Shown here: in pieces, positions 1 through 64,000 of the stretch
How positions within the stretch are numbered: position 1 is the stretch's first letter
Layout: each line of letters starts with the position of its first letter
NCBI GenBank assembly: GCA_943789165.1
Contig: CALSTB010000004.1
Span: 1-64,000 of the forward strand
Direction of reading: 5' to 3'
Origin: an uncultured Bacteroidia bacterium
GTDB taxonomy: Bacteria > Bacteroidota > Bacteroidia > NS11-12g > UBA9320
DNA: 64,000 bases
Translations under genes and position numbers: made by a program
The notes under the pieces: generated by a model
What the model was told of the DNA's origin: nothing
The model's input: the letters and a program-made list of their open reading frames with translations, nothing else
Databases searched by the model: none

Positions 1-84
1 GCTCAAGCACGTGTGTTTAAGATTTTGGAAATTAGAAAAACGATTACCGCAAAATTGGGGATTGAAGGCGCCATTCCTGAATAA
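1..84 (+). CDS. C-terminal end of an unidentified protein (partial)
   Basis: The first 28 codons of the window are open in frame 1 and end in TAA; they encode 27 residues ending in GIEGAIPE. The gene begins before the window, so its size is unknown. The tail is basic then acidic and carries no motif I recognise, so I give no function. That it is real is supported by the bidirectional terminator hairpin that begins 2 nt after the stop. It is convergent with the cytochrome-like lipoprotein gene. Confidence 0.5.
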   Translation, partial: AQARVFKILEIRKTITAKLGIEGAIPE

Positions 85-85
85 A

Positions 86-121
86 AAAATGTCCGTTAAC
101 CTGTTGGAAAACGAACATTTT
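86..121. terminator. bidirectional intrinsic terminator
   Basis: AAAATGTCCGTT (86-97) pairs with AACGAACATTTT (110-121) with one C-A mismatch and a 12-nt loop. It has A-rich and T-rich flanks on both sides. It sits between two convergent genes whose stops are at 84 and 143, so it can end transcription from both sides. Confidence 0.6.
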
Positions 122-142
122 CATTTAATAAGTTTAATTCGA

Positions 143-517
143 CTACATCTCAGGGAAACTAGTCTTTTCCCAACACTCAAATTGTTGAATCACGTCGTCA
201 CTCAGTTTTGCGCCATTTCTCGGCATAGCTTCAAAACCATTTTCATGTTTGATGGCACCTAAAAAGTTTGCTTTTTCTGCAGCAGCTTTTACTTCGGCAT
301 ACGTACCAAGTTTGAAACCTCCGGCAGACACTGCGTGGCATGAAGAAGTGTTACATGACATGTCAACAATGGCTTTAATGTGTCCATTGTAGGTGATGGC
401 AATGCTGTCACACAACTCTTGAGATTGGTTGTTGGTTGATGGAGTTGGTTTTTCATCCTTACAACTGTACATCAACAAAAAAGCGGCACTTACCGCTATG
501 AGTAATATTTTTTTCAT
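143..517 (-). CDS. small heme-binding (cytochrome c-like) lipoprotein
   Basis: This encodes a 124-residue secreted lipoprotein. It has a type II signal peptide (KK at the N-terminus, hydrophobic stretch, lipobox LMYSC with Cys19) followed by a Thr/Ser/Pro linker. One CNTSSCH motif (CX4CH) near residues 54-60 and a downstream AMPRNG methionine resemble a mono-heme cytochrome with Met as the distal ligand. CX4CH is rarer than CXXCH but is known from multiheme cytochromes c3. A paralogue at 15422-15784 has a normal CTGCH and the same MP.xGxxLS...QxxCW tail. The reading frame runs on to 682, but a perfect promoter box at 536-543 and the signal peptide fix the start at 517. An electron-transfer role is inferred. 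Confidence 0.75.
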   Translation of the reverse strand: MKKILLIAVSAAFLLMYSCKDEKPTPSTNNQSQELCDSIAITYNGHIKAIVDMSCNTSSCHAVSAGGFKLGTYAEVKAAAEKANFLGAIKHENGFEAMPRNGAKLSDDVIQQFECWEKTSFPEM

Positions 518-535
518 ACTGTTTTTCTTACAGCC

Positions 536-543
536 CAAAAGTA
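536..543 (-). promoter_or_regulatory. promoter -7 box (TACTTTTG)
   Basis: The minus strand reads TACTTTTG, a perfect match to the Bacteroidetes TAnnTTTG box. It lies 18 nt upstream of the lipoprotein start at 517 and excludes the longer upstream start. Confidence 0.55.
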
Positions 544-596
544 TTAATAAATGACAAAATAGAATCGACAAGTTTCTGTGGGAAGTGTCAAAGTTT

Positions 597-1280
597 TTAG
601 ATGAGTCGATCTTTTTTAGTAATGGTGTTGTCAGCACAGTTGTATATCGACCCTGGGAACTTGTTGATGATTCGATAATCATGGGTCGCCATTAATATCG
701 AAGTGCCGTTGTCGGCAATGTCGTGAAGCAGCTTCATAATGTCATCCGAAACATCAGGGTCTAAATTACCCGTTGGTTCGTCAGCAAGTATCACCGAAGG
801 CTCGTTCAATAACGCTCTAGCGATTACAATACGTTGTTGCTCCCCACCTGATAATTCGTGTGGCATCTTATAATCTTTAGTCGACAAGCCAACCAAATCG
901 AGTACTTCCTTAGCTCTTTTTTCCATCTTGCTAGCATCTTTCCATTCGGTGGCTTTTAACACGAACAAAAGGTTGTCCATTACGTTTCGGTCCGACAACA
1001 ACTGAAAATCCTGAAAAACGATACCAATTTTACGACGTAAGAGAGGAATGGATTTGCGATTTAGGGCTTTAAGATCTGTACTTGCCACGTGTCCAGTTCC
1101 TTCGCGTAAAGGCAATTCGCCGTATAAGGTTTTAAGTAAACTGGATTTGCCACTACCCGTTTTTCCAATTAAGTAAGCAAACTCAGCGTTGTGAATGTCG
1201 ATGTTGACATCGTGTAAAACCAAGGTGTCGTTTGTTTGAAAAATAAACGCATTTGTTAAGGAAATGACCGGGTCTGACAT
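597..1280 (-). CDS. ftsE: cell-division ABC transporter ATP-binding protein FtsE
   Basis: This 227-residue ABC ATPase has Walker A GKTGSGKSS (about residues 39-47), a Q-loop (FQDFQ), the signature LSGGEQQR, Walker B VILADEPTGNLD and an H-loop (ATHD). The length, the LLSDRNVMDN segment and the lack of an extra domain fit FtsE. FtsE pairs with the membrane protein FtsX to control peptidoglycan hydrolases at the division site. No ftsX is adjacent, which is common in Bacteroidetes. A LolD-like ATPase is the main alternative. A TAAATTTG promoter box ends 4 nt before the ATG, suggesting a leaderless mRNA. Confidence 0.8.
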   Translation of the reverse strand: MSDPVISLTNAFIFQTNDTLVLHDVNIDIHNAEFAYLIGKTGSGKSSLLKTLYGELPLREGTGHVASTDLKALNRKSIPLLRRKIGIVFQDFQLLSDRNVMDNLLFVLKATEWKDASKMEKRAKEVLDLVGLSTKDYKMPHELSGGEQQRIVIARALLNEPSVILADEPTGNLDPDVSDDIMKLLHDIADNGTSILMATHDYRIINKFPGSIYNCADNTITKKDRLI

Positions 1281-1284
1281 GAGG

Positions 1285-1292
1285 CAAATTTA
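1285..1292 (-). promoter_or_regulatory. promoter -7 box of ftsE (TAAATTTG)
   Basis: TAAATTTG on the minus strand is a perfect TAnnTTTG match. Only four bases separate it from the ftsE ATG, so the transcript should start at or next to the start codon. Confidence 0.5.
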
Positions 1293-1390
1293 GCCCAATT
1301 GTAAACGCTATTTTGTTAAATTTTCAATTGTCATAAAAGCCATATCGGGAAATATTTTTCCCAATATGGTATTTTATTTAAAATTATACG

Positions 1391-1398
1391 TACTTTTG
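1391..1398 (+). promoter_or_regulatory. promoter -7 box (TACTTTTG)
   Basis: A perfect TAnnTTTG box lies 34 nt before the ATG at 1433. The longer candidate start at 1403 would fall about at the transcription start, so 1433 is preferred. Confidence 0.5.
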
Positions 1399-1432
1399 TG
1401 GCGTGTTGCTTCGGTGGCATGGAACTACTTTA

Positions 1433-2020
1433 ATGACGAGAATACTAAAAATATTAACCTTATCGGTTGTGCTATGTCTATGCACAATTCAATCATTTGC
1501 ACAAGGAAACAGCAATGGAAATGGGAATGGTGGAGGAAATGGCTATGCCTTCGGATTAGGTGTTAATATTCCTGAAGTATCTATAATCGCACTTCGTAGC
1601 AATCAAAGTACAAGTATTTCATTAGGTCTTGATGGACCAGCAGAAGCTGGATTGGGTGCAACCAATACCATGGACAGTTCAATATGGGTCAATTACACCT
1701 TTGTCAAAGGGAAGAATACCCGGCCAAAAGCAAAGATCTATGCAAAAATAGGGTCAGGGTCAGTGCCAAGTGGAATGGAATTGAACGTCGAAGCCACGAA
1801 TGCGACAAGCCATGGAAAAGGAAATAAAGGCACATCAACTGGTGAAATAACCCTTACATCCAGTGATCAGGCCATCATTGAAAATATCAAATCAGCCAAC
1901 ACTGGCAAAGGAGCGAGTCAAGGGCATAATCTGGTGTATAGCCTTGATTTATCCAACTACAATATTGTGAATTATTCCGCTCCAGTGGTTCTTACAATCG
2001 TTTATACTATTGCAGAATAG
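1433..2020 (+). CDS. secreted protein, first of three tandem paralogues
   Basis: This is a 195-residue protein with a Sec signal peptide ending near SFAQ, followed by a Gly/Asn-rich stretch. The mature part shares a pattern with the next two genes: IPEVSI near the N-terminus, xxAGL, a SSIWVNYT block, IYAKI.SGSVPSGM, a G..G turn, an (I)IENI helix and the end VYTIAE. The alternating hydrophobic pattern suggests an all-beta fold. I do not recognise a named family and assign no function. A tandem-duplicated surface or secreted protein is the best description. The start is chosen from the promoter and the signal peptide. Confidence 0.7.
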   Translation: MTRILKILTLSVVLCLCTIQSFAQGNSNGNGNGGGNGYAFGLGVNIPEVSIIALRSNQSTSISLGLDGPAEAGLGATNTMDSSIWVNYTFVKGKNTRPKAKIYAKIGSGSVPSGMELNVEATNATSHGKGNKGTSTGEITLTSSDQAIIENIKSANTGKGASQGHNLVYSLDLSNYNIVNYSAPVVLTIVYTIAE

Positions 2021-2033
2021 GGCCTAATAGCCT

Positions 2034-2041
2034 TATATTCG
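2034..2041 (+). promoter_or_regulatory. possible promoter -7 box (TATATTCG)
   Basis: TATATTCG fits TAnnTT(T/C)G and lies 18 nt before the TTG start of the second paralogue. It is just after the stop of the first, so each copy may have its own promoter. Confidence 0.35.
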
Positions 2042-2059
2042 TGACAAACGTCGCGATCG

Positions 2060-2629
2060 TTGTCAATTAATAGTAGATTAGTATGCATCCTTATTGGGTT
2101 GTCTTGTTGTCTTACAGGATTCACTCAAACCCCTGCAACACCATCTACTGTATCCCATTCGCTTCAAATCCAAATACCACAAGTAAGTTTAGTTAATGTC
2201 ATTGGGAATTCACACGTCAAGCTTGCCTTACAAGCTCCCATTGAGGCGGGTACATCCATAACCACAATCGATGTTGATTCAAGTTTCTGGTTAAACTACA
2301 GTTTTATTAAAGGAGGTGTTACTCAATCCAAAAATCATATTTATGCCCGAATCGCGAATGGATACGTACCTATGGGATTGTCCTTATCAGTATATGCCAA
2401 GCCATATCAGGGAATTGGTTTAGGAGGTTTTGGCATTTCTGTTGGTGCTGTAACCTTGGGGCAGAATGAACAGCGCGTTATTGAAAATATCTCATCGTGT
2501 TTCACTGGGACTGGTATTGGCAATGGTCATCAACTTGTTTACCAACTCAAATTGGACTCAGAAAAGTATGATTTGTTAGATTTCGAACAGTCTCAGCAAG
2601 TCTCTGTTGTTTATACCATTTCAGATTAA
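2060..2629 (+). CDS. secreted protein, second tandem paralogue (TTG start)
   Basis: This 189-residue paralogue shares IPQVSLVNV, SSFWLNYSFIKGG, IYARIANGYVPMGL, VIENISSCFTGTG and the terminal VVYTISD. It has a signal peptide ending near GFTQ. An in-frame stop at 2042-2044 leaves TTG at 2060 as the first start. Because the signal peptide begins immediately, a TTG start is likely. An ATG nearby (TATGCATCC) is out of frame. Its function is unknown; the repeated gene arrangement suggests diversification of one surface or secreted protein. Confidence 0.65.
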   Translation: MSINSRLVCILIGLSCCLTGFTQTPATPSTVSHSLQIQIPQVSLVNVIGNSHVKLALQAPIEAGTSITTIDVDSSFWLNYSFIKGGVTQSKNHIYARIANGYVPMGLSLSVYAKPYQGIGLGGFGISVGAVTLGQNEQRVIENISSCFTGTGIGNGHQLVYQLKLDSEKYDLLDFEQSQQVSVVYTISD

Positions 2630-2858
2630 GTTTCTAATTTCTGGAAACAAAAAATTTGTGGTTAGGGCGGTGTTGTCATAATCCACTGGTAGTTTTCGTC
2701 AAGATAAGTGTCTGTTTCATAGTGAATTGTGAGTTTTATCAACAATTTGGCCTCGTTAGTATTGACTAGATGTAAGTAGTAGATTTTAAAACTGGTATAG
2801 TGGTTGGTGCATATTTGTAGAACCTTTCAGGCCATTTTTTTAATACTGATACTTAACA

Positions 2859-3441
2859 ATGCGATTGATTAAACTATTTGTACTATGTACATTTTTATGC
2901 TTGTCGAATTTTACTGTATTCGCACAAGACGGAGAAGAAAACAACAACACAGTAGCCATTTCTATTCCTGAGGTAGCCATAATGGATATTGAGTCAAACG
3001 GGTCACAAAGTATTTCACTTGTCGTTGGAGCACCATCTGAAGCAGGTTTAATGATTGACCTAACTGCAGCCGCTGATAGTTCTCTTTGGTTGAACTATTC
3101 TTCGGTTAGGAGTAAAACAAATGAATCAGATAGAAGCATCTATGCTAAAGTGATAAGCGGAAGCGTTCCTTCTGGTTTAAAATTACGCGTAAAAGCCCAA
3201 CCATACACAGGTTCTGGAGATGGAAACCTTAGGAGTTCCTGCAAATGGTACAAGTGGGCGTGTTTTGATAAATACGGATCGGAGGATAATTAGAAGCATT
3301 AAGACGTGTTACACAGGTGATGGTGCTGGCAATGGACATCGACTAGATTACTCGTTAGAATTCCGTAATAATCAATACAATAAGATTGATTTCGATGACT
3401 CGAACACCGTGACCGTATTGTACACCATTACGGATAATTAA
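2859..3441 (+). pseudogene. secreted protein, third tandem paralogue, frameshifted
   Basis: The first part (2859 to about 3225) encodes a signal peptide ending FAQ, IPEVAIMDI, SSLWLNYSSV and IYAKVISGSVPSGL. At GDGN the frame departs from homology, while the next frame (open from 3220) continues with LGVPANG, RRIIRSI, TCYTGDGAGNGHRLDYSL and the family end VLYTITDN. Joining the two restores a protein of about 193 residues like its neighbours. One extra base in AAACCTTA (about 3222-3228) explains the break. It could be a real mutation or an assembly indel. A weak CATATTTG box lies at 2810-2817. Confidence 0.65.
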
Positions 3442-3459
3442 AACATGGAAAACTCTTAA

Positions 3460-3489
3460 TTGTCGAGAGTTTAATTTCTCCTAACTTTG
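3460..3489 (+). promoter_or_regulatory. promoter of the transhydrogenase operon
   Basis: TTG at 3460-3462, a 19-nt spacer and a perfect TAACTTTG at 3482-3489 fit the Bacteroidetes -33/-7 promoter. A short inverted repeat (AAACTCT 3450-3456 / AGAGTTT 3466-3472) overlaps the upstream part and could be a weak terminator or operator. Confidence 0.55.
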
Positions 3490-3512
3490 CCGCCAAAATA
3501 GAAGGAGGAGAA

Positions 3513-4613
3513 TTGAAATTAGCAGTACTGAAGGAAACGGACGCAGGTGAAACACGAGTAGCCATTGTTCCCAAATCAATTTCTAAATTAAAAGGCCTTG
3601 GATTTGAGGTTATTGTTCAAAGTGATGCAGGTAAAAATGCCGCATTTGCAGATGATGAGTACACCAAAGCAGGCGCTTCTATTGCGTCATCAGCAGCTGA
3701 GGCAATGTCTGGCGCTGACTTAATCATTAAAGTGAACCCGCCAACGAAGGAAGAAGTTGGCCATTTAAAAAAAGGACAAATCTGGATGTCGCAATTGTTT
3801 CATCGACTTAACGAAGAGTTGCTCGGTGATTTGAAAAATGCGGGTGTATCTGCTTTTAGTTTGGACGCAATGCCACGGATTTCAAGAGCCCAAAGCATGG
3901 ACGTGTTAAGTTCGCAAAGCAACTTATCCGGATACAAATCTGTAATCACTGGTGCTGATCATCTAGGGAAAATATTTCCAATGTTGATGACGGCAGCAGG
4001 TACCGTAACTCCAGCGAAGGTGTTAATCTTCGGAGTCGGTGTAGCTGGGTTGCAAGCCATAGCAACAGCCAAACGACTTGGGGCTATCGTTCAAGCGACC
4101 GACGTTCGACCAGAATGTAAAGAGCAAACAGAATCACTGGGAGCGAAATTCATAACTGTAGAAGACGACGGAGTTAAAACAGAAGGTGGTTATGCAAAAG
4201 AGGTCACTGCTGAATATTTAGCCAAACAAAAAGAAGCCGTTAATAAGTCTTTGGCTCAAGCCGACTTAGTCATTACCACTGCGTTGGTTCAAGGGGCTAA
4301 GGCGCCGATATTGATCTCCAAAGAGCAAATTGAATTGATGAAAAATGGCTCTGTTATAATTGATATGGCTGTAGCTAAGGGAGGTAATACGGCATTGAGT
4401 AAACCAGATGAGGTAGTTCACCACAATGGAGTTAAGATCGTTGGGGTAAGCAATTTTCCAGCGCAAATTCCAACCAATTCAAGTGAATTGTTGAGTAGAA
4501 ACATAGATACTTTTTTAGGCCATCTGATTTCTGATGGCAAGTTTAACTGGGACATGGAGGATGAAATTACCACAGGAACATTGGTAGTCAATAATCAAAC
4601 TGCAACCGCTTAA
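3513..4613 (+). CDS. pntAA: NAD(P) transhydrogenase subunit alpha, part 1 (NAD-binding domain I)
   Basis: This is a 366-residue soluble domain I that binds NAD(H) and passes hydride to NADP. It shows the N-terminal KET..GE.RVA block, the MPRISRAQSMDVLSSQ signature, a Rossmann motif (FGVGVAGLQA) and the GGYAKE mobile loop. It starts with TTG preceded by an unusually strong GGAGGAG, rare in this genome. The alpha subunit is split: the membrane part is the next gene, 11 nt downstream, as in Rhodospirillum rubrum rather than E. coli. The complex uses proton-motive force to make NADPH. Confidence 0.93.
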   Translation: MKLAVLKETDAGETRVAIVPKSISKLKGLGFEVIVQSDAGKNAAFADDEYTKAGASIASSAAEAMSGADLIIKVNPPTKEEVGHLKKGQIWMSQLFHRLNEELLGDLKNAGVSAFSLDAMPRISRAQSMDVLSSQSNLSGYKSVITGADHLGKIFPMLMTAAGTVTPAKVLIFGVGVAGLQAIATAKRLGAIVQATDVRPECKEQTESLGAKFITVEDDGVKTEGGYAKEVTAEYLAKQKEAVNKSLAQADLVITTALVQGAKAPILISKEQIELMKNGSVIIDMAVAKGGNTALSKPDEVVHHNGVKIVGVSNFPAQIPTNSSELLSRNIDTFLGHLISDGKFNWDMEDEITTGTLVVNNQTATA

Positions 4614-4624
4614 AAACTGAAATT

Positions 4625-4933
4625 ATGAATGAATTAATCGAATATTTTACAACCAATAAGGACATCGTATTTATCGTCATTTTGATGGTGTTTGTTGGAG
4701 TTGAAGTTATTGGGAACGTCCCAGCTGTATTACATACGCCTTTAATGTCTGGTGCCAACGCGATTCATGGCGTGGTAATCATCGGGGCTATTTTAGTGAT
4801 GTTGGATTCTGAGCCAGACAATTATTTGGCTTTGTCTCTTGGATTTTTAGCCGTCTTTTTAGGTACACTGAACGTTGTTGGTGGATTTGTGGTGACGGAT
4901 CGAATGTTGGAAATGTTTAAAAAGAAGAAGTAG
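4625..4933 (+). CDS. pntAB: NAD(P) transhydrogenase subunit alpha, part 2 (membrane)
   Basis: This 102-residue membrane protein has three hydrophobic segments. It includes the conserved EVIGNVPAVLHTPLMSGANAI stretch that is diagnostic of the alpha-subunit transmembrane part, and NVVGGFVVTDRML near the C-terminus. It ends in a lysine tail. With PntB it forms the proton channel of domain II. It lies between the soluble alpha gene and pntB in one operon with gaps of 11 and 24 nt. It has the usual length for the three-gene form. Confidence 0.93.
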   Translation: MNELIEYFTTNKDIVFIVILMVFVGVEVIGNVPAVLHTPLMSGANAIHGVVIIGAILVMLDSEPDNYLALSLGFLAVFLGTLNVVGGFVVTDRMLEMFKKKK

Positions 4934-4957
4934 GACTACTATTAAATCCATTACAAA

Positions 4958-6346
4958 ATGAATATCGACTTAATACATATTATATATCTATTCGCATCGG
5001 TTACCTTTATTCTAGGGTTAAAGATGCTGAGTAATCCTAAAACAGCGAGAAAAGGAAACTTAATCGCTGCCCTAGGTATGACGCTTGCAATCGTTGCCAC
5101 GATTGTCCTAAAGGAAAAAGAAGTAAGCCCAGTAATCTATTACCTGATCTTTGGTGCTATCGCGCTTGGAACAGTGGTTGGCTGGCTAACGGCAAAGAAG
5201 GTCCAAATGACCAAGATGCCAGAACTCGTATCTCTTTTTAACGGGATGGGAGGCGCCTGTGCTGCGTTAATCGGTTTGATTGAGTTCCCTAAGGTAGCTG
5301 CACACCATCCTGAGAAATTAGGTATCGTGCTTGCAGGTATGATTATCGGTTCTATTTCCTTCAGTGGAAGTATGATTGCCTGGGCAAAACTGAATGGTAC
5401 GCTACGCAACGCCATCCGATTACCCAAATACAATATTTTAAATACCATTATCCTCATTGGAATGGTGGCATACGCGGTGTTTATCGTAGCTGCTGGAGCC
5501 TATGCTTCTATGCATCTATATTTACTATTCACCATTGCAATTGTCTATGGTGTCTTGTTTGTGATACCAATCGGTGGAGCAGATATGCCAGTAGTGATAT
5601 CCTTATTAAACTCGTTTACTGGACTAGCAGCAGCTTTTGGTGGTTTCTTATACGACAACCAAGTGATGTTGACTGGTGGTATTCTAGTGGGTTCGGCTGG
5701 TACTTTGTTGACACTTGTGATGTGTAAGGCAATGAACAGACCTTTGTTTAGTGTCATTTTCGGCGCTTTCGGAGAAACTGCTGTAGCCAGCGGTGGAGGC
5801 GAAAGTCAGGGAAGTGTGCGAGAAGTGTCTGCGAGTGATTTAGCAGTTCAGATGAACTACAGCAGTAAAGTAATTATCGTTCCTGGATATGGTTTAGCAG
5901 TGGCACAAGCGCAGCACGTTGTGAAAGAACTGGAAACACTTTTAGAAGAGCGTGGGGTAGAAGTTGTCTATGCGATTCACCCTGTTGCTGGACGGATGCC
6001 TGGTCATATGAACGTTTTACTTGCCGAGAGTAATGTGGATTACGACAAGCTCAAGGAAATGGAAGATGTGAACCCAGAATTTGCCCAAACGGATGTTGTA
6101 TTAGTAATTGGCGCGAATGACGTGGTAAACCCAGCCGCTAAAACGGATCCAAGTAGCCCAATTTTTGGTATGCCAATTTTGGAAGTGGAATCGGCTAAGT
6201 CGGTAGTGGTTAACAAGCGAAGTATGAATGCCGGTTATGCAGGTATTCAAAACGAATTGTTCTTCCGAGATAAGACAAGTATGTTGTTCGGGGATGCCAA
6301 AAAGGTGTTAGGAGAACTCGTAAACGAACTTAAGAACTTAGACTAG
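4958..6346 (+). CDS. pntB: NAD(P) transhydrogenase subunit beta
   Basis: This 462-residue protein has an N-terminal membrane domain (about residues 1-260, eight or nine helices) and a C-terminal NADP-binding domain III. Domain III shows VPGYGLAVAQAQ, the IHPVAGRMPGHMNVLLAE region, IGANDVVNPAA and KRSMNAGYAG, all typical of PntB. It is the last gene of pntAA-pntAB-pntB. The complex couples proton entry to reduction of NADP by NADH, supplying NADPH for biosynthesis and oxidative defence. A weak hairpin follows at 6372-6400. Confidence 0.94.
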   Translation: MNIDLIHIIYLFASVTFILGLKMLSNPKTARKGNLIAALGMTLAIVATIVLKEKEVSPVIYYLIFGAIALGTVVGWLTAKKVQMTKMPELVSLFNGMGGACAALIGLIEFPKVAAHHPEKLGIVLAGMIIGSISFSGSMIAWAKLNGTLRNAIRLPKYNILNTIILIGMVAYAVFIVAAGAYASMHLYLLFTIAIVYGVLFVIPIGGADMPVVISLLNSFTGLAAAFGGFLYDNQVMLTGGILVGSAGTLLTLVMCKAMNRPLFSVIFGAFGETAVASGGGESQGSVREVSASDLAVQMNYSSKVIIVPGYGLAVAQAQHVVKELETLLEERGVEVVYAIHPVAGRMPGHMNVLLAESNVDYDKLKEMEDVNPEFAQTDVVLVIGANDVVNPAAKTDPSSPIFGMPILEVESAKSVVVNKRSMNAGYAGIQNELFFRDKTSMLFGDAKKVLGELVNELKNLD

Positions 6347-6371
6347 TACATTCTTCCTTTGTTATAATGTA

Positions 6372-6400
6372 CACGCCACGCCTAAGGCAGATGTTGCGTG
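6372..6400 (+). terminator. possible weak terminator after pntB
   Basis: CACGC (6372-6376) pairs with GCGTG (6396-6400) around an inner GCC-TAA-GGC hairpin. There is no clean T-run, so termination is uncertain. Confidence 0.3.
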
Positions 6401-6433
6401 TTCATTAGTTTTAATAAACTTGCACCCACGTAA

Positions 6434-7074
6434 ATGGGAAAGAAAAACAAGCTTGCAAAATTTGCCGAAATCAAAACGTTTGAGAATGTTTTCGAACACA
6501 CTGAAGCGCCTAAAGGGGAATGGAACAAGGCATTTAAAAAGGACCAACCACTGGTGTTAGAACTTGCCTGTGGCAAGGGTGAGTATACACTTGGATTGGC
6601 TCAACTTTATCCAGATAAAAACTTTCTTGGCCTAGATATTAAAGGCAATCGTATCTGGAAAGGTGCCAAGCAGGGTTTAGAAATGGGACTCGAAAATGCG
6701 GCCTTCTTACGCTGCCAGATTAACTTGATTTCACAACATTTTGAACCAGGAGAGGTATCTGAAATATGGATCACTTTTGCTGATCCCCAACCAAGAGACG
6801 GGAAGGCTAAGAAACGTTTAACCCATTTGAATTTTATTAAACAGTATCAACATATTGGTCAGTCTCCATTAACGATTAACTTAAAATGTGACTCAACGTT
6901 ACTATATGAATTTACCAAAGAGGTTATCGCTGAGAATGGTTTTAAAACATTAGTCGATGTAGACGATGTGACAGTTGGGAGGATCGTCCTGAAGAATTGA
7001 ACATACGAACGTTTTATGAAAGCATGTGGTTAGAAGAAGGTAAAAAGATCAAGTACCTGAAATTCCAAGTGTAA
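6434..7074 (+). CDS. trmB: tRNA (guanine-N7-)-methyltransferase TrmB, frameshifted near the 3' end
   Basis: This SAM-dependent methyltransferase makes m7G46 in tRNA. The first frame (6434-7000, 188 residues) shows the SAM motif LELACGKGEYT, FLGLDIKGNRIWKGAKQG, the ITFADPQPRDGKAKKRL catalytic region and NLKCDS. It then stops about 25 residues too soon. The other frame (about 6976-7074) reads WEDRPEELNIRTFYESMW, then LEEGKKIKYLKFQV and TAA, the expected TrmB C-terminus with the conserved TxYE motif. One missing base near 6974-6976 joins them into about 213 residues, the usual length. It is either a real frameshift that removes substrate-contacting residues or an assembly error. A TAAACTTG box lies at 6415-6422. 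Confidence 0.85.
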
Positions 7075-7094
7075 CAACTTTAAACAAAAGGCAT

Positions 7095-7127
7095 AAAAAA
7101 AACCCCGACAATTGCCGGGGTTTTTTT
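7095..7127. terminator. bidirectional intrinsic terminator
   Basis: An A-run plus ACCCCG pairs with CGGGGT plus seven T around an ACAATTGC loop. It sits between the convergent trmB and the large T9SS protein gene and works in both directions. Confidence 0.85.
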
Positions 7128-7161
7128 ATGGTGAGCTTAAAAACTCTTATAGTGGTAAATA

Positions 7162-10100
7162 CTAGTTAGCAATAGTCACTCTCTGCATAGCAGAAGTGTT
7201 GCCATTGATTACTTGTACCATGTACACACCTGAAGCAACGTCAGTCATATCTACATTGTAAACACCGCTCGCGTCAGTGTTAACTGTTTTGATAGTCTTA
7301 CCTGTTGCATCCATAATCACGATGTTTAAGTCGTTTTGTGGATCTAATACCTTCACATTGAAGATACCAGTGTTAGGGTTAGGATATACATTGAATACGC
7401 CGTTAGCTGCGATATCAGTTACACTGCTTGAAGGAAGATTAACTTCTACCATTTCACAGTGCTTAGAGATACAACCAGCGTTGTTGATGATTGCTAAACA
7501 AACTTCAAACTCATCTTTGTCAACATTAAGATACTTGTAATTAGGAGTAACGTCGTTTGAACGTCCACCGTCACCAAATGTCCAGTTGAACTGATTGGAT
7601 TGTCCGTCTGTAGTTGCTTGGTTAGAGATAACCAAGTTTCTCCAGTTTGTAGCTGCAGTAAATGAAGCGTCAGACTTAGCATTAACAGTTACTGTTTTTG
7701 CAATTGAGTCAGAACATCCACCTGGAACTAAAGCCAATAGAGTTACTCTAAATGATTCAGTTACAGACTCATTACCTAACTTGTAGTTGTGACGAGGAGA
7801 AGTGTTAGTAGAAGTACTTACACCAGCAGCGTTAGCACCACCAAATCTCCATTCGTAATCTAAGTTACCTGCAGCAACGTCAGACTTGTTTGTGAATACT
7901 ACTTCGTCTCCAACACATACGTTGTTTGCTACGAAGTCTGCTTTAGCTTGAAGTTTTACAACAAACTCTTTAGAAATCATATCAGAACATCCGTTGTCAG
8001 AAGAAACTTTTAAGCTTACATTCTTAACACCAACTGTTCCGAATTTGTGCTTGTCGTTTTCTTTAGTAGAAATCTTTTCGCCAGCAAAATCCCACTCAAA
8101 GATTGAGTTAGCACCTGATGGTAAAGATCCTTGTCTTGTAAATTCAACTGCAGTTTCAGAACATGCATCTGTATAAGTGAAATCTGCTTTTGGAGACTCA
8201 TTCAATGTGAATGTTCTTTCAGTTTCATCTGTACATCCAAATTCAGATACTGCTTTCAATTTAACAGTGTGTGATCCTGGTGTTGCAAATGCGTGAGTTG
8301 GGTTAGATAAGTTAGATACACTACCATCGTTGAAAGTCCAGTTGTAACCAGTATTTCCAATTGCAATTGTAGATGCGTTCATGAACTCAATTTCTTCTAA
8401 GTTACATTTTCCAGATACTGAGAAAGCAGCAACTGGCTTAGCAAATTGGTTTGCATTCTTAGTTAAAGAAGTTGCACAACCTTTAAGTGAAGCTGTTAAA
8501 GTTACTTTGTATCCACCTGGAGCTGGGTATTTGTAGCTCTCATCTTTTTTCTTAGAAGTTGCTCCGTTACCGAAGTTCCATGTGTAATCAATTGTACCTG
8601 TAATACCTGAAGGTAAAGTAGTCATGTTTACAAATGTTACGTCATCACCAAAACAAGCGTTGTTTACTCTATAAGCTACAGTAGGTACTGGAGATATAGA
8701 TACTTGTGCAGTTTTAGTGTACGTGAACTTAGGATAATCAAAGTTCCAAGCAGTCATAGTAACTGTGTAGTCACCATAAGTGCTGAATTTGTGAACTGGA
8801 TCAGAGATGGTTGACATGTTGTTTTCAGTTCCTGAGTTTGGATCACCGAAATCCCAAGTGTATTCAGTAGCACCTTTGCTTTGAGTAGTATTGTTTACAA
8901 ATGCAACAACGTCGCCGTCACATCCGTCTTTACCAACCCAATCAACTTGAGGAGTCGCAGGTACGTATACCCAACGACAGAAAGTAGAATCACAACCAGT
9001 GTTGTTATCAGTTACTGTCACACAAATAGCAACAGTTGAATCTTCTAATGAAGCAGATGGGTCGAATGCAACGATACCTTTAGCAGCTCCTGGAGAAGTG
9101 AAAGTAAGGTCAGAAGTCACGTCAACGCCACCTTGAGTCATTGCAGTAGCAACAGCTGTCCAATCAGTACCATATGCACCATTAGTATATTTAGAAGGGT
9201 TGTTGATGTTGTATTCAATTTGCTTGCCAGGAACAGTTACGTCTGGGTTGTTTATAGCGCCTTTGTTAAAATAACCTGGGAAGTTTGCTCCTTCAGATAA
9301 TTCAAAGCTGTGTGGTGCTGGAGTAATTGTAATCGTAGTTGTTAAGACGTTGTTTGACGTATTGTCGTCACATGCTAATCCAACTTCAATCGTATTTACA
9401 CCTGGCTCGTGGAATTCAGGAACCGCAGTGAAAGTGTAAGCAAAAGAAGAAGAAGCTTTTACTAAGTCGATAGTTTCATCAACTCTTACTTCAGCAGCTG
9501 TGCCTTTATTGATTGTGTAATAAACACGTGCATCTTCTAGGTCAACAGTTGAGCCATTGTTAAACGTAAATTTAATAGGCTCTGTATAACCACCACATTC
9601 TTTAACTCCTGAGAATACAAGGTTTGATGCATTGTGGTCATTGTAGAATTCAAATGCTCCTAAATCTGGACCACAAGCAGTTCTTTTGGTTTTAGCAAAA
9701 TCTTCGTCTGCATATCCTGGCTGACCGTAGTTAGCAATAACAGGGTTTGTAGGAATGATGTTTCCTTTTGCCAAATCAGTAAACTTAGGATCAACTTCGA
9801 TGTTGGTTTGATTGCCGATACTAGTTGCAAAAGCAGCTAAAGTAGCATTCTGGCCATTGGTATAGAAATAGTTGTTGGCACTAGTGTTGTTTACATAGAA
9901 GTCATTGTTTTCAATGTTCATGTCCTTGTAATTGTATGGCATATAGACAACGTAGTTGTAATAAGATGCACCACAGTTTCCGGTTAAAACAACGATGTTG
10001 TTCTTAACATTTACTTCGTTAAATGCATAATACATATAGGCATATAAACCGTAGTTGTAATAATCAACGTCATCATTCATGACAAATGTATTGTGCGTAA

Positions 10101-11454
10101 TGTCTAAGTTGGTTTGGGTATAACCACCTAACATACCATAGTTGTAATAATCTCCAGTGTTGTTGTAATACGTGTTGTTTCTGAATGTACCACTCATGTA
10201 ATAAATGTAGAAACCGTATACACCATAACCAGCGTCATTGTCGTGAACAGAGTTTCTTTCAACTAAGGCGTTGGTCGCATAGTAAGCGCAAATACCGTAT
10301 ACGTAGTAACCAGCAGTGTTGTTATACACTTCGTTGTCACGCATAACTAAGTTTGTAGAGTAGTAACCCATGTAGATGTTGTACAAGTAGTATCCAACAG
10401 AGTTGTTGTAAAACTTGTTACGTTGTACGCTAAGTTCAGTAGCATAATAACCCCAGTAGTTATACAAATAGTAATCTACGGCGTTGTCGTGCACTTTGTT
10501 GTCATCGATTTTGATTGGCATTGCACTAGTTCCTTGACACTGGTAAGCATATAAATAAATGTAGCTACCGGTTAGGTCATAAATGTCGTTTCCACTGATG
10601 CTAATCTGGTCAGTAGTAGTTCTTCCGTAATAACAGTAAGTTACGTAAGCATACGTATACGTTCTGTTGTTGTGGATTTTGTTGTTTTCGATTTTGTAAC
10701 CGTTACAGTAGTAGAAGTACATAGTGTAGTAATATACGTTTTGTACATCGTTGTTGGTTACTTCGTTTGCGCCAGTAGTGGTGTAGTAAGCGCTAGAACC
10801 ATATTCACAAACACCATAGTATGGACCAGTTGTTTTTGAAGTCGAACCATTCCACATTTTGTTGTTGTCAATTTTGTTATAGGAACCGTGTAATGCTGCT
10901 GAGTTTCCTGTAGTGCTGTTAGAGAAAACTACATAGCCAGTAGAGTTAGAAGTACCTGTGTATTTGGACATAATTAACTCACACCCTTTTACGGTGTTGT
11001 AGTTCGCTTGTTTCCAAATGTGGATACATCTTGTACCTGTTCCAGTACCTTGAGCATCAATGATTAGGTCAGACAACGTGTAGTAGTCTGCTCCATCAAA
11101 CGTAAATACGGCTGAAGAAGAAGTGTTTACTACAGTCTCACCATTACCGTTGATAGTAATTGTGTTGCTTGCGCTCGCACCACTCGCAGCAGGAAGGGTA
11201 ACTGCTTCTGAGTAAGGGCCTGAACCTTTAACAACGTCTACCACAACAGCGCCTTTTACTCCATTGGAGCTTAGAGCTGATGTTAGATCTGCAAAAGATT
11301 TGAAGTTTGTTCCACTTGTCGCGGAAGCCGAGTTAATGGTGTACGAACCACTAAGTTGTGCCATTGCCATTCCACTTACTAAAAGTAAGCTGGCCGACAA
11401 TAACATTCCCCGATAAAGGGACGAAAGCCATTTCGTGTTGTGATGTTGTTTCAT
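7162..11454 (-). CDS. giant secreted T9SS protein: tyrosine-rich beta-helix plus PKD repeats
   Basis: This 1430-residue protein begins with a signal peptide ending AMAQ. Residues about 60-560 look like a right-handed parallel beta-helix with rungs marked by N.V.NN.IHNN/VYNN-type turns. The turns alternate with very Tyr-rich stretches (YYLYN, YYVYG, YYNYG). A linker with paired Cys follows. Then come about six PKD-like domains (WDFGDPNS, WNFGNG, WTFNDG, WRFGG, WTFGDGG), each near a conserved Cys. The C-terminus is a type A sorting domain (FNVYPNPNTG... GVYMVQV... RVTIAN). It is probably exported by the T9SS and anchored on or released from the cell surface as an adhesin or polysaccharide-binding protein. 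The ligand is unknown and no catalytic motif is visible. Confidence 0.8.
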   Translation of the reverse strand: MKQHHNTKWLSSLYRGMLLSASLLLVSGMAMAQLSGSYTINSASATSGTNFKSFADLTSALSSNGVKGAVVVDVVKGSGPYSEAVTLPAASGASASNTITINGNGETVVNTSSSAVFTFDGADYYTLSDLIIDAQGTGTGTRCIHIWKQANYNTVKGCELIMSKYTGTSNSTGYVVFSNSTTGNSAALHGSYNKIDNNKMWNGSTSKTTGPYYGVCEYGSSAYYTTTGANEVTNNDVQNVYYYTMYFYYCNGYKIENNKIHNNRTYTYAYVTYCYYGRTTTDQISISGNDIYDLTGSYIYLYAYQCQGTSAMPIKIDDNKVHDNAVDYYLYNYWGYYATELSVQRNKFYNNSVGYYLYNIYMGYYSTNLVMRDNEVYNNTAGYYVYGICAYYATNALVERNSVHDNDAGYGVYGFYIYYMSGTFRNNTYYNNTGDYYNYGMLGGYTQTNLDITHNTFVMNDDVDYYNYGLYAYMYYAFNEVNVKNNIVVLTGNCGASYYNYVVYMPYNYKDMNIENNDFYVNNTSANNYFYTNGQNATLAAFATSIGNQTNIEVDPKFTDLAKGNIIPTNPVIANYGQPGYADEDFAKTKRTACGPDLGAFEFYNDHNASNLVFSGVKECGGYTEPIKFTFNNGSTVDLEDARVYYTINKGTAAEVRVDETIDLVKASSSFAYTFTAVPEFHEPGVNTIEVGLACDDNTSNNVLTTTITITPAPHSFELSEGANFPGYFNKGAINNPDVTVPGKQIEYNINNPSKYTNGAYGTDWTAVATAMTQGGVDVTSDLTFTSPGAAKGIVAFDPSASLEDSTVAICVTVTDNNTGCDSTFCRWVYVPATPQVDWVGKDGCDGDVVAFVNNTTQSKGATEYTWDFGDPNSGTENNMSTISDPVHKFSTYGDYTVTMTAWNFDYPKFTYTKTAQVSISPVPTVAYRVNNACFGDDVTFVNMTTLPSGITGTIDYTWNFGNGATSKKKDESYKYPAPGGYKVTLTASLKGCATSLTKNANQFAKPVAAFSVSGKCNLEEIEFMNASTIAIGNTGYNWTFNDGSVSNLSNPTHAFATPGSHTVKLKAVSEFGCTDETERTFTLNESPKADFTYTDACSETAVEFTRQGSLPSGANSIFEWDFAGEKISTKENDKHKFGTVGVKNVSLKVSSDNGCSDMISKEFVVKLQAKADFVANNVCVGDEVVFTNKSDVAAGNLDYEWRFGGANAAGVSTSTNTSPRHNYKLGNESVTESFRVTLLALVPGGCSDSIAKTVTVNAKSDASFTAATNWRNLVISNQATTDGQSNQFNWTFGDGGRSNDVTPNYKYLNVDKDEFEVCLAIINNAGCISKHCEMVEVNLPSSSVTDIAANGVFNVYPNPNTGIFNVKVLDPQNDLNIVIMDATGKTIKTVNTDASGVYNVDMTDVASGVYMVQVINGNTSAMQRVTIAN

Positions 11455-12296
11455 CTGTTTTTGTTAATTTTAAATTAATACTATTACCTACACAGGTGGT
11501 TTACCTGCACAACGAATGTAATAATAGACTACATGCAAATAATTCCTTAATTCAGCTCATCTCGCAGTGAAAACATCTTTTTTGTCTGAGAGGACGTTAT
11601 TTTGCTGACATTGTTGAATAAGTGGGAGCTCTGTACTTCCCTGTGTTTACTGTGTAATATGACATTTATTTCCAAGTTTGTGACGGAATCCTAACATTTT
11701 TACGACAATACAGGATATTTTTAGTGAAATAAATCGACACAATCAGTCTTGCATCCCATGAAGTAGTTTTTTTTTCTGTATTTCATAATGTTATGCATAT
11801 AAGTGGCTGGTAATGAACGTATTTGTTATTATCTATTTAACAGAGCTCAATTGTTGTATGTCTAATTGTATCGATATGCAGTGGAATATCAGGCTGAATT
11901 TGATTTCCGTCGGTATGGCGAAAATTTTCAAATAAATAGAAGAAAATGTTATGTCTGATGTTAAATGGTAGTAAAAAAAACTATTGCGAATGGTGAAATG
12001 TGAAATAAAAGTTGTTTGGTTAGGTGTTTTGTTATGATATTGGAATATTACACCAAAAATTGAGCAATTCGCCCATAAATCAATTATTATTTATTGCTTT
12101 GTGTTGATTATTTAACTGCCAACAATTGAAAGTGATAATAGTCCGATCTCGATACATATTTATGTAAGGGTAAATACGAGATTATGAATTTCCATTTAGC
12201 TCGCAGTGATGCGCACTAGTTCTACACGTTAAGTTAAACCTATATTATAGGAATTTTGGACGCTTCGAGTTTGCTGACACTCGGAGCGTTCTTGTT
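11455..12296. other. 842-nt AT-rich non-coding region
   Basis: No convincing gene lies here in any frame. It contains the likely promoter and about 55-nt leader of the gene ending at 7162. It also holds a possible structured stretch at 12149-12184 (ATCTCG pairing with CGAGAT around ACATA/TATGT), and at its right edge a strong hairpin. The repeated word CTCGCAGTGA occurs near 11563 and 12199. A small RNA transcribed rightward is possible but not shown. Confidence 0.5.
11513..11520 (-). promoter_or_regulatory. possible promoter -7 box (TACATTCG)
   Basis: The minus strand reads TACATTCG (TAnnTT(T/C)G) and would give a leader of about 55 nt before the ATG of the giant T9SS protein. The leader has a small CAGGT/ACCTG hairpin. 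Confidence 0.35.
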
Positions 12297-12297
12297 T
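12259..12297. terminator. strong hairpin terminator
   Basis: GACGCTTCGAG (12259-12269) pairs over 11 bp, with two G-T wobbles, with CTCGGAGCGTT (12280-12290). The T-rich tail TTCTTGTTTT follows on the plus strand. It abuts the stop of the minus-strand gene that ends at 12297 and may end its transcript too, but the T-tail points rightward. Confidence 0.55.
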
Positions 12298-14294
12298 TAG
12301 TCAATTACTAAACGCTGAACCGCGTTGTTTATCTTTAACAGGTAAAGACCAGATGTGAGTTCTGATACATCCAGAGATACTACTTGAGTGCCATAACCAG
12401 CAACATCCATACGATACACTGTGCTCCCTTTTGTATCAATTACTTTTAGCTCTGAGGTACCAATTCTATTCGCATCGAATCTTACTGTTACATGTCCATT
12501 AGACGGGTTTGGGAAAACTGCTAAGTTGTTTACCTGTGTTAAAAGCGGATCTATCGATGTATTGATGAGGTTGTCAACTTTGCCGAAATTACCTTGACTT
12601 AAATTATAGAAACTACCAGAATGTGTTTCTTCCAATCGCGTTGCTCTTACCATATAGTATAAGGTGCCTTGCGCTGGTGCTGTATGTGAAAACGTTGTGC
12701 CGCTCACCGGGTTAGGGTTTGCCAAAGTATATGGCCCTAATGAGTCCTTACTGTAATACACGTAATATCCGTCTACGGCATCCTTAGAAGCTGCCCAATG
12801 TAAATCAACCGTTTTGTTTCCATCTGATGTGCCCACAACTATAGTGGTTGGTGGTGCGAACACATGCATGCGCAAAGTTGGATCACCCATTAATGCTACG
12901 TGCACTTGATTGGTGAAGTAACCTGGACTATACAACGTTTTGTTATTCTGGGTTAATCGAGCACAATACCCAGCAGTTTGATTAAATGCCATTGGATAGA
13001 AATGCCAATTCGGTCTTCCAGCCCATGCATTTGTAAGTCCACCGTTTTCAACGGCTAGTGGCGCTCTTAAAAAATTATTTGAAATGTCCCAATTGCCAAA
13101 AAAGCTACCAAACAACATGTTGAAATAGGCGGCACCTTGGTTAGTGACAAAATTGTCCGTCGTACCAATACCACCCGCCGACGTATATGATCCTGGTCCT
13201 GTGCCGTAGGCAACGATGTATTGCTCATCTTTCAACGTTGACATAAAATCATTTTTATTAACGTTTTCAATACCCACCATCGCACCAAAACTGCGATATC
13301 CACTCGAGCCAAATTGTTCGTTGGCATTGGCGCCAAAGTTTTCGTCAACCAATGCTTTCTGCACAGGTGAAGAAACGCCATATCTGTAATTGTGATTTTT
13401 ATTGATGTACTGTTTTGTAAGTTCTAGTTCTGATTTTGGAAACTTTGGCATTCTAGAAAGATCCACTCTGCCAATACCATATTTTACCTCACCAGGTAAA
13501 ATGATTTGGTCAAATTTTCCGTCATCTGGTTCATTCTTGGTATGAGCACGAACTCCCGAAGTAACCGTGTAAAAATCACTCCAACTACCACTAAGTACGC
13601 CGTAATACGCATCTGCTGCCCAAGCTCCACAATGGTCTCCGCTCCCTTCTTTGTGTCCATCCGGTGGAACCGTCCAATAGGTGTCGGCGCAATAAATTCC
13701 AGAATAAGGAACGGCAACGTGGCCAAGTATATATACATGACTTAAGTTCGGATAGAGCTTGTAGTAGTCTTCAATTTTAGACTTAATGATGATATGGTCG
13801 GTGGCCTGTGAAACTACATATTCCACTATTTGGTTTCCGTCAGCGACTAAGTCCATACGCAATGTGCCTAGATCAGCGCCTAAGTCAGCTCCCAATGCTG
13901 AGTCAATTACCAGCAAAACAACACCTCTGTCATGAATGGCTTCAACTTGAGCGCCAGCAGTAGCATATCCATACCCTACAAGACCAGAAGCCCCAATTTT
14001 CTTAATTTGATAATCGTACGTTTTCCCTTTTTCTATTGCTCTGTCGACAAATGTTGAATCACCAGCGCTCAAAGTGGCATAGGCAGAACCCCATGCGTTT
14101 GCACCTAAATCTTTTCGGTAGACTTCGTAGCTTGTGGCATCGGTAGCTGGTAAGAAGTTTAAGGTAATAGCGGTTGCTTGACTGTTGGCTATGGCTTCAA
14201 CAACAACGCTGTATTTGTCGGAACCTTGTCCGTATGAATAGCCCGAAACTAACAAGCCAATAAAAGTGTACAAAAGTTTAGTAGTGATTTTCAT
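12297..14294 (-). CDS. secreted T9SS protein with gingipain-like (C25) fold, probably inactive
   Basis: This 665-residue protein has a signal peptide ending GYSYGQ and a fibronectin-III-like module (about residues 25-110). A central region resembles peptidase C25: HVYILGHVAVPYSG, ADAYYGVLSGSWSD, GIGRVDLS, a late ALMGDPTLRMH. A second FnIII module follows, then a type A sorting domain (VFPNPSNG ... GLYLLKI). At the positions where gingipains have GHG (catalytic His) and AC (catalytic Cys), it reads AYGTGPGSYTS and FGSFFGNWD, so both residues seem absent. I infer a non-catalytic relative. The start at 14294 is favoured over 14408 because a TATCTTCG box lies at 14315-14322. Confidence 0.65.
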   Translation of the reverse strand: MKITTKLLYTFIGLLVSGYSYGQGSDKYSVVVEAIANSQATAITLNFLPATDATSYEVYRKDLGANAWGSAYATLSAGDSTFVDRAIEKGKTYDYQIKKIGASGLVGYGYATAGAQVEAIHDRGVVLLVIDSALGADLGADLGTLRMDLVADGNQIVEYVVSQATDHIIIKSKIEDYYKLYPNLSHVYILGHVAVPYSGIYCADTYWTVPPDGHKEGSGDHCGAWAADAYYGVLSGSWSDFYTVTSGVRAHTKNEPDDGKFDQIILPGEVKYGIGRVDLSRMPKFPKSELELTKQYINKNHNYRYGVSSPVQKALVDENFGANANEQFGSSGYRSFGAMVGIENVNKNDFMSTLKDEQYIVAYGTGPGSYTSAGGIGTTDNFVTNQGAAYFNMLFGSFFGNWDISNNFLRAPLAVENGGLTNAWAGRPNWHFYPMAFNQTAGYCARLTQNNKTLYSPGYFTNQVHVALMGDPTLRMHVFAPPTTIVVGTSDGNKTVDLHWAASKDAVDGYYVYYSKDSLGPYTLANPNPVSGTTFSHTAPAQGTLYYMVRATRLEETHSGSFYNLSQGNFGKVDNLINTSIDPLLTQVNNLAVFPNPSNGHVTVRFDANRIGTSELKVIDTKGSTVYRMDVAGYGTQVVSLDVSELTSGLYLLKINNAVQRLVID

Positions 14295-14314
14295 ATTAAA
14301 TCTATTGATAAAAA

Positions 14315-14322
14315 CGAAGATA
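14315..14322 (-). promoter_or_regulatory. possible promoter -7 box (TATCTTCG)
   Basis: The minus strand reads TATCTTCG, 20 nt before the chosen ATG at 14294. It lies inside the longer alternative reading frame, so it supports the shorter start. Confidence 0.4.
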
Positions 14323-14445
14323 AGAAAACTGTCTATAGGCCTGTTTCCATCAATTGTAATATTATTACCAATTGATTGAAAACCGTCTAGTCGGTTAATC
14401 AAAGGCAAAGCTTTAGTAATTTTTACCTTTAATTACCGTTCTGAC

Positions 14446-15384
14446 ATGAAGTACAACATAAAAATGAGACCCTTTCTATTTCTTATCACAGCAGTATTTT
14501 TTGGCATTTTAACAAGCTTTACACAAAAGGAGAAAATCAAAAGGAATAAACATCTCCCAAAGTATTTTGTCGCAATTCCTCAGGGGGTTCTGTGGGATAA
14601 ACAACATATGGAGTACACGATGTATGTTAACCCAAATCCAATAAAGGATTCTTGTGACGGATTTTATATTTCTGAATCCGAGGTCACCAATGGACAGTAT
14701 CAACTCTACTTAAAGAGCTTAAAACGCAAAAATCAGATGGAGGCGTACCACAAGGCAAAACCAGATACGACTGTTTGGGGAGAAGCATTACGCAATGATG
14801 ATCCTTACATGATGCATTACTTTCAGCACCCTGCATACAAAAATTATCCGCTAGTTGGTGTTACTAAGGAGCAAGCCAACAACTACTGTAAATGGTTAAG
14901 TGATTCACTTAACTCATCAAATACCAAATTGAAAGTGACCATAAGACTGCCAAGTCGTAGTGAATGGATCAGAGCTGCCAGAGGGGATAATAAAAACCAG
15001 TACTATAGTATGACCGGTCCAAAGTTGAGAAACTGGAAAGGCCTGTATTTGTATAATCACAAAGTGGTTGGGGAGCAAAATATTTATATGGATACAGAAA
15101 CGAAACAGTACATGGTATTACCCAGATCAAGTATGTCTTATACGAATTTGGATGACGGGGCATTGATAACCACTGAAGTCAAATCATATTGGTCAAACGA
15201 TTTTGGTACGTATAACATGTGTGGCAACGTTGCCGAAATGATTGCCGACGATTCGATTGCTTTAGGTGGTAGCTGGTTAGATCCTGGATTCGATATTCGA
15301 ATAGAAAGTGCAAAACCAGCGACGAAACCAAGTTGTTTGATTGGATTTCGCGTGGTTGCCAACATCAAGCCCGTTTCAGATTAA
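14446..15384 (+). CDS. GldK-like formylglycine-generating-enzyme-fold (SUMF1) protein
   Basis: This 312-residue protein has an N-terminal signal or anchor segment and an FGE/SUMF1-type domain. Visible parts are FYISESEVTNGQY, HPAYKNYPLVGVTKEQANNYCKWL, RLPSRSEWIRAARG, YNMCGNVAEM, ALGGSWLDPG and a final IGFRVV. The PDTTVWGEALRNDDPYM..YFQHPAY block is typical of the gliding/T9SS proteins GldK and GldJ. Unlike them it has no lipobox Cys after the signal segment. It is an orphan with no gldLMN next to it, so it is probably a paralogue. Related family members lack the copper-binding Cys pair of true FGE. A weak TACCTTTA box lies at 14424-14431. Confidence 0.7.
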   Translation: MKYNIKMRPFLFLITAVFFGILTSFTQKEKIKRNKHLPKYFVAIPQGVLWDKQHMEYTMYVNPNPIKDSCDGFYISESEVTNGQYQLYLKSLKRKNQMEAYHKAKPDTTVWGEALRNDDPYMMHYFQHPAYKNYPLVGVTKEQANNYCKWLSDSLNSSNTKLKVTIRLPSRSEWIRAARGDNKNQYYSMTGPKLRNWKGLYLYNHKVVGEQNIYMDTETKQYMVLPRSSMSYTNLDDGALITTEVKSYWSNDFGTYNMCGNVAEMIADDSIALGGSWLDPGFDIRIESAKPATKPSCLIGFRVVANIKPVSD

Positions 15385-15421
15385 CTGAAAATGTTACATA
15401 TTTGAGTCTTATAAGAAATCA

Positions 15422-15784
15422 ATGAACAAATTAATTATTGCAACTACTGTTTTAATAGCGGGACTGGTATCCTGTAATCTTTCAAAAAAATCAGTGGACA
15501 CTACAGCCGAAGTAGAATTCACTTGTGATGATAAAATCACCTATACGAGTACGGTGAAAGGAATTTTTGATGCAAGGTGTACCGGCTGCCATAGTGGTTC
15601 TAAACCTGCCTACGGCATTGACTTAACAACTTACGAATCGGCCTCAAGCGTTGTCGATAAAAGACTGACTTGTGTAATCGGTTGGGAAGACAACTGTAAT
15701 AAAATGCCACCATCAGGAGGTCAACTATCTGCGGTGGAGCGCCAACAAATTCAATGTTGGATAGACAACGGGAAGAAGCTCTAG
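15422..15784 (+). CDS. small c-type cytochrome lipoprotein
   Basis: This 120-residue lipoprotein has the lipobox LVSC (Cys18) and one heme motif CTGCH near residues 58-62. A likely distal Met lies in NKMPPSGGQLS, and two further Cys (TCVIGWEDNC) may form a disulfide. The MPxxGxxLS...QxxCW tail matches the lipoprotein at 143-517, so the two are paralogues. The gene follows the GldK-like gene by 37 nt and may share its transcript. Its stop overlaps the stop of the convergent gene by 4 nt. An outer-membrane or periplasmic electron carrier is inferred. Confidence 0.78.
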   Translation: MNKLIIATTVLIAGLVSCNLSKKSVDTTAEVEFTCDDKITYTSTVKGIFDARCTGCHSGSKPAYGIDLTTYESASSVVDKRLTCVIGWEDNCNKMPPSGGQLSAVERQQIQCWIDNGKKL

Positions 15785-17109
15785 CGAACGATAATGCGTT
15801 TGGACGTCAATCCCTCCAGCGTTTGAAGTTGTAGTACATAGATGCCCCTTGGGATAGTTTGAACATCAATGACTACATAACCTACAAATGTGCTGTGTAG
15901 TACTTGTTTACCTTGCAAACTAATAAGACTTGCCTGTACCTCATCCTCTGAATTTAACGAGACAAAAATGACGTCACTAGAAGGATTAGGATAAACGGAA
16001 AGGCCATGCAAATCCAACTCAGATACAGAAGAATTTTTGTCTCTGACATGAATGTAATTCGTTTTTGTTTCAGTAGTGCTGCCGTTTTTGTCGCTAGCAG
16101 TTAGGGAAACATCGTACCAACCTGTATCTTGAAAAACGACAACGGGGTTTTCATCTGTTTCAGAAGTGCCATTAACGAAAATAAATCCAGTGGTAGGATT
16201 CAAACTCCATTTGTATGTCAAACCTTCTCCTTCTGATTTATTGGTAAACGAAACAACCACACCTTGTTTAGGACTTACTCTGTCAGATTCGAAGTCAACA
16301 ACTATAGGCGTGACCTTCGACCATTCATTTCGATATTGAACCGACGTTGCGGTAAAGTTGCCCAAAACTTCATTGCCAGTAACAGTCAGCATTGGAATTT
16401 TTTCTGTCGTACTTAACCATTTGTATTCAATCCTAGTAATCGTTTGACCGAAGTTGATAGACGGCGTCGAAACTTTAATAGAATCTAATTCTGTAATGAC
16501 GCTTTTAACTCGAATACAAGCAACGTTTTTGGCATAGGGCGTTGATATTTTTCCCCAACCGTCTACGGTAGTGACACGGTTGCCAGATCTATAGAACGAA
16601 CCAATTTTTATTCCAGCCGAGATAGGTACTTCTACATCAAATGTAGTTGTGTCTGTGTCGCCATATTCCAACGGAAATACATAAATTTCATCAGGGTCTG
16701 TATGTTTACCAGTTTGTGGAATGGGTAATGCCGCAAATTGAAAACCGATACCCACATCGCGATAGGAAGCGCTTGAATTCTGATAGAAGCTATAGATGTT
16801 TTTAAATTGAAACGCACTAAAACCGATTGTGTCGAGTAGTTTTTTGCCAAAAGTGGTGAAACCAAAACTCAAAATATAGGGAGTTTTTAAACTCGTGATG
16901 TACTCTTCAGTACCGTCATCCATGTTTACTAATCCTGTGTAATCCCAAGAAACATCAGCTCCAGTTTTAGAAACATCGACGTTTATAGGTCGAGCATTTG
17001 AAAATTCAATTGCGTCACCGCTGCCTGGCATATGGTCCTTGGTTATGGTTATTTGGCCGAAAACTGATCCAGCGTACATCAAGACTAAAAGGATTGAATT
17101 GCGTAACAT
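15781..17109 (-). CDS. secreted PKD-domain protein with T9SS sorting domain
   Basis: This 442-residue protein has a signal peptide ending SVFGQ. A beta-rich N-terminal region follows (about residues 20-260, including WDYTGL, GWGKI and an IEYKWLS block) of no named family. Then comes one PKD-like domain (VSFTNKS, YKWSLNP, DTGWYDVSLTASD) and a type A C-terminal sorting domain (LSVYPNPSSD ... GIYVLQLQT ... KRIIVR). It is likely T9SS cargo displayed on the surface or secreted. It is convergent with the cytochrome gene (4-nt stop overlap) and divergent from the M1 peptidase, with 53 nt between starts. Confidence 0.75.
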   Translation of the reverse strand: MLRNSILLVLMYAGSVFGQITITKDHMPGSGDAIEFSNARPINVDVSKTGADVSWDYTGLVNMDDGTEEYITSLKTPYILSFGFTTFGKKLLDTIGFSAFQFKNIYSFYQNSSASYRDVGIGFQFAALPIPQTGKHTDPDEIYVFPLEYGDTDTTTFDVEVPISAGIKIGSFYRSGNRVTTVDGWGKISTPYAKNVACIRVKSVITELDSIKVSTPSINFGQTITRIEYKWLSTTEKIPMLTVTGNEVLGNFTATSVQYRNEWSKVTPIVVDFESDRVSPKQGVVVSFTNKSEGEGLTYKWSLNPTTGFIFVNGTSETDENPVVVFQDTGWYDVSLTASDKNGSTTETKTNYIHVRDKNSSVSELDLHGLSVYPNPSSDVIFVSLNSEDEVQASLISLQGKQVLHSTFVGYVVIDVQTIPRGIYVLQLQTLEGLTSKRIIVR

Positions 17110-17136
17110 TGTGTAATATTATTACTGTAATTTTTA

Positions 17137-17144
17137 CGAATTTA
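17137..17144 (-). promoter_or_regulatory. possible promoter -7 box (TAAATTCG)
   Basis: The minus strand reads TAAATTCG, 27 nt before the ATG at 17109, in the short divergent region shared with the M1 peptidase gene. Confidence 0.4.
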
Positions 17145-17162
17145 AGGATTGATAGCTTAGGA

Positions 17163-19565
17163 ATGAGAAAGTACTTGAAATATGGCTTTTTGCTGGGATT
17201 AATACCAGTTTTTTGTTTGAGTTTTGGACAGAAACCCATTGGCCATTTTACCTGCGGACACGCCAATAATCAATTAATGTCGTCGACCAAGAAAGCGAAT
17301 AATTTCGATGTTTTACACTACGATATTAACCTAGATTTTACGGACTTTGCTAATCAAAGATTTTCTGGCTATACAACAGTAACAATCAGTGCTGAAGCTT
17401 CTATAACCGAAGTGCAATTGCAATTGGAGGGGTTGACAGTCGACAGTATTGTGCACGACTCCCAGCGACTAAATTATTCGCGAACTGGGATACATTTAGA
17501 CATAACTTTAGCGAAAGCACTCAAGGCTGAAGAACAGGCCAAGATTGATATTTATTACAACGGTAAACCTGAGAAAGATGCGTCGTGGGGTGGGTTCTAT
17601 TACTCTGGCGAATATGCCTTCAATTTAGGCGTGGCGTTTACATCAAACCCTCACAATTACGGACGAGTTTGGTTTCCATGTGTCGATAATTTTACGGACC
17701 GAGCTACATACACGTTTGCCATAACAACAACCACGGATAAAAAAGCACTGTGTAACGGAATCTCAAAAGGTGTTACCGTTCATGGAAACGGAAGTCAAAC
17801 CTTTCATTGGGATTTGAAGCAACCCATACCCACTTACCTTGCTAGTGTGGCTATTGCACCATACGCACTCACTCAATACGATCATAACGGTATTCCTGTT
17901 ATTCTGAGTTGTTTGGAGGAAGATTCAAGTAACATGATGAAGTCATTTGAACACCTCAATGGTTGTATCGATGCCTATTTGGATCGCTATGGCACACATA
18001 CTTTCGATAGGATTGGTTTTAATGTTGTGCCGTTTAACGGTGGGGCAATGGAGCATGCAACCAACATCGCATATCCACTTTTTGGTGTTGATGGTGAATA
18101 CACCTATGAAACGTTATATGCGCATGAGCTAGGTCATCATTGGTGGGGTAATACAGTCACTTGCCGTACTGCAGAAGATATGTGGATCAACGAGGGCTGG
18201 GCTTCGTATTCTGAAAGAATATTTTTAGAGTGGATTTACGGTAAAGCGCGATATGACGAAGACATTTCAGCCAATCACCGAGCGGTCTTACATTATGCGC
18301 ATTTGCGAGACGGCGACACCTTACCCGTTTCTGGAATAGGTCACACCAATACGTATGGAAGTCATGTATACGACAAAGGCGCAGACATGGTGCATACACT
18401 ACGAGGGTATATGGGTGATTCTTCGTTTTTCGAAGCGGTCCAATCTTTTTTGGTCAAGTACAAGTTTCAGGATGTTTCAAGTCAAGATCTTGAATCACAT
18501 TTTCAGTTACATACTACACGAAACTTAAATTCATTTTTCAAAAACTGGATTTACAACCCAGGATTTCCGCATTTTAGTGTTTTAGGCTATAGTTCTAAAC
18601 GAAACGGAAGTAAGTATGCTACGACCATTCATATCGGACAAAGGCTGCGTTTTGCACCAGTATATTTTGAAGATGTTCCCATGGACATTACCCTTTATTC
18701 GAGTGATTTTAGAACAGAAACGTTCAACGTTAAATTGGGTAAGGAACGTCAAGAAATTTTAATTACTACAGACTTTGTGCCGACCTATGTTGCCTTAGAT
18801 ATTCATAAAAAAATCAGCGACGCCATTACCGATGATGCCTTCATGGTATCGGATACAGGTACAATCAATTTTGGTAATGCTATGATGACGATGAAGGTCA
18901 AGCAAAGCAAAGACTCATCCTTTGTTCGTGTCGAACATAATTGGGTGGGTGCAGATGCTTATTTTAATGACGGCAAACTTCCATTTGTATCTAGAGAACG
19001 ATACTGGACGGTTGACGGAGTTTGGAATAAAGGTTTTAAAGCTGACGCAACTATAGAATATTTTGGACGTGAAACTGGATCTAATTACCTGATAGGGTAT
19101 CTTGATGTAGACTTAATACGTGGAACAGAAGAAAACCTTGTTCTCATGTACAGGTCGAGTCCGAGCGCCCAATGGGGAGTCTGTAAAGATTACACTTGGG
19201 AAATGGGCTCAAAGTTCGACAAGCGAGGGTCTTTCACGATTCACAATGTTCAAAAGGGTCAGTACGCGTTTGGCATCAATGAGGCAAGTCGCTTATCTGT
19301 AAAATCAGAAGCAACGCTTTCAGATAGATATGTAACTGTTTACCCAAACCCAACAACAGATTCGCTCAACATCACCATCGAAAAAGCCTTAAACGGCGTT
19401 CTGGAAATTACAGATGGAAGTGGAAGATTGGTCAAATCAGAGAAGATACTTTCAGATAACGAAAACAAATCATTTGACGTCTCTGAATGGGCTCCTGGAA
19501 TTTACTACGTTGGCGTTGTCATCGAAAATAGGCCGTACAATCCCAAGCTGGTTTTAGTCCGATAG
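17163..19565 (+). CDS. secreted M1-family aminopeptidase with T9SS sorting domain
   Basis: This 800-residue zinc metallopeptidase has a signal peptide ending SFGQ, the M1 N-terminal beta-domain, and the substrate motif NGGAMEH (GAMEN-like). The zinc site is HELGHH with H321, E322 and H325, and the third ligand is E344 in WINEGWASYSE. A C-terminal type A sorting domain follows (VTVYPNPTTDS ... GIYYVGVVI). It should remove N-terminal residues from peptides outside the cell. The reading frame extends to 16998, but that part overlaps the divergent gene and lacks a signal peptide; 17163 starts a clean one. A weak TAGCTTAG box ends 2 nt before the ATG. Confidence 0.9.
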   Translation: MRKYLKYGFLLGLIPVFCLSFGQKPIGHFTCGHANNQLMSSTKKANNFDVLHYDINLDFTDFANQRFSGYTTVTISAEASITEVQLQLEGLTVDSIVHDSQRLNYSRTGIHLDITLAKALKAEEQAKIDIYYNGKPEKDASWGGFYYSGEYAFNLGVAFTSNPHNYGRVWFPCVDNFTDRATYTFAITTTTDKKALCNGISKGVTVHGNGSQTFHWDLKQPIPTYLASVAIAPYALTQYDHNGIPVILSCLEEDSSNMMKSFEHLNGCIDAYLDRYGTHTFDRIGFNVVPFNGGAMEHATNIAYPLFGVDGEYTYETLYAHELGHHWWGNTVTCRTAEDMWINEGWASYSERIFLEWIYGKARYDEDISANHRAVLHYAHLRDGDTLPVSGIGHTNTYGSHVYDKGADMVHTLRGYMGDSSFFEAVQSFLVKYKFQDVSSQDLESHFQLHTTRNLNSFFKNWIYNPGFPHFSVLGYSSKRNGSKYATTIHIGQRLRFAPVYFEDVPMDITLYSSDFRTETFNVKLGKERQEILITTDFVPTYVALDIHKKISDAITDDAFMVSDTGTINFGNAMMTMKVKQSKDSSFVRVEHNWVGADAYFNDGKLPFVSRERYWTVDGVWNKGFKADATIEYFGRETGSNYLIGYLDVDLIRGTEENLVLMYRSSPSAQWGVCKDYTWEMGSKFDKRGSFTIHNVQKGQYAFGINEASRLSVKSEATLSDRYVTVYPNPTTDSLNITIEKALNGVLEITDGSGRLVKSEKILSDNENKSFDVSEWAPGIYYVGVVIENRPYNPKLVLVR

Positions 19566-19581
19566 TTGGTAGCTCCATTTA

Positions 19582-19609
19582 CCGTGGGATAGTCCCGTAC
19601 ATCGCACGG
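19582..19609 (+). repeat. nested hairpin upstream of the transposase
   Basis: CCGTG (19582-19586) pairs with CACGG (19605-19609), and inside it GGGA-TAG-TCCC forms a second hairpin. There is no T-run. It could mark the left edge of the transposase locus or end the M1 peptidase transcript. Confidence 0.35.
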
Positions 19610-19665
19610 AGAAGTGAATAGTACATTGAATGATTTGCGTGATATGTTGCGCCAAATGTTTCCAA

Positions 19666-20127
19666 TTGGCTAATACGTATACCAAGTTATATATTCAGAT
19701 AGTGTTTGCAGCCAAATACCGCGAACGCTTAATCCATCCATCATGGAAGGTTGAATTGCACAAGTACATGACTGGAATCATCCAAAAACAAGGTCACTTG
19801 CTAATTGCGATTAACGGAGTAGAGGATCACGTTCATATATTGGTGGCGATGAGGCCACATCAATCACTTTCGGATTTGGTTCGTGATGTTAAATCTTGTT
19901 CATCAAAATGGATAAATGAACGAAATCTTTTAAACCATCCTTTTTACTGGCAAAGAGGATTTGGAGCTTTTTCATATACCCCAGAAGCAGTGCCTAATGT
20001 CATACGATACATTGATAATCAAGAAGCACATCATAGAAAGGTGCATTTAAACGAGGAATATAAGAGCATGTTGGAGCATTATGACATCACCTATGAGGAA
20101 CAGTATCTGTTCAAGTTGGAGGATTAA
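19666..20127 (+). CDS. Y1 transposase, IS200/RAYT (REP-associated) type
   Basis: This is a single-domain HUH nuclease of 153 residues (165 from the ATG at 19630). It has the family N-terminus ANTYTKLYIQIVFAAK, the HUH motif in VEDHVHILVAM, and a C-terminal block FGAFSY...VIRYIDNQEAHH, where the Tyr of YIxxQ is the expected nucleophile. Homologues normally begin at the equivalent of MANTYT, which favours the TTG at 19666. It has no tnpB partner. The 185-bp hairpin array just downstream fits a RAYT that acts on REP elements better than a plain insertion sequence. All key motifs are intact. Confidence 0.82.
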   Translation: MANTYTKLYIQIVFAAKYRERLIHPSWKVELHKYMTGIIQKQGHLLIAINGVEDHVHILVAMRPHQSLSDLVRDVKSCSSKWINERNLLNHPFYWQRGFGAFSYTPEAVPNVIRYIDNQEAHHRKVHLNEEYKSMLEHYDITYEEQYLFKLED

Positions 20128-20184
20128 GGGCAGTCAAAGTATCCTTTGTGCCAAGGAATCATCGCGTTGATATCGCATGTGTCA

Positions 20185-20977
20185 CCCCTCTGGGGCAAAC
20201 ATCACTGTGCATCCATTGTGATATGAGGTATGACCGCTCTGCGGCCAATCACAATCAGAAATGATCATTTGCAAACAAAAATGGTCATCGACAATGATAA
20301 ATTTTAGTTGCATTCGACAAGCTCCAGAGGAGCTCCACGCGGCATCGTGAATGATGCAGGATGAAGAGAGCTCCAAAGGGGTAACATCACTGTGCATCCA
20401 TCGTGATATGAGGTATGACCGCTCTGCGGCCAATCACAATCAGAAATGATCATTTGCAAACAAAAATGGTCATCGACAATGATAAATTTTAGTTGCATTC
20501 GACAAGCTCTAGAGGAGCTCCACGCAGCATCGTGAATTATGCAGGATGAAGAGAGCTCCAAAGGGGTAACATCACTGTGCATCCATCGTGATATGAGGTA
20601 TGACCGCTCTGCGGCCGGTCACAATCAGAATTGAACATTTGCAAACAAAAATGGTCATCGACAATGATAAATTTTAGTTGCATTCGACAAGCTCTAGAGG
20701 AGCTCCACGCGGCATCGTGAATTATGCAGGATGAAGAGAGCTCCAAAGGGGTAACATCACTGTGCATCCATCGTGATATGAGGTATGACCGCTCTGCGGC
20801 CGGTCACAATCAGAATTGAACATTTGCAAACAAAAAATGGTCATCGACCATAAAAAAATTTAGCTGCATTCGACAAGCTCCGGAGGATCTCCGCCTATCA
20901 GCATGAGTGAAACAGCCCCAGAGGAGCTCCACCACATAACACCTATGATGCAGAAATGCCTGGCCCCAGAGGGGTCA
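20185..20977. repeat. REP-like hairpin array with 185-bp tandem repeats
   Basis: The segment starting CATCACTGTGCATCCAT recurs at 20200, 20385, 20570 and 20755, an exact 185-bp period. Three units are complete and the fourth degrades after about 20840. Each unit has hairpin A, CCGC-TCT-GCGG (20234-20244 in unit 1), and hairpin B, AGCTCC-AGA-GGAGCT (20320-20334). Their loops are complementary (TCT versus AGA), so A and B are in opposite orientation. The array is bounded by CCCC-TCT-GGGG (20185-20195) and CCCC-AGA-GGGG (20964-20974). Units 1-2 share CCAATC and AAATGATC, while units 3-4 share CCGGTC and AATTGAAC, showing stepwise duplication. No real gene lies within. Confidence 0.85.
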
Positions 20978-20985
20978 AACCTCAT

Positions 20986-21669
20986 TCAGACCTCAGACCA
21001 ATCAATAGGAGTGAGGGAGAGACTTTCAAGATAAGCATTGCATTTAGAAAAATGTTTGTTGCCAAACCAATGCCCTTTGTTAGCACTTAAAGGGCTTGGG
21101 TGACCGCTTTCTAAAACAAGATGTTTGTCGCGATTGATGTTTTTGCCTTTGCGCTTCGCGTATCCCCCCCATAACAGAAAGACTACATTGGACTTTTGCT
21201 CATTGATTCGATCGATGACAGCATCTGTGAATTTTTCCCATCCTTTGTTTTGGTGAGAACCTGCTTTGTGCGCTTCAACCGTCAATGTAGCGTTTAAGAG
21301 CAAGACACCTTGTTTTGCCCAGTGACTGAGATCTCCATGAGAAGGTATCGGTAATCCTAAATTGGTTTCAAGTTCTCGGTAAATGTTGACAAGCGAAGGA
21401 GGTGTTTTAACACCTTCATTCACCGAAAAACATAGTCCATTTGCTTGGTTCGGACCATGATATGGATCTTGCCCAATAACAACTGCTTTGACTTGTGATA
21501 GCGGACATGCATCCAAAGCAGCGAAAATCTTTGAACCGGGAGGGTAAATGACTTTTCCATTCTTCTTCTCCTCTGTGAGAAACTGTTTTAAAGTCTTAAA
21601 ATAGTCAGAGTTGAATTCGTCTTTAAGGACTTTCAACCAAGATGATTCTAGTTGGATACTACTGCTCAT
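20986..21669 (-). CDS. ung: uracil-DNA glycosylase
   Basis: This 227-residue family 1 UDG removes uracil from DNA as the first step of base-excision repair. Seen are the water-activating GQDPYHGP motif, FSVNEGVKTPPSL, LLLNATLTVE, LLWGGYAKRKG and the DNA-intercalation motif HPSPLSA. The usual Q(A)HGL after GQDPYHG is here QANGL, a common variant. Length is normal. The start overlaps the end of the 45-residue membrane peptide gene by 11 nt, so the two are probably co-translated. The hairpin at 20961-20977 just past its stop may help end transcription. Confidence 0.94.
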   Translation of the reverse strand: MSSSIQLESSWLKVLKDEFNSDYFKTLKQFLTEEKKNGKVIYPPGSKIFAALDACPLSQVKAVVIGQDPYHGPNQANGLCFSVNEGVKTPPSLVNIYRELETNLGLPIPSHGDLSHWAKQGVLLLNATLTVEAHKAGSHQNKGWEKFTDAVIDRINEQKSNVVFLLWGGYAKRKGKNINRDKHLVLESGHPSPLSANKGHWFGNKHFSKCNAYLESLSLTPIDWSEV

Positions 21670-21796
21670 CCACTTCCTCCTGAGGGTAATATGGACTTGG
21701 CTTTACCAGTTTGTTATACATGAACCACGCGGAACCTGCCAACAAGACAACAAATATGAATAGTGCAATAAGTTTCTTAATCTGTGATGATTTCAT
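21659..21796 (-). CDS. 45-residue single-span membrane peptide
   Basis: ATG at 21796 opens a 45-codon frame: MKSSQIKKL, then a hydrophobic segment (about residues 9-26), then YNKLVKPSPYYPQEEVDEQ. The positive-inside pattern predicts one membrane helix with an acidic C-terminus. It lies between the DPP III terminator and ung and overlaps the ung start by 11 nt, so it is probably the first gene of a two-gene unit. I know no family for it. Its reality rests on the membrane pattern, the fit between the two flanking features and the overlap. Confidence 0.55.
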   Translation of the reverse strand: MKSSQIKKLIALFIFVVLLAGSAWFMYNKLVKPSPYYPQEEVDEQ

Positions 21797-21808
21797 AGGA
21801 AATAAAAA

Positions 21809-21835
21809 AGCCCAACAAATGTAACTTGTTGGGCT
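21809..21835 (-). terminator. intrinsic terminator of the DPP III gene
   Basis: A perfect 10-bp stem, AGCCCAACAA / TTGTTGGGCT, has a 7-nt loop and is followed on the minus strand by TTTTTATTT. It lies 20 nt past the stop of the gene ending at 21855. Confidence 0.85.
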
Positions 21836-21854
21836 CAAAATTGTTTAGTGTAGA

Positions 21855-23924
21855 TTAATTTCCGTCGTTACCCAAGAAGCTATAATGCTCACTGAAATAT
21901 AGCATTTGCTCTGCATACCCTTGGTCATGAGAAACTTTCAAATCTTCAAATGCATCTCCGTTCATAACTGGTGTCAATGTTGGTTGAACAAAACCACTGT
22001 ATGGTGCAAGGTTGAATTGCTCATATCGCGCAATCACTTCTTTTAATAAAGCTTGGTCAGCTTGAATACCGTATCCTTCCACCAAACTTTCAGCAGCGGC
22101 AAAGTCACCTTCAGATTTTAACCTCTGAATTTCACGAAGTAATTGACCAAAAAGGTTTCTCAATTTGTCGTAGTCATTTACAACAAAATACGTTTTGCCA
22201 TCTTTAGTTACCTTTTCAATAACGTTGTCTTCTTGCCCTTTTTCATAACACCACTGAGCGATAAGTTGTCTGTTTCTCATATGGTCTTCTTCCACATTAT
22301 CTCCTGGCTCAAGTCGACGCAATTGTAACATCATGCCATTCATGATGTAGCAATCATACTCTGCTTTTCCAACATCTAATGATTCCATTAAACCTAGGTC
22401 AACAAGTTTTTGGTCGTAGATGTAATATAATGCTACAAGATCAGCACGCGCCTCTTCTAACGTGTTGCTGTAGTTTTTCAACGTTTCTTTTGGAGTACCC
22501 ACACCTTCATTGATTTGACCAGAAGCGTGACCGATTACTTCGTGCATTGCAGTATGTAACTTGCCAGCTAGTTTGCCGTATTTCTTCACTCTTTCTTGAG
22601 ATTCTTTTGATAAATAGAATTCTTCAGTAGACCTGCTTCCGGAAGCGTCGCTGTATGCCTGTACAATGTTACCCAAGCTCACAGACTTAGAACCGTGATT
22701 TGCTCTAATCCAGTTGCTGTTTGGTAAGTTCACTCCAATAGGAGTTGAAGGAGCAGCATAGCCACTTTCCATAGCAGTATTCACTACTTTATAGCTTACG
22801 CCAACAACGTTCGCTTTTTTATGACTGTCCATGATTGGAGAGTTGTCTTCAAACCATTGAGCGTTCTGACTCATAATCTGCATCTGCTCTGAAGCTTCAA
22901 AGTCTTTAATTTCAATAATTCCTTCAAATGCTCCCTTGTAACCAATGGCATCTCCATAAACTTCGATAAAACCAAGGATGAAGTCAATGTCTCCATCTGT
23001 TGAATTGATCCACGCCAGATTCGTTTTATCCCAAGTGTTTAAGTCGCCAGTTTTGAAATACTCAATTAACAAAGAAAGGTGGGCTGCTTGTTTTTCATTT
23101 TCAGCAACAGGAACCGCCTTTTCTAACCAGTAAACCATTTTTTCCATGGCCGCTGAATATAGACCACCAACGCGGTAGGTGAGGTCTTTTAACTTGCCGT
23201 TTTCTTTTACTAAACGAGAGTTTAATCCATACTCAATTGGAGTTGTATCTCCTTTGGTCATCTGACCTTTATAGTGGTTGATGGCTTCTTCTTCAGAAAT
23301 TCCGTCACCGTAGTAATTGTTAGCGGAAGCTTTGATTTTGTCAAAACCTTTGTCTTTAACCACTTTTTTCGCAGCGACTGTATCGTCGAACAGCACTGGC
23401 TTTAATTTGCCAAATAGTGCTTCTGGAGTTTCTCTTTCTAACACCGGCCATTTAGCACCGTTAGAATTTGCTACCAATTCGTCGAAATAGGTGTATTCAA
23501 ACGCAGGAATAATTTTTTTCTCAGAGTAATGATGGTGTATTCCATTACTAAACCAGATGCGTTTCAGGTAAATTTCAAAGTTTTTCCAGTCTTCAGTCGT
23601 CTTATCACCAGAATAGTTCTTGTAAATCTCCTCTAATGTTCGACGAATTTGAATATTGTGTTTGTAGTTAGACGCATATATAATGTCACGACCGCTTAAC
23701 GCAGCTTGAGATAAATAATAAACCAATTCTTTTTGCTTTGGAGTCAATTTGTCTAGCCCTGGCACTTGATAGCGCAATACCTGTAAGTCGGCAAATCTGT
23801 CCACCTTTACATCAAATGATGTTGTATCCGCAGCGGTTTCTTCCGATGCTGGGGGTGCTGAATTGCTCTTACATGAAGCAAGCCCAACCGCGATAGCAAT
23901 AAATAATACAATCTTGTTTGTCAT
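21855..23924 (-). CDS. dipeptidyl-peptidase III (M49) lipoprotein
   Basis: This 689-residue zinc peptidase releases dipeptides from the N-terminus of short peptides. It shows the M49-specific HEVIGH zinc motif (H461, E462, H466) and the second-ligand motif EEARADL about 25-30 residues later. The N-terminus has the lipobox LASC and an Ala/Glu linker, so it is exported and lipid-anchored, unlike the cytosolic eukaryotic enzyme. Length matches bacterial DPP III. It stands alone with its own terminator at 21809-21835. Confidence 0.9.
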   Translation of the reverse strand: MTNKIVLFIAIAVGLASCKSNSAPPASEETAADTTSFDVKVDRFADLQVLRYQVPGLDKLTPKQKELVYYLSQAALSGRDIIYASNYKHNIQIRRTLEEIYKNYSGDKTTEDWKNFEIYLKRIWFSNGIHHHYSEKKIIPAFEYTYFDELVANSNGAKWPVLERETPEALFGKLKPVLFDDTVAAKKVVKDKGFDKIKASANNYYGDGISEEEAINHYKGQMTKGDTTPIEYGLNSRLVKENGKLKDLTYRVGGLYSAAMEKMVYWLEKAVPVAENEKQAAHLSLLIEYFKTGDLNTWDKTNLAWINSTDGDIDFILGFIEVYGDAIGYKGAFEGIIEIKDFEASEQMQIMSQNAQWFEDNSPIMDSHKKANVVGVSYKVVNTAMESGYAAPSTPIGVNLPNSNWIRANHGSKSVSLGNIVQAYSDASGSRSTEEFYLSKESQERVKKYGKLAGKLHTAMHEVIGHASGQINEGVGTPKETLKNYSNTLEEARADLVALYYIYDQKLVDLGLMESLDVGKAEYDCYIMNGMMLQLRRLEPGDNVEEDHMRNRQLIAQWCYEKGQEDNVIEKVTKDGKTYFVVNDYDKLRNLFGQLLREIQRLKSEGDFAAAESLVEGYGIQADQALLKEVIARYEQFNLAPYSGFVQPTLTPVMNGDAFEDLKVSHDQGYAEQMLYFSEHYSFLGNDGN

Positions 23925-24021
23925 AATATTTTGAAATCTCTTTTTTTGTACTCGTGCAAATCAACTATTTTTTTTTGATAAATAGATAGACGACCTGCAT
24001 AAGCCCAAATCTTAAGCACAC

Positions 24022-25281
24022 ATGCTATATTATTTTATAAAATTTTCACTCCTACTTTATTCAAGGATATATTTTAAACGAATATATATTTATGGTGCGT
24101 CGAATATCCCACAGGATAAACCAGTTTTCTTAGCCTCAAATCATAGCAACGGATTTTTAGACGGAACAATGGTGAGTGCTTTGTTATTTCCAAAGGCGAC
24201 CAGAATTTTTGTAAGGGGAGACGTCTTTGGACCGGGCTGGGCCAATTTTCTTTTAAGGAGTCTCAAGTTAATACCTATTTATCGTGCGAGGGATGGCGAC
24301 TCTCGACAGAATGCAAAATCAAACAACAGAAGCTTTGATCAGCTGTATGAAGAGTTTCAAAAGAACAGAATAGTCCTCATTTTTCCAGAGGCGGATGCAC
24401 AAATAGAAAAACGATTACGCCCATTGAAAAAAGGCATGGCGCGGATGATTATCGACATGCAGTCGCGTGATGATGGGAAAATGGAAGTTGCTGTAGTGCC
24501 ATTTGGGTTGAATTATACGCATTACAAAAGACATCGAAATGAGCTCATGATTAGTTTTTCGACACCAGTTTACCTGAAAGACTATGTGGTGGAAGGAGAA
24601 ACTGAACGAGAAGCATTCAACAAAATGACGCTTGATGTAGGCGAAAGGATTAAGCGGGAAATGGTGGATGTCAACCAAGGTGATGAAGCCATTACGGAAA
24701 CGGCGTTGCGGATCATTCGCAAAGAAAGAAGTGAACCCATACTGAAGTTTTGGTTTAGGTCGAATGAACGGTTAAGATCTGAAATCGCAGTTTCTGAACA
24801 AATAAAAGCCAGTGATAAAAATAGTGAATTACGAAAAGCAATAACTGCTTATCAGACTGCTCTTGATACGTATAAAACGAAAGAAGAAGGTTCTAAGCCG
24901 TTGAAGTTTTGGCAATACCTTTTTATTCTAGTTTTTATTATTCCTTCGTCGCTTTCATGGCTCGTAATGAGATGGGGACTGTTTTTTGGAAAAAGACTGG
25001 TGGAAGCTAAAGTGAAATTGGACGAGCTATACGAAAGCATATATTTTGGTGTAGGCTTGGCTTACAATTGGATAATGGTGATTGTAGGCTACCCACTATT
25101 TGGGATTTTATTCGGATGGAAAGGATTCATTGGTTGGTTTGTTTTTCGCTGGTTGTCCATTCCATACCAACATTGTATGGACATGCTTCAACAGTTCAGA
25201 GCCGCCAGAAATTGGCGTAAATCAAATGGCGAGCTAGATTCTTTACGAGAAACAGTATTGTCTCAATTAAACCGATCCTAA
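24022..25281 (+). CDS. PlsC-type glycerolipid acyltransferase
   Basis: This 419-residue membrane protein has the acyltransferase motif NHSNGFLDG (H41 and D47 forming the HX(4+)D charge relay), FVRGDVF, and the FPEA box near residue 114 in place of the usual FPEG. The C-terminal half adds a charged linker and two or three membrane segments (about 290-385), giving a longer form common in Bacteroidetes. It probably acylates lysophosphatidate or a related lyso-lipid at the inner membrane; the exact substrate is not clear. It is divergent from the DPP III gene. Confidence 0.8.
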   Translation: MLYYFIKFSLLLYSRIYFKRIYIYGASNIPQDKPVFLASNHSNGFLDGTMVSALLFPKATRIFVRGDVFGPGWANFLLRSLKLIPIYRARDGDSRQNAKSNNRSFDQLYEEFQKNRIVLIFPEADAQIEKRLRPLKKGMARMIIDMQSRDDGKMEVAVVPFGLNYTHYKRHRNELMISFSTPVYLKDYVVEGETEREAFNKMTLDVGERIKREMVDVNQGDEAITETALRIIRKERSEPILKFWFRSNERLRSEIAVSEQIKASDKNSELRKAITAYQTALDTYKTKEEGSKPLKFWQYLFILVFIIPSSLSWLVMRWGLFFGKRLVEAKVKLDELYESIYFGVGLAYNWIMVIVGYPLFGILFGWKGFIGWFVFRWLSIPYQHCMDMLQQFRAARNWRKSNGELDSLRETVLSQLNRS

Positions 25282-25306
25282 GGTTTTTCGATACACCTCA
25301 AAGCAC

Positions 25307-25314
25307 TAATTTTG
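25307..25314 (+). promoter_or_regulatory. promoter -7 box of mtaB (TAATTTTG)
   Basis: A perfect TAnnTTTG box ends 4 nt before the mtaB ATG, so the mRNA is predicted to be leaderless. Confidence 0.5.
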
Positions 25315-25318
25315 CGGC

Positions 25319-26614
25319 ATGCCTAGCATTGGTTTCTATACCCTCGGATGTAAGCTGAATTTTTCTGAAACATCAACCATTGGCCGTCAAGCCAAATCAG
25401 AAGGATTTTCTGTCGTTGATTTCACTGAACAAGCGGACATCTATGTCATTAATACGTGCTCTGTCACGGATAATGCAGACAAAAAATGCAAAAGAGTTGT
25501 GAAAGAGGCCAAAAAAAGAAATCCTGAATCGTCGGTTGTCGTCATCGGTTGTTATGCCCAATTGAAGCCCAAAGAAATCATTGAAATTGACGGTGTCGAC
25601 ATGGTTCTCGGTGCCGCAGAAAAGTTCAATTTGATGGAGCATCTGACCAAACTAGAAGACGAAAGAAAACTAGTATTCAATGCGAATATCAAAGAAACCA
25701 ATGTGTTTATTCCAGGTTTTTCTGTGGGAGACAGAACACGTAGTTTTTTAAAAGTCCAAGATGGTTGTGATTATTTCTGTTCTTTTTGTACGATTCCATT
25801 GGCGCGAGGTAAAAGTCGAAGCAATACAATAGCCGAAACAATCAAAGTAGCAGACGATGTAGCCGCAACTGAGGTTAAGGAAGTAGTATTAACGGGTGTC
25901 AACATTGGTGATTTCGGAGTCGATACAGAAGAAACATTTTATGATTTAGTTGTTGCATTAGATGAGGTTGCGGGTATAGATCGTTTTAGAATCAGCAGTA
26001 TCGAACCTAATTTATTAGAAGATAGCATCATTGAATTTGTTGGCCAATCAGAGCGATTTGTTCCCCATTTTCATGTGCCATTGCAAAGCGGAAGCGACGA
26101 AATTCTAACCAAAATGCGTCGCAAATATCTCAGTGATTTATATGTGGATCGTCTAGCCGCGATAAAGACTGCCATGCCTCACGCATGCATAGGCGTCGAT
26201 GTCATTGTAGGTTTTCCAGGTGAAACCGAAGCACATTTTACCGAAACGTATAACTTCTTAAAAGACCTGGATATAAGTTATTTACACGTCTTTCCATATT
26301 CCGAAAGAGCCAATACCACTGCAAAAAAGTTGGTTGGGAAGGTGCCTAAGGCCGAGAAGACACGTCGTGCAGATATGCTGCGAATTCTCTCTCAGAAAAA
26401 ACGAATGGCGTTTTATCAAAACCACCTTGGTGAGACTCGAACCGTTTTATTTGAAGGCGAAAACAAAGATGGTTTGATGTACGGTTTTACTGATAATTAT
26501 ATTAAAGTAGGTGTTCCGTTCGATCCGGATTTGGTCAATCAGTTGGTGGAAGTGCAATTGGATTCGATTGGAAACGATGGTGTGGTCTCTGTAAGAATTT
26601 TGGAACTAACGTAA
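25319..26614 (+). CDS. mtaB: tRNA t6A37 methylthiotransferase MtaB
   Basis: This 431-residue radical-SAM enzyme turns t6A37 of tRNAs reading ANN codons into ms2t6A. Its N-terminal UPF0004 domain has the three cluster Cys in GCKLN, NTCSVT and IGCYAQ. The radical SAM motif is CDYFCSFC in VQDGCDYFCSFCTIPLARG, followed by VVLTGVNIGDFG and HVPLQSGSDEIL. A C-terminal TRAM-like domain carries substrate contacts. Gene length is normal. It begins 37 nt after the acyltransferase stop but has its own promoter box. Confidence 0.92.
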   Translation: MPSIGFYTLGCKLNFSETSTIGRQAKSEGFSVVDFTEQADIYVINTCSVTDNADKKCKRVVKEAKKRNPESSVVVIGCYAQLKPKEIIEIDGVDMVLGAAEKFNLMEHLTKLEDERKLVFNANIKETNVFIPGFSVGDRTRSFLKVQDGCDYFCSFCTIPLARGKSRSNTIAETIKVADDVAATEVKEVVLTGVNIGDFGVDTEETFYDLVVALDEVAGIDRFRISSIEPNLLEDSIIEFVGQSERFVPHFHVPLQSGSDEILTKMRRKYLSDLYVDRLAAIKTAMPHACIGVDVIVGFPGETEAHFTETYNFLKDLDISYLHVFPYSERANTTAKKLVGKVPKAEKTRRADMLRILSQKKRMAFYQNHLGETRTVLFEGENKDGLMYGFTDNYIKVGVPFDPDLVNQLVEVQLDSIGNDGVVSVRILELT

Positions 26615-26752
26615 TATCAATGTTGTCATTTTCAAGCCAGGGCGTCACTTACTTCACACAATCCAATATTCATCCATTAAACAGCTGTGCTGACCTAAAA
26701 GTAATTAGCTAAATCCACATTTTTTAAGGTATTTCGCACGAATTAGACATAT

Positions 26753-27955
26753 ATGTTTCCAAATTTTTATCACTTTTTCAAAGACCTATTTGGCATTGAG
26801 ATCCCAGCCTTCGTGTTCATCAACACATTTGGGTTTTTCGTTGCCATCGCATTTCTATTGGCGAACTATACCATGCGGTTGGAACTTAAGCGCAAGGAGG
26901 AAGAAGGCCTTTTGGTTGGAATGCCTGGTAAACAGTGGTTTGGGAAACTTCCATCGGTCATGGACTACGTCACCAACGGAGCCTTAGGCTTTGTATTTGG
27001 GTGGAAATTTTTACACTTATTCTTTAATGCAAAAACTTTTTTCGATGACCCTCAAAGCCACATCCTGAGTGGAGAAGGGTCAATTTTGTTAGGCGTATTA
27101 GGAGCAGCGGTTGCAATCGGGTTTAAGGTGTACGATGCCAAAAAAGTGGCAAAGGAATACCCAGATCCGGTATTAAAAGACATCACCATTCATCCCTACC
27201 AAAGAATGGGAACCATTACCATTGTGGCAGCTATCTCTGGTTTACTTGGGGCAAAAATATTTGACCACATGGAGGATTGGCAAGAGTTTATTGCAGATCC
27301 AATCGGCGCGTTTAGCGACCCCTTTAGTGGATTAACTTTTTACGGCGGATTGATTTGCGGTGGAGCGGCAGTACTATGGCTTGCTAAGAAATATAAAATT
27401 GGATGGAAACACATGTTGGACGTCGGTGGACCAGCCATGATGTTGTCGTATGGGTTTGGACGTATCGGTTGCCATGTGTCGGGAGACGGCGACTGGGGGG
27501 AAGTGAATCCGTTAACAAAACCTTCCTTTCTTCCAGATTGGATGTGGGCGTATACTTATCCTAATAATGTGGCTGGGATCTGCGATGCAGAAGCACATAT
27601 TGGTTGTCCGGAAGGACAAATACCAGAATTGATTTTACCTGTGTGGCCAACGCCGTTCTATGAAGCTGTAATGTGTATCGGTTTGTTTTTTGTTTTGTGG
27701 TATCTGCGCAAACGCATTACTGTTCCCGGTGTTTTATTCAGTGTTTATTTGTTTTTGGCTGGTTTTGAAAGATTCTGGATTGAGAAAATTAGAGTGAACA
27801 AGGTGTACCAAATTGCTGGAATGGAGATTACCCAAGCCGAACTGATTTCAGTTGGAATGATGTTGGGCGCCGTGGCATTGTATTTCTTTGTACGATATAC
27901 GGATAAAAACAATCGTAATCCAGATACATCATCTGCAGAACCACCGTCGACATAA
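26753..27955 (+). CDS. lgt: prolipoprotein diacylglyceryl transferase
   Basis: This 400-residue integral membrane enzyme transfers diacylglycerol to the lipobox Cys of prolipoproteins. The Lgt signature GFGRIGCHVSGDGDWG is present, with GGL near the middle and ERFWIEKIRVN near the C-terminus. It is longer than the E. coli enzyme (about 290) because of an extended region around residues 50-160 and an insert before the last helices, as in many Bacteroidetes. It serves the lipoproteins seen elsewhere in this window. No clear promoter box was found in the 138-nt gap upstream. Confidence 0.92.
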   Translation: MFPNFYHFFKDLFGIEIPAFVFINTFGFFVAIAFLLANYTMRLELKRKEEEGLLVGMPGKQWFGKLPSVMDYVTNGALGFVFGWKFLHLFFNAKTFFDDPQSHILSGEGSILLGVLGAAVAIGFKVYDAKKVAKEYPDPVLKDITIHPYQRMGTITIVAAISGLLGAKIFDHMEDWQEFIADPIGAFSDPFSGLTFYGGLICGGAAVLWLAKKYKIGWKHMLDVGGPAMMLSYGFGRIGCHVSGDGDWGEVNPLTKPSFLPDWMWAYTYPNNVAGICDAEAHIGCPEGQIPELILPVWPTPFYEAVMCIGLFFVLWYLRKRITVPGVLFSVYLFLAGFERFWIEKIRVNKVYQIAGMEITQAELISVGMMLGAVALYFFVRYTDKNNRNPDTSSAEPPST

Positions 27956-27962
27956 TTCTTTG

Positions 27963-27970
27963 TATTTTTG
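27963..27970 (+). promoter_or_regulatory. promoter -7 box (TATTTTTG)
   Basis: A perfect TAnnTTTG box starts 8 nt after the lgt stop and ends 4 nt before the next ATG at 27975, predicting a leaderless mRNA. Confidence 0.45.
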
Positions 27971-27974
27971 GGTT

Positions 27975-28817
27975 ATGCGCTACCTGCTGACCATGTTGCT
28001 TTGTTTGTTGTATGGTTTAGGCTTCAGCCAAACCAAGATGAAAACGAAATGGATGCCGTACATCGGTATTGGCCAATCTCACTTGATTCATGAGGCCGAA
28101 CAACGTGTTTGGAATTACAACCACACATTTTACGATAAATTTGAAGCCCTTCCTGCTGACGAATTTGAAGCTTATTCCTTAAATTCTACTGAACTTCCTG
28201 TACCCACCAATTTTCAATACTATATAAAATTCGGCCTGTATAGGTGGCTGAATCAGACGGGTAGACTTCAATTAGGCTTCAGTATGTTTAACACGAATCT
28301 GCATTCCCCAAACTTATATAAACTTGCATTTTCTGATATGATTGATCCTGAACGAGGCTTTACTATGTCATCGGGATATAGTATTGGAGAAATGAAGGTA
28401 GTGTACAACAATTTGTCATTTGAAACGGCTTATTTCATTGAGCAAAAATTGGATAAAGTCAATGCGGCACATCGTTTCGGACTTGGTCTTAATCTGAATG
28501 TTGTTTTAAAAAGTCAATTCTTTATTTATTCAACTCCTTTTGTTTACCCCAACACATCAGAATATGTTGAGTCAATGGTCGCTTTTTACTCAGATACAGA
28601 CATTGGCGTCAAGCACAAAGCAATGTCGTTGTATCCAACATTTTATTACGAATATAGAGCGGTTGAAAGCCAGCGCGCTGAATTATGGTTGACCGGAAGT
28701 TATTCAGATGGACTAAAACTTATTCCAATGAAAGACCGGAAATCTGTTAAACAATCGCAGAATATCAGAAATTCATTTATCCGTATCGGCTTAAAATGTA
28801 TCTTGAACCGAAGTTAG
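27975..28817 (+). CDS. secreted protein of unknown function, possible outer-membrane barrel
   Basis: This encodes 280 residues with a signal peptide (MRYLLTMLLCLLYGLGFSQ). The mature part has alternating hydrophobic strands rich in Tyr and Phe (NFQYYIKFGLYRWL, RLQLGFSMF, LWLTGSYSDG), which suggests a small outer-membrane beta-barrel. It ends IRIGLKCILNRS, without the classic terminal Phe. I recognise no family. The longer frame upstream (27888) overlaps lgt and lacks a signal peptide. Its stop overlaps the convergent gene's stop by 4 nt (TTAG). Confidence 0.6.
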   Translation: MRYLLTMLLCLLYGLGFSQTKMKTKWMPYIGIGQSHLIHEAEQRVWNYNHTFYDKFEALPADEFEAYSLNSTELPVPTNFQYYIKFGLYRWLNQTGRLQLGFSMFNTNLHSPNLYKLAFSDMIDPERGFTMSSGYSIGEMKVVYNNLSFETAYFIEQKLDKVNAAHRFGLGLNLNVVLKSQFFIYSTPFVYPNTSEYVESMVAFYSDTDIGVKHKAMSLYPTFYYEYRAVESQRAELWLTGSYSDGLKLIPMKDRKSVKQSQNIRNSFIRIGLKCILNRS

Positions 28818-30547
28818 TTTACTTTCGGTAGATCTATCTTAAACTTCCAAATATGTATCGGGTTCCTATCCTCGTTTGTGAAGAATTCTTCGTCATAGAC
28901 GGTTAAAACACCTTTGTGGTAATGAATGGCTTGGATGTTCTCAAATTCATTAATGCCGTTTAGTTGATCAACAATATTGACACCTTTTACCCCAGAACCA
29001 GCCACAGTTCTAATCGATGTTCCATCCCACAGCATAACGTAGTTGTCTGAATAAAAGAAAATGTTTCCATCTTTTGTACTTGTAATTAGTCTGTCCTCAA
29101 ATATGTCCTCTTTGTCATAGGTCAAACCAAGTTGGAATAGGGTCTCGGTGTTATATATTCTAAGATCACGATTGTAATTCGTTTTTGTAAAGGCATGATT
29201 GCCATTGGCATAAATAACGATTGATCCTTTGTCCACTGAAAACAATTGGCAATCACCGTCTTTATGAAGAACTTCCTCAATGTGTAAGATTTCTTTTTTG
29301 AGGAGGTAACCACGGCTCTGAGAATAAAGACAGTACTGTCCGTTGCCAGATACATCTTCCTCATAAGTAAGGAATGAAAAATCTTTGCGCACATCTGTGC
29401 CAACAAAACCCATAAAGGTTAAATATTTGACCACCTCTGTGGTGTCTGGATAGTAATGCCAGTCAAAATAATGACTTCCATTCTGATTTAAAATGCGCAC
29501 ATTCTGTAAGCCATCTTTCACCATTCTTTCAGGCCAATTCATTTGAACGGTATATAATTCTCCTGAATCAGTGTAACCTGATGAATTTACTCGGTGAATT
29601 CGTTCGGCTCCCCACATTTGTATTGCATAGATATCATAAATGCTGCTTCCAGCGTCACCTATTCTTGTCCGGTCTTCAACTATTTCATAACCAATGATTT
29701 GAGCAGATAGCCTTGGATATTTGTTCACCCAACCTAATTGAAACTTTTTGAAAATAGAATCACAGATAGCTTCTGCGGTTTTAAATCTTGGATTGTCGGC
29801 CAGCATTAGTCTTCTTACGAAATAAGCAGAAGCATACTGAGACATTTGGCTGCTATCTCTTGGATACTCAACAGGAACACATTCACAATTGTCATGTATG
29901 TCCAATTGTTGAACGTCAAATCTGTCTGATTCTGGTATGGCATTGTTAATGGAAGCCAACAGTTCTAAGTATCTTTTTTGCAGTGTAGCCATCTTGGATT
30001 TTTCTGGGAAAGAGGCTACGACGCTCATACTAGCCATGTCAGCAATATATTCATGGCAGTTCAACGGTTCCATTTTGATACTTTGACGATGCGCCAAATG
30101 GTGTCCTAGTTCATGCGACAACAACATCAAAACATTGTATTGGGCCATGGCCATAGCGTCTTTTTGGTTTTTGAAAAACGAGTCAGGATCCCAATTTGAT
30201 TGTGTAAGATGTTTGCTCCAGGTTTTCCAATAGGTTGACAACTGGTATTTTGTCGGGTAAGCGCTAACAGAGATAACCGGACTTTTTGTGTTGTTGTTAT
30301 AATAGTTATAGAGGGCAAAAGGAGAAACTTGATGCCAACGAAGCCGTTCACTAATAGATAAGTTGTTGTCTCGAAAATGCCATTCCAATAACTCTGTAGT
30401 TCTTTTATAATCATTTGATTGGATGGCTTTGTATAGGTACATATCAAATGACTTGCCTTTTGCTGAACTCGTGAAATAGGTAGAGAGCAAAAAGAGGGTA
30501 ATAAGAAGCGATGATAGTTTCAGTTGAGGTGTTCCAGTTCGACTCAT
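28814..30547 (-). CDS. secreted HELGHH metalloprotease-like protein with C-terminal propeller-like region
   Basis: This 577-residue protein has a signal peptide (about residues 1-30). The zinc motif is HELGHH (H145, E146, H149) with a likely third ligand E166 in CHEYIADMASM, the gluzincin arrangement. A Cys-rich spot (DNCECVP) follows near 220. From about residue 270 on, the sequence is a series of short strands with W/F and Asp-Gly turns (TSTKDGNIFFYSDNYVMLWDGTS) like a beta-propeller. I know no named family with this pairing. Function is inferred: a secreted or periplasmic zinc protease. A TATTTTCG box ends 5 nt before the ATG. Confidence 0.65.
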   Translation of the reverse strand: MSRTGTPQLKLSSLLITLFLLSTYFTSSAKGKSFDMYLYKAIQSNDYKRTTELLEWHFRDNNLSISERLRWHQVSPFALYNYYNNNTKSPVISVSAYPTKYQLSTYWKTWSKHLTQSNWDPDSFFKNQKDAMAMAQYNVLMLLSHELGHHLAHRQSIKMEPLNCHEYIADMASMSVVASFPEKSKMATLQKRYLELLASINNAIPESDRFDVQQLDIHDNCECVPVEYPRDSSQMSQYASAYFVRRLMLADNPRFKTAEAICDSIFKKFQLGWVNKYPRLSAQIIGYEIVEDRTRIGDAGSSIYDIYAIQMWGAERIHRVNSSGYTDSGELYTVQMNWPERMVKDGLQNVRILNQNGSHYFDWHYYPDTTEVVKYLTFMGFVGTDVRKDFSFLTYEEDVSGNGQYCLYSQSRGYLLKKEILHIEEVLHKDGDCQLFSVDKGSIVIYANGNHAFTKTNYNRDLRIYNTETLFQLGLTYDKEDIFEDRLITSTKDGNIFFYSDNYVMLWDGTSIRTVAGSGVKGVNIVDQLNGINEFENIQAIHYHKGVLTVYDEEFFTNEDRNPIHIWKFKIDLPKVN

Positions 30548-30552
30548 GTCGT

Positions 30553-30560
30553 CGAAAATA
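30553..30560 (-). promoter_or_regulatory. promoter -7 box (TATTTTCG)
   Basis: The minus strand reads TATTTTCG, ending 5 nt before the ATG at 30547. The start codon would lie at or near the transcript's first base. Confidence 0.45.
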
Positions 30561-30577
30561 GTTTAAAATAATAAGTC

Positions 30578-31783
30578 TTAATTGTTAAGGCTTTTTCCAA
30601 CCAAGTAGCCACCAGTCCACGCTGCCTGAAAATTAAACCCACCAGTTACGGCATCAATATCTAATACTTCTCCAGCGAGGTAAAGATTCGGAAAGTGTTT
30701 GGCGCTAAAGTTGGTAAAATCAATTTCATTTAAATCAACTCCTCCGGCTGTAACAAATTCATCCTTATTGGTACTTTTACCTGTGACTTGTATCGAACAT
30801 TTGATCACTAAGTCAACCATTTGCTGAATTTGTTTCTTGCCAATTTCAGCATAATTTCGGTTTGTGGTAATGCCACTTAGCTCACAAACCCTAGCCCAAA
30901 ATCGTTTTGGAATGTCTAACACGGGTTTATTTAACACATGTTTTTTTGGATTGATGTCTTGTTCTTTTCTAATGGCTTCGATATAGGTGGATTTGTCTAT
31001 TCCTAGCCAATTAACCTCTACTGTGAACTGATAATTTTGTTCATGAAGCTGTCTTGCCGCCCAAGCGGAAAGTTTTAAAGTCGCAGGCCCAGACAGTCCT
31101 TCGTGGGTAATCAAGATGGGACCTGATTGTCTGATGTCCGATTTTTTTAAACTGACTGTCGCATTCGGGAAACTGATGCCTGGCAAGTCTTCAAGCAACT
31201 TGTGTTTGCAGTGAAAAGTAAACAAACTCGGAACTGGAGGAATAATGGCAAGACCCATATCCTCTAGTGTCTTCCAAATCGCAGGACTACCACCAGTGGT
31301 GATGACAAGTATGTCCGTATCGAAGTCCCCTTGATTGGTATTCACAAGCCAACCGGAATTCTTTTGCTCAAATGAAGTGGCGCGATGACCATATTTGATT
31401 TCTACACCCAACGCGCTCGTTTTGCGCATTAAAGCATTGGCAATGGTTTGGGAGTCGTCAGTGATCGGGAAAACCCGACCGTCCACTTCTGTTTTTAATG
31501 CAACACCACAATCTTCAAACCAGCGTTGTGTATCACGACTATTGAATTCCTGAAACGGTTTTAGCAGATATTGATGTCCACGAGGGTAATGGGTAACCAG
31601 TTCTTCTGGCTTCCAAATGGTATTGGTCACATTACAACGACCACCACCAGAAATTAGCACTTTAGAAAGCACTTTGTTACTTCCTTCAAGGATAATAACT
31701 TCAGCCTTAGGGCTAGATTCTGCAGCGTGGATGGCAGCGAAGAAACCTGCGGCGCCACCGCCAATGATGGTGATTTTTTTGAT
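30578..31783 (-). CDS. HI0933/BaiN-type FAD-dependent oxidoreductase with apparent ATC start
   Basis: This is a flavoprotein of about 401 residues: KKITIIGGGAAGFF is the FAD-binding Rossmann motif, followed by KVLISGGGRCNVTN, RVFPITDD, ITTGG and the C-terminal LYLAGEVLDIDAVTGGFN typical of the family. No ATG, GTG or TTG lies between the in-frame TAA (31787-31789) and the Rossmann motif. The codon in the expected start position is ATC at 31783. The first ordinary start, GTG at 31672, would delete the FAD site and 37 residues. ATC may be a rare start or a mutated ATG. A TATCTTTG promoter lies 15 nt upstream. Substrate is unknown. Confidence 0.8.
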   Translation of the reverse strand: MKKITIIGGGAAGFFAAIHAAESSPKAEVIILEGSNKVLSKVLISGGGRCNVTNTIWKPEELVTHYPRGHQYLLKPFQEFNSRDTQRWFEDCGVALKTEVDGRVFPITDDSQTIANALMRKTSALGVEIKYGHRATSFEQKNSGWLVNTNQGDFDTDILVITTGGSPAIWKTLEDMGLAIIPPVPSLFTFHCKHKLLEDLPGISFPNATVSLKKSDIRQSGPILITHEGLSGPATLKLSAWAARQLHEQNYQFTVEVNWLGIDKSTYIEAIRKEQDINPKKHVLNKPVLDIPKRFWARVCELSGITTNRNYAEIGKKQIQQMVDLVIKCSIQVTGKSTNKDEFVTAGGVDLNEIDFTNFSAKHFPNLYLAGEVLDIDAVTGGFNFQAAWTGGYLVGKSLNN

Positions 31784-31798
31784 GTCTTATGCTTTTTG

Positions 31799-31806
31799 CA
31801 AAGATA
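31799..31806 (-). promoter_or_regulatory. promoter -7 box (TATCTTTG)
   Basis: A perfect TAnnTTTG on the minus strand lies just upstream of the flavoprotein. It places the transcript start near 31795, so translation must begin close to 31783. Confidence 0.5.
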
Positions 31807-31974
31807 TTATTCGATGGCAGATATCTACCAGCACGTTATTCAGAGGATTGGAGGTACGACAAACCGAAGAATCTGTGCTGGCGTGCAAGATGTGAATTCG
31901 TTTTCATCAAGTCAACCATATAGCTATTGGGAGGAGACTGGATTAGCGGGCATAGCCCTAACTAAAAAAAGATT

Positions 31975-32009
31975 ATTTAAAAAAATCCCGAGGCATGACC
32001 CCCGGGATT
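31975..32009 (-). terminator. intrinsic terminator of the sigma/VWA unit
   Basis: AATCCCG (31984-31990) pairs with CGGGATT (32003-32009). On the minus strand it is followed by a run of T. A second small hairpin, AATTGTC/GACAATT (32011-32030), lies between it and the stop at 32044. Confidence 0.7.
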
Positions 32010-32043
32010 CAATTGTCCATTCAGACAATTAGGATATGAAGTG

Positions 32044-34530
32044 TTATTCCTTGGTGTAGACCTGGTAGTTTTTAGAGGCTTTTTTTATCAATGTTAAAAG
32101 CTCTAATCGATCACCATTGATATCTGACCCAAGTGATTGTTCTATAATGGAGGAAGCCAACGTGAAGTCTTTTTGGTCGATAAACTTACTTTGTCGCAAT
32201 TGTTGTCCGTACAAAGCCACACCCGCAGCAAATTGGAAATCTTCGCTCGCCTCATTAAACGAATTGGTTCCTGTGTTCAAGCTTCTTTCCAACAACATAC
32301 TGGTCGAGCCATTCGGTTTTTTATAGCGAAGTTTTACGGTCAACAATTCATCCCCGTAGTCGTTGTTTGTAGTAGTAGAAGGTGTTTGATATTTAAGGTC
32401 AATGCCACCTGGGACTGCTTCATCACTCGTGGTTGGGATGATTTCATACAAGGCAGTTACGGTATGACCAGCCCCTAATTCTCCGCCATCTTTTGTGTCG
32501 TCATTAAAATCTTGAGGCGGCATTTTTCGGTTTTCATAGCCAATCAGTCGGTAGGCTTTTACGTGCTTTGGGTTGAATTCTACTTGAATTTTAACATCCT
32601 TAGCGATTGTAAAAAGGGTTGCTCGAATTTCTCTGTTAAAGACTTTCTCAGATTCACGATACGTGTCGATGTAAAAGTAATTGCCATTACCATTGTCTGC
32701 AATGGTTTCCATTTTTGAATCTTGGTAGTTGCCCATTCCGAAACCACAAGCCGTAATGAAAATGCCTTTGTTTCGGTTGTTAATGATTAATTGCTTCATG
32801 TAGGTATCACTGCTTTGACCAACATTGAAATCCCCATCCGTACACATAATCACACGGTTGTTCCCATTGACGATTAAATTTTCAACGGCGATTTTGTAGG
32901 CTAGTTTAATACCTTCCCCTCCAGCGGTTGAACCACCTGCATCCAGTTTGTCAATCTTGCGTTTTATAAAATCTTTTTCATCACAACGCGTAGATTCTAA
33001 GGCTAGACCTGCTGCACCCGCATAGGTAACAATGGCTATTCTGTCGTTGGGTCCCATCTGGTCAACAAGTAATTTCATGGATTTCTTAACCAAAGGAAGC
33101 TTGTTTTCAGAATTCATGGATCCACTCACATCTATCAAAAACACCAAGTTGCTGTTTTGCATCTCGTTGTAGTTAATGTCTTTTCCTTTTAATCCTATGC
33201 GTACCAGTTGGTGGTTGGTATTCCAAGGACATTCAGCATTTTCTATGTTCACTGTAAACGGCGCATCATCTGTCGGTTCTGGATAGTTGTAATCGAAGTA
33301 GTTGATGAACTCTTCAACCCTAACTGCATCTTTAGGCACAATTTGATTGGCGTTTATTTTGGTACGCATCACGGCATAACTAGCATTGTCAACGTCAATT
33401 CCAAAAGTGGATAATGGCTCCTGAGTAGGTTTTAAATATTCATTTTCAATCAGCGGGAAATAAGATTCTGTATTGATAGGTTCTGGTTTGTAGTCGTTAC
33501 GACCAGAATAAAATCCAGAGATCGAGTCGGGAATCACACATTGATACTTTTCTTTTTCAGGAACTCGAACGAAAGGAACTTCAATATTGCTTGTGTTCCC
33601 TACTGCCTTAAATTTTTTGTCTTCGAATTTTCGTTTGGATCTGAGGACGTTTGCCGATTTTAGTCGTCCTACTGTAGACTCACTAGAGCGAATACCACTA
33701 TTACTAACTGATCCAACCACTGCATTGTCGCTGCTACGTGTAGGTAATTGTTCTATGTCTGAAGCACTTAGCGTTTTTTGGGTTGCATCTTTAGTTAATG
33801 CATCTTTCTCAACAAGAACTGCCACGCCATCACTTTCAACAAATCCAATGTTGTCGGCTTCTTCATATAGTGTGACATCACTTCCAACAGATTGGTCTAT
33901 TGTGTAATTTAAAGAAAGGTCTTCAGATGTAACCACATTCTTTACGTCCACACTATATAAATTGGTAGTGGCTGGAGCGGTAAAGCTGTACGCAAAGGTT
34001 CCTTGTTGTACTGTACTATTCCCAAAATTCCATGTAGTTGCATTGGCGTCAGTTGCAGTAATCGTATAGGTCAACATATCGCCTTGAGTCAAAGTGTCCG
34101 GAACAGTTGGAATGGCTTCGTCAATGAATTCTTTGTCTCTATAACTAGGGTTTCTCAACGCTTCTCCAGCTTTTCCATCATATGGCCCGGTGGTTGGGAC
34201 TTCTTTATGTATCATCGGGAGTTTTTCTGGAACCGGCATGTTGACTTCCAATATTTGAGAGTCCGCTAGCGTTGTTGATTGAGTCGGTTCGTTGCCTACA
34301 GGTTCGTTGACTTCTACAATCGGTGTATCAACATTTTCTTTGGCAAACCAATTAAGCGTAAACGAAATCGCAATCATGGCTGCAATACCCGTTAACCACC
34401 GCCAGTATATTATTTTGGGTTTGGAATCTTCCTCCAGTCCAGCCTCAATCGCCTCCCACAATTCTGGTTTGGGTTCGTAGGATGTAAGGTTCTCTAAGCC
34501 TCGTTTTATATGTTTATTTTCTTCGTTCAT
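32044..34530 (-). CDS. membrane-anchored VWA/DUF3520 (YfbK-like) protein
   Basis: This 828-residue protein begins with a cytosolic segment (about 1-45) and one membrane helix (about 46-62), an anti-sigma-like layout. A region of about 60-330 includes a PKD-like stretch (TATDANATTWNFG) and a segment resembling a TonB-plug lead-in (LSASDIEQLPTRS). Then comes a von Willebrand A domain with the metal-site motif DVSGSMNS (D467), the TDGDFNVG strand, and a C-terminal DUF3520-like domain (FAAGVALYGQQLRQS). The gene lies 37 nt after an ECF sigma gene and is probably co-transcribed. I infer a role in sensing or in assembly of an envelope complex; an anti-sigma role is only suggested. Confidence 0.75.
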   Translation of the reverse strand: MNEENKHIKRGLENLTSYEPKPELWEAIEAGLEEDSKPKIIYWRWLTGIAAMIAISFTLNWFAKENVDTPIVEVNEPVGNEPTQSTTLADSQILEVNMPVPEKLPMIHKEVPTTGPYDGKAGEALRNPSYRDKEFIDEAIPTVPDTLTQGDMLTYTITATDANATTWNFGNSTVQQGTFAYSFTAPATTNLYSVDVKNVVTSEDLSLNYTIDQSVGSDVTLYEEADNIGFVESDGVAVLVEKDALTKDATQKTLSASDIEQLPTRSSDNAVVGSVSNSGIRSSESTVGRLKSANVLRSKRKFEDKKFKAVGNTSNIEVPFVRVPEKEKYQCVIPDSISGFYSGRNDYKPEPINTESYFPLIENEYLKPTQEPLSTFGIDVDNASYAVMRTKINANQIVPKDAVRVEEFINYFDYNYPEPTDDAPFTVNIENAECPWNTNHQLVRIGLKGKDINYNEMQNSNLVFLIDVSGSMNSENKLPLVKKSMKLLVDQMGPNDRIAIVTYAGAAGLALESTRCDEKDFIKRKIDKLDAGGSTAGGEGIKLAYKIAVENLIVNGNNRVIMCTDGDFNVGQSSDTYMKQLIINNRNKGIFITACGFGMGNYQDSKMETIADNGNGNYFYIDTYRESEKVFNREIRATLFTIAKDVKIQVEFNPKHVKAYRLIGYENRKMPPQDFNDDTKDGGELGAGHTVTALYEIIPTTSDEAVPGGIDLKYQTPSTTTNNDYGDELLTVKLRYKKPNGSTSMLLERSLNTGTNSFNEASEDFQFAAGVALYGQQLRQSKFIDQKDFTLASSIIEQSLGSDINGDRLELLTLIKKASKNYQVYTKE

Positions 34531-34567
34531 TGTTCTCTTTATTAATCGATGGCAAATCGTTCAATAA

Positions 34568-35122
34568 CTATCTTTCTCCTTTGAGTCTTTTTTGTAATGT
34601 TTTTTTTGCGTGGTACAGTTGAGTCCTGCTTGTGCTCTCAGATATCTTAAGCATTTTAGCAATCTCGGTATGTTTGTACCCTTCGATTTCAACTAGCGTA
34701 AAAACGGTACGATAGCCTTCTGGTAGATTCGTAATTTCTCGTTCTAAGGCTACTGAGGTGAATTTTTGATAGTCGATTCCTGGGTCGTGTTTGGCTTCAA
34801 AACTTTCGAAGCGCTGTTCGAATTTTTGTTGCTTTGTTGCTTTCCGCACCACAATGGTTTTTATCCAAGAGCCAATGGTACCAATAGCTCTAAAGGATTT
34901 TAGATCTCTGAAAACTTCAATAAATGCGTCTTGCAATACGTCGTGCGCTTGGTCGTGGTCACCCGTTATTCGGAAAGCCAAGGTGTACATTGCATTACAA
35001 TAGGTTTGATACAATTCCTTTTGCGCTAATCGCTCACCGTCAATACATCGCTGCAGCAATGTCTTAGAGGCGGTTTGTGATTCAGCAAGAGTCATTGTAG
35101 CTGTAACTGATTCTGCCATCAT
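34568..35122 (-). CDS. ECF-family RNA polymerase sigma factor
   Basis: This sigma-70 family factor has 184 residues from the MMAES start. Region 2 is visible in YTLAFRITGDHDQAHDVLQDAFIEVF and GSWIKTIVVRKA, and region 4 in LPEGYRTVFTLVEIEGYKHTEIAKML followed by STSRTQLYHAKKTLQKRL. Regions 1 and 3 are absent, as in ECF sigmas. A TAACTTTA box (35141-35148 on the minus strand) lies 18 nt before the start and rules out the longer frame from 35206. It is upstream of the membrane VWA gene. It probably directs an envelope-stress or surface-protein regulon. Confidence 0.87.
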   Translation of the reverse strand: MMAESVTATMTLAESQTASKTLLQRCIDGERLAQKELYQTYCNAMYTLAFRITGDHDQAHDVLQDAFIEVFRDLKSFRAIGTIGSWIKTIVVRKATKQQKFEQRFESFEAKHDPGIDYQKFTSVALEREITNLPEGYRTVFTLVEIEGYKHTEIAKMLKISESTSRTQLYHAKKTLQKRLKGER

Positions 35123-35181
35123 ATAGTATAAAGGGTCTGTTAAAGTTAGAAACGTTGTATGACGACTAAAATATTTTGGTA

Positions 35182-35216
35182 AATACTGTCTGAAGTCTAA
35201 AACCACGGACAGTATT
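35182..35216. repeat. interrupted inverted repeat upstream of the sigma gene
   Basis: AATACTGTCTG is followed by a spacer and CGGACAGTATT. The arms match the arms of the long palindrome at 35355-35393 (AACACTGTCCG / CGGACAGTGTT) except for two positions. It lies 60-94 nt upstream of the sigma start and could be an operator or the end of a small mobile element. Confidence 0.5.
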
Positions 35217-35354
35217 GTTCAGTAACACTTCATTTCAACAGTTTTGACTAACTCTTGTAACCTATCCATTTTAAATCGATTTGGTAAATGGTATAGATGT
35301 TACAAACCACCTTCGCATGCACTATTTAAATTTTTCCAGTCTTAAGTCCTGTGT

Positions 35355-35393
35355 CCAACACTGTCCGTAGTCTCAGACTACGGACAGTGTTGG
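35355..35393. repeat. 39-bp near-perfect palindrome
   Basis: The 19-nt arm CCAACACTGTCCGTAGTCT and its exact reverse complement are separated by one C. It lies 21 nt past the stop of the DUF2797 gene. There is no T-run on either side, so it is not an ordinary terminator. The right arm of the repeat at 35182-35216 and the left arm here form a terminal inverted repeat pair enclosing about 165 bp. Confidence 0.75.
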
Positions 35394-35414
35394 CGTAAAC
35401 GCAGTTTACAAGTG

Positions 35415-36227
35415 CTAAAACTCCACCCTAACTTTATACCCACTATGACTTCTCATATTGATAACGGTTGCATCGTCGAACAATAAGTATTGCCCTTTGA
35501 TTCCCATAAGTTTCTTTTCAAGTAATGGTTCTTTGTCCAATTTTAAACTTTTCACCTTCGGAGGATGCGCTATGATCGGGTAGTGTATTTCCACTAAATC
35601 ATCATTCTGAGTTAAATACTGCTTGAACTCATCAGGAACAAAAGCCGACATGTCGGTTTTTAATTGAATTAAGTCGTGCTCCTCAATTTCACCCTTGAGC
35701 ATTTTTTGCCAACTCGTTTTGTCTGAAATATGGTCTTTTAGGGCGACTTCAATTAATCCTGCGGCTTGTCGGTATGGCGTTACTGCTAACCGAATCGCTT
35801 TAACAGCGCCTTGGTCTATCCATCGTGTTGGGATTTGTGTGTTTCTTGTTACCCCAACTTTTACACCAGCTGTTTGCGCCAAATACACGGTATGCGGTGT
35901 CATGTGGTTTTTCATTTCCCATTCAAAATCACGTAGTGCAATGCCTTCATGAATTCGACTAAGTTCAGGTCGGATAATACTTGGTGACGCCTGAGGTGAG
36001 TTCATAAAAGCCTCGTAGCTCATGCCCTCGCCAAATGCTTTTTTTATTTTCTTACCAGTGACTACACAGTTAATTTCATGCAAAAACTCGATTCGGATAT
36101 CCGAACCAACCGCTTCGTTTAATGAAATGGATTCGGTTGGAACAAGATTGTCGTATAGCCTCAAACCATAACGAACAGTATCGTCTAGAGCCGTTTCCAT
36201 TTTTCTGATATTGCCTTCGTATTGCAT
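35415..36227 (-). CDS. DUF2797-family protein
   Basis: This 270-residue protein has the DUF2797 core TVYLAQTAGVKVGVTRNTQIPTRWIDQGA and the lead-in VTGKKIKKAFGEGMSYEAF. The family has no established function that I know of. The first half, which in many members carries zinc-binding Cys, has only one Cys here. It ends with a short beta-rich tail (KGQYLLFDDATVINMR). A TACCTTCG promoter box ends 4 nt before the ATG. It is divergent from the M14 peptidase gene with 75 nt between starts. Confidence 0.75.
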   Translation of the reverse strand: MQYEGNIRKMETALDDTVRYGLRLYDNLVPTESISLNEAVGSDIRIEFLHEINCVVTGKKIKKAFGEGMSYEAFMNSPQASPSIIRPELSRIHEGIALRDFEWEMKNHMTPHTVYLAQTAGVKVGVTRNTQIPTRWIDQGAVKAIRLAVTPYRQAAGLIEVALKDHISDKTSWQKMLKGEIEEHDLIQLKTDMSAFVPDEFKQYLTQNDDLVEIHYPIIAHPPKVKSLKLDKEPLLEKKLMGIKGQYLLFDDATVINMRSHSGYKVRVEF

Positions 36228-36231
36228 GAAG

Positions 36232-36239
36232 CGAAGGTA
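36232..36239 (-). promoter_or_regulatory. promoter -7 box (TACCTTCG)
   Basis: The minus strand reads TACCTTCG, ending 4 nt before the ATG at 36227, which predicts a leaderless mRNA. Confidence 0.45.
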
Positions 36240-36290
36240 AAAAAGTTGGTGAATAATTGACCAGTGAAGTTTGGTCTCGAATAGACACCG

Positions 36291-36298
36291 TATTTTCG
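36291..36298 (+). promoter_or_regulatory. promoter -7 box (TATTTTCG)
   Basis: TATTTTCG ends 4 nt before the M14 peptidase ATG at 36303. With the minus-strand box at 36232-36239 it makes a compact divergent promoter region. Confidence 0.45.
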
Positions 36299-36302
36299 CC
36301 GT

Positions 36303-38054
36303 ATGAAAAATATCTGCGCGGTAATGCTTGTTGTAACGACCTTGTTTTCATGTCAGAATGGAAAGGATAACGTTGCGCCAACGCCTCCGTTTTTAAATTC
36401 AGAAACGAAAAACGAAACACCAACGTATGAGCAAGGCATTGCCTTTTGGGATTCAATGTCGGATTACTACGACGAAATTCAAATTCACAAATATGGCATG
36501 ACGGATGCTGGCTATCCACTTCATGTTGTGGTCATTGATGGTGAGAGACCATTACCATTAGGCGCGTACAAAACAAGCATGAAACAAACATTGCTTATCT
36601 CAAACGCTATTCACGCTGGAGAACCCGATGGTGTAGATGCGTCGATGTTATTGGCCCACCAACTTATGACAGACGCTCGTGCGAAAAAATTGTTAGAAAA
36701 AACGACCGTCATAATTATCCCCTTTTACAATATAGGCGGTGTGTTAAATCGAAATAGTTCAAGTCGAGCAAACCAAAATGGACCTGCTGAGTATGGCTTT
36801 AGAGGGAATGCGCAGAATTTAGACTTGAATAGAGATTTTGTGAAATGTGATTCCAAAAATGCCTTAACGTTTGCAACGCTCATTAATGAATTAGACCCAG
36901 ATTTGTATATAGAAACACACGTGAGTAATGGTGCGGATTATCCGTACACAATGACATATATACCTTCGCAAGAGGACAAAATTGGCACGGTGTTAGGCAG
37001 CCGTATGCGTTCAGATTGGACACCGTTTATTACAAAAAAAGTCACAAACGCAGGCTTTAAAATCTTTCCATATATCAATGTCCATGGTGTGTCGCCAGAA
37101 AATGGCTTTGGGACCTTTTATGATTCTCCAAGATATTCTACAGGGTTTTTAGCGCTCCGACAAACACCTGGATACATTACCGAAACGCACATGTTAAAGC
37201 CTTATCAGAAAAGGGTAGAAGCTACCTATGAATTCTTAATGGCTGGAGTGCAACTCTTAGCTCAAACTAGCGTACGCGCTGTGGTGGATGAATCCCGCAA
37301 AAACACAAAGACTAGAGCTGACTTTCCATTAGACTGGGCCTTGGATTCGGCAAAGTCAACCCAGTTGGAATTCGAAGGATATAGCGCCGAATACAAAAAG
37401 AGTTATGTAACCGACGCTCCTCGATTGTTTTACGATCAGTCGAAACCTTATTCAAAGCAAATACCGTTCTACCCGCATCTGAAACCTACTAAGAGTGTTA
37501 CCGCACCAGAATACTATTTGCTAAAAAGAGGCTATACGCAAGTCGAAGATCGACTGCGAGCCAACGGCATTGAACTCGTTCCATATGGGAAAGATACCGT
37601 AATGGATATGGAAGTCTATCACATTGATACCTTCTCAACAAGCACTCAGCCTTATGAAAAACACTATTTCCACTACAATACACGTATCACTCCAAGTGTG
37701 CAGAAAGTGCAAATACTGTCAACCGATTGGCTAATCAAAATCGATAATATACATCGACGATTTCTCATAGAAGTATTAGAACCAGAAGGTCCAGATTCAT
37801 ATTTTAATTGGAATTTCTTTGATGCCATCCTTCAACAAAAAGAATGGTATTCGGCATACGTATTTGAAGATGAAGCAGCACAATTGTTGTCCATAGACAA
37901 GGAACTTAATGCTGAATTTGAATTGAAGAAAAATGAAGACCCAACATTTAACGCAAATCCACAAGCACAGCTATATTGGATCTATAAGCACAGCAACCGA
38001 TACGAAAAGGAACATTTACGGTATCCAGTTTTTAGAGGACTGGTTGGTTGTTAG
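36303..38054 (+). CDS. M14-family zinc carboxypeptidase lipoprotein
   Basis: This 583-residue protein has a signal peptide with lipobox LFSC. The M14 zinc site is HAGEPDG (H104, E107) and H206 in IETHVSNG. A likely catalytic Glu lies in GYITETHMLKPY (about E294). The N-terminal 280 residues form the peptidase domain and the rest (about 320-583) is an unassigned beta-rich region. It should cut C-terminal residues from peptides or cell-wall fragments at the envelope. Its stop overlaps that of the convergent M61 gene by 4 nt. Confidence 0.85.
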   Translation: MKNICAVMLVVTTLFSCQNGKDNVAPTPPFLNSETKNETPTYEQGIAFWDSMSDYYDEIQIHKYGMTDAGYPLHVVVIDGERPLPLGAYKTSMKQTLLISNAIHAGEPDGVDASMLLAHQLMTDARAKKLLEKTTVIIIPFYNIGGVLNRNSSSRANQNGPAEYGFRGNAQNLDLNRDFVKCDSKNALTFATLINELDPDLYIETHVSNGADYPYTMTYIPSQEDKIGTVLGSRMRSDWTPFITKKVTNAGFKIFPYINVHGVSPENGFGTFYDSPRYSTGFLALRQTPGYITETHMLKPYQKRVEATYEFLMAGVQLLAQTSVRAVVDESRKNTKTRADFPLDWALDSAKSTQLEFEGYSAEYKKSYVTDAPRLFYDQSKPYSKQIPFYPHLKPTKSVTAPEYYLLKRGYTQVEDRLRANGIELVPYGKDTVMDMEVYHIDTFSTSTQPYEKHYFHYNTRITPSVQKVQILSTDWLIKIDNIHRRFLIEVLEPEGPDSYFNWNFFDAILQQKEWYSAYVFEDEAAQLLSIDKELNAEFELKKNEDPTFNANPQAQLYWIYKHSNRYEKEHLRYPVFRGLVGC

Positions 38055-39817
38055 TTTAACCAGATCGCCCTCATTTTTTCTTGTCGTTTTGAAACGGCTT
38101 CTAAAGAAACCACGCTGTAATTAACTTCTAAGTTTTTAACCAATGTGGCGTTAGTATCATACACTTTTCCATCTCTAGAATAGGTTACTTCTATTTCTGA
38201 GTCGACCGTATAACCTTTAATGTGCTTATTGATTTCTCCTTCAACCCTCCACCCATTCACAGCAATAATTTCGTCGTTTGCACTTAAGCCTGCAGCTACA
38301 GCAGGACTATTTGGAGTCACCGAAGTAACGATGCATTTGCCATTTACGTTTTTTGTCTTGATACCCAAACTTGGCTTAGAATTTTCGGTGTTAGACAAGG
38401 AATAACCTGTGGTGCTTAAATACGTATTGTATGGAATAGGTTCAGTCGTATTGATATAGGTTTCGAAAAACGCATTGAGTGAATTCCCACTAATAGTTGA
38501 ACATTCATCTATAAACTCTTGATAGGTAAATCCACGCTTTTTGTCTGTATAATACTTTTGGTACAACAGTCGCATCACGTCGTCCAATCGTTTAACACCG
38601 TCTGTATAATTCATTATTTCCATATCCAACATCCATGCAATCAGCATTCCTTTGTTATAATAGGAGATCGTGACGTTGTTGCTGTTTTCATTGGAAAGGT
38701 AGGCCTTCACCCAAGCCAGCTTACTCGATTCGCTTAAGGTCATGACATCTTTGCCAGGTTGGTTTTCAAGCCTATTAATGTTGAACGCCAATTGTTTTAA
38801 ATAATTTTCTTCCGTGTAAAAACCAGCACGCTTTAGAAATAAGTCGTCGAAGTATGAAGTGACACCCTCAGCAACCCAAAGTAAATCTGTGTAATTTTCT
38901 TTGTTGTAGTCAAACGGCCCTAATTCAATGGGTCGAATTCTTTTTACGTTCCATAAATGGAAATATTCGTGAGATACCAGGCCTAGAAACTTCAAGTACG
39001 CCTCGTCGTTTTGATACGACCAACGATTCATTTGGCTCGTATGGCAATTCAAATGTTCTAAACCACCGCCACCATTATCGACGTTTTGAATGAAATGGAT
39101 ATACAGTTTAGAAGGATGTTTGCCATTAAACATCTTTACTTCTTCATCTGTGATTTTCTTAAAATCCGCGGTTACTTTATCAAGGTTGTAATTTCCGTTA
39201 CCAATCATAACAATCTTGTGTGGTACTCCAGCTGTTTTGTAAGTGCTCATGTCGAAGTTGCCCATGGCTACAGGGCTATCGGCTAATAAATCGTAGTTGG
39301 CACAAGAAAAAGAATTCGGGTTCTCAAGACGCTCTAAAGGCATTTCAACGTGTTGCCAAGTATTAAGTGGGTTAAAGTTGATCGTAATCGATTCATTCTC
39401 AAACCCCTCCGCATACATAAATGCACTTGGTCCGTGTAAAAATGCCATGTATTGATCAACGTAACTTGTTCTAACACCAAATTCGAACGCGTATAGGTTG
39501 TATGTGAAACTAACAGACTTTTGACCTTTAGTCTGACACTCCCAGGTGTTTTTGTCAATTCTTTTAGGACTTAATTTTTCTCCTTTTGATTCATACCAAG
39601 TTTGATCAACATGTTGGGAGAATTCTCTCACCTTATATGAACCGGGCGTCCAAACTGGCATTTTGAATCGGACATTGTCCTTTTTAATGTCATTTACTTC
39701 AATGGTTATTTGAGCATAGTGTTGAACGGCATTTGGGAAAGAAACGGAATAGGTAACTTTTGCTGAAAGGTGTGAGGTTGTCATACAGAAGAATAAAAGG
39801 ACTAGGCTAAAGCGCAT
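38051..39817 (-). CDS. M61-family aminopeptidase with PDZ domain
   Basis: This 588-residue secreted metallopeptidase has a signal peptide ending SHLSAK, a beta-rich N-terminal domain, a gluzincin zinc site HEYFH (H283, E284, H287) and third ligand E317 in WVAEGVTSYFDD. A C-terminal PDZ domain follows (GLSANDEIIAVNGWRV). This is the glycyl-aminopeptidase (M61) layout. I chose the ATG at 39817 because it gives a cleaner signal peptide than 39838. It is convergent with the M14 gene, and the pair may act together on envelope or food peptides (inference). Confidence 0.87.
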   Translation of the reverse strand: MRFSLVLLFFCMTTSHLSAKVTYSVSFPNAVQHYAQITIEVNDIKKDNVRFKMPVWTPGSYKVREFSQHVDQTWYESKGEKLSPKRIDKNTWECQTKGQKSVSFTYNLYAFEFGVRTSYVDQYMAFLHGPSAFMYAEGFENESITINFNPLNTWQHVEMPLERLENPNSFSCANYDLLADSPVAMGNFDMSTYKTAGVPHKIVMIGNGNYNLDKVTADFKKITDEEVKMFNGKHPSKLYIHFIQNVDNGGGGLEHLNCHTSQMNRWSYQNDEAYLKFLGLVSHEYFHLWNVKRIRPIELGPFDYNKENYTDLLWVAEGVTSYFDDLFLKRAGFYTEENYLKQLAFNINRLENQPGKDVMTLSESSKLAWVKAYLSNENSNNVTISYYNKGMLIAWMLDMEIMNYTDGVKRLDDVMRLLYQKYYTDKKRGFTYQEFIDECSTISGNSLNAFFETYINTTEPIPYNTYLSTTGYSLSNTENSKPSLGIKTKNVNGKCIVTSVTPNSPAVAAGLSANDEIIAVNGWRVEGEINKHIKGYTVDSEIEVTYSRDGKVYDTNATLVKNLEVNYSVVSLEAVSKRQEKMRAIWLN

Positions 39818-39926
39818 ATGTGTTATAAATGACTGCAATTATGTATATTATATTTTGGTGATATTGACTTTAATTCGACGGGAAAACAGTCTTTATCTTT
39901 TACTGTGTTACTATTCACTCATTTCT

Positions 39927-39934
39927 TATTTTTG
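39927..39934 (+). promoter_or_regulatory. promoter -7 box of pdhB (TATTTTTG)
   Basis: A perfect TAnnTTTG lies 17 nt before the pdhB ATG, giving a short leader. Confidence 0.5.
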
Positions 39935-39951
39935 CCGCACATTTACGAGTT

Positions 39952-40929
39952 ATGAGGACTATACAGTTTAGAGAAGCACTTCGAGAGGCATTGACAGAAG
40001 AAATGAGAAGAGACGAAAAGGTCTTTTTAATGGGAGAGGAAGTGGCAGAATACAATGGCGCCTATAAAGTGAGTCAAGGCATGCTTGAGGAATTCGGAGC
40101 AAAACGTGTTATTGATACACCGATTGCCGAATTGGGTTTTGCCGGTATTGCTGTCGGTGCTGCCATGAATGGTTTACGACCAATTGTAGAGTTCATGACT
40201 TTTAACTTTTCATTAGTGGCGATTGATCAAGTGATTAATTCAGCTGCCAAAATGAATTCAATGAGTGGTGGACAGTTTACTTGTCCAATGGTGTTTAGAG
40301 GACCAACAGGTAGCGCTGGTCAATTAGGAGCACAACACTCTCAAAACTTTGAAAATTGGTATGCGAATACACCTGGATTAAAGGTGGTAGTACCATCAAA
40401 TCCATATGACGCTAAAGGCTTGCTTAAGTCATCTATCCGCGATAACGATCCAGTTATCTTTATGGAGAGTGAGCAGATGTATGGTTTGAAATGGGAAGTG
40501 CCTGAAGAAGAATACTTATTGCCGTTGGGAAAGGCCCATGTTGTTCAAGAAGGAAGCGATGTAACCATTGTTTCGTTTGGTAAAATGATGCGGGTATTAG
40601 AAGACGCTGATCAGGCTTTAAAAGAAGACGGTGTTTCTGCCGAAATAATTGATTTGCGATCTGTACGTCCATTGGACATAGACACCATTATTGAAAGCGT
40701 GAAAAAAACAAATCGATTGGTGGTTGTTGAAGAAGCTTGGCCGTTGGCGAGTATCTCCTCAGAAATTACGTATGCGGTTCAAAAGCATGCTTTCGACTAC
40801 CTTGATGCACCAGTTGCGCGAGTAACAAGTAGAGATGTTCCGTTGCCATATGCGCCAACGTTGGTTGATGCATATTTGCCGAACGTACATAGAATCGTAG
40901 AAGCTGTTAAAGCTGTTACCTATCGGTAA
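39952..40929 (+). CDS. pdhB: pyruvate dehydrogenase E1 component, beta subunit
   Basis: This 325-residue subunit pairs with E1 alpha to decarboxylate pyruvate with thiamine diphosphate and feed the E2 lipoyl domain. Seen are REALREALTEEMRRDE, FLMGEEVAEYNGAYKVSQGM, the DTPIAELGFAGIAVGAAM pocket, GGQFTCPMVFRGP and DLRSVRPLDIDTI. Length is typical. The alpha subunit gene is not adjacent, as in many Bacteroidetes. A branched-chain 2-oxoacid E1 beta is the alternative, but the VAEYNGAYKVSQG form favours pyruvate. Confidence 0.92.
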   Translation: MRTIQFREALREALTEEMRRDEKVFLMGEEVAEYNGAYKVSQGMLEEFGAKRVIDTPIAELGFAGIAVGAAMNGLRPIVEFMTFNFSLVAIDQVINSAAKMNSMSGGQFTCPMVFRGPTGSAGQLGAQHSQNFENWYANTPGLKVVVPSNPYDAKGLLKSSIRDNDPVIFMESEQMYGLKWEVPEEEYLLPLGKAHVVQEGSDVTIVSFGKMMRVLEDADQALKEDGVSAEIIDLRSVRPLDIDTIIESVKKTNRLVVVEEAWPLASISSEITYAVQKHAFDYLDAPVARVTSRDVPLPYAPTLVDAYLPNVHRIVEAVKAVTYR

Positions 40930-40982
40930 TTAGGCTGTTTTTGACCTAAGGCATTCGTTCTTAGTCATTTAATAATTTTTCG

Positions 40983-40990
40983 TATCTTTG
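40983..40990 (+). promoter_or_regulatory. promoter -7 box (TATCTTTG)
   Basis: A perfect TAnnTTTG lies 43 nt before the ATG at 41034, within the 104-nt gap after pdhB. Confidence 0.5.
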
Positions 40991-41033
40991 TTTTCGCAAA
41001 TCGAAAGAGGCGCGACTACTACTATTTATTGAG

Positions 41034-41963
41034 ATGAAAAATTATGCAAAGATTCTGGCTGTATGCCTATTATTTGGGTTGACCTCTATTTCCCAAGTAT
41101 ACTCACAAGTTATCAAGTATAAAAGAAATTCACTCGAAGTCAAAGTTGGCTTAGGCGGCACCTTTTTTCTCGGAGATTTGGGCGGTAGTCATGGAGAGCG
41201 AAAAGACGGCTTCTTTGACTTAGATGTTCAATCCATGCGGGCCAATTCATCGTTCGGATTAAAATTTAATTTTACCAATAGGATTTCATTGCGAGCCGAC
41301 ATGTGTTACGCACAGGTAGTTGGTAGCGATGAATTCAGTGGCGATCCAGGTCGTTTTAGACGAAACTTGAGTTTTCGTTCTGATATCTATGAATTGTCAT
41401 TTACTCCAGAGATTGTCCTTATAAACTTATCTCGATCTGGGCGTAAGAAAACAGCCACCTCTGAAATATATGGTTTTGGGGGATTTGGAGTCATGCAGTT
41501 CAACCCGCAAGCGGAATATAATGGTGTGTGGTATGATTTACAACCCTTGGGCACCGAAGGGTAGGGTTTAAAGCCCGAAACGGAGTTGTATGACCTCCAA
41601 TAATGGATCGTGCCATTCGGCATTGGATATCGTAAAAACCTAGGGCGTAAATCATATATAGGTATTGAGTTGTCAATGCGGAAATCATTCACTGATTATA
41701 TCGATGATGTGAGTACGAATTATTACGACACAGATGCGCTTTATGAAGAGCGTGGTGAAATTGCCGCAGCATTAAGTGATCGACAAATTGGGGAATCTGC
41801 AGCACATTTTTCTGGTCGAGGTAATCCGGGGAATAATGACAACTATAGTTTTGTTCAGTTGACCTATAGTAGAAGCATAGGAAAACAAGATGCCAATTCT
41901 TCAAAAGTTGGCCAATTCTTTGCAAAATTCAAGAGCAAAGAAAAATGCCCAGCTTTTAGGTAG
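41034..41963 (+). pseudogene. outer-membrane beta-barrel protein (DUF6089-like) with two in-frame stops
   Basis: The first part (41034-41564) has a signal peptide ending VYSQ, VKVGLGGTFFLGDLGG, a GFGGFGVMQFNP strand and WYDLQPLGTEG, then TAG (41562-41564). The same frame continues GLKPETELYDLQ, TAA (41601-41603), then WIVPFGIGYRKNLG and barrel strands to 41963. The frame is never lost, and together it gives about 309 residues with only two stop codons, 39 nt apart. Family members usually read LGTEGQG at the first stop, so TAG is one C-to-T change from Gln; the TAA follows a CAA and could be likewise. The barrel belongs to the small OMP type; function is unknown. Confidence 0.7.
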
Positions 41964-42060
41964 CAGGGTCAAAAAAATCCATTTTCAGTCCGAATTTTTA
42001 GTTAAAAATCAGACTTGTTGAAATAGTAGGGAAAACCTGCTAAAAATTTATTCAACAACG

Positions 42061-42091
42061 TTTGATTAATTGTGTCAAAAAACTACCTTTG
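42061..42091 (+). promoter_or_regulatory. promoter of the ribosomal supercluster
   Basis: TTTG (42061-42064), a 19-nt spacer and TACCTTTG (42084-42091) match the full Bacteroidetes -33/-7 consensus. It lies 32 nt before rpsL and is the best-formed promoter in the window. Confidence 0.7.
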
Positions 42092-42123
42092 CACTCCTTT
42101 TAAAAATACGGACAGAGAATAAT

Positions 42124-42498
42124 ATGCCTACAATACAGCAATTAGTTAGGAAAGGACGGGTTTCAAGTACGACTAAAAGTAAGTCGCCAGCTTTGAATTC
42201 GTGCCCTCAAAGACGCGGTGTTTGTACACGTGTTTACACGACAACACCAAAGAAGCCGAATTCGGCGATGAGAAAAGTAGCAAGAGTGCGATTAACAAAC
42301 GGAAAAGAGGTGAACGCCTATATTCCTGGAGAAGGTCACAATTTGCAAGAACACAGTATTGTATTGGTAAGAGGAGGGAGAGTAAAAGATCTACCTGGAG
42401 TGCGATATCACATCGTTCGAGGTGCATTGGATACAGCAGGTGTTGATGGAAGAACACAACGAAGAAGTAAGTACGGAGCAAAAAGACCTAAGAAATAA
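42124..42498 (+). CDS. rpsL: 30S ribosomal protein S12
   Basis: This 124-residue protein lies at the decoding centre of the 30S subunit. Motifs [12 protein letters not shown] (residues 40-51) and [21 protein letters not shown] are intact. Lys43 corresponds to the position changed in streptomycin-resistant mutants, and it is unchanged here. The start is at MPTIQQ; the frame is open from 42070, but that lies before the predicted transcript start. First gene of a cluster running to 58824. Its stop overlaps the rpsG ATG by one base (TAATG). Confidence 0.97.
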
Positions 42499-42971
42499 TG
42501 AGAAAGTCGAGCGCTAAAAAACGGCCGTTATTGCCAGATCCAAAGTTTAATGATCAAACGGTTACTCGTTTCATCAATAACATGATGTGGGGTGGTAAAA
42601 AAGAACTGGCAAGAAAAATATTTTACGATGCCATCGCTATTGTAGATTCAAAGTCCGAAGAAGAAGAAGGAATCGAAGTATTTAGAAGAGCATTAAACAA
42701 TGTTATGCCTGCTGTAGAAGTAAAGGCAAGAAGAGTTGGTGGTTCCACTTTTCAAATTCCAATTGAAGTGCACCCAGAGCGTAAGATTGCGTTGGGCATG
42801 AAGTGGATGATTAAATATGCTCGTTCAAGAAACGAGAAATCAATGGCGGAAAAATTAGCTGGTGAAGTGTTAGCTGCATCAAAAAGCGAAGGTTCGTCTG
42901 TTAAGAAAAAAGAAGACATGCACAAAATGGCGGAAGCTAACAAGGCATTCTCACATTTTAGAGCAAGATAG
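42498..42971 (+). CDS. rpsG: 30S ribosomal protein S7
   Basis: This 157-residue protein nucleates assembly of the 30S head by binding the 3' domain of 16S rRNA. The beginning [19 protein letters not shown], the VGGSTFQIPIEV hairpin and ALGMKWMIKYARSR are typical. Length matches other Bacteroidetes. The start overlaps the rpsL stop by one base, so translation is probably coupled. In E. coli S7 represses its own str operon; whether that holds here cannot be told from the sequence. Confidence 0.97.
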   Translation: MRKSSAKKRPLLPDPKFNDQTVTRFINNMMWGGKKELARKIFYDAIAIVDSKSEEEEGIEVFRRALNNVMPAVEVKARRVGGSTFQIPIEVHPERKIALGMKWMIKYARSRNEKSMAEKLAGEVLAASKSEGSSVKKKEDMHKMAEANKAFSHFRAR

Positions 42972-42974
42972 ATA

Positions 42975-45077
42975 ATGGCTAGAGATCTTAGATATACAAG
43001 AAACATAGGTATCGCTGCACACATTGATGCAGGTAAAACGACTACAACCGAGCGTATTCTATATTATGCTGGTGTTTCTCATAAAATTGGTGAAGTACAT
43101 GATGGTGCTGCAACGATGGATTGGATGGAGCAGGAGCAGGAAAGAGGTATTACAATTACTTCTGCTGCAACTACTGTATTCTGGCCTTACCGTGGTGAAG
43201 AGTATCACGTAAACATTATTGACACTCCTGGTCACGTTGATTTTACTGTTGAGGTAAACAGATCATTACGTGTATTAGATGGTTTGGTATTTTTATTTAG
43301 TGCGGTTGATGGTGTTGAGCCACAATCTGAAACTAACTGGAGACTTGCCAATAACTATAATGTAGCAAGAATTGGTTTTGTAAATAAAATGGACCGTCAG
43401 GGTGCTGATTTCTTAAACGTGTGTAAGCAGGTGAAGGAAATGTTAGGTAGTACTGCTGTTCCTTTGCAATTGCCAATCGGAGCTGAAGATAAATTCACGG
43501 GTGTTGTTGATTTGATTAACAACCGTGGCGTTGTTTGGAACGAAGACGATATGGGTATGACTTTCAAAGAAGTGCCTATTCCTGAAGATATGTTGGAAGA
43601 AGTTGCGGAATACAGAGAGAATCTGTTGGAAGCAATTGCTGATTTCGATGATTCTTTAATGGAGAAATTCTTTGAAGATCCAAACTCAATTACTGAAAGA
43701 GAAATATTAGACGCGTTAAGAGCTGCGACTATCGGAATGAAAATCGTTCCAATGATGTGTGGTTCTGCGTTTAAAAATAAAGGTGTTCAAGCAATGCTTG
43801 ACATGGTGATGGAAATTTTACCTTCTCCTATGGATGTTGAAGCGATTGATGGTATCAATCCTAAGACTGAGCAGCCTACAAGCAGAAAGCCAAGCAAAGA
43901 CGAGCCGTTTGCGTCGTTAGCATTTAAAATTGCTACTGATCCTTACGTTGGTCGTTTGTGTTTCGCAAGATCTTACTCTGGAATGTTAGAGTCAGGTTCT
44001 TACGTATTAAACACACGTACTGGTAAGAAAGAACGTATTTCACGTATCTTCCAAATGCACGCAAACAAACAAAACCAAATTGAAAGACTTCATGCTGGTG
44101 ATATTGCTGCTTTGGTTGGGTTTAAAGATATCAGAACTGGAGATACCTTGTGTGACGAAAAAGCACCAATCGTATTGGAATCTATGGATTTCCCAGATCC
44201 AGTAATCGGTGTTGCAATTGAGCCTAAAACTCAGGCTGACGTAGATAAGTTAGGTATGGCTTTAGCTAAATTGGCTGAAGAAGATCCTACTTTCCAAGTA
44301 AAGACTGACGATGAAACAGGTCAAACTGTTATTAGTGGAATGGGTGAGTTACACCTTGAAATTATCATCGACCGTTTGAGACGTGAATTCAAGGTTGAAG
44401 CAAATCAAGGAGCTCCTCAAGTTTCTTATAAGGAAGCAATTACAGGTACAGTTACACATCGTGAAACATACAAAAAGCAAACAGGTGGACGTGGTAAATT
44501 CGCGGATATTCAGTTTGAAATGGGTCCTGTAGACGAAGGAGAATCTGGATTACAGTTTGTGAATAACATCAGCGGTGGAGCGATTCCTCGTGAATTTATT
44601 CCTTCTGTTGAAAAAGGTTTCAAAGAGGCTATGAAAAATGGCGTCTTAGCTGGATACGAAGTTGAGAACTTAAAAGTAAGATTGTTTGACGGATCTTTCC
44701 ACGCGGTGGATTCGGATCAATTGTCATTTGAGGTTGCAGCTAAGTCAGCATTTAGAGAAGCTTGTAAAAAAGCAAACCCTGTTCTTCTTGAGCCTATCAT
44801 GAAAATGGAAGTAGTAACTCCTGAAGAGTATATGGGAGATATTATGGGTGACTTAAACCGTCGAAGAGGTCAGATGGCCGGTGTTGGTGAAAAAGCAGGT
44901 GCACAAGTAATTAAGTGTACCGTGCCTTTGGCAAACATGTTCGGTTACGTTACTCAGTTGAGAACCATGTCTTCTGGACGTGCGACATCAACAATGGAAT
45001 TCGATCACTTTGAAGAAGTTCCAAGAGGAATTTCAGATGAAATATTAGCAAAACTTAAAGGTACTTCAAATTCATAA
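42975..45077 (+). CDS. fusA: elongation factor G
   Basis: This 700-residue GTPase drives translocation and ribosome recycling. The P-loop [15 protein letters not shown], switch [14 protein letters not shown] and NKMD are present, followed by domains II-V ([11 protein letters not shown], ... [34 protein letters not shown]). It is full length. It sits between rpsG and rpsJ, joining the str and S10 operons. tuf, which follows fusA in E. coli, is not here. Gaps to both neighbours are 3 nt. Confidence 0.97.
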
Positions 45078-45080
45078 GCA

Positions 45081-45389
45081 ATGGTAAGTCAGAAGATTAG
45101 AATAAAGCTTAAGTCGTATGATCACAACCTGATTGACAAATCAGCAGAGAAGATTGTACGTTCTGTAAAAGTTACAGGTGCTGTTGTTAATGGACCAATT
45201 CCATTGCCAACCGAAAAGAAAATTTATACAGTATTGAAGTCGCCACACGTAAACAAAAAAGCACGTGAGCAGTTTCAGTTGTGCTCGTATAAGAGATTAT
45301 TGGATATTTATAGTTCGACTTCAAAAACCGTTGATGCGTTGATGAAATTAGAGCTTCCAAGTGGTGTTGACGTAGAAATTAAAGTATAG
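45081..45389 (+). CDS. rpsJ: 30S ribosomal protein S10
   Basis: This 102-residue 30S protein lies in the head. [21 protein letters not shown] at the N-terminus, [28 protein letters not shown] in the middle and [11 protein letters not shown] at the end are all typical. Known relatives also take part in transcription antitermination with NusB; nothing in the sequence tests that. It starts 3 nt after fusA, so it lacks its own promoter and is read from the rpsL promoter. Confidence 0.97.
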
Positions 45390-45391
45390 AA

Positions 45392-46021
45392 ATGTTAGGG
45401 ATAATTGGTAAAAAAGTCGGTATGACTAGTGTTTTTTCTGAAGAAGGAAAAAGCATTCCATGTACGCTTATACAAGCTGAACCTAATGTGGTTACACAGC
45501 TTAGAACGATCGATGCCGATGGTTATAGAGCAGTGCAATTAGCAGCAGGTGAGCGTAAGGAGAAAAATACGCCAGCAGCTTTGAAAGGTCATTTTGCAAA
45601 AGCAAAAACGACTCCAAAAGCGTTTGTTGCTGAATTTAAAAATTTTAGAGCGGACACTGGACAAGAAATCAAATTAGGCGACGAAGTAAACGTTGGCATA
45701 TTTGAAGAAGGTCAATTCGTTGATGTTATCGCCAAAAGCAAGGGTAAAGGATTCCAAGGTGTTGTAAAACGCCACGGTTTTGCCGGAGTTGGTGGAGCGA
45801 CACATGGTCAGCATAACCGATTAAGAGCTCCTGGTTCTATTGGTGCTGCATCATACCCAGCGCGTGTATTTAAAGGTATGCGTATGGCTGGTAGAATGGG
45901 TGGAAATCGTACAAAGATTACCAACTTACAAATCGTTAAGGTAATGCCTGAAGATAATGTATTGGTTGTTAAAGGAGCGGTTCCAGGTCACAAAGGTTGT
46001 TTTGTAATTGTTGAGAGATAA
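45392..46021 (+). CDS. rplC: 50S ribosomal protein L3
   Basis: This 209-residue protein binds 23S rRNA near the peptidyl-transferase centre and is an early assembly protein. It starts [15 protein letters not shown] and has the long loop [35 protein letters not shown], where a Gln is the usual PrmB methylation site. Its last base overlaps the rplD start codon, indicating coupled translation. Confidence 0.97.
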
Positions 46022-46653
46022 TGAAACTGAAGGTAGTAAATAATCAAGGTGCCGAGACTGGCAAAGAAGTAACATTGGATAAAGCGGTGTTTGGCGTTGA
46101 GCCAAATGATCACGCGATTTATCTAGATGTGAAACAATACTTAGCAAACCAACGTCAAGGTACGCATAAGACTAAAGATAAGTCTGAAATAAAAGCTTCC
46201 ACTAGAAAATTGAAGAAGCAAAAAGGTACGGGTACTGCGCGTGCTGGTTCTGCAAAATCTGGTGTGATGATTGGTGGTGGTCGTTTTCACGGTCCACGTC
46301 CAAGAGACTACAGCTTTAAGTTGAACAGAAAATTGAAGGATGTTGCAAGACGTTCGGCATTGACTTACAAAGCAACTGACAAACAGATCGTTGTTTTGGA
46401 TTCAGTTTCAATGGAAAAAGCAAGTACTAAGTCTTATATAGCCTTATTAAACGGATTAAAATTAGCAGACAACAGATCATTGTTAATCACTGCAGAAGCT
46501 GATAGCAATGTAACCTTGTCGGCACGCAACCTTCCAAATGCAGAAGTGGCAACATGTGATACGTTGAATACTTACAGCATTCTAAAGGCGAAGAATATCA
46601 TCTTTACTGAGGAAGCAGTAAACAAGTTAACTCAAAATTTTAAAGCGAATTAA
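46021..46653 (+). CDS. rplD: 50S ribosomal protein L4
   Basis: This 210-residue protein lines the exit tunnel. The tunnel loop is visible in RKLKKQKGTGTARAGSAKSGVMIGGGRFHGPRPRDY, and LARNLPN-like motifs (SARNLPNAEVATCDTLNTYSILKA) near the C-terminus. In E. coli L4 controls its own S10 operon by attenuation; no comparable leader was found before rpsJ or rpsL. It overlaps rplC by one base and is followed by rplW after 1 nt. Confidence 0.97.
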   Translation: MKLKVVNNQGAETGKEVTLDKAVFGVEPNDHAIYLDVKQYLANQRQGTHKTKDKSEIKASTRKLKKQKGTGTARAGSAKSGVMIGGGRFHGPRPRDYSFKLNRKLKDVARRSALTYKATDKQIVVLDSVSMEKASTKSYIALLNGLKLADNRSLLITAEADSNVTLSARNLPNAEVATCDTLNTYSILKAKNIIFTEEAVNKLTQNFKAN

Positions 46654-46654
46654 G

Positions 46655-46945
46655 ATGGGAGCTGTTGTAAAACCTTTGATTACGGAAAAGTCTAATATGT
46701 TAGCAGAAAAGCATAACCAATATGCTTTTGTGGTTGACTTAAACGCGACTAAGATAGAAATCATTAAGGACGTAGAAGAAATGTATGGTGTAGAAGTTAC
46801 TGGCATCAGCACCATGGTTTATAGAGGTAAAAGAAAATTTAGATTTACAAAGTCTGGCGCACAGAACGGTAAGAAATCTAATTTTAAAAAGGCTATAATT
46901 AGTATCAAAGAAGATCAAGAAATTGACTTCTTCGAAAGTGTATAG
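46655..46945 (+). CDS. rplW: 50S ribosomal protein L23
   Basis: This 96-residue protein sits at the tunnel exit and forms the dock for trigger factor and [48 protein letters not shown] is the characteristic N-terminal half, and the loop region [27 protein letters not shown] carries the tunnel-facing residues. Length is normal for Bacteroidetes. It lies between rplD and rplB with gaps of 1 and 2 nt. Confidence 0.97.
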
Positions 46946-46947
46946 AT

Positions 46948-47772
46948 ATGGGAATCAAGAGATTAAATCCGATCACACCAGGACAACGGTTTAGAGTTGC
47001 GAACACCTTTACGGAGTTAACAGCCTCTTCTCCTGAGAAAAGTTTATTGGCACCGATGAAAAGATCAGGTGGCCGTAACAATCAGGGAAGAATGACAACG
47101 CGTAACATTGGTGGTGGTCACAAGAGAAGATACCGAGTAATCGATTTTAAGCGTAACAAAGCTGGTAAAGCTGAGGTTATGACTGTGGAGTACGATCCAA
47201 ATCGATCTGCGTTTATTTCTTTATTGAAATATGAAGACGGTGAAAAACGATATATGCTAGCTCCAGTAGGAATTGAAGTTGGACAAATCGTTGAATCTGG
47301 TGCAGGTGTTAACCCAGAAGTAGGTAATTGTATGCCTTTGGCTGATATGCCATTGGGTTCTATTATCCATAACATTGAATTACAACCAGGTAAGGGTGCT
47401 GAAATCTGCAGAAGTGCAGGAACAAATGCACAACTACTTGCACGTGACGGTAAATATGCCATTATCAAAATGCCATCAGGCGAAACGAGAATGATTTTAA
47501 CAACTTGTGTTGCGACAATCGGTACTGTTTCAAACCCTGATCACAGTTTGGTAAGATTGGGTAAAGCAGGTAGAAACAGATGGTTAGGAAGAAGACCTCG
47601 AGTTAGACCAGCAGCAATGAACCCAGTTGATCACCCACAAGGTGGTGGTGAAGGTAGAAACAAAGGGGGACAAGCTAGATCGAGAAACGGTGTTTACTCA
47701 AAAGGTTTGAAAACTAGAGATATTAACAAGCATTCGAATCGATTAATCATCGAACGCAAAAAGAAAAAATAG
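46948..47772 (+). CDS. rplB: 50S ribosomal protein L2
   Basis: This 274-residue protein is needed for subunit joining and peptidyl transfer. KPITPGQR-like start ([10 protein letters not shown]), [22 protein letters not shown], and the active loop [16 protein letters not shown] with its conserved His are intact. Length matches the family. It lies 2 nt after rplW and 4 nt before rpsS. Confidence 0.97.
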
Positions 47773-47776
47773 GTAA

Positions 47777-48037
47777 ATGGCAAGATCACTTAAAAAAGGA
47801 CCATTTGTAGACTACAAGCTTGAGCGCAAAGTTGACGCTCAAAACGATGGTGGTAAAAAGTCAGTCATTAAGACTTGGTCAAGAAGATCAATGATTACTC
47901 CTGATTTTGTAGGACACACAATCGCTGTGCATAATGGTAACAAATTCATACCAGTGTATGTAACGGAAAACATGGTTGGTCACAAGTTGGGGGAATTTGC
48001 TCCTACCAGAACGTTTAAAGGACACACAAGTAGATAA
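47777..48037 (+). CDS. rpsS: 30S ribosomal protein S19
   Basis: This 86-residue protein binds the 30S head and contacts the 50S bridge B1a. [39 protein letters not shown] and [16 protein letters not shown] are the family motifs. Length is normal. It follows rplB after 4 nt and precedes rplV by 2 nt, in the standard S10-operon order. Confidence 0.97.
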
Positions 48038-48039
48038 GA

Positions 48040-48417
48040 ATGGAAGCTTTAGCGAAATTAAATAACTGCCCTGTATCGCCTAGAAAAATGCGATTGGTTG
48101 CTGATCAAATCAGAGGCAAGAAAGTAGAAGATGCTTTAAACATACTTAAGTTTAACCAACGACCTGTATACGCAGAGAAGATGGAAAAACTTGTTCTTTC
48201 TGCGATGTCTAACTGGAGAAATGCCAATGACGGTAATGGTTCAGAAGAAGAATGTGTTGTTAAAGAAGTTTTTGTTAATCAAGGACGATCATTAAAAAGA
48301 ATCAAGCCTGCTCCTCAAGGACGTGCACACAGAATCCGTAAGAGATCTAATCACATTACGGTTGTGGTAAGCGACAATAACGAAGCAGTTGTAGAAGGAA
48401 ACGAAACGGAAGAATAA
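48040..48417 (+). CDS. rplV: 50S ribosomal protein L22
   Basis: This 125-residue protein shapes the exit tunnel with L4. It shows SPRKMRLVADQIRGK near the N-terminus and GRSLKRIKPAPQGRAHRIRKRSNHITVVV, the tunnel beta-hairpin where macrolide-resistance changes occur in other species. The acidic C-terminal tail (EAVVEGNETEE) adds about 10 residues. It lies between rpsS and rpsC. Confidence 0.97.
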   Translation: MEALAKLNNCPVSPRKMRLVADQIRGKKVEDALNILKFNQRPVYAEKMEKLVLSAMSNWRNANDGNGSEEECVVKEVFVNQGRSLKRIKPAPQGRAHRIRKRSNHITVVVSDNNEAVVEGNETEE

Positions 48418-48420
48418 ACA

Positions 48421-49146
48421 ATGGGACAAAAAGTAAATCCAATAAGTCTTCGATTAGGCATTGTACGTGGTTGGGAATCTAACTGGTACGGTGGCGATAC
48501 ATTCGCTGAGAAATTAGCTGAAGACGACAAAATTAGAAGATACATCGCCGTTCGTATTCCTCGAGGTGGTATTTCAAAAGTGTTAATTGAAAGAACACTT
48601 AAAAGAATCATCATTACAGTGCACACTGCTCGTCCAGGTATTGTGATTGGTAAAGGTGGATCTGAGGTTGATAAGATTAAAGAAGAGATTAAAAAACTAA
48701 CGAAGAAAGATGTTCAGATCAACATCTTCGAAATCAAACGTCCTGAATTAGACGCTCGATTAGTTGGTTTATCTGTAGCTCAACAAGTAGAAGGTAGAAT
48801 TTCTTACAAGAGAGCAATAAAAATGTCGATTGCTAGTACCATGAGAATGGGTGCTCAAGGAATTAAAGTGGTTATTTCTGGTCGTTTGAACGGTGCGGAA
48901 ATGGCGCGAAGTGAGCAGTACAAGCAAGGACGAATTCCATTGCATACGTTTAGAGCTGACGTTGATTACGCATTGTCAGAAGCACAAACAGTATATGGAA
49001 AGATAGGTATCAAAGTATGGATCTTCAAAGAAGAAGTATACGCCAAGAGAGACTTATCTATTAATATGGGAATGGGAGAAAACAAAAAGGCAGACCGTAA
49101 GAAAGGTTCGTCTTCAGGCCCAAGAAGAAGAAACAACAAGCGATAA
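48421..49146 (+). CDS. rpsC: 30S ribosomal protein S3
   Basis: This 241-residue protein sits at the mRNA entry channel. [23 protein letters not shown] opens the protein; the KH domain motif PGIVIGKGG and the C-terminal [26 protein letters not shown] are present. A basic tail ([20 protein letters not shown]) extends the C-terminus. It follows rplV after 3 nt. The next gene, rplP, is preceded by the AGGAGG-like TAGGAGGATTT, an unusually good ribosome-binding site for this cluster. Confidence 0.97.
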
Positions 49147-49161
49147 TAGGAGGATTTAAAG

Positions 49162-49581
49162 ATGTTATTACCTAAGCGTACAAAATTTCGGAAAAAGCAG
49201 AAAGGCCGTGTAAAAGGTCTTGCTACGAGAGGACATAGAATTGAATTCGGAGACTTCGGTTTGAAAGGACTAGAAGCTACCTGGATTACTTCAAGACAGA
49301 TTGAAGCAGCCCGTATCGCGTTGAACAGATATATGAAACGGGAAGGAAAAGTTTGGATTAGAATTTTCCCTGACAAGCCAGTTACTAAAAAACCAGCTGA
49401 AGTTCGGATGGGTAAAGGTAAAGGTTCACCAGAATATTGGGTAGCGGTTGTAAAACCAGGTACCATTTTATTCGAAGTGGAAGGGGTTTCATTAGAAGTT
49501 GCTCAAGAGGGCATGAGATTAGCAGCACAAAAGTTGCCGATCAACACAAAATTTGTTGTAAAACCTGATTATAGCGCATAA
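49162..49581 (+). CDS. rplP: 50S ribosomal protein L16
   Basis: This 139-residue protein lies near the A-site tRNA elbow and peptidyl-transferase centre. [38 protein letters not shown] and [34 protein letters not shown] are typical. It has a strong GGAGG ribosome-binding site 8-12 nt upstream. Start MLLPKR is the normal N-terminus. It is followed at 1 nt by rpmC. Confidence 0.97.
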
Positions 49582-49582
49582 G

Positions 49583-49786
49583 ATGAATAACGAGGATATT
49601 AGACAAATGAATAACAAGGAGCTTCACGCGACTTTGCGTGAAGAGCGAAAACAACTTCAAAAGATGAAGTTTAATCATGCGGTTTCGCCAATTGAAAATC
49701 CAACAAAAATTACCGTTGGAAGAAAAACAGTTGCTCGTTTATTAACAGAAATTAACGCTCGAAATAGCGCTGCTAAAAAGGCTTAA
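49583..49786 (+). CDS. rpmC: 50S ribosomal protein L29
   Basis: This small helical protein of 67 residues sits near the tunnel exit by L23. DIRQMNNKELHATLREERKQLQKMKFNHAVSPIENPTKI is the typical two-helix pattern. It is followed by a short basic C-terminus. It lies between rplP and rpsQ with gaps of 1 and 12 nt. Its identity rests on both the helix pattern and on the conserved gene order. Confidence 0.95.
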   Translation: MNNEDIRQMNNKELHATLREERKQLQKMKFNHAVSPIENPTKITVGRKTVARLLTEINARNSAAKKA

Positions 49787-49798
49787 TAAGTTTCAAAA

Positions 49799-50053
49799 AT
49801 GGAAAGAAACGCAAGAAAAGAAATTACAGGTGTTGTTGTTAGCAACAGTATGGATAAGTCCATCACAGTTTCTGTTGAACGGAAAGTGAAGCACCCTAAA
49901 TACGGAAAATTCGTAAAAGCGACTTCTAAGTTTGCTGCTCACGATGAGAAAAATGAATGTACGGTGAACGACATCGTTAAAATCATGGAGACTCGTCCGA
50001 TCAGCAAAAACAAAAGATGGCGTTTGGTGGAAATTATAGAAAAGGCGAAGTAA
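49799..50053 (+). CDS. rpsQ: 30S ribosomal protein S17
   Basis: This 84-residue OB-fold protein is a primary 16S rRNA binder in the 30S body. [74 protein letters not shown] shows the usual strands and the TRPISKxKRWRL signature. Length is normal. It starts 12 nt after rpmC and ends 1 nt before rplN. Confidence 0.97.
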
Positions 50054-50054
50054 G

Positions 50055-50423
50055 ATGATACAACAAGAGTCAAGATTAAAGGTGGCGGATAACAGTGGTG
50101 CTAAAGAAGTACTTTGTATTCGTGTATTAGGTGGAACAGGTAAGCGTTATGCGCGTGTTGGAGACAAGATTGTTGTAACTGTAAAGTCTGCTATCCCTTC
50201 AGGTAACATCAAAAAAGGAGCAGTATCTCGTGCCGTTGTAGTTCGAACTAAAAAAGAACTTAGACGTGCAGATGGATCTTACATCAAGTTCGACGACAAC
50301 TCATGTGTGTTGTTGAACCCACAAAACGAACCACGTGCTACTCGTATTTTCGGTCCTGTAGCAAGAGAATTAAGAGACAATCAATTTATGAAAATCGTGT
50401 CGTTGGCACCTGAAGTTTTATAA
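50055..50423 (+). CDS. rplN: 50S ribosomal protein L14
   Basis: This 122-residue protein forms intersubunit bridges. [27 protein letters not shown] is the family start, and the [29 protein letters not shown] and [15 protein letters not shown] motifs follow. It is the first gene of the spc-type segment but has no promoter of its own. Gaps to its neighbours are 1 and 2 nt, so it depends on upstream transcription. Confidence 0.97.
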
Positions 50424-50425
50424 AA

Positions 50426-50758
50426 ATGGAAAGAAAAATAAATAGAGTACCGAAGTTGCACGTAAAGAAGGGAGATACTGTAAAAGTACTTTCTGGAAAA
50501 GACCGTGCAAAAACAGGTGAAATTGTTGCTGTATATCCAAAAGATAGAACTGCTATCGTAAAAGGAGTGAATATGGTAACAAAACATCGCAAGCCAGATG
50601 CGGACAATCCAAATGGTTCTATCGTAAAGTTAGAATCACCTATCCGAATCGATAAGTTGATGTTAGTAGTTAATGGTGAAGCAACCCGTATTGGTCGTAA
50701 GAGAAACGATGCTGGAAAACTTCAACGATTTTCAAAGAAAACAGGAGAATTTATATAA
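50426..50758 (+). CDS. rplX: 50S ribosomal protein L24
   Basis: This 110-residue KOW-domain protein starts 50S assembly and lies by the tunnel exit. [38 protein letters not shown] is the KOW motif; [18 protein letters not shown] follows. The last base overlaps the rplE start codon (ATAATG). Length is as in other Bacteroidetes. Confidence 0.97.
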
Positions 50759-51312
50759 TGTACAGTCCTAGTTTAAAAAAGAAGTACCAAGAGAACGTGA
50801 TTCCAGCGCTGAAAGAAAAATTCGGTTGGACGAACGTAATGCAAGTTCCTAAGCTTCAGAAAATTTGCTTAAACCAAGGCGTTGGTCGTGGTGTAGCAGA
50901 TAAGAAGTTGGTGGATACTGCAGTGCAGGAAATGACACTTATTGCTGGTCAACAAGCAGTTCCTACCATCTCAAGAAAAGCAATCTCTAACTTTAAGTTA
51001 AGAGAAGATATGGCAATCGGCTGTAAAGTAACGTTGCGTGGTGATAACATGTACGAGTTTTTAGAAAGGCTTGTTGCGATTTCATTACCTCGAGTACGTG
51101 ACTTCCAAGGCGTGAGCGATAAGGGTTTTGATGGACGCGGAAATTACACCATGGGTGTAACTGAGCAGATCATCTTCCCAGAAATCGACATCGATAAAGT
51201 AAACACCATCAACGGTATGGACATCACATTTGTGACTTCTGCTCAAAACGATGTTGAATGCTTAGAGTTGTTAAAAGAATTAGGAGTTCCATTTAAAAAC
51301 CAGAACAAATAG
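50758..51312 (+). CDS. rplE: 50S ribosomal protein L5
   Basis: This 184-residue protein binds 5S rRNA and contacts P-site t[44 protein letters not shown] and [29 protein letters not shown] are the typical blocks. It overlaps rplX by one base and is followed by rpsN after 1 nt. Length is normal. Confidence 0.97.
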
Positions 51313-51313
51313 T

Positions 51314-51583
51314 ATGGCTAAAGAATCAATGAAGGCTAGACAACGCAAGCGTGAGAAAATGGTTGCAAGATATGCCGAGAAGAGAGAAAAATTAAAGGCA
51401 GCTGGTGACTACGACGCGTTGCAAAGAATACCTAGAAATGCATCTCCTGTTCGATTAAGAAACAGATGTAGCATTACTGGTAAACCAAGAGGATATATCA
51501 GAGACTTCGGTTTGTGCAGAAACATGTTCCGACAAATGGCCAGTGATGGAAAAATCCCTGGAGTAACTAAGGCTAGCTGGTAA
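51314..51583 (+). CDS. rpsN: 30S ribosomal protein S14, zinc-free long form
   Basis: This 89-residue S14 helps assemble the 30S head. [16 protein letters not shown] and [37 protein letters not shown] are seen. It is the long C-minus form: the CxxC...CxxC zinc ligands of the 61-residue form are absent. Along with the zinc-free L36 and S4 types here, this lowers zinc demand (established for these forms in general). Gaps are 1 nt to rplE and 15 nt to rpsH. Confidence 0.97.
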
Positions 51584-51598
51584 TTTTAAGAAAGAATT

Positions 51599-51997
51599 AT
51601 GAATACTGATCCAATAGCAGATTATTTAACAAGGGTGCGTAACGCCATTAAGGCGAACCACAGGATTGTAGAAATCCCAGCATCTAACCTTAAAAAGGAT
51701 ATAACAAAAGTGCTTTTTGATAAAGGCTATATCTTGAATTACAAATTCGAAGATAATGGTCCTCAAGGCGTGATTAAAGTGGCGTTGAAATACCACCCAC
51801 TTACCAAAATTCCAGCCATCAGAGAGCTAAAACGTGTTAGTAAGCCTGGTTTGAGACAATACCGCGATTCGAAAAATTTACCACGTGTAATTAACGGATT
51901 AGGGATTGCAATCATGTCAACGTCTAAAGGCGTTATGACAGACAAAGAGGCAAGAAAAGAAAACGTAGGTGGCGAAGTAATTTGCTACGTATCATAA
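51599..51997 (+). CDS. rpsH: 30S ribosomal protein S8
   Basis: This 132-residue protein binds the central domain of 16S r[63 protein letters not shown] and the final GGEVICYVS are typical. In E. coli S8 represses the spc operon by binding an mRNA mimic of its rRNA site; I could not check for such a mimic here by eye. It precedes rplF by 12 nt. Confidence 0.97.
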
Positions 51998-52009
51998 AGA
52001 AAGATAACG

Positions 52010-52561
52010 ATGTCAAGAATAGGAAATAACCCAATCTCGATCCCAAGCGGGGTAGAAATTAAGTTTGAAAACGACGTAGTTTCTGTAAAGGGACCAAAAG
52101 GGGAACTTACACAAAAAGTGGACAGCAGCATTGGAATCAATGTAGAAGATGGAACTGTGAATGTAACGCGTGCATCAGAAATGAAGCAGCACAAAGCATT
52201 TCACGGATTGTATCGTTCGCTAATCAATAACATGGTTACCGGCGTAACAGAAGGATTCAAGACCCAACAAGAATTGGTGGGTGTTGGTTACAAAGCTGAA
52301 GTGAACGGTCAAATTTTGGAATTGAACTTAGGTTTTTCCCATAACATTTACATCCAAGTGCCATCAGAAATTAATGTTTCTGCTGAAACTGTTAAAGGTA
52401 AAAACCCGGTGATTACAATGGAAAGCCACGACAAACAATTAATTGGTCAGGTGGCTGCCAAAATTAGATCACTAAGAAAACCAGAACCGTTTAAAGGTAA
52501 AGGTGTTCGATTTGTTGGAGAAGAAATTAGAAGAAAAGCTGGTAAATCAGCTGCTAAGTAA
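52010..52561 (+). CDS. rplF: 50S ribosomal protein L6
   Basis: This 183-residue protein lies near the factor-binding site and the sarcin-ricin loop. MSRIGNNPISIPSGVEIK, HGLYRSLINNMVTGVTEGFKTQQELVGVGYKAEV and the C-terminal signature RKPEPFKGKGVRFVGEEIRRKAGKSAAK are present. It has two similar alpha/beta halves, as in the family. Length is normal. It is followed by rplR after 11 nt. Confidence 0.97.
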   Translation: MSRIGNNPISIPSGVEIKFENDVVSVKGPKGELTQKVDSSIGINVEDGTVNVTRASEMKQHKAFHGLYRSLINNMVTGVTEGFKTQQELVGVGYKAEVNGQILELNLGFSHNIYIQVPSEINVSAETVKGKNPVITMESHDKQLIGQVAAKIRSLRKPEPFKGKGVRFVGEEIRRKAGKSAAK

Positions 52562-52572
52562 ACGCATTTAAT

Positions 52573-52923
52573 ATGTCAACAGTAAAGTTTAAAAAGAGAT
52601 TAAAGGTAAAAAGAAGAATCCGTAAGAATGTTTTCGGAACTGCTTCAAAACCTAGATTGTCCGTTTTTCGTAGCAATAAGCAGATTTATGGTCAGTTGAT
52701 TGATGACGAAAACCAACGTACAATTATGGCGTTTTCATCTGCGAAAGCAGCAGACCTTTCTGGCAACAAAGTAGCGCAAGCATACGAAGTTGGAAAGCAA
52801 CTTGGCGCACAAGCTGTAAGCAATGGCGTGGAAGAAGTTGTTTTTGATCGAAATGGTTACATCTACCACGGTAGAGTGAAAAGTTTCGGTGACGGAGCAC
52901 GTGAAGGAGGATTAAAATTTTAA
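52573..52923 (+). CDS. rplR: 50S ribosomal protein L18
   Basis: This 116-residue 5S-rRNA-binding protein shows a basic N-terminus (KFKKRLKVKRRIRKNVFGTASKPRLSVFRSNKQIYGQLIDD), the AYEVGKQLGAQA helix and the end YHGRVKSFGDGAREGGLKF. All are family features. It links 5S rRNA to the central protuberance together with L5. Gaps are 11 nt to rplF and 6 nt to rpsE. Confidence 0.97.
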   Translation: MSTVKFKKRLKVKRRIRKNVFGTASKPRLSVFRSNKQIYGQLIDDENQRTIMAFSSAKAADLSGNKVAQAYEVGKQLGAQAVSNGVEEVVFDRNGYIYHGRVKSFGDGAREGGLKF

Positions 52924-52929
52924 GAGACT

Positions 52930-53448
52930 ATGGCAACGCAAACATTAAAAAGAATAAAAACCACTGATTTAGAACTTAAAGATACCGTTGTAGGTATTCA
53001 GCGAGTTGCTAAAGTAACCAAAGGTGGTCGTACTTTCAGCTTTACTGCTATTGTAGTAGTTGGAGATGGAAATGGAATCGTAGGTCATGGTCTTGGAAAA
53101 GCGAGTGAAGTTATCGATGCCATCCAAAAAGGAATCGAAGACGCTAAGAAGAACTTAATTAGAGTACCTGTTATCAACGGTACCGTTCCTCACGAGCAAT
53201 ACGGAAAATACAGCGGTGGTAAAGTCTTTATCAAGCCTGCTTCTCACGGTACTGGTGTAATTGCTGGTGGTGCGATGCGTGCGGTATTAGAATCAGCTGG
53301 TGTACACGATGTATTAGCGAAGTCTAAAGGTTCGTCTAACCCACACAACGTGGTTAAGGCTACCATCGATGCTTTGGCTAAATTAAGAGACCCTTACACT
53401 GTTGCAGAGCAAAGAGGCGTTTCGTTGAAAAAAGTATTTAACGGATAA
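52930..53448 (+). CDS. rpsE: 30S ribosomal protein S5
   Basis: This 172-residue protein helps with decoding accuracy and mRNA unwinding. The double-stranded-RNA-like N-terminal domain has [37 protein letters not shown], and the C-terminal domain has [30 protein letters not shown]. The loop GGRTF is where spectinomycin-resistance changes occur in other bacteria and looks normal here. It precedes rpmD by 10 nt. Confidence 0.97.
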
Positions 53449-53458
53449 TTACAGCACA

Positions 53459-53635
53459 ATGGGAAAGATTAAGGTAACGAAGGTTAAAAGCACGATAAAA
53501 AGACCTGCAGACCAAAAGCGAACAATGGAAGCGCTTGGTTTGAGAAAGATGAATCAATCAAATGAATTGAATGATTCACCTCAGATTCGTGGAATGATTA
53601 GAAAAGTGAGTCACTTGATAAAAGTAGAAGAATAA
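53459..53635 (+). CDS. rpmD: 50S ribosomal protein L30
   Basis: This short gene encodes 58 residues: [19 protein letters not shown], then [19 protein letters not shown], then [17 protein letters not shown]. The L30 pattern (IKVT..KS.I....Q..T...LGLRK and GMI..V.HL) is clear. It fills the gap between rpsE and rplO, exactly where rpmD sits in other bacteria. It lies 10 nt after rpsE and 1 nt before rplO. Confidence 0.95.
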
Positions 53636-53636
53636 G

Positions 53637-54083
53637 ATGGATTTAAGTAGCTTAAAACCGGCAGAAGGATCGGTTAAGAAGAGAAAACGTATTGGGCGTG
53701 GTCAGGGTTCTGGCAGAGGTGGTACTTCTACAAAAGGACATAAAGGAGCACAATCAAGAACTGGATATAGCCGAAAAGCTGGTTTCGAAGGTGGTCAAAT
53801 GCCTATTCAACGTCGTTTGCCTAAACGAGGTTTCAAAAACCGTAATAGAGTTGCTTATACAGCACTTAACTTGAGTAAAATTGAAGAACTAGTAGCAAAA
53901 TACGGGTTCAAAGAAATTACTCCTGAAGTACTTCAAGAAGCGAACTTAGTTGGCAAAACAGAGAGAATCAAAGTATTGGCCCGTGGAGAAATCAAATCGG
54001 GAATAACCGTTAAAGCACATGCCTTTTCAGAGAAAGCGAAAGAAGCAATCGAAAAAGCAGGTGGTAACGTGGAAACCCTTTAG
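53637..54083 (+). CDS. rplO: 50S ribosomal protein L15
   Basis: This 148-residue late-assembly 50S protein has the Gly/Arg-rich N-terminus SVKKRKRIGRGQGSGRGGTSTKGHKGAQSRTGYSRKAGFEGGQMPIQRRLPKRGF and the globular C-terminus with VKAHAFSEKAKEAIEKAGG. Those are family hallmarks. It follows rpmD after 1 nt and precedes secY by 5 nt, as in the conserved spc order. Confidence 0.97.
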   Translation: MDLSSLKPAEGSVKKRKRIGRGQGSGRGGTSTKGHKGAQSRTGYSRKAGFEGGQMPIQRRLPKRGFKNRNRVAYTALNLSKIEELVAKYGFKEITPEVLQEANLVGKTERIKVLARGEIKSGITVKAHAFSEKAKEAIEKAGGNVETL

Positions 54084-54088
54084 AATCA

Positions 54089-55444
54089 ATGAAGAAGTTA
54101 ATAGAAACGATTAAGAACATTTTCAGCATTGAAGAGCTGAGATCGCGTATTTTTAATACGCTCATTTTGTTGGCAGTTTTTAGAGTAGGTACTTTTATCC
54201 GTATTCCGGGTATCGACAAAGTATTACTTGACGAAATCAATAAAGGAAACCCTGCTAAAGGGTTGATGGGATTGATCGATACGTTTGCAGGTGGAGCCTT
54301 CGAAAGAGCCTCCGTTTTTGCATTGGGTATCATGCCATATATCTCAGCATCGATTGTTATTCAGTTGTTGACTGTAGCCGTACCGTCTTTCCAAAAAATG
54401 TCGAAAGAAGGTGAAGATGGCCGTCAACGAATGAACCAGATTACAAGATGGTTAACAATCGCCATTACTGCTGTTCAAGCAATCAGTTTCATTATTAGCT
54501 TCCAATCAGATCCAAACAAGAGCACAACTATATTGATGAGTAACTCATTCATGTTTATGGTTACTTCAGTAGTTGTTCTTGTCGCTGGTACCATGTTCAC
54601 AATGTGGATTGGTGAAAGAATTACCGACCGTGGGTTGGGTAATGGTATTTCATTGATCATCATGGTGGGTATCATCTCTAAACTACCACACTCATTACTT
54701 GCTGAGTTTGCTCACAAAATGGGGAACAATGGTGGTCCAATTATATTTATCCTTGAAATTGTCTTCTGGCTGTTAGTAATACTATCCGTAATTCTGTTAG
54801 TACAAGGAACCAGAAGAATACCAGTACAATATGCAAAACGAATTGTTGGAAACCGACAGTTTGGTGGTGTACGTCAGTACTTACCATTAAAAGTTAACGC
54901 TGCAGGTGTAATGCCAATCATCTTTGCTCAGGCTTTGATGTTTATCCCAAGTAGTGTTGCTGGTTTCTTTCAAGATAGCGATGGATTGAGAAACTTCTTC
55001 TCAGGGTTTGTAGACTTTACGTCTTTTACCTACAACATCGTCTTCTTCTTTATGATTGTACTATTTACCTATTTCTATACAGCGATCACTGTGAATCCAA
55101 ATCAGATTGCAGACGACTTGAAAAGAAATGGTGGATTTATACCAGGAGTAAAACCAGGTAGAGCAACTGCAAATTTTGTGGATGCGGTTATGTCAAGAAT
55201 AACCTTACCCGGTGCTATCTTCTTAGGATTCGTTTCGATCTTCCCTGCATTTGCAATCATATTTGGAGTGAACAACCAATTCGCACAGTTTTATGGCGGT
55301 ACGTCCCTTCTAATTATGGTTGGTGTTGTACTTGATACGCTGCAACAAGTAGAGTCTCACTTATTAATGAGACACTATGATGGGTTGATGAAAACAGGTC
55401 GAATTAAAGGACGTTCTTCTACTGGAGGAGCAATAGCAGGTTAG
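54089..55444 (+). CDS. secY: preprotein translocase subunit SecY
   Basis: This 451-residue protein is the channel of the Sec export machinery, with ten membrane helices. IPGIDKVLLDEINKG, the plug region after GLMGLIDTFAGGAFERASVFALGIMPYISASIVIQLL, GIGxG-like GERITDRGLGNGISLIIM and the PIIFAQALMFIPSS region are present. It exports the many signal-peptide proteins in this window. No secE/secG is near. A promoter for the next genes begins right after the stop (about 55447). Confidence 0.97.
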   Translation: MKKLIETIKNIFSIEELRSRIFNTLILLAVFRVGTFIRIPGIDKVLLDEINKGNPAKGLMGLIDTFAGGAFERASVFALGIMPYISASIVIQLLTVAVPSFQKMSKEGEDGRQRMNQITRWLTIAITAVQAISFIISFQSDPNKSTTILMSNSFMFMVTSVVVLVAGTMFTMWIGERITDRGLGNGISLIIMVGIISKLPHSLLAEFAHKMGNNGGPIIFILEIVFWLLVILSVILLVQGTRRIPVQYAKRIVGNRQFGGVRQYLPLKVNAAGVMPIIFAQALMFIPSSVAGFFQDSDGLRNFFSGFVDFTSFTYNIVFFFMIVLFTYFYTAITVNPNQIADDLKRNGGFIPGVKPGRATANFVDAVMSRITLPGAIFLGFVSIFPAFAIIFGVNNQFAQFYGGTSLLIMVGVVLDTLQQVESHLLMRHYDGLMKTGRIKGRSSTGGAIAG

Positions 55445-55446
55445 TG

Positions 55447-55477
55447 TTGAAAATGAATTTATTATTTGCTACTTTTG
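55447..55477 (+). promoter_or_regulatory. internal promoter before infA
   Basis: TTG (55447-55449), a 20-nt spacer and a perfect TACTTTTG (55470-55477) lie in the only sizeable gap of the spc-alpha segment (50 nt). It can drive infA, rpmJ, rpsM, rpsK, rpsD, rpoA and rplQ separately from the rpsL promoter. Confidence 0.6.
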
Positions 55478-55494
55478 CAGCCCTGAAATAATAG

Positions 55495-55713
55495 ATGGCA
55501 AAACAAGAACCTATAAAGCAAGACGGTGTGATAACAGAAGCGTTATCCAATGCCCGTTTTAGAGTTGAATTAGAAAATGGACACGTAATACTGGCCACGA
55601 TATCTGGAAAAATGAGGATGCACTACATCCGAATTCTACCAGGTGACAAAGTTCAAGTGGAGATGACTCCATATGACTTAACCCGCGGACGTATTACTTA
55701 CCGATATAAATAA
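55495..55713 (+). CDS. infA: translation initiation factor IF-1
   Basis: This 72-residue OB-fold protein binds the A site during initiation. [72 protein letters not shown] contains all the family strands. It is preceded by its own promoter and followed 5 nt later by rpmJ. Length is standard. Confidence 0.97.
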
Positions 55714-55718
55714 AAATT

Positions 55719-55835
55719 ATGAAAGTTACAGCAGCTGTAAAAAAGCGAAGTGTTGATTGCAAGATTGTTAAACGAAACGGTAAGGTTTACGTGATTAACA
55801 AGAAGAACCCAAGATTTAAACAAAGACAAGGTTAA
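55719..55835 (+). CDS. rpmJ: 50S ribosomal protein L36, zinc-free form
   Basis: This is a 38-residue protein: [19 protein letters not shown], then [19 protein letters not shown]. The end [10 protein letters not shown] is diagnostic of L36. The zinc-ribbon ligands (C..C...C....H) are mostly gone: only one Cys remains, so it is the C-minus form. It lies 5 nt after infA and 10 nt before rpsM. Confidence 0.95.
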
Positions 55836-55845
55836 TATTTAAGAA

Positions 55846-56220
55846 ATGGCAAGGATTTCAGGTGTTGATTTACCTAAAAATAAAAGAGGCGTTATTGGTC
55901 TAACGTACATCTATGGTATTGGGCTTACAACTGCTCAAAACATTCTTACGAAAGGGAATATCTCTTGGGATAAGAAAGTGAACGAATGGGACGATGAAGA
56001 CATCGCTTCAATTCGTGATACTATTTCTGAAATGACCGTGGAGGGAGAGTTGAGATCTCGCACACAGATGAACATCAAACGTATGATGGACATAGGTTGT
56101 TACAGAGGTTTACGACATAGAAAAGGATTGCCATTAAGAGGGCAGCGAACTAAAAACAACAGTCGAACCAGAAAAGGTAAGAGAAAAACTGTTGCAGGTA
56201 AGAAAAAAGCCGTTAAGTAA
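55846..56220 (+). CDS. rpsM: 30S ribosomal protein S13
   Basis: This 124-residue protein contacts the P-site tRNA and the 50S bridge B1. [26 protein letters not shown] and [38 protein letters not shown] are the typical start and tail. Length is normal. It opens the alpha segment and is followed by rpsK after 13 nt. Confidence 0.97.
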
Positions 56221-56233
56221 TAAACATTGAGTT

Positions 56234-56623
56234 ATGGCAACTGGTAAAAAGGTAACGAAGAAAAGAAAAGTAAATGTCGAGTCCACTGGACAAGTACATA
56301 TCAAAGCAAGTTTTAACAACTTGTTGATTTCTATCACAAACAACCAAGGACAAGTAATTTCTTGGTCGAGTGCTGGAAAGATGGGATTCAGAGGATCCAA
56401 AAAGAACACTCCATACGCAGGTCAAACTGCATGTTTGGATTGTGCTAAAACAGCAGCTGATGCTGGTTTAAGAAAGGTTGACGTGTTTGTAAAAGGTCCT
56501 GGTGCAGGTAGAGAATCTGCGATCAGAACATTACAAACTGCTGGTATTGAAGTAACGTCTATTACAGATGTAACGCCATTGCCACACAACGGTTGTCGTC
56601 CTCCAAAAAGAAGAAGAGTTTAA
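56234..56623 (+). CDS. rpsK: 30S ribosomal protein S11
   Basis: This 129-residue protein lies on the platform near the mRNA exit. [44 protein letters not shown] and [46 protein letters not shown] are the conserved blocks. Length is normal. It is followed by rpsD after 21 nt. Confidence 0.97.
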
Positions 56624-56644
56624 TACATTTAGTAAGTAAGATAA

Positions 56645-57247
56645 ATGGCAAGATATACAGGTCCTAAGTCTAAAATCGCTCGGAAATTTAAAGAACCTAT
56701 TTTCGGCCCTGATAAAGCACTGGAGAAAAAGAATTATCCTCCAGGAATGCACGGGAACGCACGAAGAAGAGGTAAAAAATCTGAGTACGCGATTCAATTA
56801 GCTGAGAAGCAAAAAGCTAAATATACCTATGGTGTATTAGAAAAGCAATTTGCTAACATGTTTGATAAAGCAGCTCGTAAAAAAGGTATTACTGGTGAGA
56901 ACTTATTGAAGTTTCTTGAAGCTAGATTAGACAACGCAGTATACCGTTTAGGTATCGCGAACACAAGAAGTGGTGCACGTCAATTGGTGTCGCACAAGCA
57001 CATGATGGTGAATGGTGTTGTAACCAACATTCCTTCATATCAATTGAAGCCTGGTGACGTTATATCGGTTCGTGAAAAATCAAAATCTATTGAGTTTATC
57101 ACTGATTCGTTGGCTACCAAAAAAGAATACTCTTGGTTACAGTGGGACGACACTACCATGTCAGGCACCTACCTAAACCATCCAGAGCGAGAAGACATTC
57201 CTGAAAACATTAAGGAGCAGTTAATCGTCGAATTATATTCTAAGTAA
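56645..57247 (+). CDS. rpsD: 30S ribosomal protein S4, zinc-free form
   Basis: This 200-residue protein initiates 30S body assembly and guards the mRNA entry. The N-terminus [15 protein letters not shown] lacks the four zinc Cys of some S4 proteins (C-minus). The S4 domain has [52 protein letters not shown]. In E. coli S4 represses the alpha operon; no such leader could be judged here. It is followed by rpoA after 19 nt. Confidence 0.97.
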
Positions 57248-57266
57248 TCCTAATTAAATAGAAGAA

Positions 57267-58259
57267 ATGGCAATTTTAGATTTTCAAAAACCGGATAAGG
57301 TTATCATGCATAAAGAAACAGACAATTACGGTCTGTTCGAATTTTCTCCTTTGGAAAAAGGATATGGTGTTACTGTTGGTAATGCTATGAGAAGAATCTT
57401 GTTGTCTTCATTAGAAGGTTATGCGATTACTTCAATTAAAATTCCTGGTGTAGATCACGAATTTTCAACAATCAAAGGCGTGTCTCAAGACATCACTGAG
57501 ATTATTTTAAACTTGAAACAAGTTCGTTTTAAGAAAGTAACTGAAGGTCACGAAGTTGAAAAAATATACGTTTCTCTTAAAGGAAAGGATGTTTTTACTG
57601 CTGGTGATATTTCAAGATATACAAACTCATTTGAAATCCTTAACCCAGATTTAGTTATCTGTGATATGGAGCCATTTGTAAACTTAGAAATCGAATTGAC
57701 GGTTGATAAGGGTCGTGGTTATGTACCTTCTGATGAGAACTTACCTGCTGACGCACCAATCGGTCTTGTACCAATTGATTCTATCTTCACACCTATCAAA
57801 AACGTTAAGTTTAGAGTAGAAGATTTTCGTGTTGAGCAAAGAACGGATTACGAAAAATTAGTTTTTGAAGTATCTACTGATGGATCTATCCATCCAGAAG
57901 ATGCCTTAAAAGAAGCTGCCAAAATCATGATTCAACACTTAGTGTTGTTCTCTGACGAAAGCATCTTACTTGATAGCCAAGTGAAAACTAAAACTGCTGA
58001 AGTGGATGAAAATACACTTCACATGAGAAAAATCTTAAAAACTTCTCTAGCTGATCTTGACCTTTCTGTTCGTGCTTACAACTGTTTGAAAGCAGCTGAA
58101 ATCAGAACATTAGGAGAACTTGTAAGCTACCACATTGAAGACTTATTGAAATTCAGAAACTTCGGTAAGAAATCATTGACGGAATTAGAAGAGTTTGTAA
58201 GAGAAAAAGGATTGAATTTTGGAATGGATGTCGCTAAATACAACTTAGACGACGAATAA
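57267..58259 (+). CDS. rpoA: DNA-directed RNA polymerase subunit alpha
   Basis: This 330-residue subunit nucleates polymerase assembly and contacts upstream promoter DNA. The N-terminal domain has [41 protein letters not shown]. The C-terminal domain (about 240-325) has [48 protein letters not shown], the helix-hairpin-helix that binds UP elements. Length is standard. It lies between rpsD and rplQ as usual. Confidence 0.97.
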
Positions 58260-58278
58260 TATTTGATTTAAGAAGGAA

Positions 58279-58824
58279 ATGAGACACGGAAAGAAATTTA
58301 ATCACCTCGGTCGTAAGAAAGGACACAGAGAAGCAATGTTGTCGAATATGGCATCATCGCTGATTATGCATAAACGTATATTTACCACAACTGCTAAAGC
58401 GAAAGCGTTGCGTATTTACGTAGAACCTTTGATTACTAAATCTAAAGAAGATTCTACGCACTCACGTCGAGTTGTATTTAGTTACCTACAGAATAAAGAT
58501 TCAGTAAAAGAATTGTTCAGTACTGTAGCTGAAAAAGTAGCTGACAGACCAGGTGGATATACTAGAATCTTGAAAACACATAACCGATTAGGCGACAACG
58601 CGGAAATGTGTATGATGGAATTGGTTGACTTCAATGAAGCAATGTTGGAACAAAAAGTTTCTAAATCTTCAGGAGCAACTAAAGCAAAACGTACTCGTCG
58701 TGGTAAGAAAAAATCAGACGACGTAGTTGCTGAAACAGTTGAAAAGGTAGAAGAAGTAGTTGAGGAAAAAGTTGAAAAAACTCCTGAGGCTTCTGCTGAT
58801 ACCGACGCTGAAACAAAAGAATAA
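58279..58824 (+). CDS. rplQ: 50S ribosomal protein L17 with extended tail
   Basis: The first 120 residues ([42 protein letters not shown] ... [28 protein letters not shown]) are standard L17, which lies at the tunnel exit. The remaining 60 residues are a low-complexity basic then Glu/Val/Lys-rich tail ([15 protein letters not shown]), giving 181 against the usual 115-125. Such tails are common in Bacteroidetes. It is the last gene of the cluster, ended by a clear terminator. Confidence 0.96.
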
Positions 58825-58846
58825 AACAATCATGTTTTGATATAAA

Positions 58847-58870
58847 GGGCATCTTAGATGCCCTTTTTTT
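58847..58870 (+). terminator. intrinsic terminator of the ribosomal cluster
   Basis: GGGCATC-TTA-GATGCCC is followed by seven T, 22 nt after rplQ. It is a textbook Rho-independent terminator. Confidence 0.9.
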
Positions 58871-58872
58871 AT

Positions 58873-58895
58873 GCCTTAATCCAACGTATTAAGGC
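58873..58895. promoter_or_regulatory. inverted repeat upstream of hppD, possible operator
   Basis: A perfect 8-bp repeat, GCCTTAAT/ATTAAGGC, has a 7-nt spacer and lies just upstream of a GATATTTG near-match to the -7 box (58905-58912). It covers the expected -33 region, which suits a regulator site (inference). Confidence 0.35.
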
Positions 58896-58934
58896 AAGAT
58901 TATAGATATTTGCACCTTGTAAAAACAGAGTAAC

Positions 58935-60059
58935 ATGCAACGAGAAACATTGGAAGCACTTAAACCAGAAGTTGATTTTCTACCACTCAACGGAACGGAC
59001 CATATTGAGTTTTATGTCGGAAACGCCAAACAGTCTGCGTATTATTATCAGTCTGCGTGGGGATATGAGCTTATAGCCTATGCCGGACCAGAAACAGGAG
59101 TAAGGGAGAAAGCATCCTATGTCTTGAAGCAAGGAAAGATTGTACTCATTCTTTCAACTGCGTTACATGCAAATTCGGAAATCTCTAACCACGTAAATAC
59201 ACACGGAGATGGTGTGAAGTATTTATCTCTTTGGGTTGATGATGCGACAAAATCTTTTGAAGAAACGGTAAAAAGAGGCGCGAAGCCTTTCATGGAACCA
59301 ACCAAATTCGAAGATGAAAATGGCTATGTCATAATTTCTGCCATACACACCTACGGTGAAACGATTCATAAATTTGTTGAAAGAAGCAACTACAACGGAC
59401 CGTTTTTACCTGGCTACGAGAAGCCAACACATAAAATAAACAATGTTCCTGTTGGACTAAAACACATTGATCACTGCGTTGGTAACGTGGAACTGGGTAA
59501 AATGAATGAGTGGGTTAAATTCTACGAAGACGTACTCGGATTCCGTTTGCTGTTAACCTTTGACGACGATGATATTTCTACCGAATACTCTGCATTGATG
59601 TCTAAAGTAGTGAGTAACGGGAATGGATATGTGAAATTTCCAATCAACGAACCCGCTGATGGAAAGCGCAAGTCTCAAATTGAAGAATACCTTGATTTTT
59701 ATGGTGGCGCCGGTGTTCAACATATCGCCGTAGCTACTGACGATATTTTACACACAATAGGTGAACTAAGAAACCGTGGAATCGAATTCTTGTATGTGCC
59801 AGATACCTACTACGAAGATTTGTTAGAGCGTGTTGGTGACATCAAGGAGGATATCGAAGATCTTAAGAAACACAACATCTTAGTAGACCGAGATGATGAA
59901 GGATATTTATTGCAGATTTTTACCAAACCAGTTGAAGACAGACCAACGTTGTTTTTTGAAATTATTCAAAGAAGAGGCGCACAGTCTTTTGGTAAAGGAA
60001 ACTTCAAAGCCTTATTCGAATCAATAGAACGGGAGCAAGAACGCAGAGGAAACCTGTAA
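58935..60059 (+). CDS. hppD: 4-hydroxyphenylpyruvate dioxygenase
   Basis: This 374-residue iron enzyme converts 4-hydroxyphenylpyruvate to homogentisate in tyrosine breakdown. It has two glyoxalase-type halves. Iron ligands are the His in LKHIDHCVGNV, the His in GVQHIAVATDDI and the Glu in LFFEIIQRRG. The C-terminal GFGKGNF-like helix is FGKGNFKALFESIEREQ. Length is normal. No other tyrosine-degradation genes are adjacent. It is followed after 1 nt by the Cys-rich secreted protein. Confidence 0.93.
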   Translation: MQRETLEALKPEVDFLPLNGTDHIEFYVGNAKQSAYYYQSAWGYELIAYAGPETGVREKASYVLKQGKIVLILSTALHANSEISNHVNTHGDGVKYLSLWVDDATKSFEETVKRGAKPFMEPTKFEDENGYVIISAIHTYGETIHKFVERSNYNGPFLPGYEKPTHKINNVPVGLKHIDHCVGNVELGKMNEWVKFYEDVLGFRLLLTFDDDDISTEYSALMSKVVSNGNGYVKFPINEPADGKRKSQIEEYLDFYGGAGVQHIAVATDDILHTIGELRNRGIEFLYVPDTYYEDLLERVGDIKEDIEDLKKHNILVDRDDEGYLLQIFTKPVEDRPTLFFEIIQRRGAQSFGKGNFKALFESIEREQERRGNL

Positions 60060-60060
60060 C

Positions 60061-60507
60061 ATGCGACTCATTCTGATTGTATGCGTCTGTTTTTGCGTCT
60101 TATCGGCACAGAAATGTAATGACAAACCAACGCATCGAGTCAATATCGTCTTAACCAAAACAGAATCTTATTGCGGTGGAGCTGAACCACCAGAAGAGTT
60201 ATTAACGGAATTAAACACACCTAAACCGTATAATAGTGGTAAAGTGTATATTCTGGATGATTTAAAGGCGTGTGTAGACAGTATTACTCCTACTAACGTC
60301 GAAACCCTAGTGCCACTAAAAACAGGCCATTATACGGCGCATCTCGTGGCAAAATTAAAAGACTTAGAAAGCATTACTTCAGAAGACGAGCAATGTATTA
60401 CAGCTTTCAAACAACGCATTTTGGCGATGTTCGAAATAAAAGGGGATACGGCTTTACAAGTGAACCTGCATTTTGGATGTAATCCGTGTTATCCGCCACC
60501 GCCTTAA
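60061..60507 (+). CDS. secreted Cys-rich protein, paralogue of the convergent neighbour
   Basis: This 148-residue protein has a signal peptide (about 1-16) and then ESYCGGAEPPEELLTEL, KVYILDD and a C-terminal FGCNPCYPPPP. It starts 1 nt after hppD and may share its transcript. The YCGGAxPxEE block and the xCNPCxxP end are also found in the convergent gene at 60508-61074, so the two are paralogues. Beta-rich, perhaps with two disulfides. The family is not one I can name. The stops of the pair abut at 60507/60508. Confidence 0.6.
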   Translation: MRLILIVCVCFCVLSAQKCNDKPTHRVNIVLTKTESYCGGAEPPEELLTELNTPKPYNSGKVYILDDLKACVDSITPTNVETLVPLKTGHYTAHLVAKLKDLESITSEDEQCITAFKQRILAMFEIKGDTALQVNLHFGCNPCYPPPP

Positions 60508-61074
60508 TTAAGGTCGTGGCTCTTCACAAGGATTGCATTCCTTGTTCATAGCAACTTTGTACGCCGTTTTGCCACCCACAACTTTAAACGGAGTTGCCGT
60601 CATACGTTTCCAACGCATCTCACACGCTTCTTTACTTCCGTCATCACCAATATTACCATTTGGCTGTTCTGGTGTCTCAGGCGTGTTGCCTGGTTTTGGT
60701 GCATTACCTGATTTAGGCGCTTCTTCAACGGGTGCTGGAGGCGTCATTAGTTTATAAAACGAAATGACATATAAACCTGTATCCAAGGCAAAAGTCGCAT
60801 AACCTGCCTTGTCTAAGGTCACTTTAATTTCCTCAGTATATAAAACCGGACTAATAAATTTAGAAATGTAAATGGGTTGATTTGCCAATGGCTGTAACAC
60901 ATTCATCTGTTCTTCCATTTCTTCGGTTGGTGCGGCACCTCCACAATATTGCTGTGTGTATTCAACACTCACTGTGATTGTATTGGCATCCGAAATAGCC
61001 ACTTTTGATTTCCCTTTACAGCCAACAAACAGAGCCACTGCTGTGATTAAGTATATTAAATGTCTTGCTTTCAT
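60508..61074 (-). CDS. Cys-rich lipoprotein, paralogue of the convergent neighbour
   Basis: This 188-residue lipoprotein has lipobox FVGC (Cys19). It carries YCGGAAPTEEMEEQM, IYISKF, a Pro/Gly/Asn-rich insert (about residues 112-140), and CEMRWKRM and ECNPCEEPRP at the end. It is the last gene of a surE-lpxB unit: its ATG lies directly after the lpxB stop. It is homologous to the protein encoded at 60061-60507, which lacks the lipobox and the Pro-rich insert. Function is unknown; surface exposure is inferred. Confidence 0.65.
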   Translation of the reverse strand: MKARHLIYLITAVALFVGCKGKSKVAISDANTITVSVEYTQQYCGGAAPTEEMEEQMNVLQPLANQPIYISKFISPVLYTEEIKVTLDKAGYATFALDTGLYVISFYKLMTPPAPVEEAPKSGNAPKPGNTPETPEQPNGNIGDDGSKEACEMRWKRMTATPFKVVGGKTAYKVAMNKECNPCEEPRP

Positions 61075-62148
61075 TTATGCTTCTATAATTTTTTTGGCAG
61101 TTTGTTTAGCTGCCGATGATTCTCCTAAAACGGTCCAAAGTTCTTGGTATCCGTCGCGAATTTTAGTGGCTGTAGCTTCCTGTAATAAGGACGTTACTTC
61201 CGTATCCAAATGTAGCACATTTAAATCGTCCTGAAGAAGCTCTTTTATCACATGTTTGTCCAATATTAGATTAACTGGCGAAATGTATTGGAGCTTCACT
61301 AAACGCTTTCCAATGGCATACGAAAAAGCATTGGCTTTGTAACAGACCACTTGTGGGGTGTCCAACAGTGCTGTTTCAAGATTGGCTGTGCCTGATGTGA
61401 CAATGGCCGCCTTTGATTGACTGACTGTTGTGTACGTGTCTACCTCAGAAAAGGTAACGTTGGACGGAAATTGAAATAATGTATAAAGACTTTGATCATG
61501 CGCCGCTACCACAAATTGAATCTCTGGTTTGGTTGCAGCGAAGGCCAACATTGTTGGTAGAATCCGCTCTATTTCTTGTTTTCGGCTACCAGGTAATAAA
61601 GCAACCGTATTTTGTCTTTTTATATTAAGATTTTTTTCTTTAAAACGTAGTATTTGCTCAACCACTGGATTGCCAATATAGTGTGCGTTGACACCGTGAC
61701 CGAGGAAATAGGCCTCCTCAAATGGGAAGATGCAATAACCAAAATCAACGTACTTCTTAAGTTTGACAACTCTTTTTTCGTTCCAAGCCCACGCCTTAGG
61801 TAAGATGTAAAAATGGGTTTGGATGCCTTTTTCTTTACAGTATTTGGCAATTTTCAAATTGAAGCCACCGTAATCGACAAGAATGACTTTGTCGGGATGG
61901 AATTGATCTATTTGACTTTTAATCGTTTTTAGAAGTCTTCTGATTTTGCCAAGGTTTTGCAAAACCTCAACAAAACCCATAAAGCTGTATTCTTTATAAT
62001 CTACACAAAGTTGAACACCAGCTTTCTGCATCTTTACTCCACCCATTCCCTGTATTACAGCGGATGGGTCAAGTTGAAATAGTTCCTCAACAAGGTTTGA
62101 AGCGTGGAGGTCTCCAGAAGCTTCGCCAGCTATGATGAAGTATTTCAC
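61075..62148 (-). CDS. lpxB: lipid-A-disaccharide synthase
   Basis: This 357-residue family 19 glycosyltransferase joins UDP-2,3-diacylglucosamine to lipid X, making the lipid A disaccharide. Seen are MKYFIIAGEASGDLHASNLVEEL, the VDYGGFNLKIAKYCKE block (VDYPGFN-like), YILPKAWAWNEKRV, ALLPGSRKQEIERILP and SGTANLETALLDTPQVVCYKA. Length is slightly short of E. coli (382) but as usual in Bacteroidetes. It overlaps the small membrane gene by 4 nt and abuts the lipoprotein gene. Confidence 0.95.
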   Translation of the reverse strand: MKYFIIAGEASGDLHASNLVEELFQLDPSAVIQGMGGVKMQKAGVQLCVDYKEYSFMGFVEVLQNLGKIRRLLKTIKSQIDQFHPDKVILVDYGGFNLKIAKYCKEKGIQTHFYILPKAWAWNEKRVVKLKKYVDFGYCIFPFEEAYFLGHGVNAHYIGNPVVEQILRFKEKNLNIKRQNTVALLPGSRKQEIERILPTMLAFAATKPEIQFVVAAHDQSLYTLFQFPSNVTFSEVDTYTTVSQSKAAIVTSGTANLETALLDTPQVVCYKANAFSYAIGKRLVKLQYISPVNLILDKHVIKELLQDDLNVLHLDTEVTSLLQEATATKIRDGYQELWTVLGESSAAKQTAKKIIEA

Positions 62149-62432
62149 AGAAAATGAATAATTACGATAATAATACCATACAGGATGGTGGCGCCTATCA
62201 ACCCACGTAAAAACCGTACTTTGGGTTTGTGTCCAAAGGGAATGAAGAACAACATATTGGCAATTAAACTTAGCCTTAAAAACGGACTAATAAGTTTCAT
62301 GTTCAGTTTGAAATGATCAATATCAGTTAAATCAATGTTGTGATCGACTCCAGCATAAATCATAAGCAAGGCCAAAAGAGGACATAACAATCCAACCAAA
62401 AGACCCCAATATACTTTGTTAAACCTACTCAT
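62145..62432 (-). CDS. small membrane protein between surE and lpxB
   Basis: This 95-residue protein has three predicted membrane segments (about residues 8-26, 50-64 and 76-94). A cationic loop (FGHKPKVRFLRGL) lies between the last two. It overlaps the surE end by 8 nt and the lpxB start by 4 nt, so it is translationally linked to both. The context suggests an envelope role, perhaps lipid A or membrane assembly, but no family is recognised. Confidence 0.65.
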   Translation of the reverse strand: MSRFNKVYWGLLVGLLCPLLALLMIYAGVDHNIDLTDIDHFKLNMKLISPFLRLSLIANMLFFIPFGHKPKVRFLRGLIGATILYGIIIVIIHFL

Positions 62433-63201
62433 TGATTTTCCAATTATTTAATGTGCTTATTGCGTGATGTGCTGTCAAATCGAACTGAACTGGTACAACA
62501 GACGCATAACCATTTTGTAAGGCCCATTCGTCCGTGTCTTGACCATTGTCCATGTTCACAAATTTACCTGTTAACCAGAAATACTTTCGGCCATATGGGT
62601 CTTCACGCTCATCAAACTCTTCCACCCACTTAGCCTTTGCCTGTCGACAAATTTTAATGCCTTTTAATTCTTCTTTGGAAACTTTAGGAATGTTCACGTT
62701 TAACAAACAATCAACTGGTAGTTTTTTCTCCAACACATGGGTTGCCACTTGCATGACAACTTCCGCTGCTGCTGAAAAATCAGCTTCCATACTATAATCC
62801 AACAATGAAAAACCAATGGCTTGTAAACCATCAATAGCACCTTCCATTGCTGCCGACATCGTTCCTGAATAGATGACATTCACAGATGAGTTTGAACCAT
62901 GGTTGATACCGGAAACCAGCAAATCAGGTCGCCTGTCTAAAACTTTATCCAACGCCAGTTTAACACAATCCGCTGGTGTACCAGAACATTGATAGGCCAA
63001 CACCTCGTCACCAAAATAATCACTTTTGTCAAGACGTAACGACTCATTAATGGTAATGGCATGACCCATGCCTGATTGAGGACTGTCAGGGGCTACAACG
63101 ACTACCTTACCCAGTTTTTTCATGCAATCAACCAATACCCGAATGCCTGGTGCGGTAATGCCGTCATCATTGCTAATTAATATAAGCGGTTTGTTCTTCA
63201 T
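62425..63201 (-). CDS. surE: 5'/3'-nucleotidase SurE
   Basis: This 258-residue metal-dependent phosphatase acts on nucleoside monophosphates and supports survival in stationary phase. Motifs are ISNDDGITAPGI with the metal-binding Asp pair, VVAPDSPQSGMGHAIT, GTPADCVKLAL and SGINHGSN. The frame runs to 63324, but MKNKPLILISNDD at 63201 is the normal start. A TAATTTCG box ends 5 nt before this ATG, supporting it. First gene of surE-membrane protein-lpxB-lipoprotein. Confidence 0.94.
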   Translation of the reverse strand: MKNKPLILISNDDGITAPGIRVLVDCMKKLGKVVVVAPDSPQSGMGHAITINESLRLDKSDYFGDEVLAYQCSGTPADCVKLALDKVLDRRPDLLVSGINHGSNSSVNVIYSGTMSAAMEGAIDGLQAIGFSLLDYSMEADFSAAAEVVMQVATHVLEKKLPVDCLLNVNIPKVSKEELKGIKICRQAKAKWVEEFDEREDPYGRKYFWLTGKFVNMDNGQDTDEWALQNGYASVVPVQFDLTAHHAISTLNNWKINE

Positions 63202-63206
63202 CGAAG

Positions 63207-63214
63207 CGAAATTA
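63207..63214 (-). promoter_or_regulatory. promoter -7 box of surE (TAATTTCG)
   Basis: The minus strand reads TAATTTCG, ending 5 nt before the SurE ATG. It lies inside the longer frame and so excludes its upstream starts. The transcript is predicted to be leaderless. Confidence 0.5.
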
Positions 63215-63287
63215 ACGTGCGGAGAGCGGGACAACAAAACATAATTCACATTTTGCCAAAACATAACCGAAAACGTTGTTTGCTCGT

Positions 63288-63295
63288 TATTTTTG
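63288..63295 (+). promoter_or_regulatory. promoter -7 box of recN (TATTTTTG)
   Basis: A perfect TAnnTTTG ends 3 nt before the recN ATG at 63299, which predicts a leaderless transcript. Confidence 0.5.
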
Positions 63296-63298
63296 TGT

Positions 63299-64000
63299 AT
63301 GCTTACAGCACTCCGTGTCGACAATTACGTATTGATTAAATCACTCCAGTTTGGTCCAACCAACGGGTTTAATATCATTACTGGAGAAACAGGTGCTGGG
63401 AAATCCATCCTTATCGGTGCGCTTGGTTTGATATTGGGTGAACGCGCAGATACCAAAACGGTGTCTGAGTCTGGGAGCAAGTGCATTATTGAAGGCGTCT
63501 TTGATGTGTCGAGGTTAAACCTCAAACACCTCTTTGAATTACACGATTTGGATTTTTACGACGAAACCATTTTGCGCCGTGAAATTTTGGCCTCTGGAAA
63601 GTCACGTGCGTTTATCAATGATACTCCTGTCGGGCTAAACGTATTAAAAGAAGTGGGTAGTCAGTTAGTCGACATCCATTCGCAACATCAAAGTTTACGG
63701 TTGGGTAGCCAAGACTTCTTATTCAATTGGCTCGATACGGTCTGTGGCTCTCTAGAGGAGTATACACAGTTTAGTGAATCTTACAACGAACTAAAGGCCG
63801 CTCAAAAACAATTAGTCACTTTACAAGAACAAGTGGACCAACAACTCACCGAACAAGATTATTATCAATTTTTGTTTAATGAGTTGGACGAGGCAAACTT
63901 GGAACAATTGCTTTCCGCCGATTTGGAATCTGAATATGAGGTACTTCAAAATGCTGAGGAAATTGGAGAGATTGTGAATCAAAGCATTGGCGAGTTACAA
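63299..64000 (+). CDS. recN: DNA repair protein RecN (5' part, runs off the window)
   Basis: The first 234 residues of this SMC-like ATPase of double-strand break repair are present. It begins MLTALRVDNYVLIKSLQF, with Walker A IITGETGAGKSILIGAL, GERADTK, FDVSRL, LRREI, SGKSRAFINDTPVG and the LVDIHSQHQSLRL motif. From about residue 160 the coiled coil starts (EQVDQQLTEQDYYQFL). The C-terminal Walker B and ABC signature lie outside. It is divergent from surE. Confidence 0.93.
   Translation, partial: MLTALRVDNYVLIKSLQFGPTNGFNIITGETGAGKSILIGALGLILGERADTKTVSESGSKCIIEGVFDVSRLNLKHLFELHDLDFYDETILRREILASGKSRAFINDTPVGLNVLKEVGSQLVDIHSQHQSLRLGSQDFLFNWLDTVCGSLEEYTQFSESYNELKAAQKQLVTLQEQVDQQLTEQDYYQFLFNELDEANLEQLLSADLESEYEVLQNAEEIGEIVNQSIGELQ

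Follow-up and report, generated by a model that had tools for sequence, protein, structure and literature searches.

What joins a transposase gene to the tandem array of short hairpins that lies directly downstream of it, and what kind of enzyme the gene encodes, are the questions raised by a locus in the window, a stretch of 64,000 nucleotides from an uncultured Bacteroidia bacterium. Gene and array together form an extra block of 1.42 kb, bordered on one side by the stop codon of an M1-peptidase-like gene and on the other by that of a uracil-DNA glycosylase gene. In three congeners (L057, L058 and L059) the two flanking genes are near-adjacent, tens of bp apart, and the block is absent, so that it was either gained in the lineage of the window or lost in that of the congeners. 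A fourth congener (L060, genome G033) carries unrelated genes between the same flanking pair, encoding a VOC-like protein, a membrane protein and an XRE-type regulator, and the intergenic site therefore seems to receive inserts repeatedly.

The open reading frame of tnpA is open from an ATG at 19630 and spans 19630–20127; the TTG at 19666 (MANTYT..., 153 aa) is the probable start, since relatives begin at a matching MxxTYT. As originally predicted, the product has the intact HVH and YIxxQ motifs of a Y1 HUH transposase: DHVH, WQ and YIDNQEAHH are all present in an undamaged frame. The protein matched Pfam Y1_Tnp (PF01797) with 93 bits, and its AlphaFold2 model had a mean pLDDT of 86.6. It passed the NCBIfam IS200 model NF033573 (68.3 bits, cut-off 55) and failed REP_Tyr_transpos (27.5 bits, cut-off 80). 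Judged by its motifs, the window enzyme is a member of TnpA_Y1 subclass 1.2, a group of low-copy Bacteroidota proteins of ~150 aa characterised by DH[IV]H, WQ and Y---Q--HH (Quentin et al. 2018, PMC6006769). All three motifs were found, the last being common to nearly all relatives; the length of 153 aa compares with about 148 aa, and tnpA is single copy in the host genome (assembly 87.7% complete). Genes of this subclass were detected at E ≤ 1e-30 in 161 of 392 sampled Bacteroidota genomes. The enzyme had initially been labelled RAYT-like, and that identity (TnpA_REP) was rejected: class 2 TnpA_REP proteins carry a Y---NP catalytic motif (PMC6006769) instead of Y---Q--HH, the REP model scored below its cut-off, and there is no GTAG tag.

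Table 1. Features of the tnpA locus, in window coordinates.
Feature	Position	Strand	Basis or remarks
Extra block (transposase gene and hairpin array)	19566..20985	.	Comparison with congeners
tnpA, Y1 HUH transposase, by motifs TnpA_Y1 subclass 1.2 (probable start)	19666..20127	+	PF01797, NF033573, DHVH/WQ/Y---Q--HH motifs, start in relatives
Outer left hairpin CCCC-TCT-GGGG (core 20185), tag GTGTCA toward tnpA	20179..20195	+	
Tandem unit 1, 185 bp	20200..20384	.	TRF, BLAST, alignment
Second hairpin of left doublet CCGC-TCT-GCGG, 49 bp on, tag GTATGA	20228..20244	+	
Inverted hairpin AGCTCC-AGA-GGAGCT, unit 1	20320..20334	-	
Hybrid junction hairpin CTCC-AAA-GGGG	20371..20381	-	Left context AGA-type; right arm and downstream from outer left hairpin
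Tandem unit 2	20385..20569	.	Hairpins 20413-20429 (tagged), 20505-20519, 20556-20566
Tandem unit 3	20570..20754	.	Hairpins 20598-20614 (tagged), 20690-20704, 20741-20751
Tandem unit 4, truncated and diverged	20755..20892	.	TRF, BLAST, alignment
Inverted hairpin CCCC-AGA-GGAG, one mismatch, first of right-hand closing doublet	20916..20926	-	
Outer right hairpin CCCC-AGA-GGGG (core 20964), tag GTTTGA (reverse complement GTTTGACCCCTCTGGGGC)	20963..20980	-	Mirror of outer left

TRF placed the array at 20198–20892 (period 185, 3.8 copies, 96% matches), downstream of tnpA. The gene, the array, its four unit starts and both bounding hairpins were recovered as first described (Table 1), whereas the claims of exactness and of two hairpins per unit had to be corrected. 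Identity to unit 1 by BLAST is 98, 96 and 91% for units 2, 3 and 4. Both hairpins ascribed to the unit exist; a hybrid third one closes units 1–3, about 50 bp past the AGA hairpin, and AGCTCC-AGA-GGAGCT is perfect solely in unit 1, with units 2 and 3 reading AGCTCT (a T.G pair) and unit 4 CTCC-GGA-GGAT. Each unit is an inverted pair of hairpin doublets: the hairpins are REP-like and inverted, as the proposed REP/inverse-REP pair had it, while the underlying building block is a direct doublet of ~50-bp pitch. Upstream of tnpA, no matching hairpin was found in the window.

The left halves of the units run P, P, Q, Q, with four shared changes, and the right halves x, y, y, z, units 2 and 3 matching each other there (AGCTCT, GAATTATG). 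The contrast drawn earlier between units 1–2 and units 3–4 thus applies to the left half, while the right halves group units 2 and 3. Because the two halves follow these different series, at least two later duplications would have taken place in different registers; in our reading of the alignment, the pattern P-x, P-y, Q-y, Q-z points to two successive 185-bp duplications. Stepwise duplication was retained from the first interpretation along with the HUH transposase and the REP-like inverted hairpins, and the RAYT label was lost. As the junction hairpins are hybrids, the first tandem join, or duplication breakpoint, fell inside a hairpin.

Replication slippage, which is promoted by hairpins and palindromic microhomology, could likewise produce hybrid junctions within a palindromic stem. 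The array might accordingly be an ordinary tandem duplication, produced by slippage or RecA in hairpin-prone DNA, beside a transposase that took no part or is an inactive remnant of an IS200 element; successive 185-bp duplications explain units 1–4, and the single copy of tnpA fits as well. We nevertheless regard this origin as rather unlikely, given that the reading frame is intact with all its motifs, that hairpins of this family form another array elsewhere in the genome, and that, among one-kb flanks, 54 of 205 beside subclass 1.2 genes contain tandem arrays with a period of at least 30 bp, versus 1 of 190 distant ones, the sequences and periods being unrelated. Since the unit sequences in those 54 flanks are unrelated, the arrays recur independently, and a tandem array beside such a gene is not the unusual arrangement it had been taken for. 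Our best reading is that tandem arrays are a recurrent by-product of REP processing by subclass 1.2 TnpA. We infer that the window array, too, was made by the enzyme, and slippage could be the last step of copy-number growth.

The 185-bp unit has no further DNA match anywhere in the host genome. Tag-aware patterns recovered two sites besides the window array: contig C2 has one isolated doublet, which over 71 bp is 72% identical to that of the window, and contig C7 (C7 96849–97294; L222 1550–1995) has another tandem array, made up of 2.8 copies of 160 bp with doublets 49 bp apart. The hairpins are thus not confined to the window. An early reading to that effect was discarded: it came from a scan with the CCAGAGG core (13 versus 9 control matches), which missed the CCRC-TCT-GYGG hairpins later found by the tag-aware search. 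The DNA fold also encloses the CCGC hairpin in an outer stem of 8 bp, which is not evident in the C7 array and was left unused. That array sits in the gap before an O-antigen-ligase-like gene and is followed by a short repeat with a 7-bp period; no such hairpins are found at this site in four congeners, no transposase lies near the array, and no second tnpA was found in the 87.7% complete assembly. Downstream of the C2 doublet, two short adjacent ORFs (L221 1761–2275) resemble a YefM/Phd antitoxin and a YoeB-type toxin. Dispersal within the window's own genome is weak, with two further sites only.

Across the subclass, we examined the flanks of 105 subclass 1.2 genes, defining a hairpin by a 3-nt loop and a stem of at least 5 with at least 4 G/C. 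Within 100 bp of the gene, hairpin density was 5.7 per kb on the upstream side and 7.9 per kb on the downstream side, and it fell to about 0.1 per kb at a distance of 2 kb. When only ORF-free DNA was considered, there were 6.0 hairpins per kb within 300 bp of the 105 genes versus 0.36 per kb elsewhere in the same loci, a 17-fold difference. A 3-nt-loop hairpin was present within 300 bp at 89 of the 105 loci, compared with 13 of 382 distant windows; the other 16 loci lacked a perfect hairpin within that distance. Dinucleotide shuffles of comparable flanks yielded three such hairpins (stem ≥5) in about 63 kb, and loops of 7–8 nt showed little or no enrichment near subclass 1.2 genes. More distant Y---Q--HH proteins (L027–L029, L035, L049, L052 and L053) have few or no such hairpins, and we therefore limit the claim to the branch near alignment A1.

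Two separate alignments, one of the hairpins closest to the gene on its upstream side and one of their reverse-complemented downstream counterparts, converged on a single consensus, ARCCCC-[loop]-GGGGY and then GANAT, which on the other strand places ATNTC before the stem. This AT-N-TC tag occupies the position of the GTAG motif in REPs. The window tags (GTnTSA) depart from the group consensus, and in place of a GT[AG]G tag at the hairpin foot we found these two forms and a few GGGTA-type loci. At loci L130, L139 and L220 the tag reads GGGTAG or AGGTGG, near the classical GTAG/GTGG, yet the hairpins flank a class 1.2 enzyme. On either side of the gene the tags point towards it (54:10 and 46:9), and 52 of 54 oriented neighbours spaced 45–54 bp apart stand head to tail, forming doublets with a pitch of ~50 bp.

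At 22 of 49 loci the closest loops on the two sides of the gene, upstream and downstream, are reverse complements of each other (mean of 7.4 and maximum of 16 in 2000 permutations), and loop agreement is 0.71 within a locus versus 0.47 between loci. Protein identity correlates with the tag (r = 0.34) and the stem (r = 0.54; Mantel p = 0.0005), correlations to which co-inheritance contributes and which shared ancestry alone would produce; with the loop there is no correlation.

Such hairpins might also be transcription terminators or RNA-stability elements independent of the transposase, given that they are intergenic and often downstream of a coding sequence. The specificity for 3-nt loops, the short stems, the conserved tag, the mirror orientation up- and downstream and the clustering at this one gene type make that highly improbable, and no Rfam match was found in the window region. 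A hairpin with a perfect 18-bp stem and a 3-nt loop (CCAACACTGTCCGTAGTC-TCA-GACTACGGACAGTGTTGG) lies at 35355–35393 of the window and is probably a terminator.

A degenerate hairpin-plus-tag pattern scanned over the 392 Bacteroidota genomes gave up to 46 matches per genome, versus 0–2 for the reversed pattern. Of 96 genomes with a strong match to tnpA, 38 held five or more copies; among the 231 genomes that lacked a match at the threshold used, 13 did (Fisher p = 3e-13, uncorrected for the relatedness of the genomes). Seven genomes (G097, G142, G157, G217, G299, G350 and G464) hold 14–39 tagged hairpins and no subclass 1.2 gene at E ≤ 1e-30; a lost gene, a divergent gene or another enzyme are the options for hairpin-rich genomes of this kind. 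One genus carries at many sites an element of ~143 bp consisting of two doublets in inverted orientation, whose presence varies at one orthologous site. In the limited literature searched, we found no description of these repeats in Bacteroidota.

In its low-copy gene with flanking REPs, and in the scatter of these REPs over genomes, the system has the arrangement of a REPtron. A conventional IS200/IS605 insertion sequence, with the hairpins as its left and right ends and the array as degenerate end DNA, would be in keeping with the IS200 model score, with the inverted hairpins that flank the gene up- and downstream in many relatives and with the absence of the block from congeners. It is improbable all the same, as several hairpins lie on each side, gene-free hairpins are dispersed, and the gene is single copy or divergent, whereas IS200-type gene copies are near-identical. 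IS200-type elements have single end hairpins, and subclass 1.1 copies are 99.4% identical per genome (PMC6006769); in place of multiple near-identical copies with precise ends, the 87.7% complete assembly has one.

Taken together, the locus is likely to be a REPtron-like module of TnpA_Y1 subclass 1.2, in which tagged hairpins, arranged in doublets and inverted doublet pairs, would be processed by the enzyme and the array would have arisen by joining of module ends. Best read in this way, subclass 1.2 TnpA would process its own REP family in trans, with binding, cleavage and trans-mobilisation proposed by analogy. By comparison with IS608 and TnpA_REP (PMC8266576), TnpA would bind tag and hairpin on single-stranded DNA, the tag serving as an IS200-style guide; the tyrosine would nick, and ends would be joined between hairpins of one strand, whereby doublets could be cut out, move to new sites or be linked head to tail. 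For the 185-bp array this would mean an inverted doublet pair whose ends were joined inside a hairpin, followed by at least two tandem duplications. These later duplications may have used ordinary recombination, and slippage may drive later changes in copy number.

What is new here is the contradiction of the published absence of REPs from subclass 1.2 and the head-to-tail doublet geometry. A common, little-studied HUH group gains a predicted substrate with a defined hairpin, tag and pitch, and the hairpin system would account for recurring tandem arrays and intergenic repeats in Bacteroidota. The chances seem to us evenly balanced that subclass 1.2 represents an independent Bacteroidota REP system, derived from IS200-like (class 1) transposases and not from TnpA_REP, in which the moving unit is the head-to-tail doublet of ~50-nt pitch, with the geometry of an IS200 end pair and no gene between. 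The origin of REPs and the domestication of a transposase into a REP enzyme could then be compared using a second, class 1-derived system of different geometry.

Subclass 1.2 was reported to be without REPs and generally without IS200-type terminal structures, in a study whose REP search demanded GTAG/GTGG tags and, for short hairpins, stems of at least 7 (Quentin et al. 2018, PMC6006769); in our sample, most members have tagged hairpins at their flanks, and many genomes carry dispersed copies. With the Y1 HUH family elements IS200/IS605 (IS608, ISDra2), which provide the model for hairpin recognition and for the guide tetranucleotide, the system shares an end geometry matched by two same-strand hairpins 50 nt apart, but no gene-containing copies spread as a unit and several hairpins lie on each side. 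The CGTC REPs (Di Nocera et al. 2013, PMC3733652) resemble our system in having a tag that can read TGTC, have likewise been reported from Bacteroidetes and have no known transposase, but they are mostly alphaproteobacterial, with 8–9-bp stems and 4–5-nt loops. REPtrons with GTAG REPs resemble the present system in the short hairpin, 3-nt loop, tag at the foot of the stem, inverted flanking copies, dispersal and low-copy gene, and short group-3 REPs have an 8-bp stem and 3-nt loop in S. maltophilia and a 5-bp stem in Marinomonas (PMC8266576). Most GTAG genomes have few head-to-tail dimers or none (PMC3733652), whereas subclass 1.2 combines a class 1 enzyme without Y---NP, an AT-N-TC tag in place of GTAG, and head-to-tail doublets of ~50 bp.
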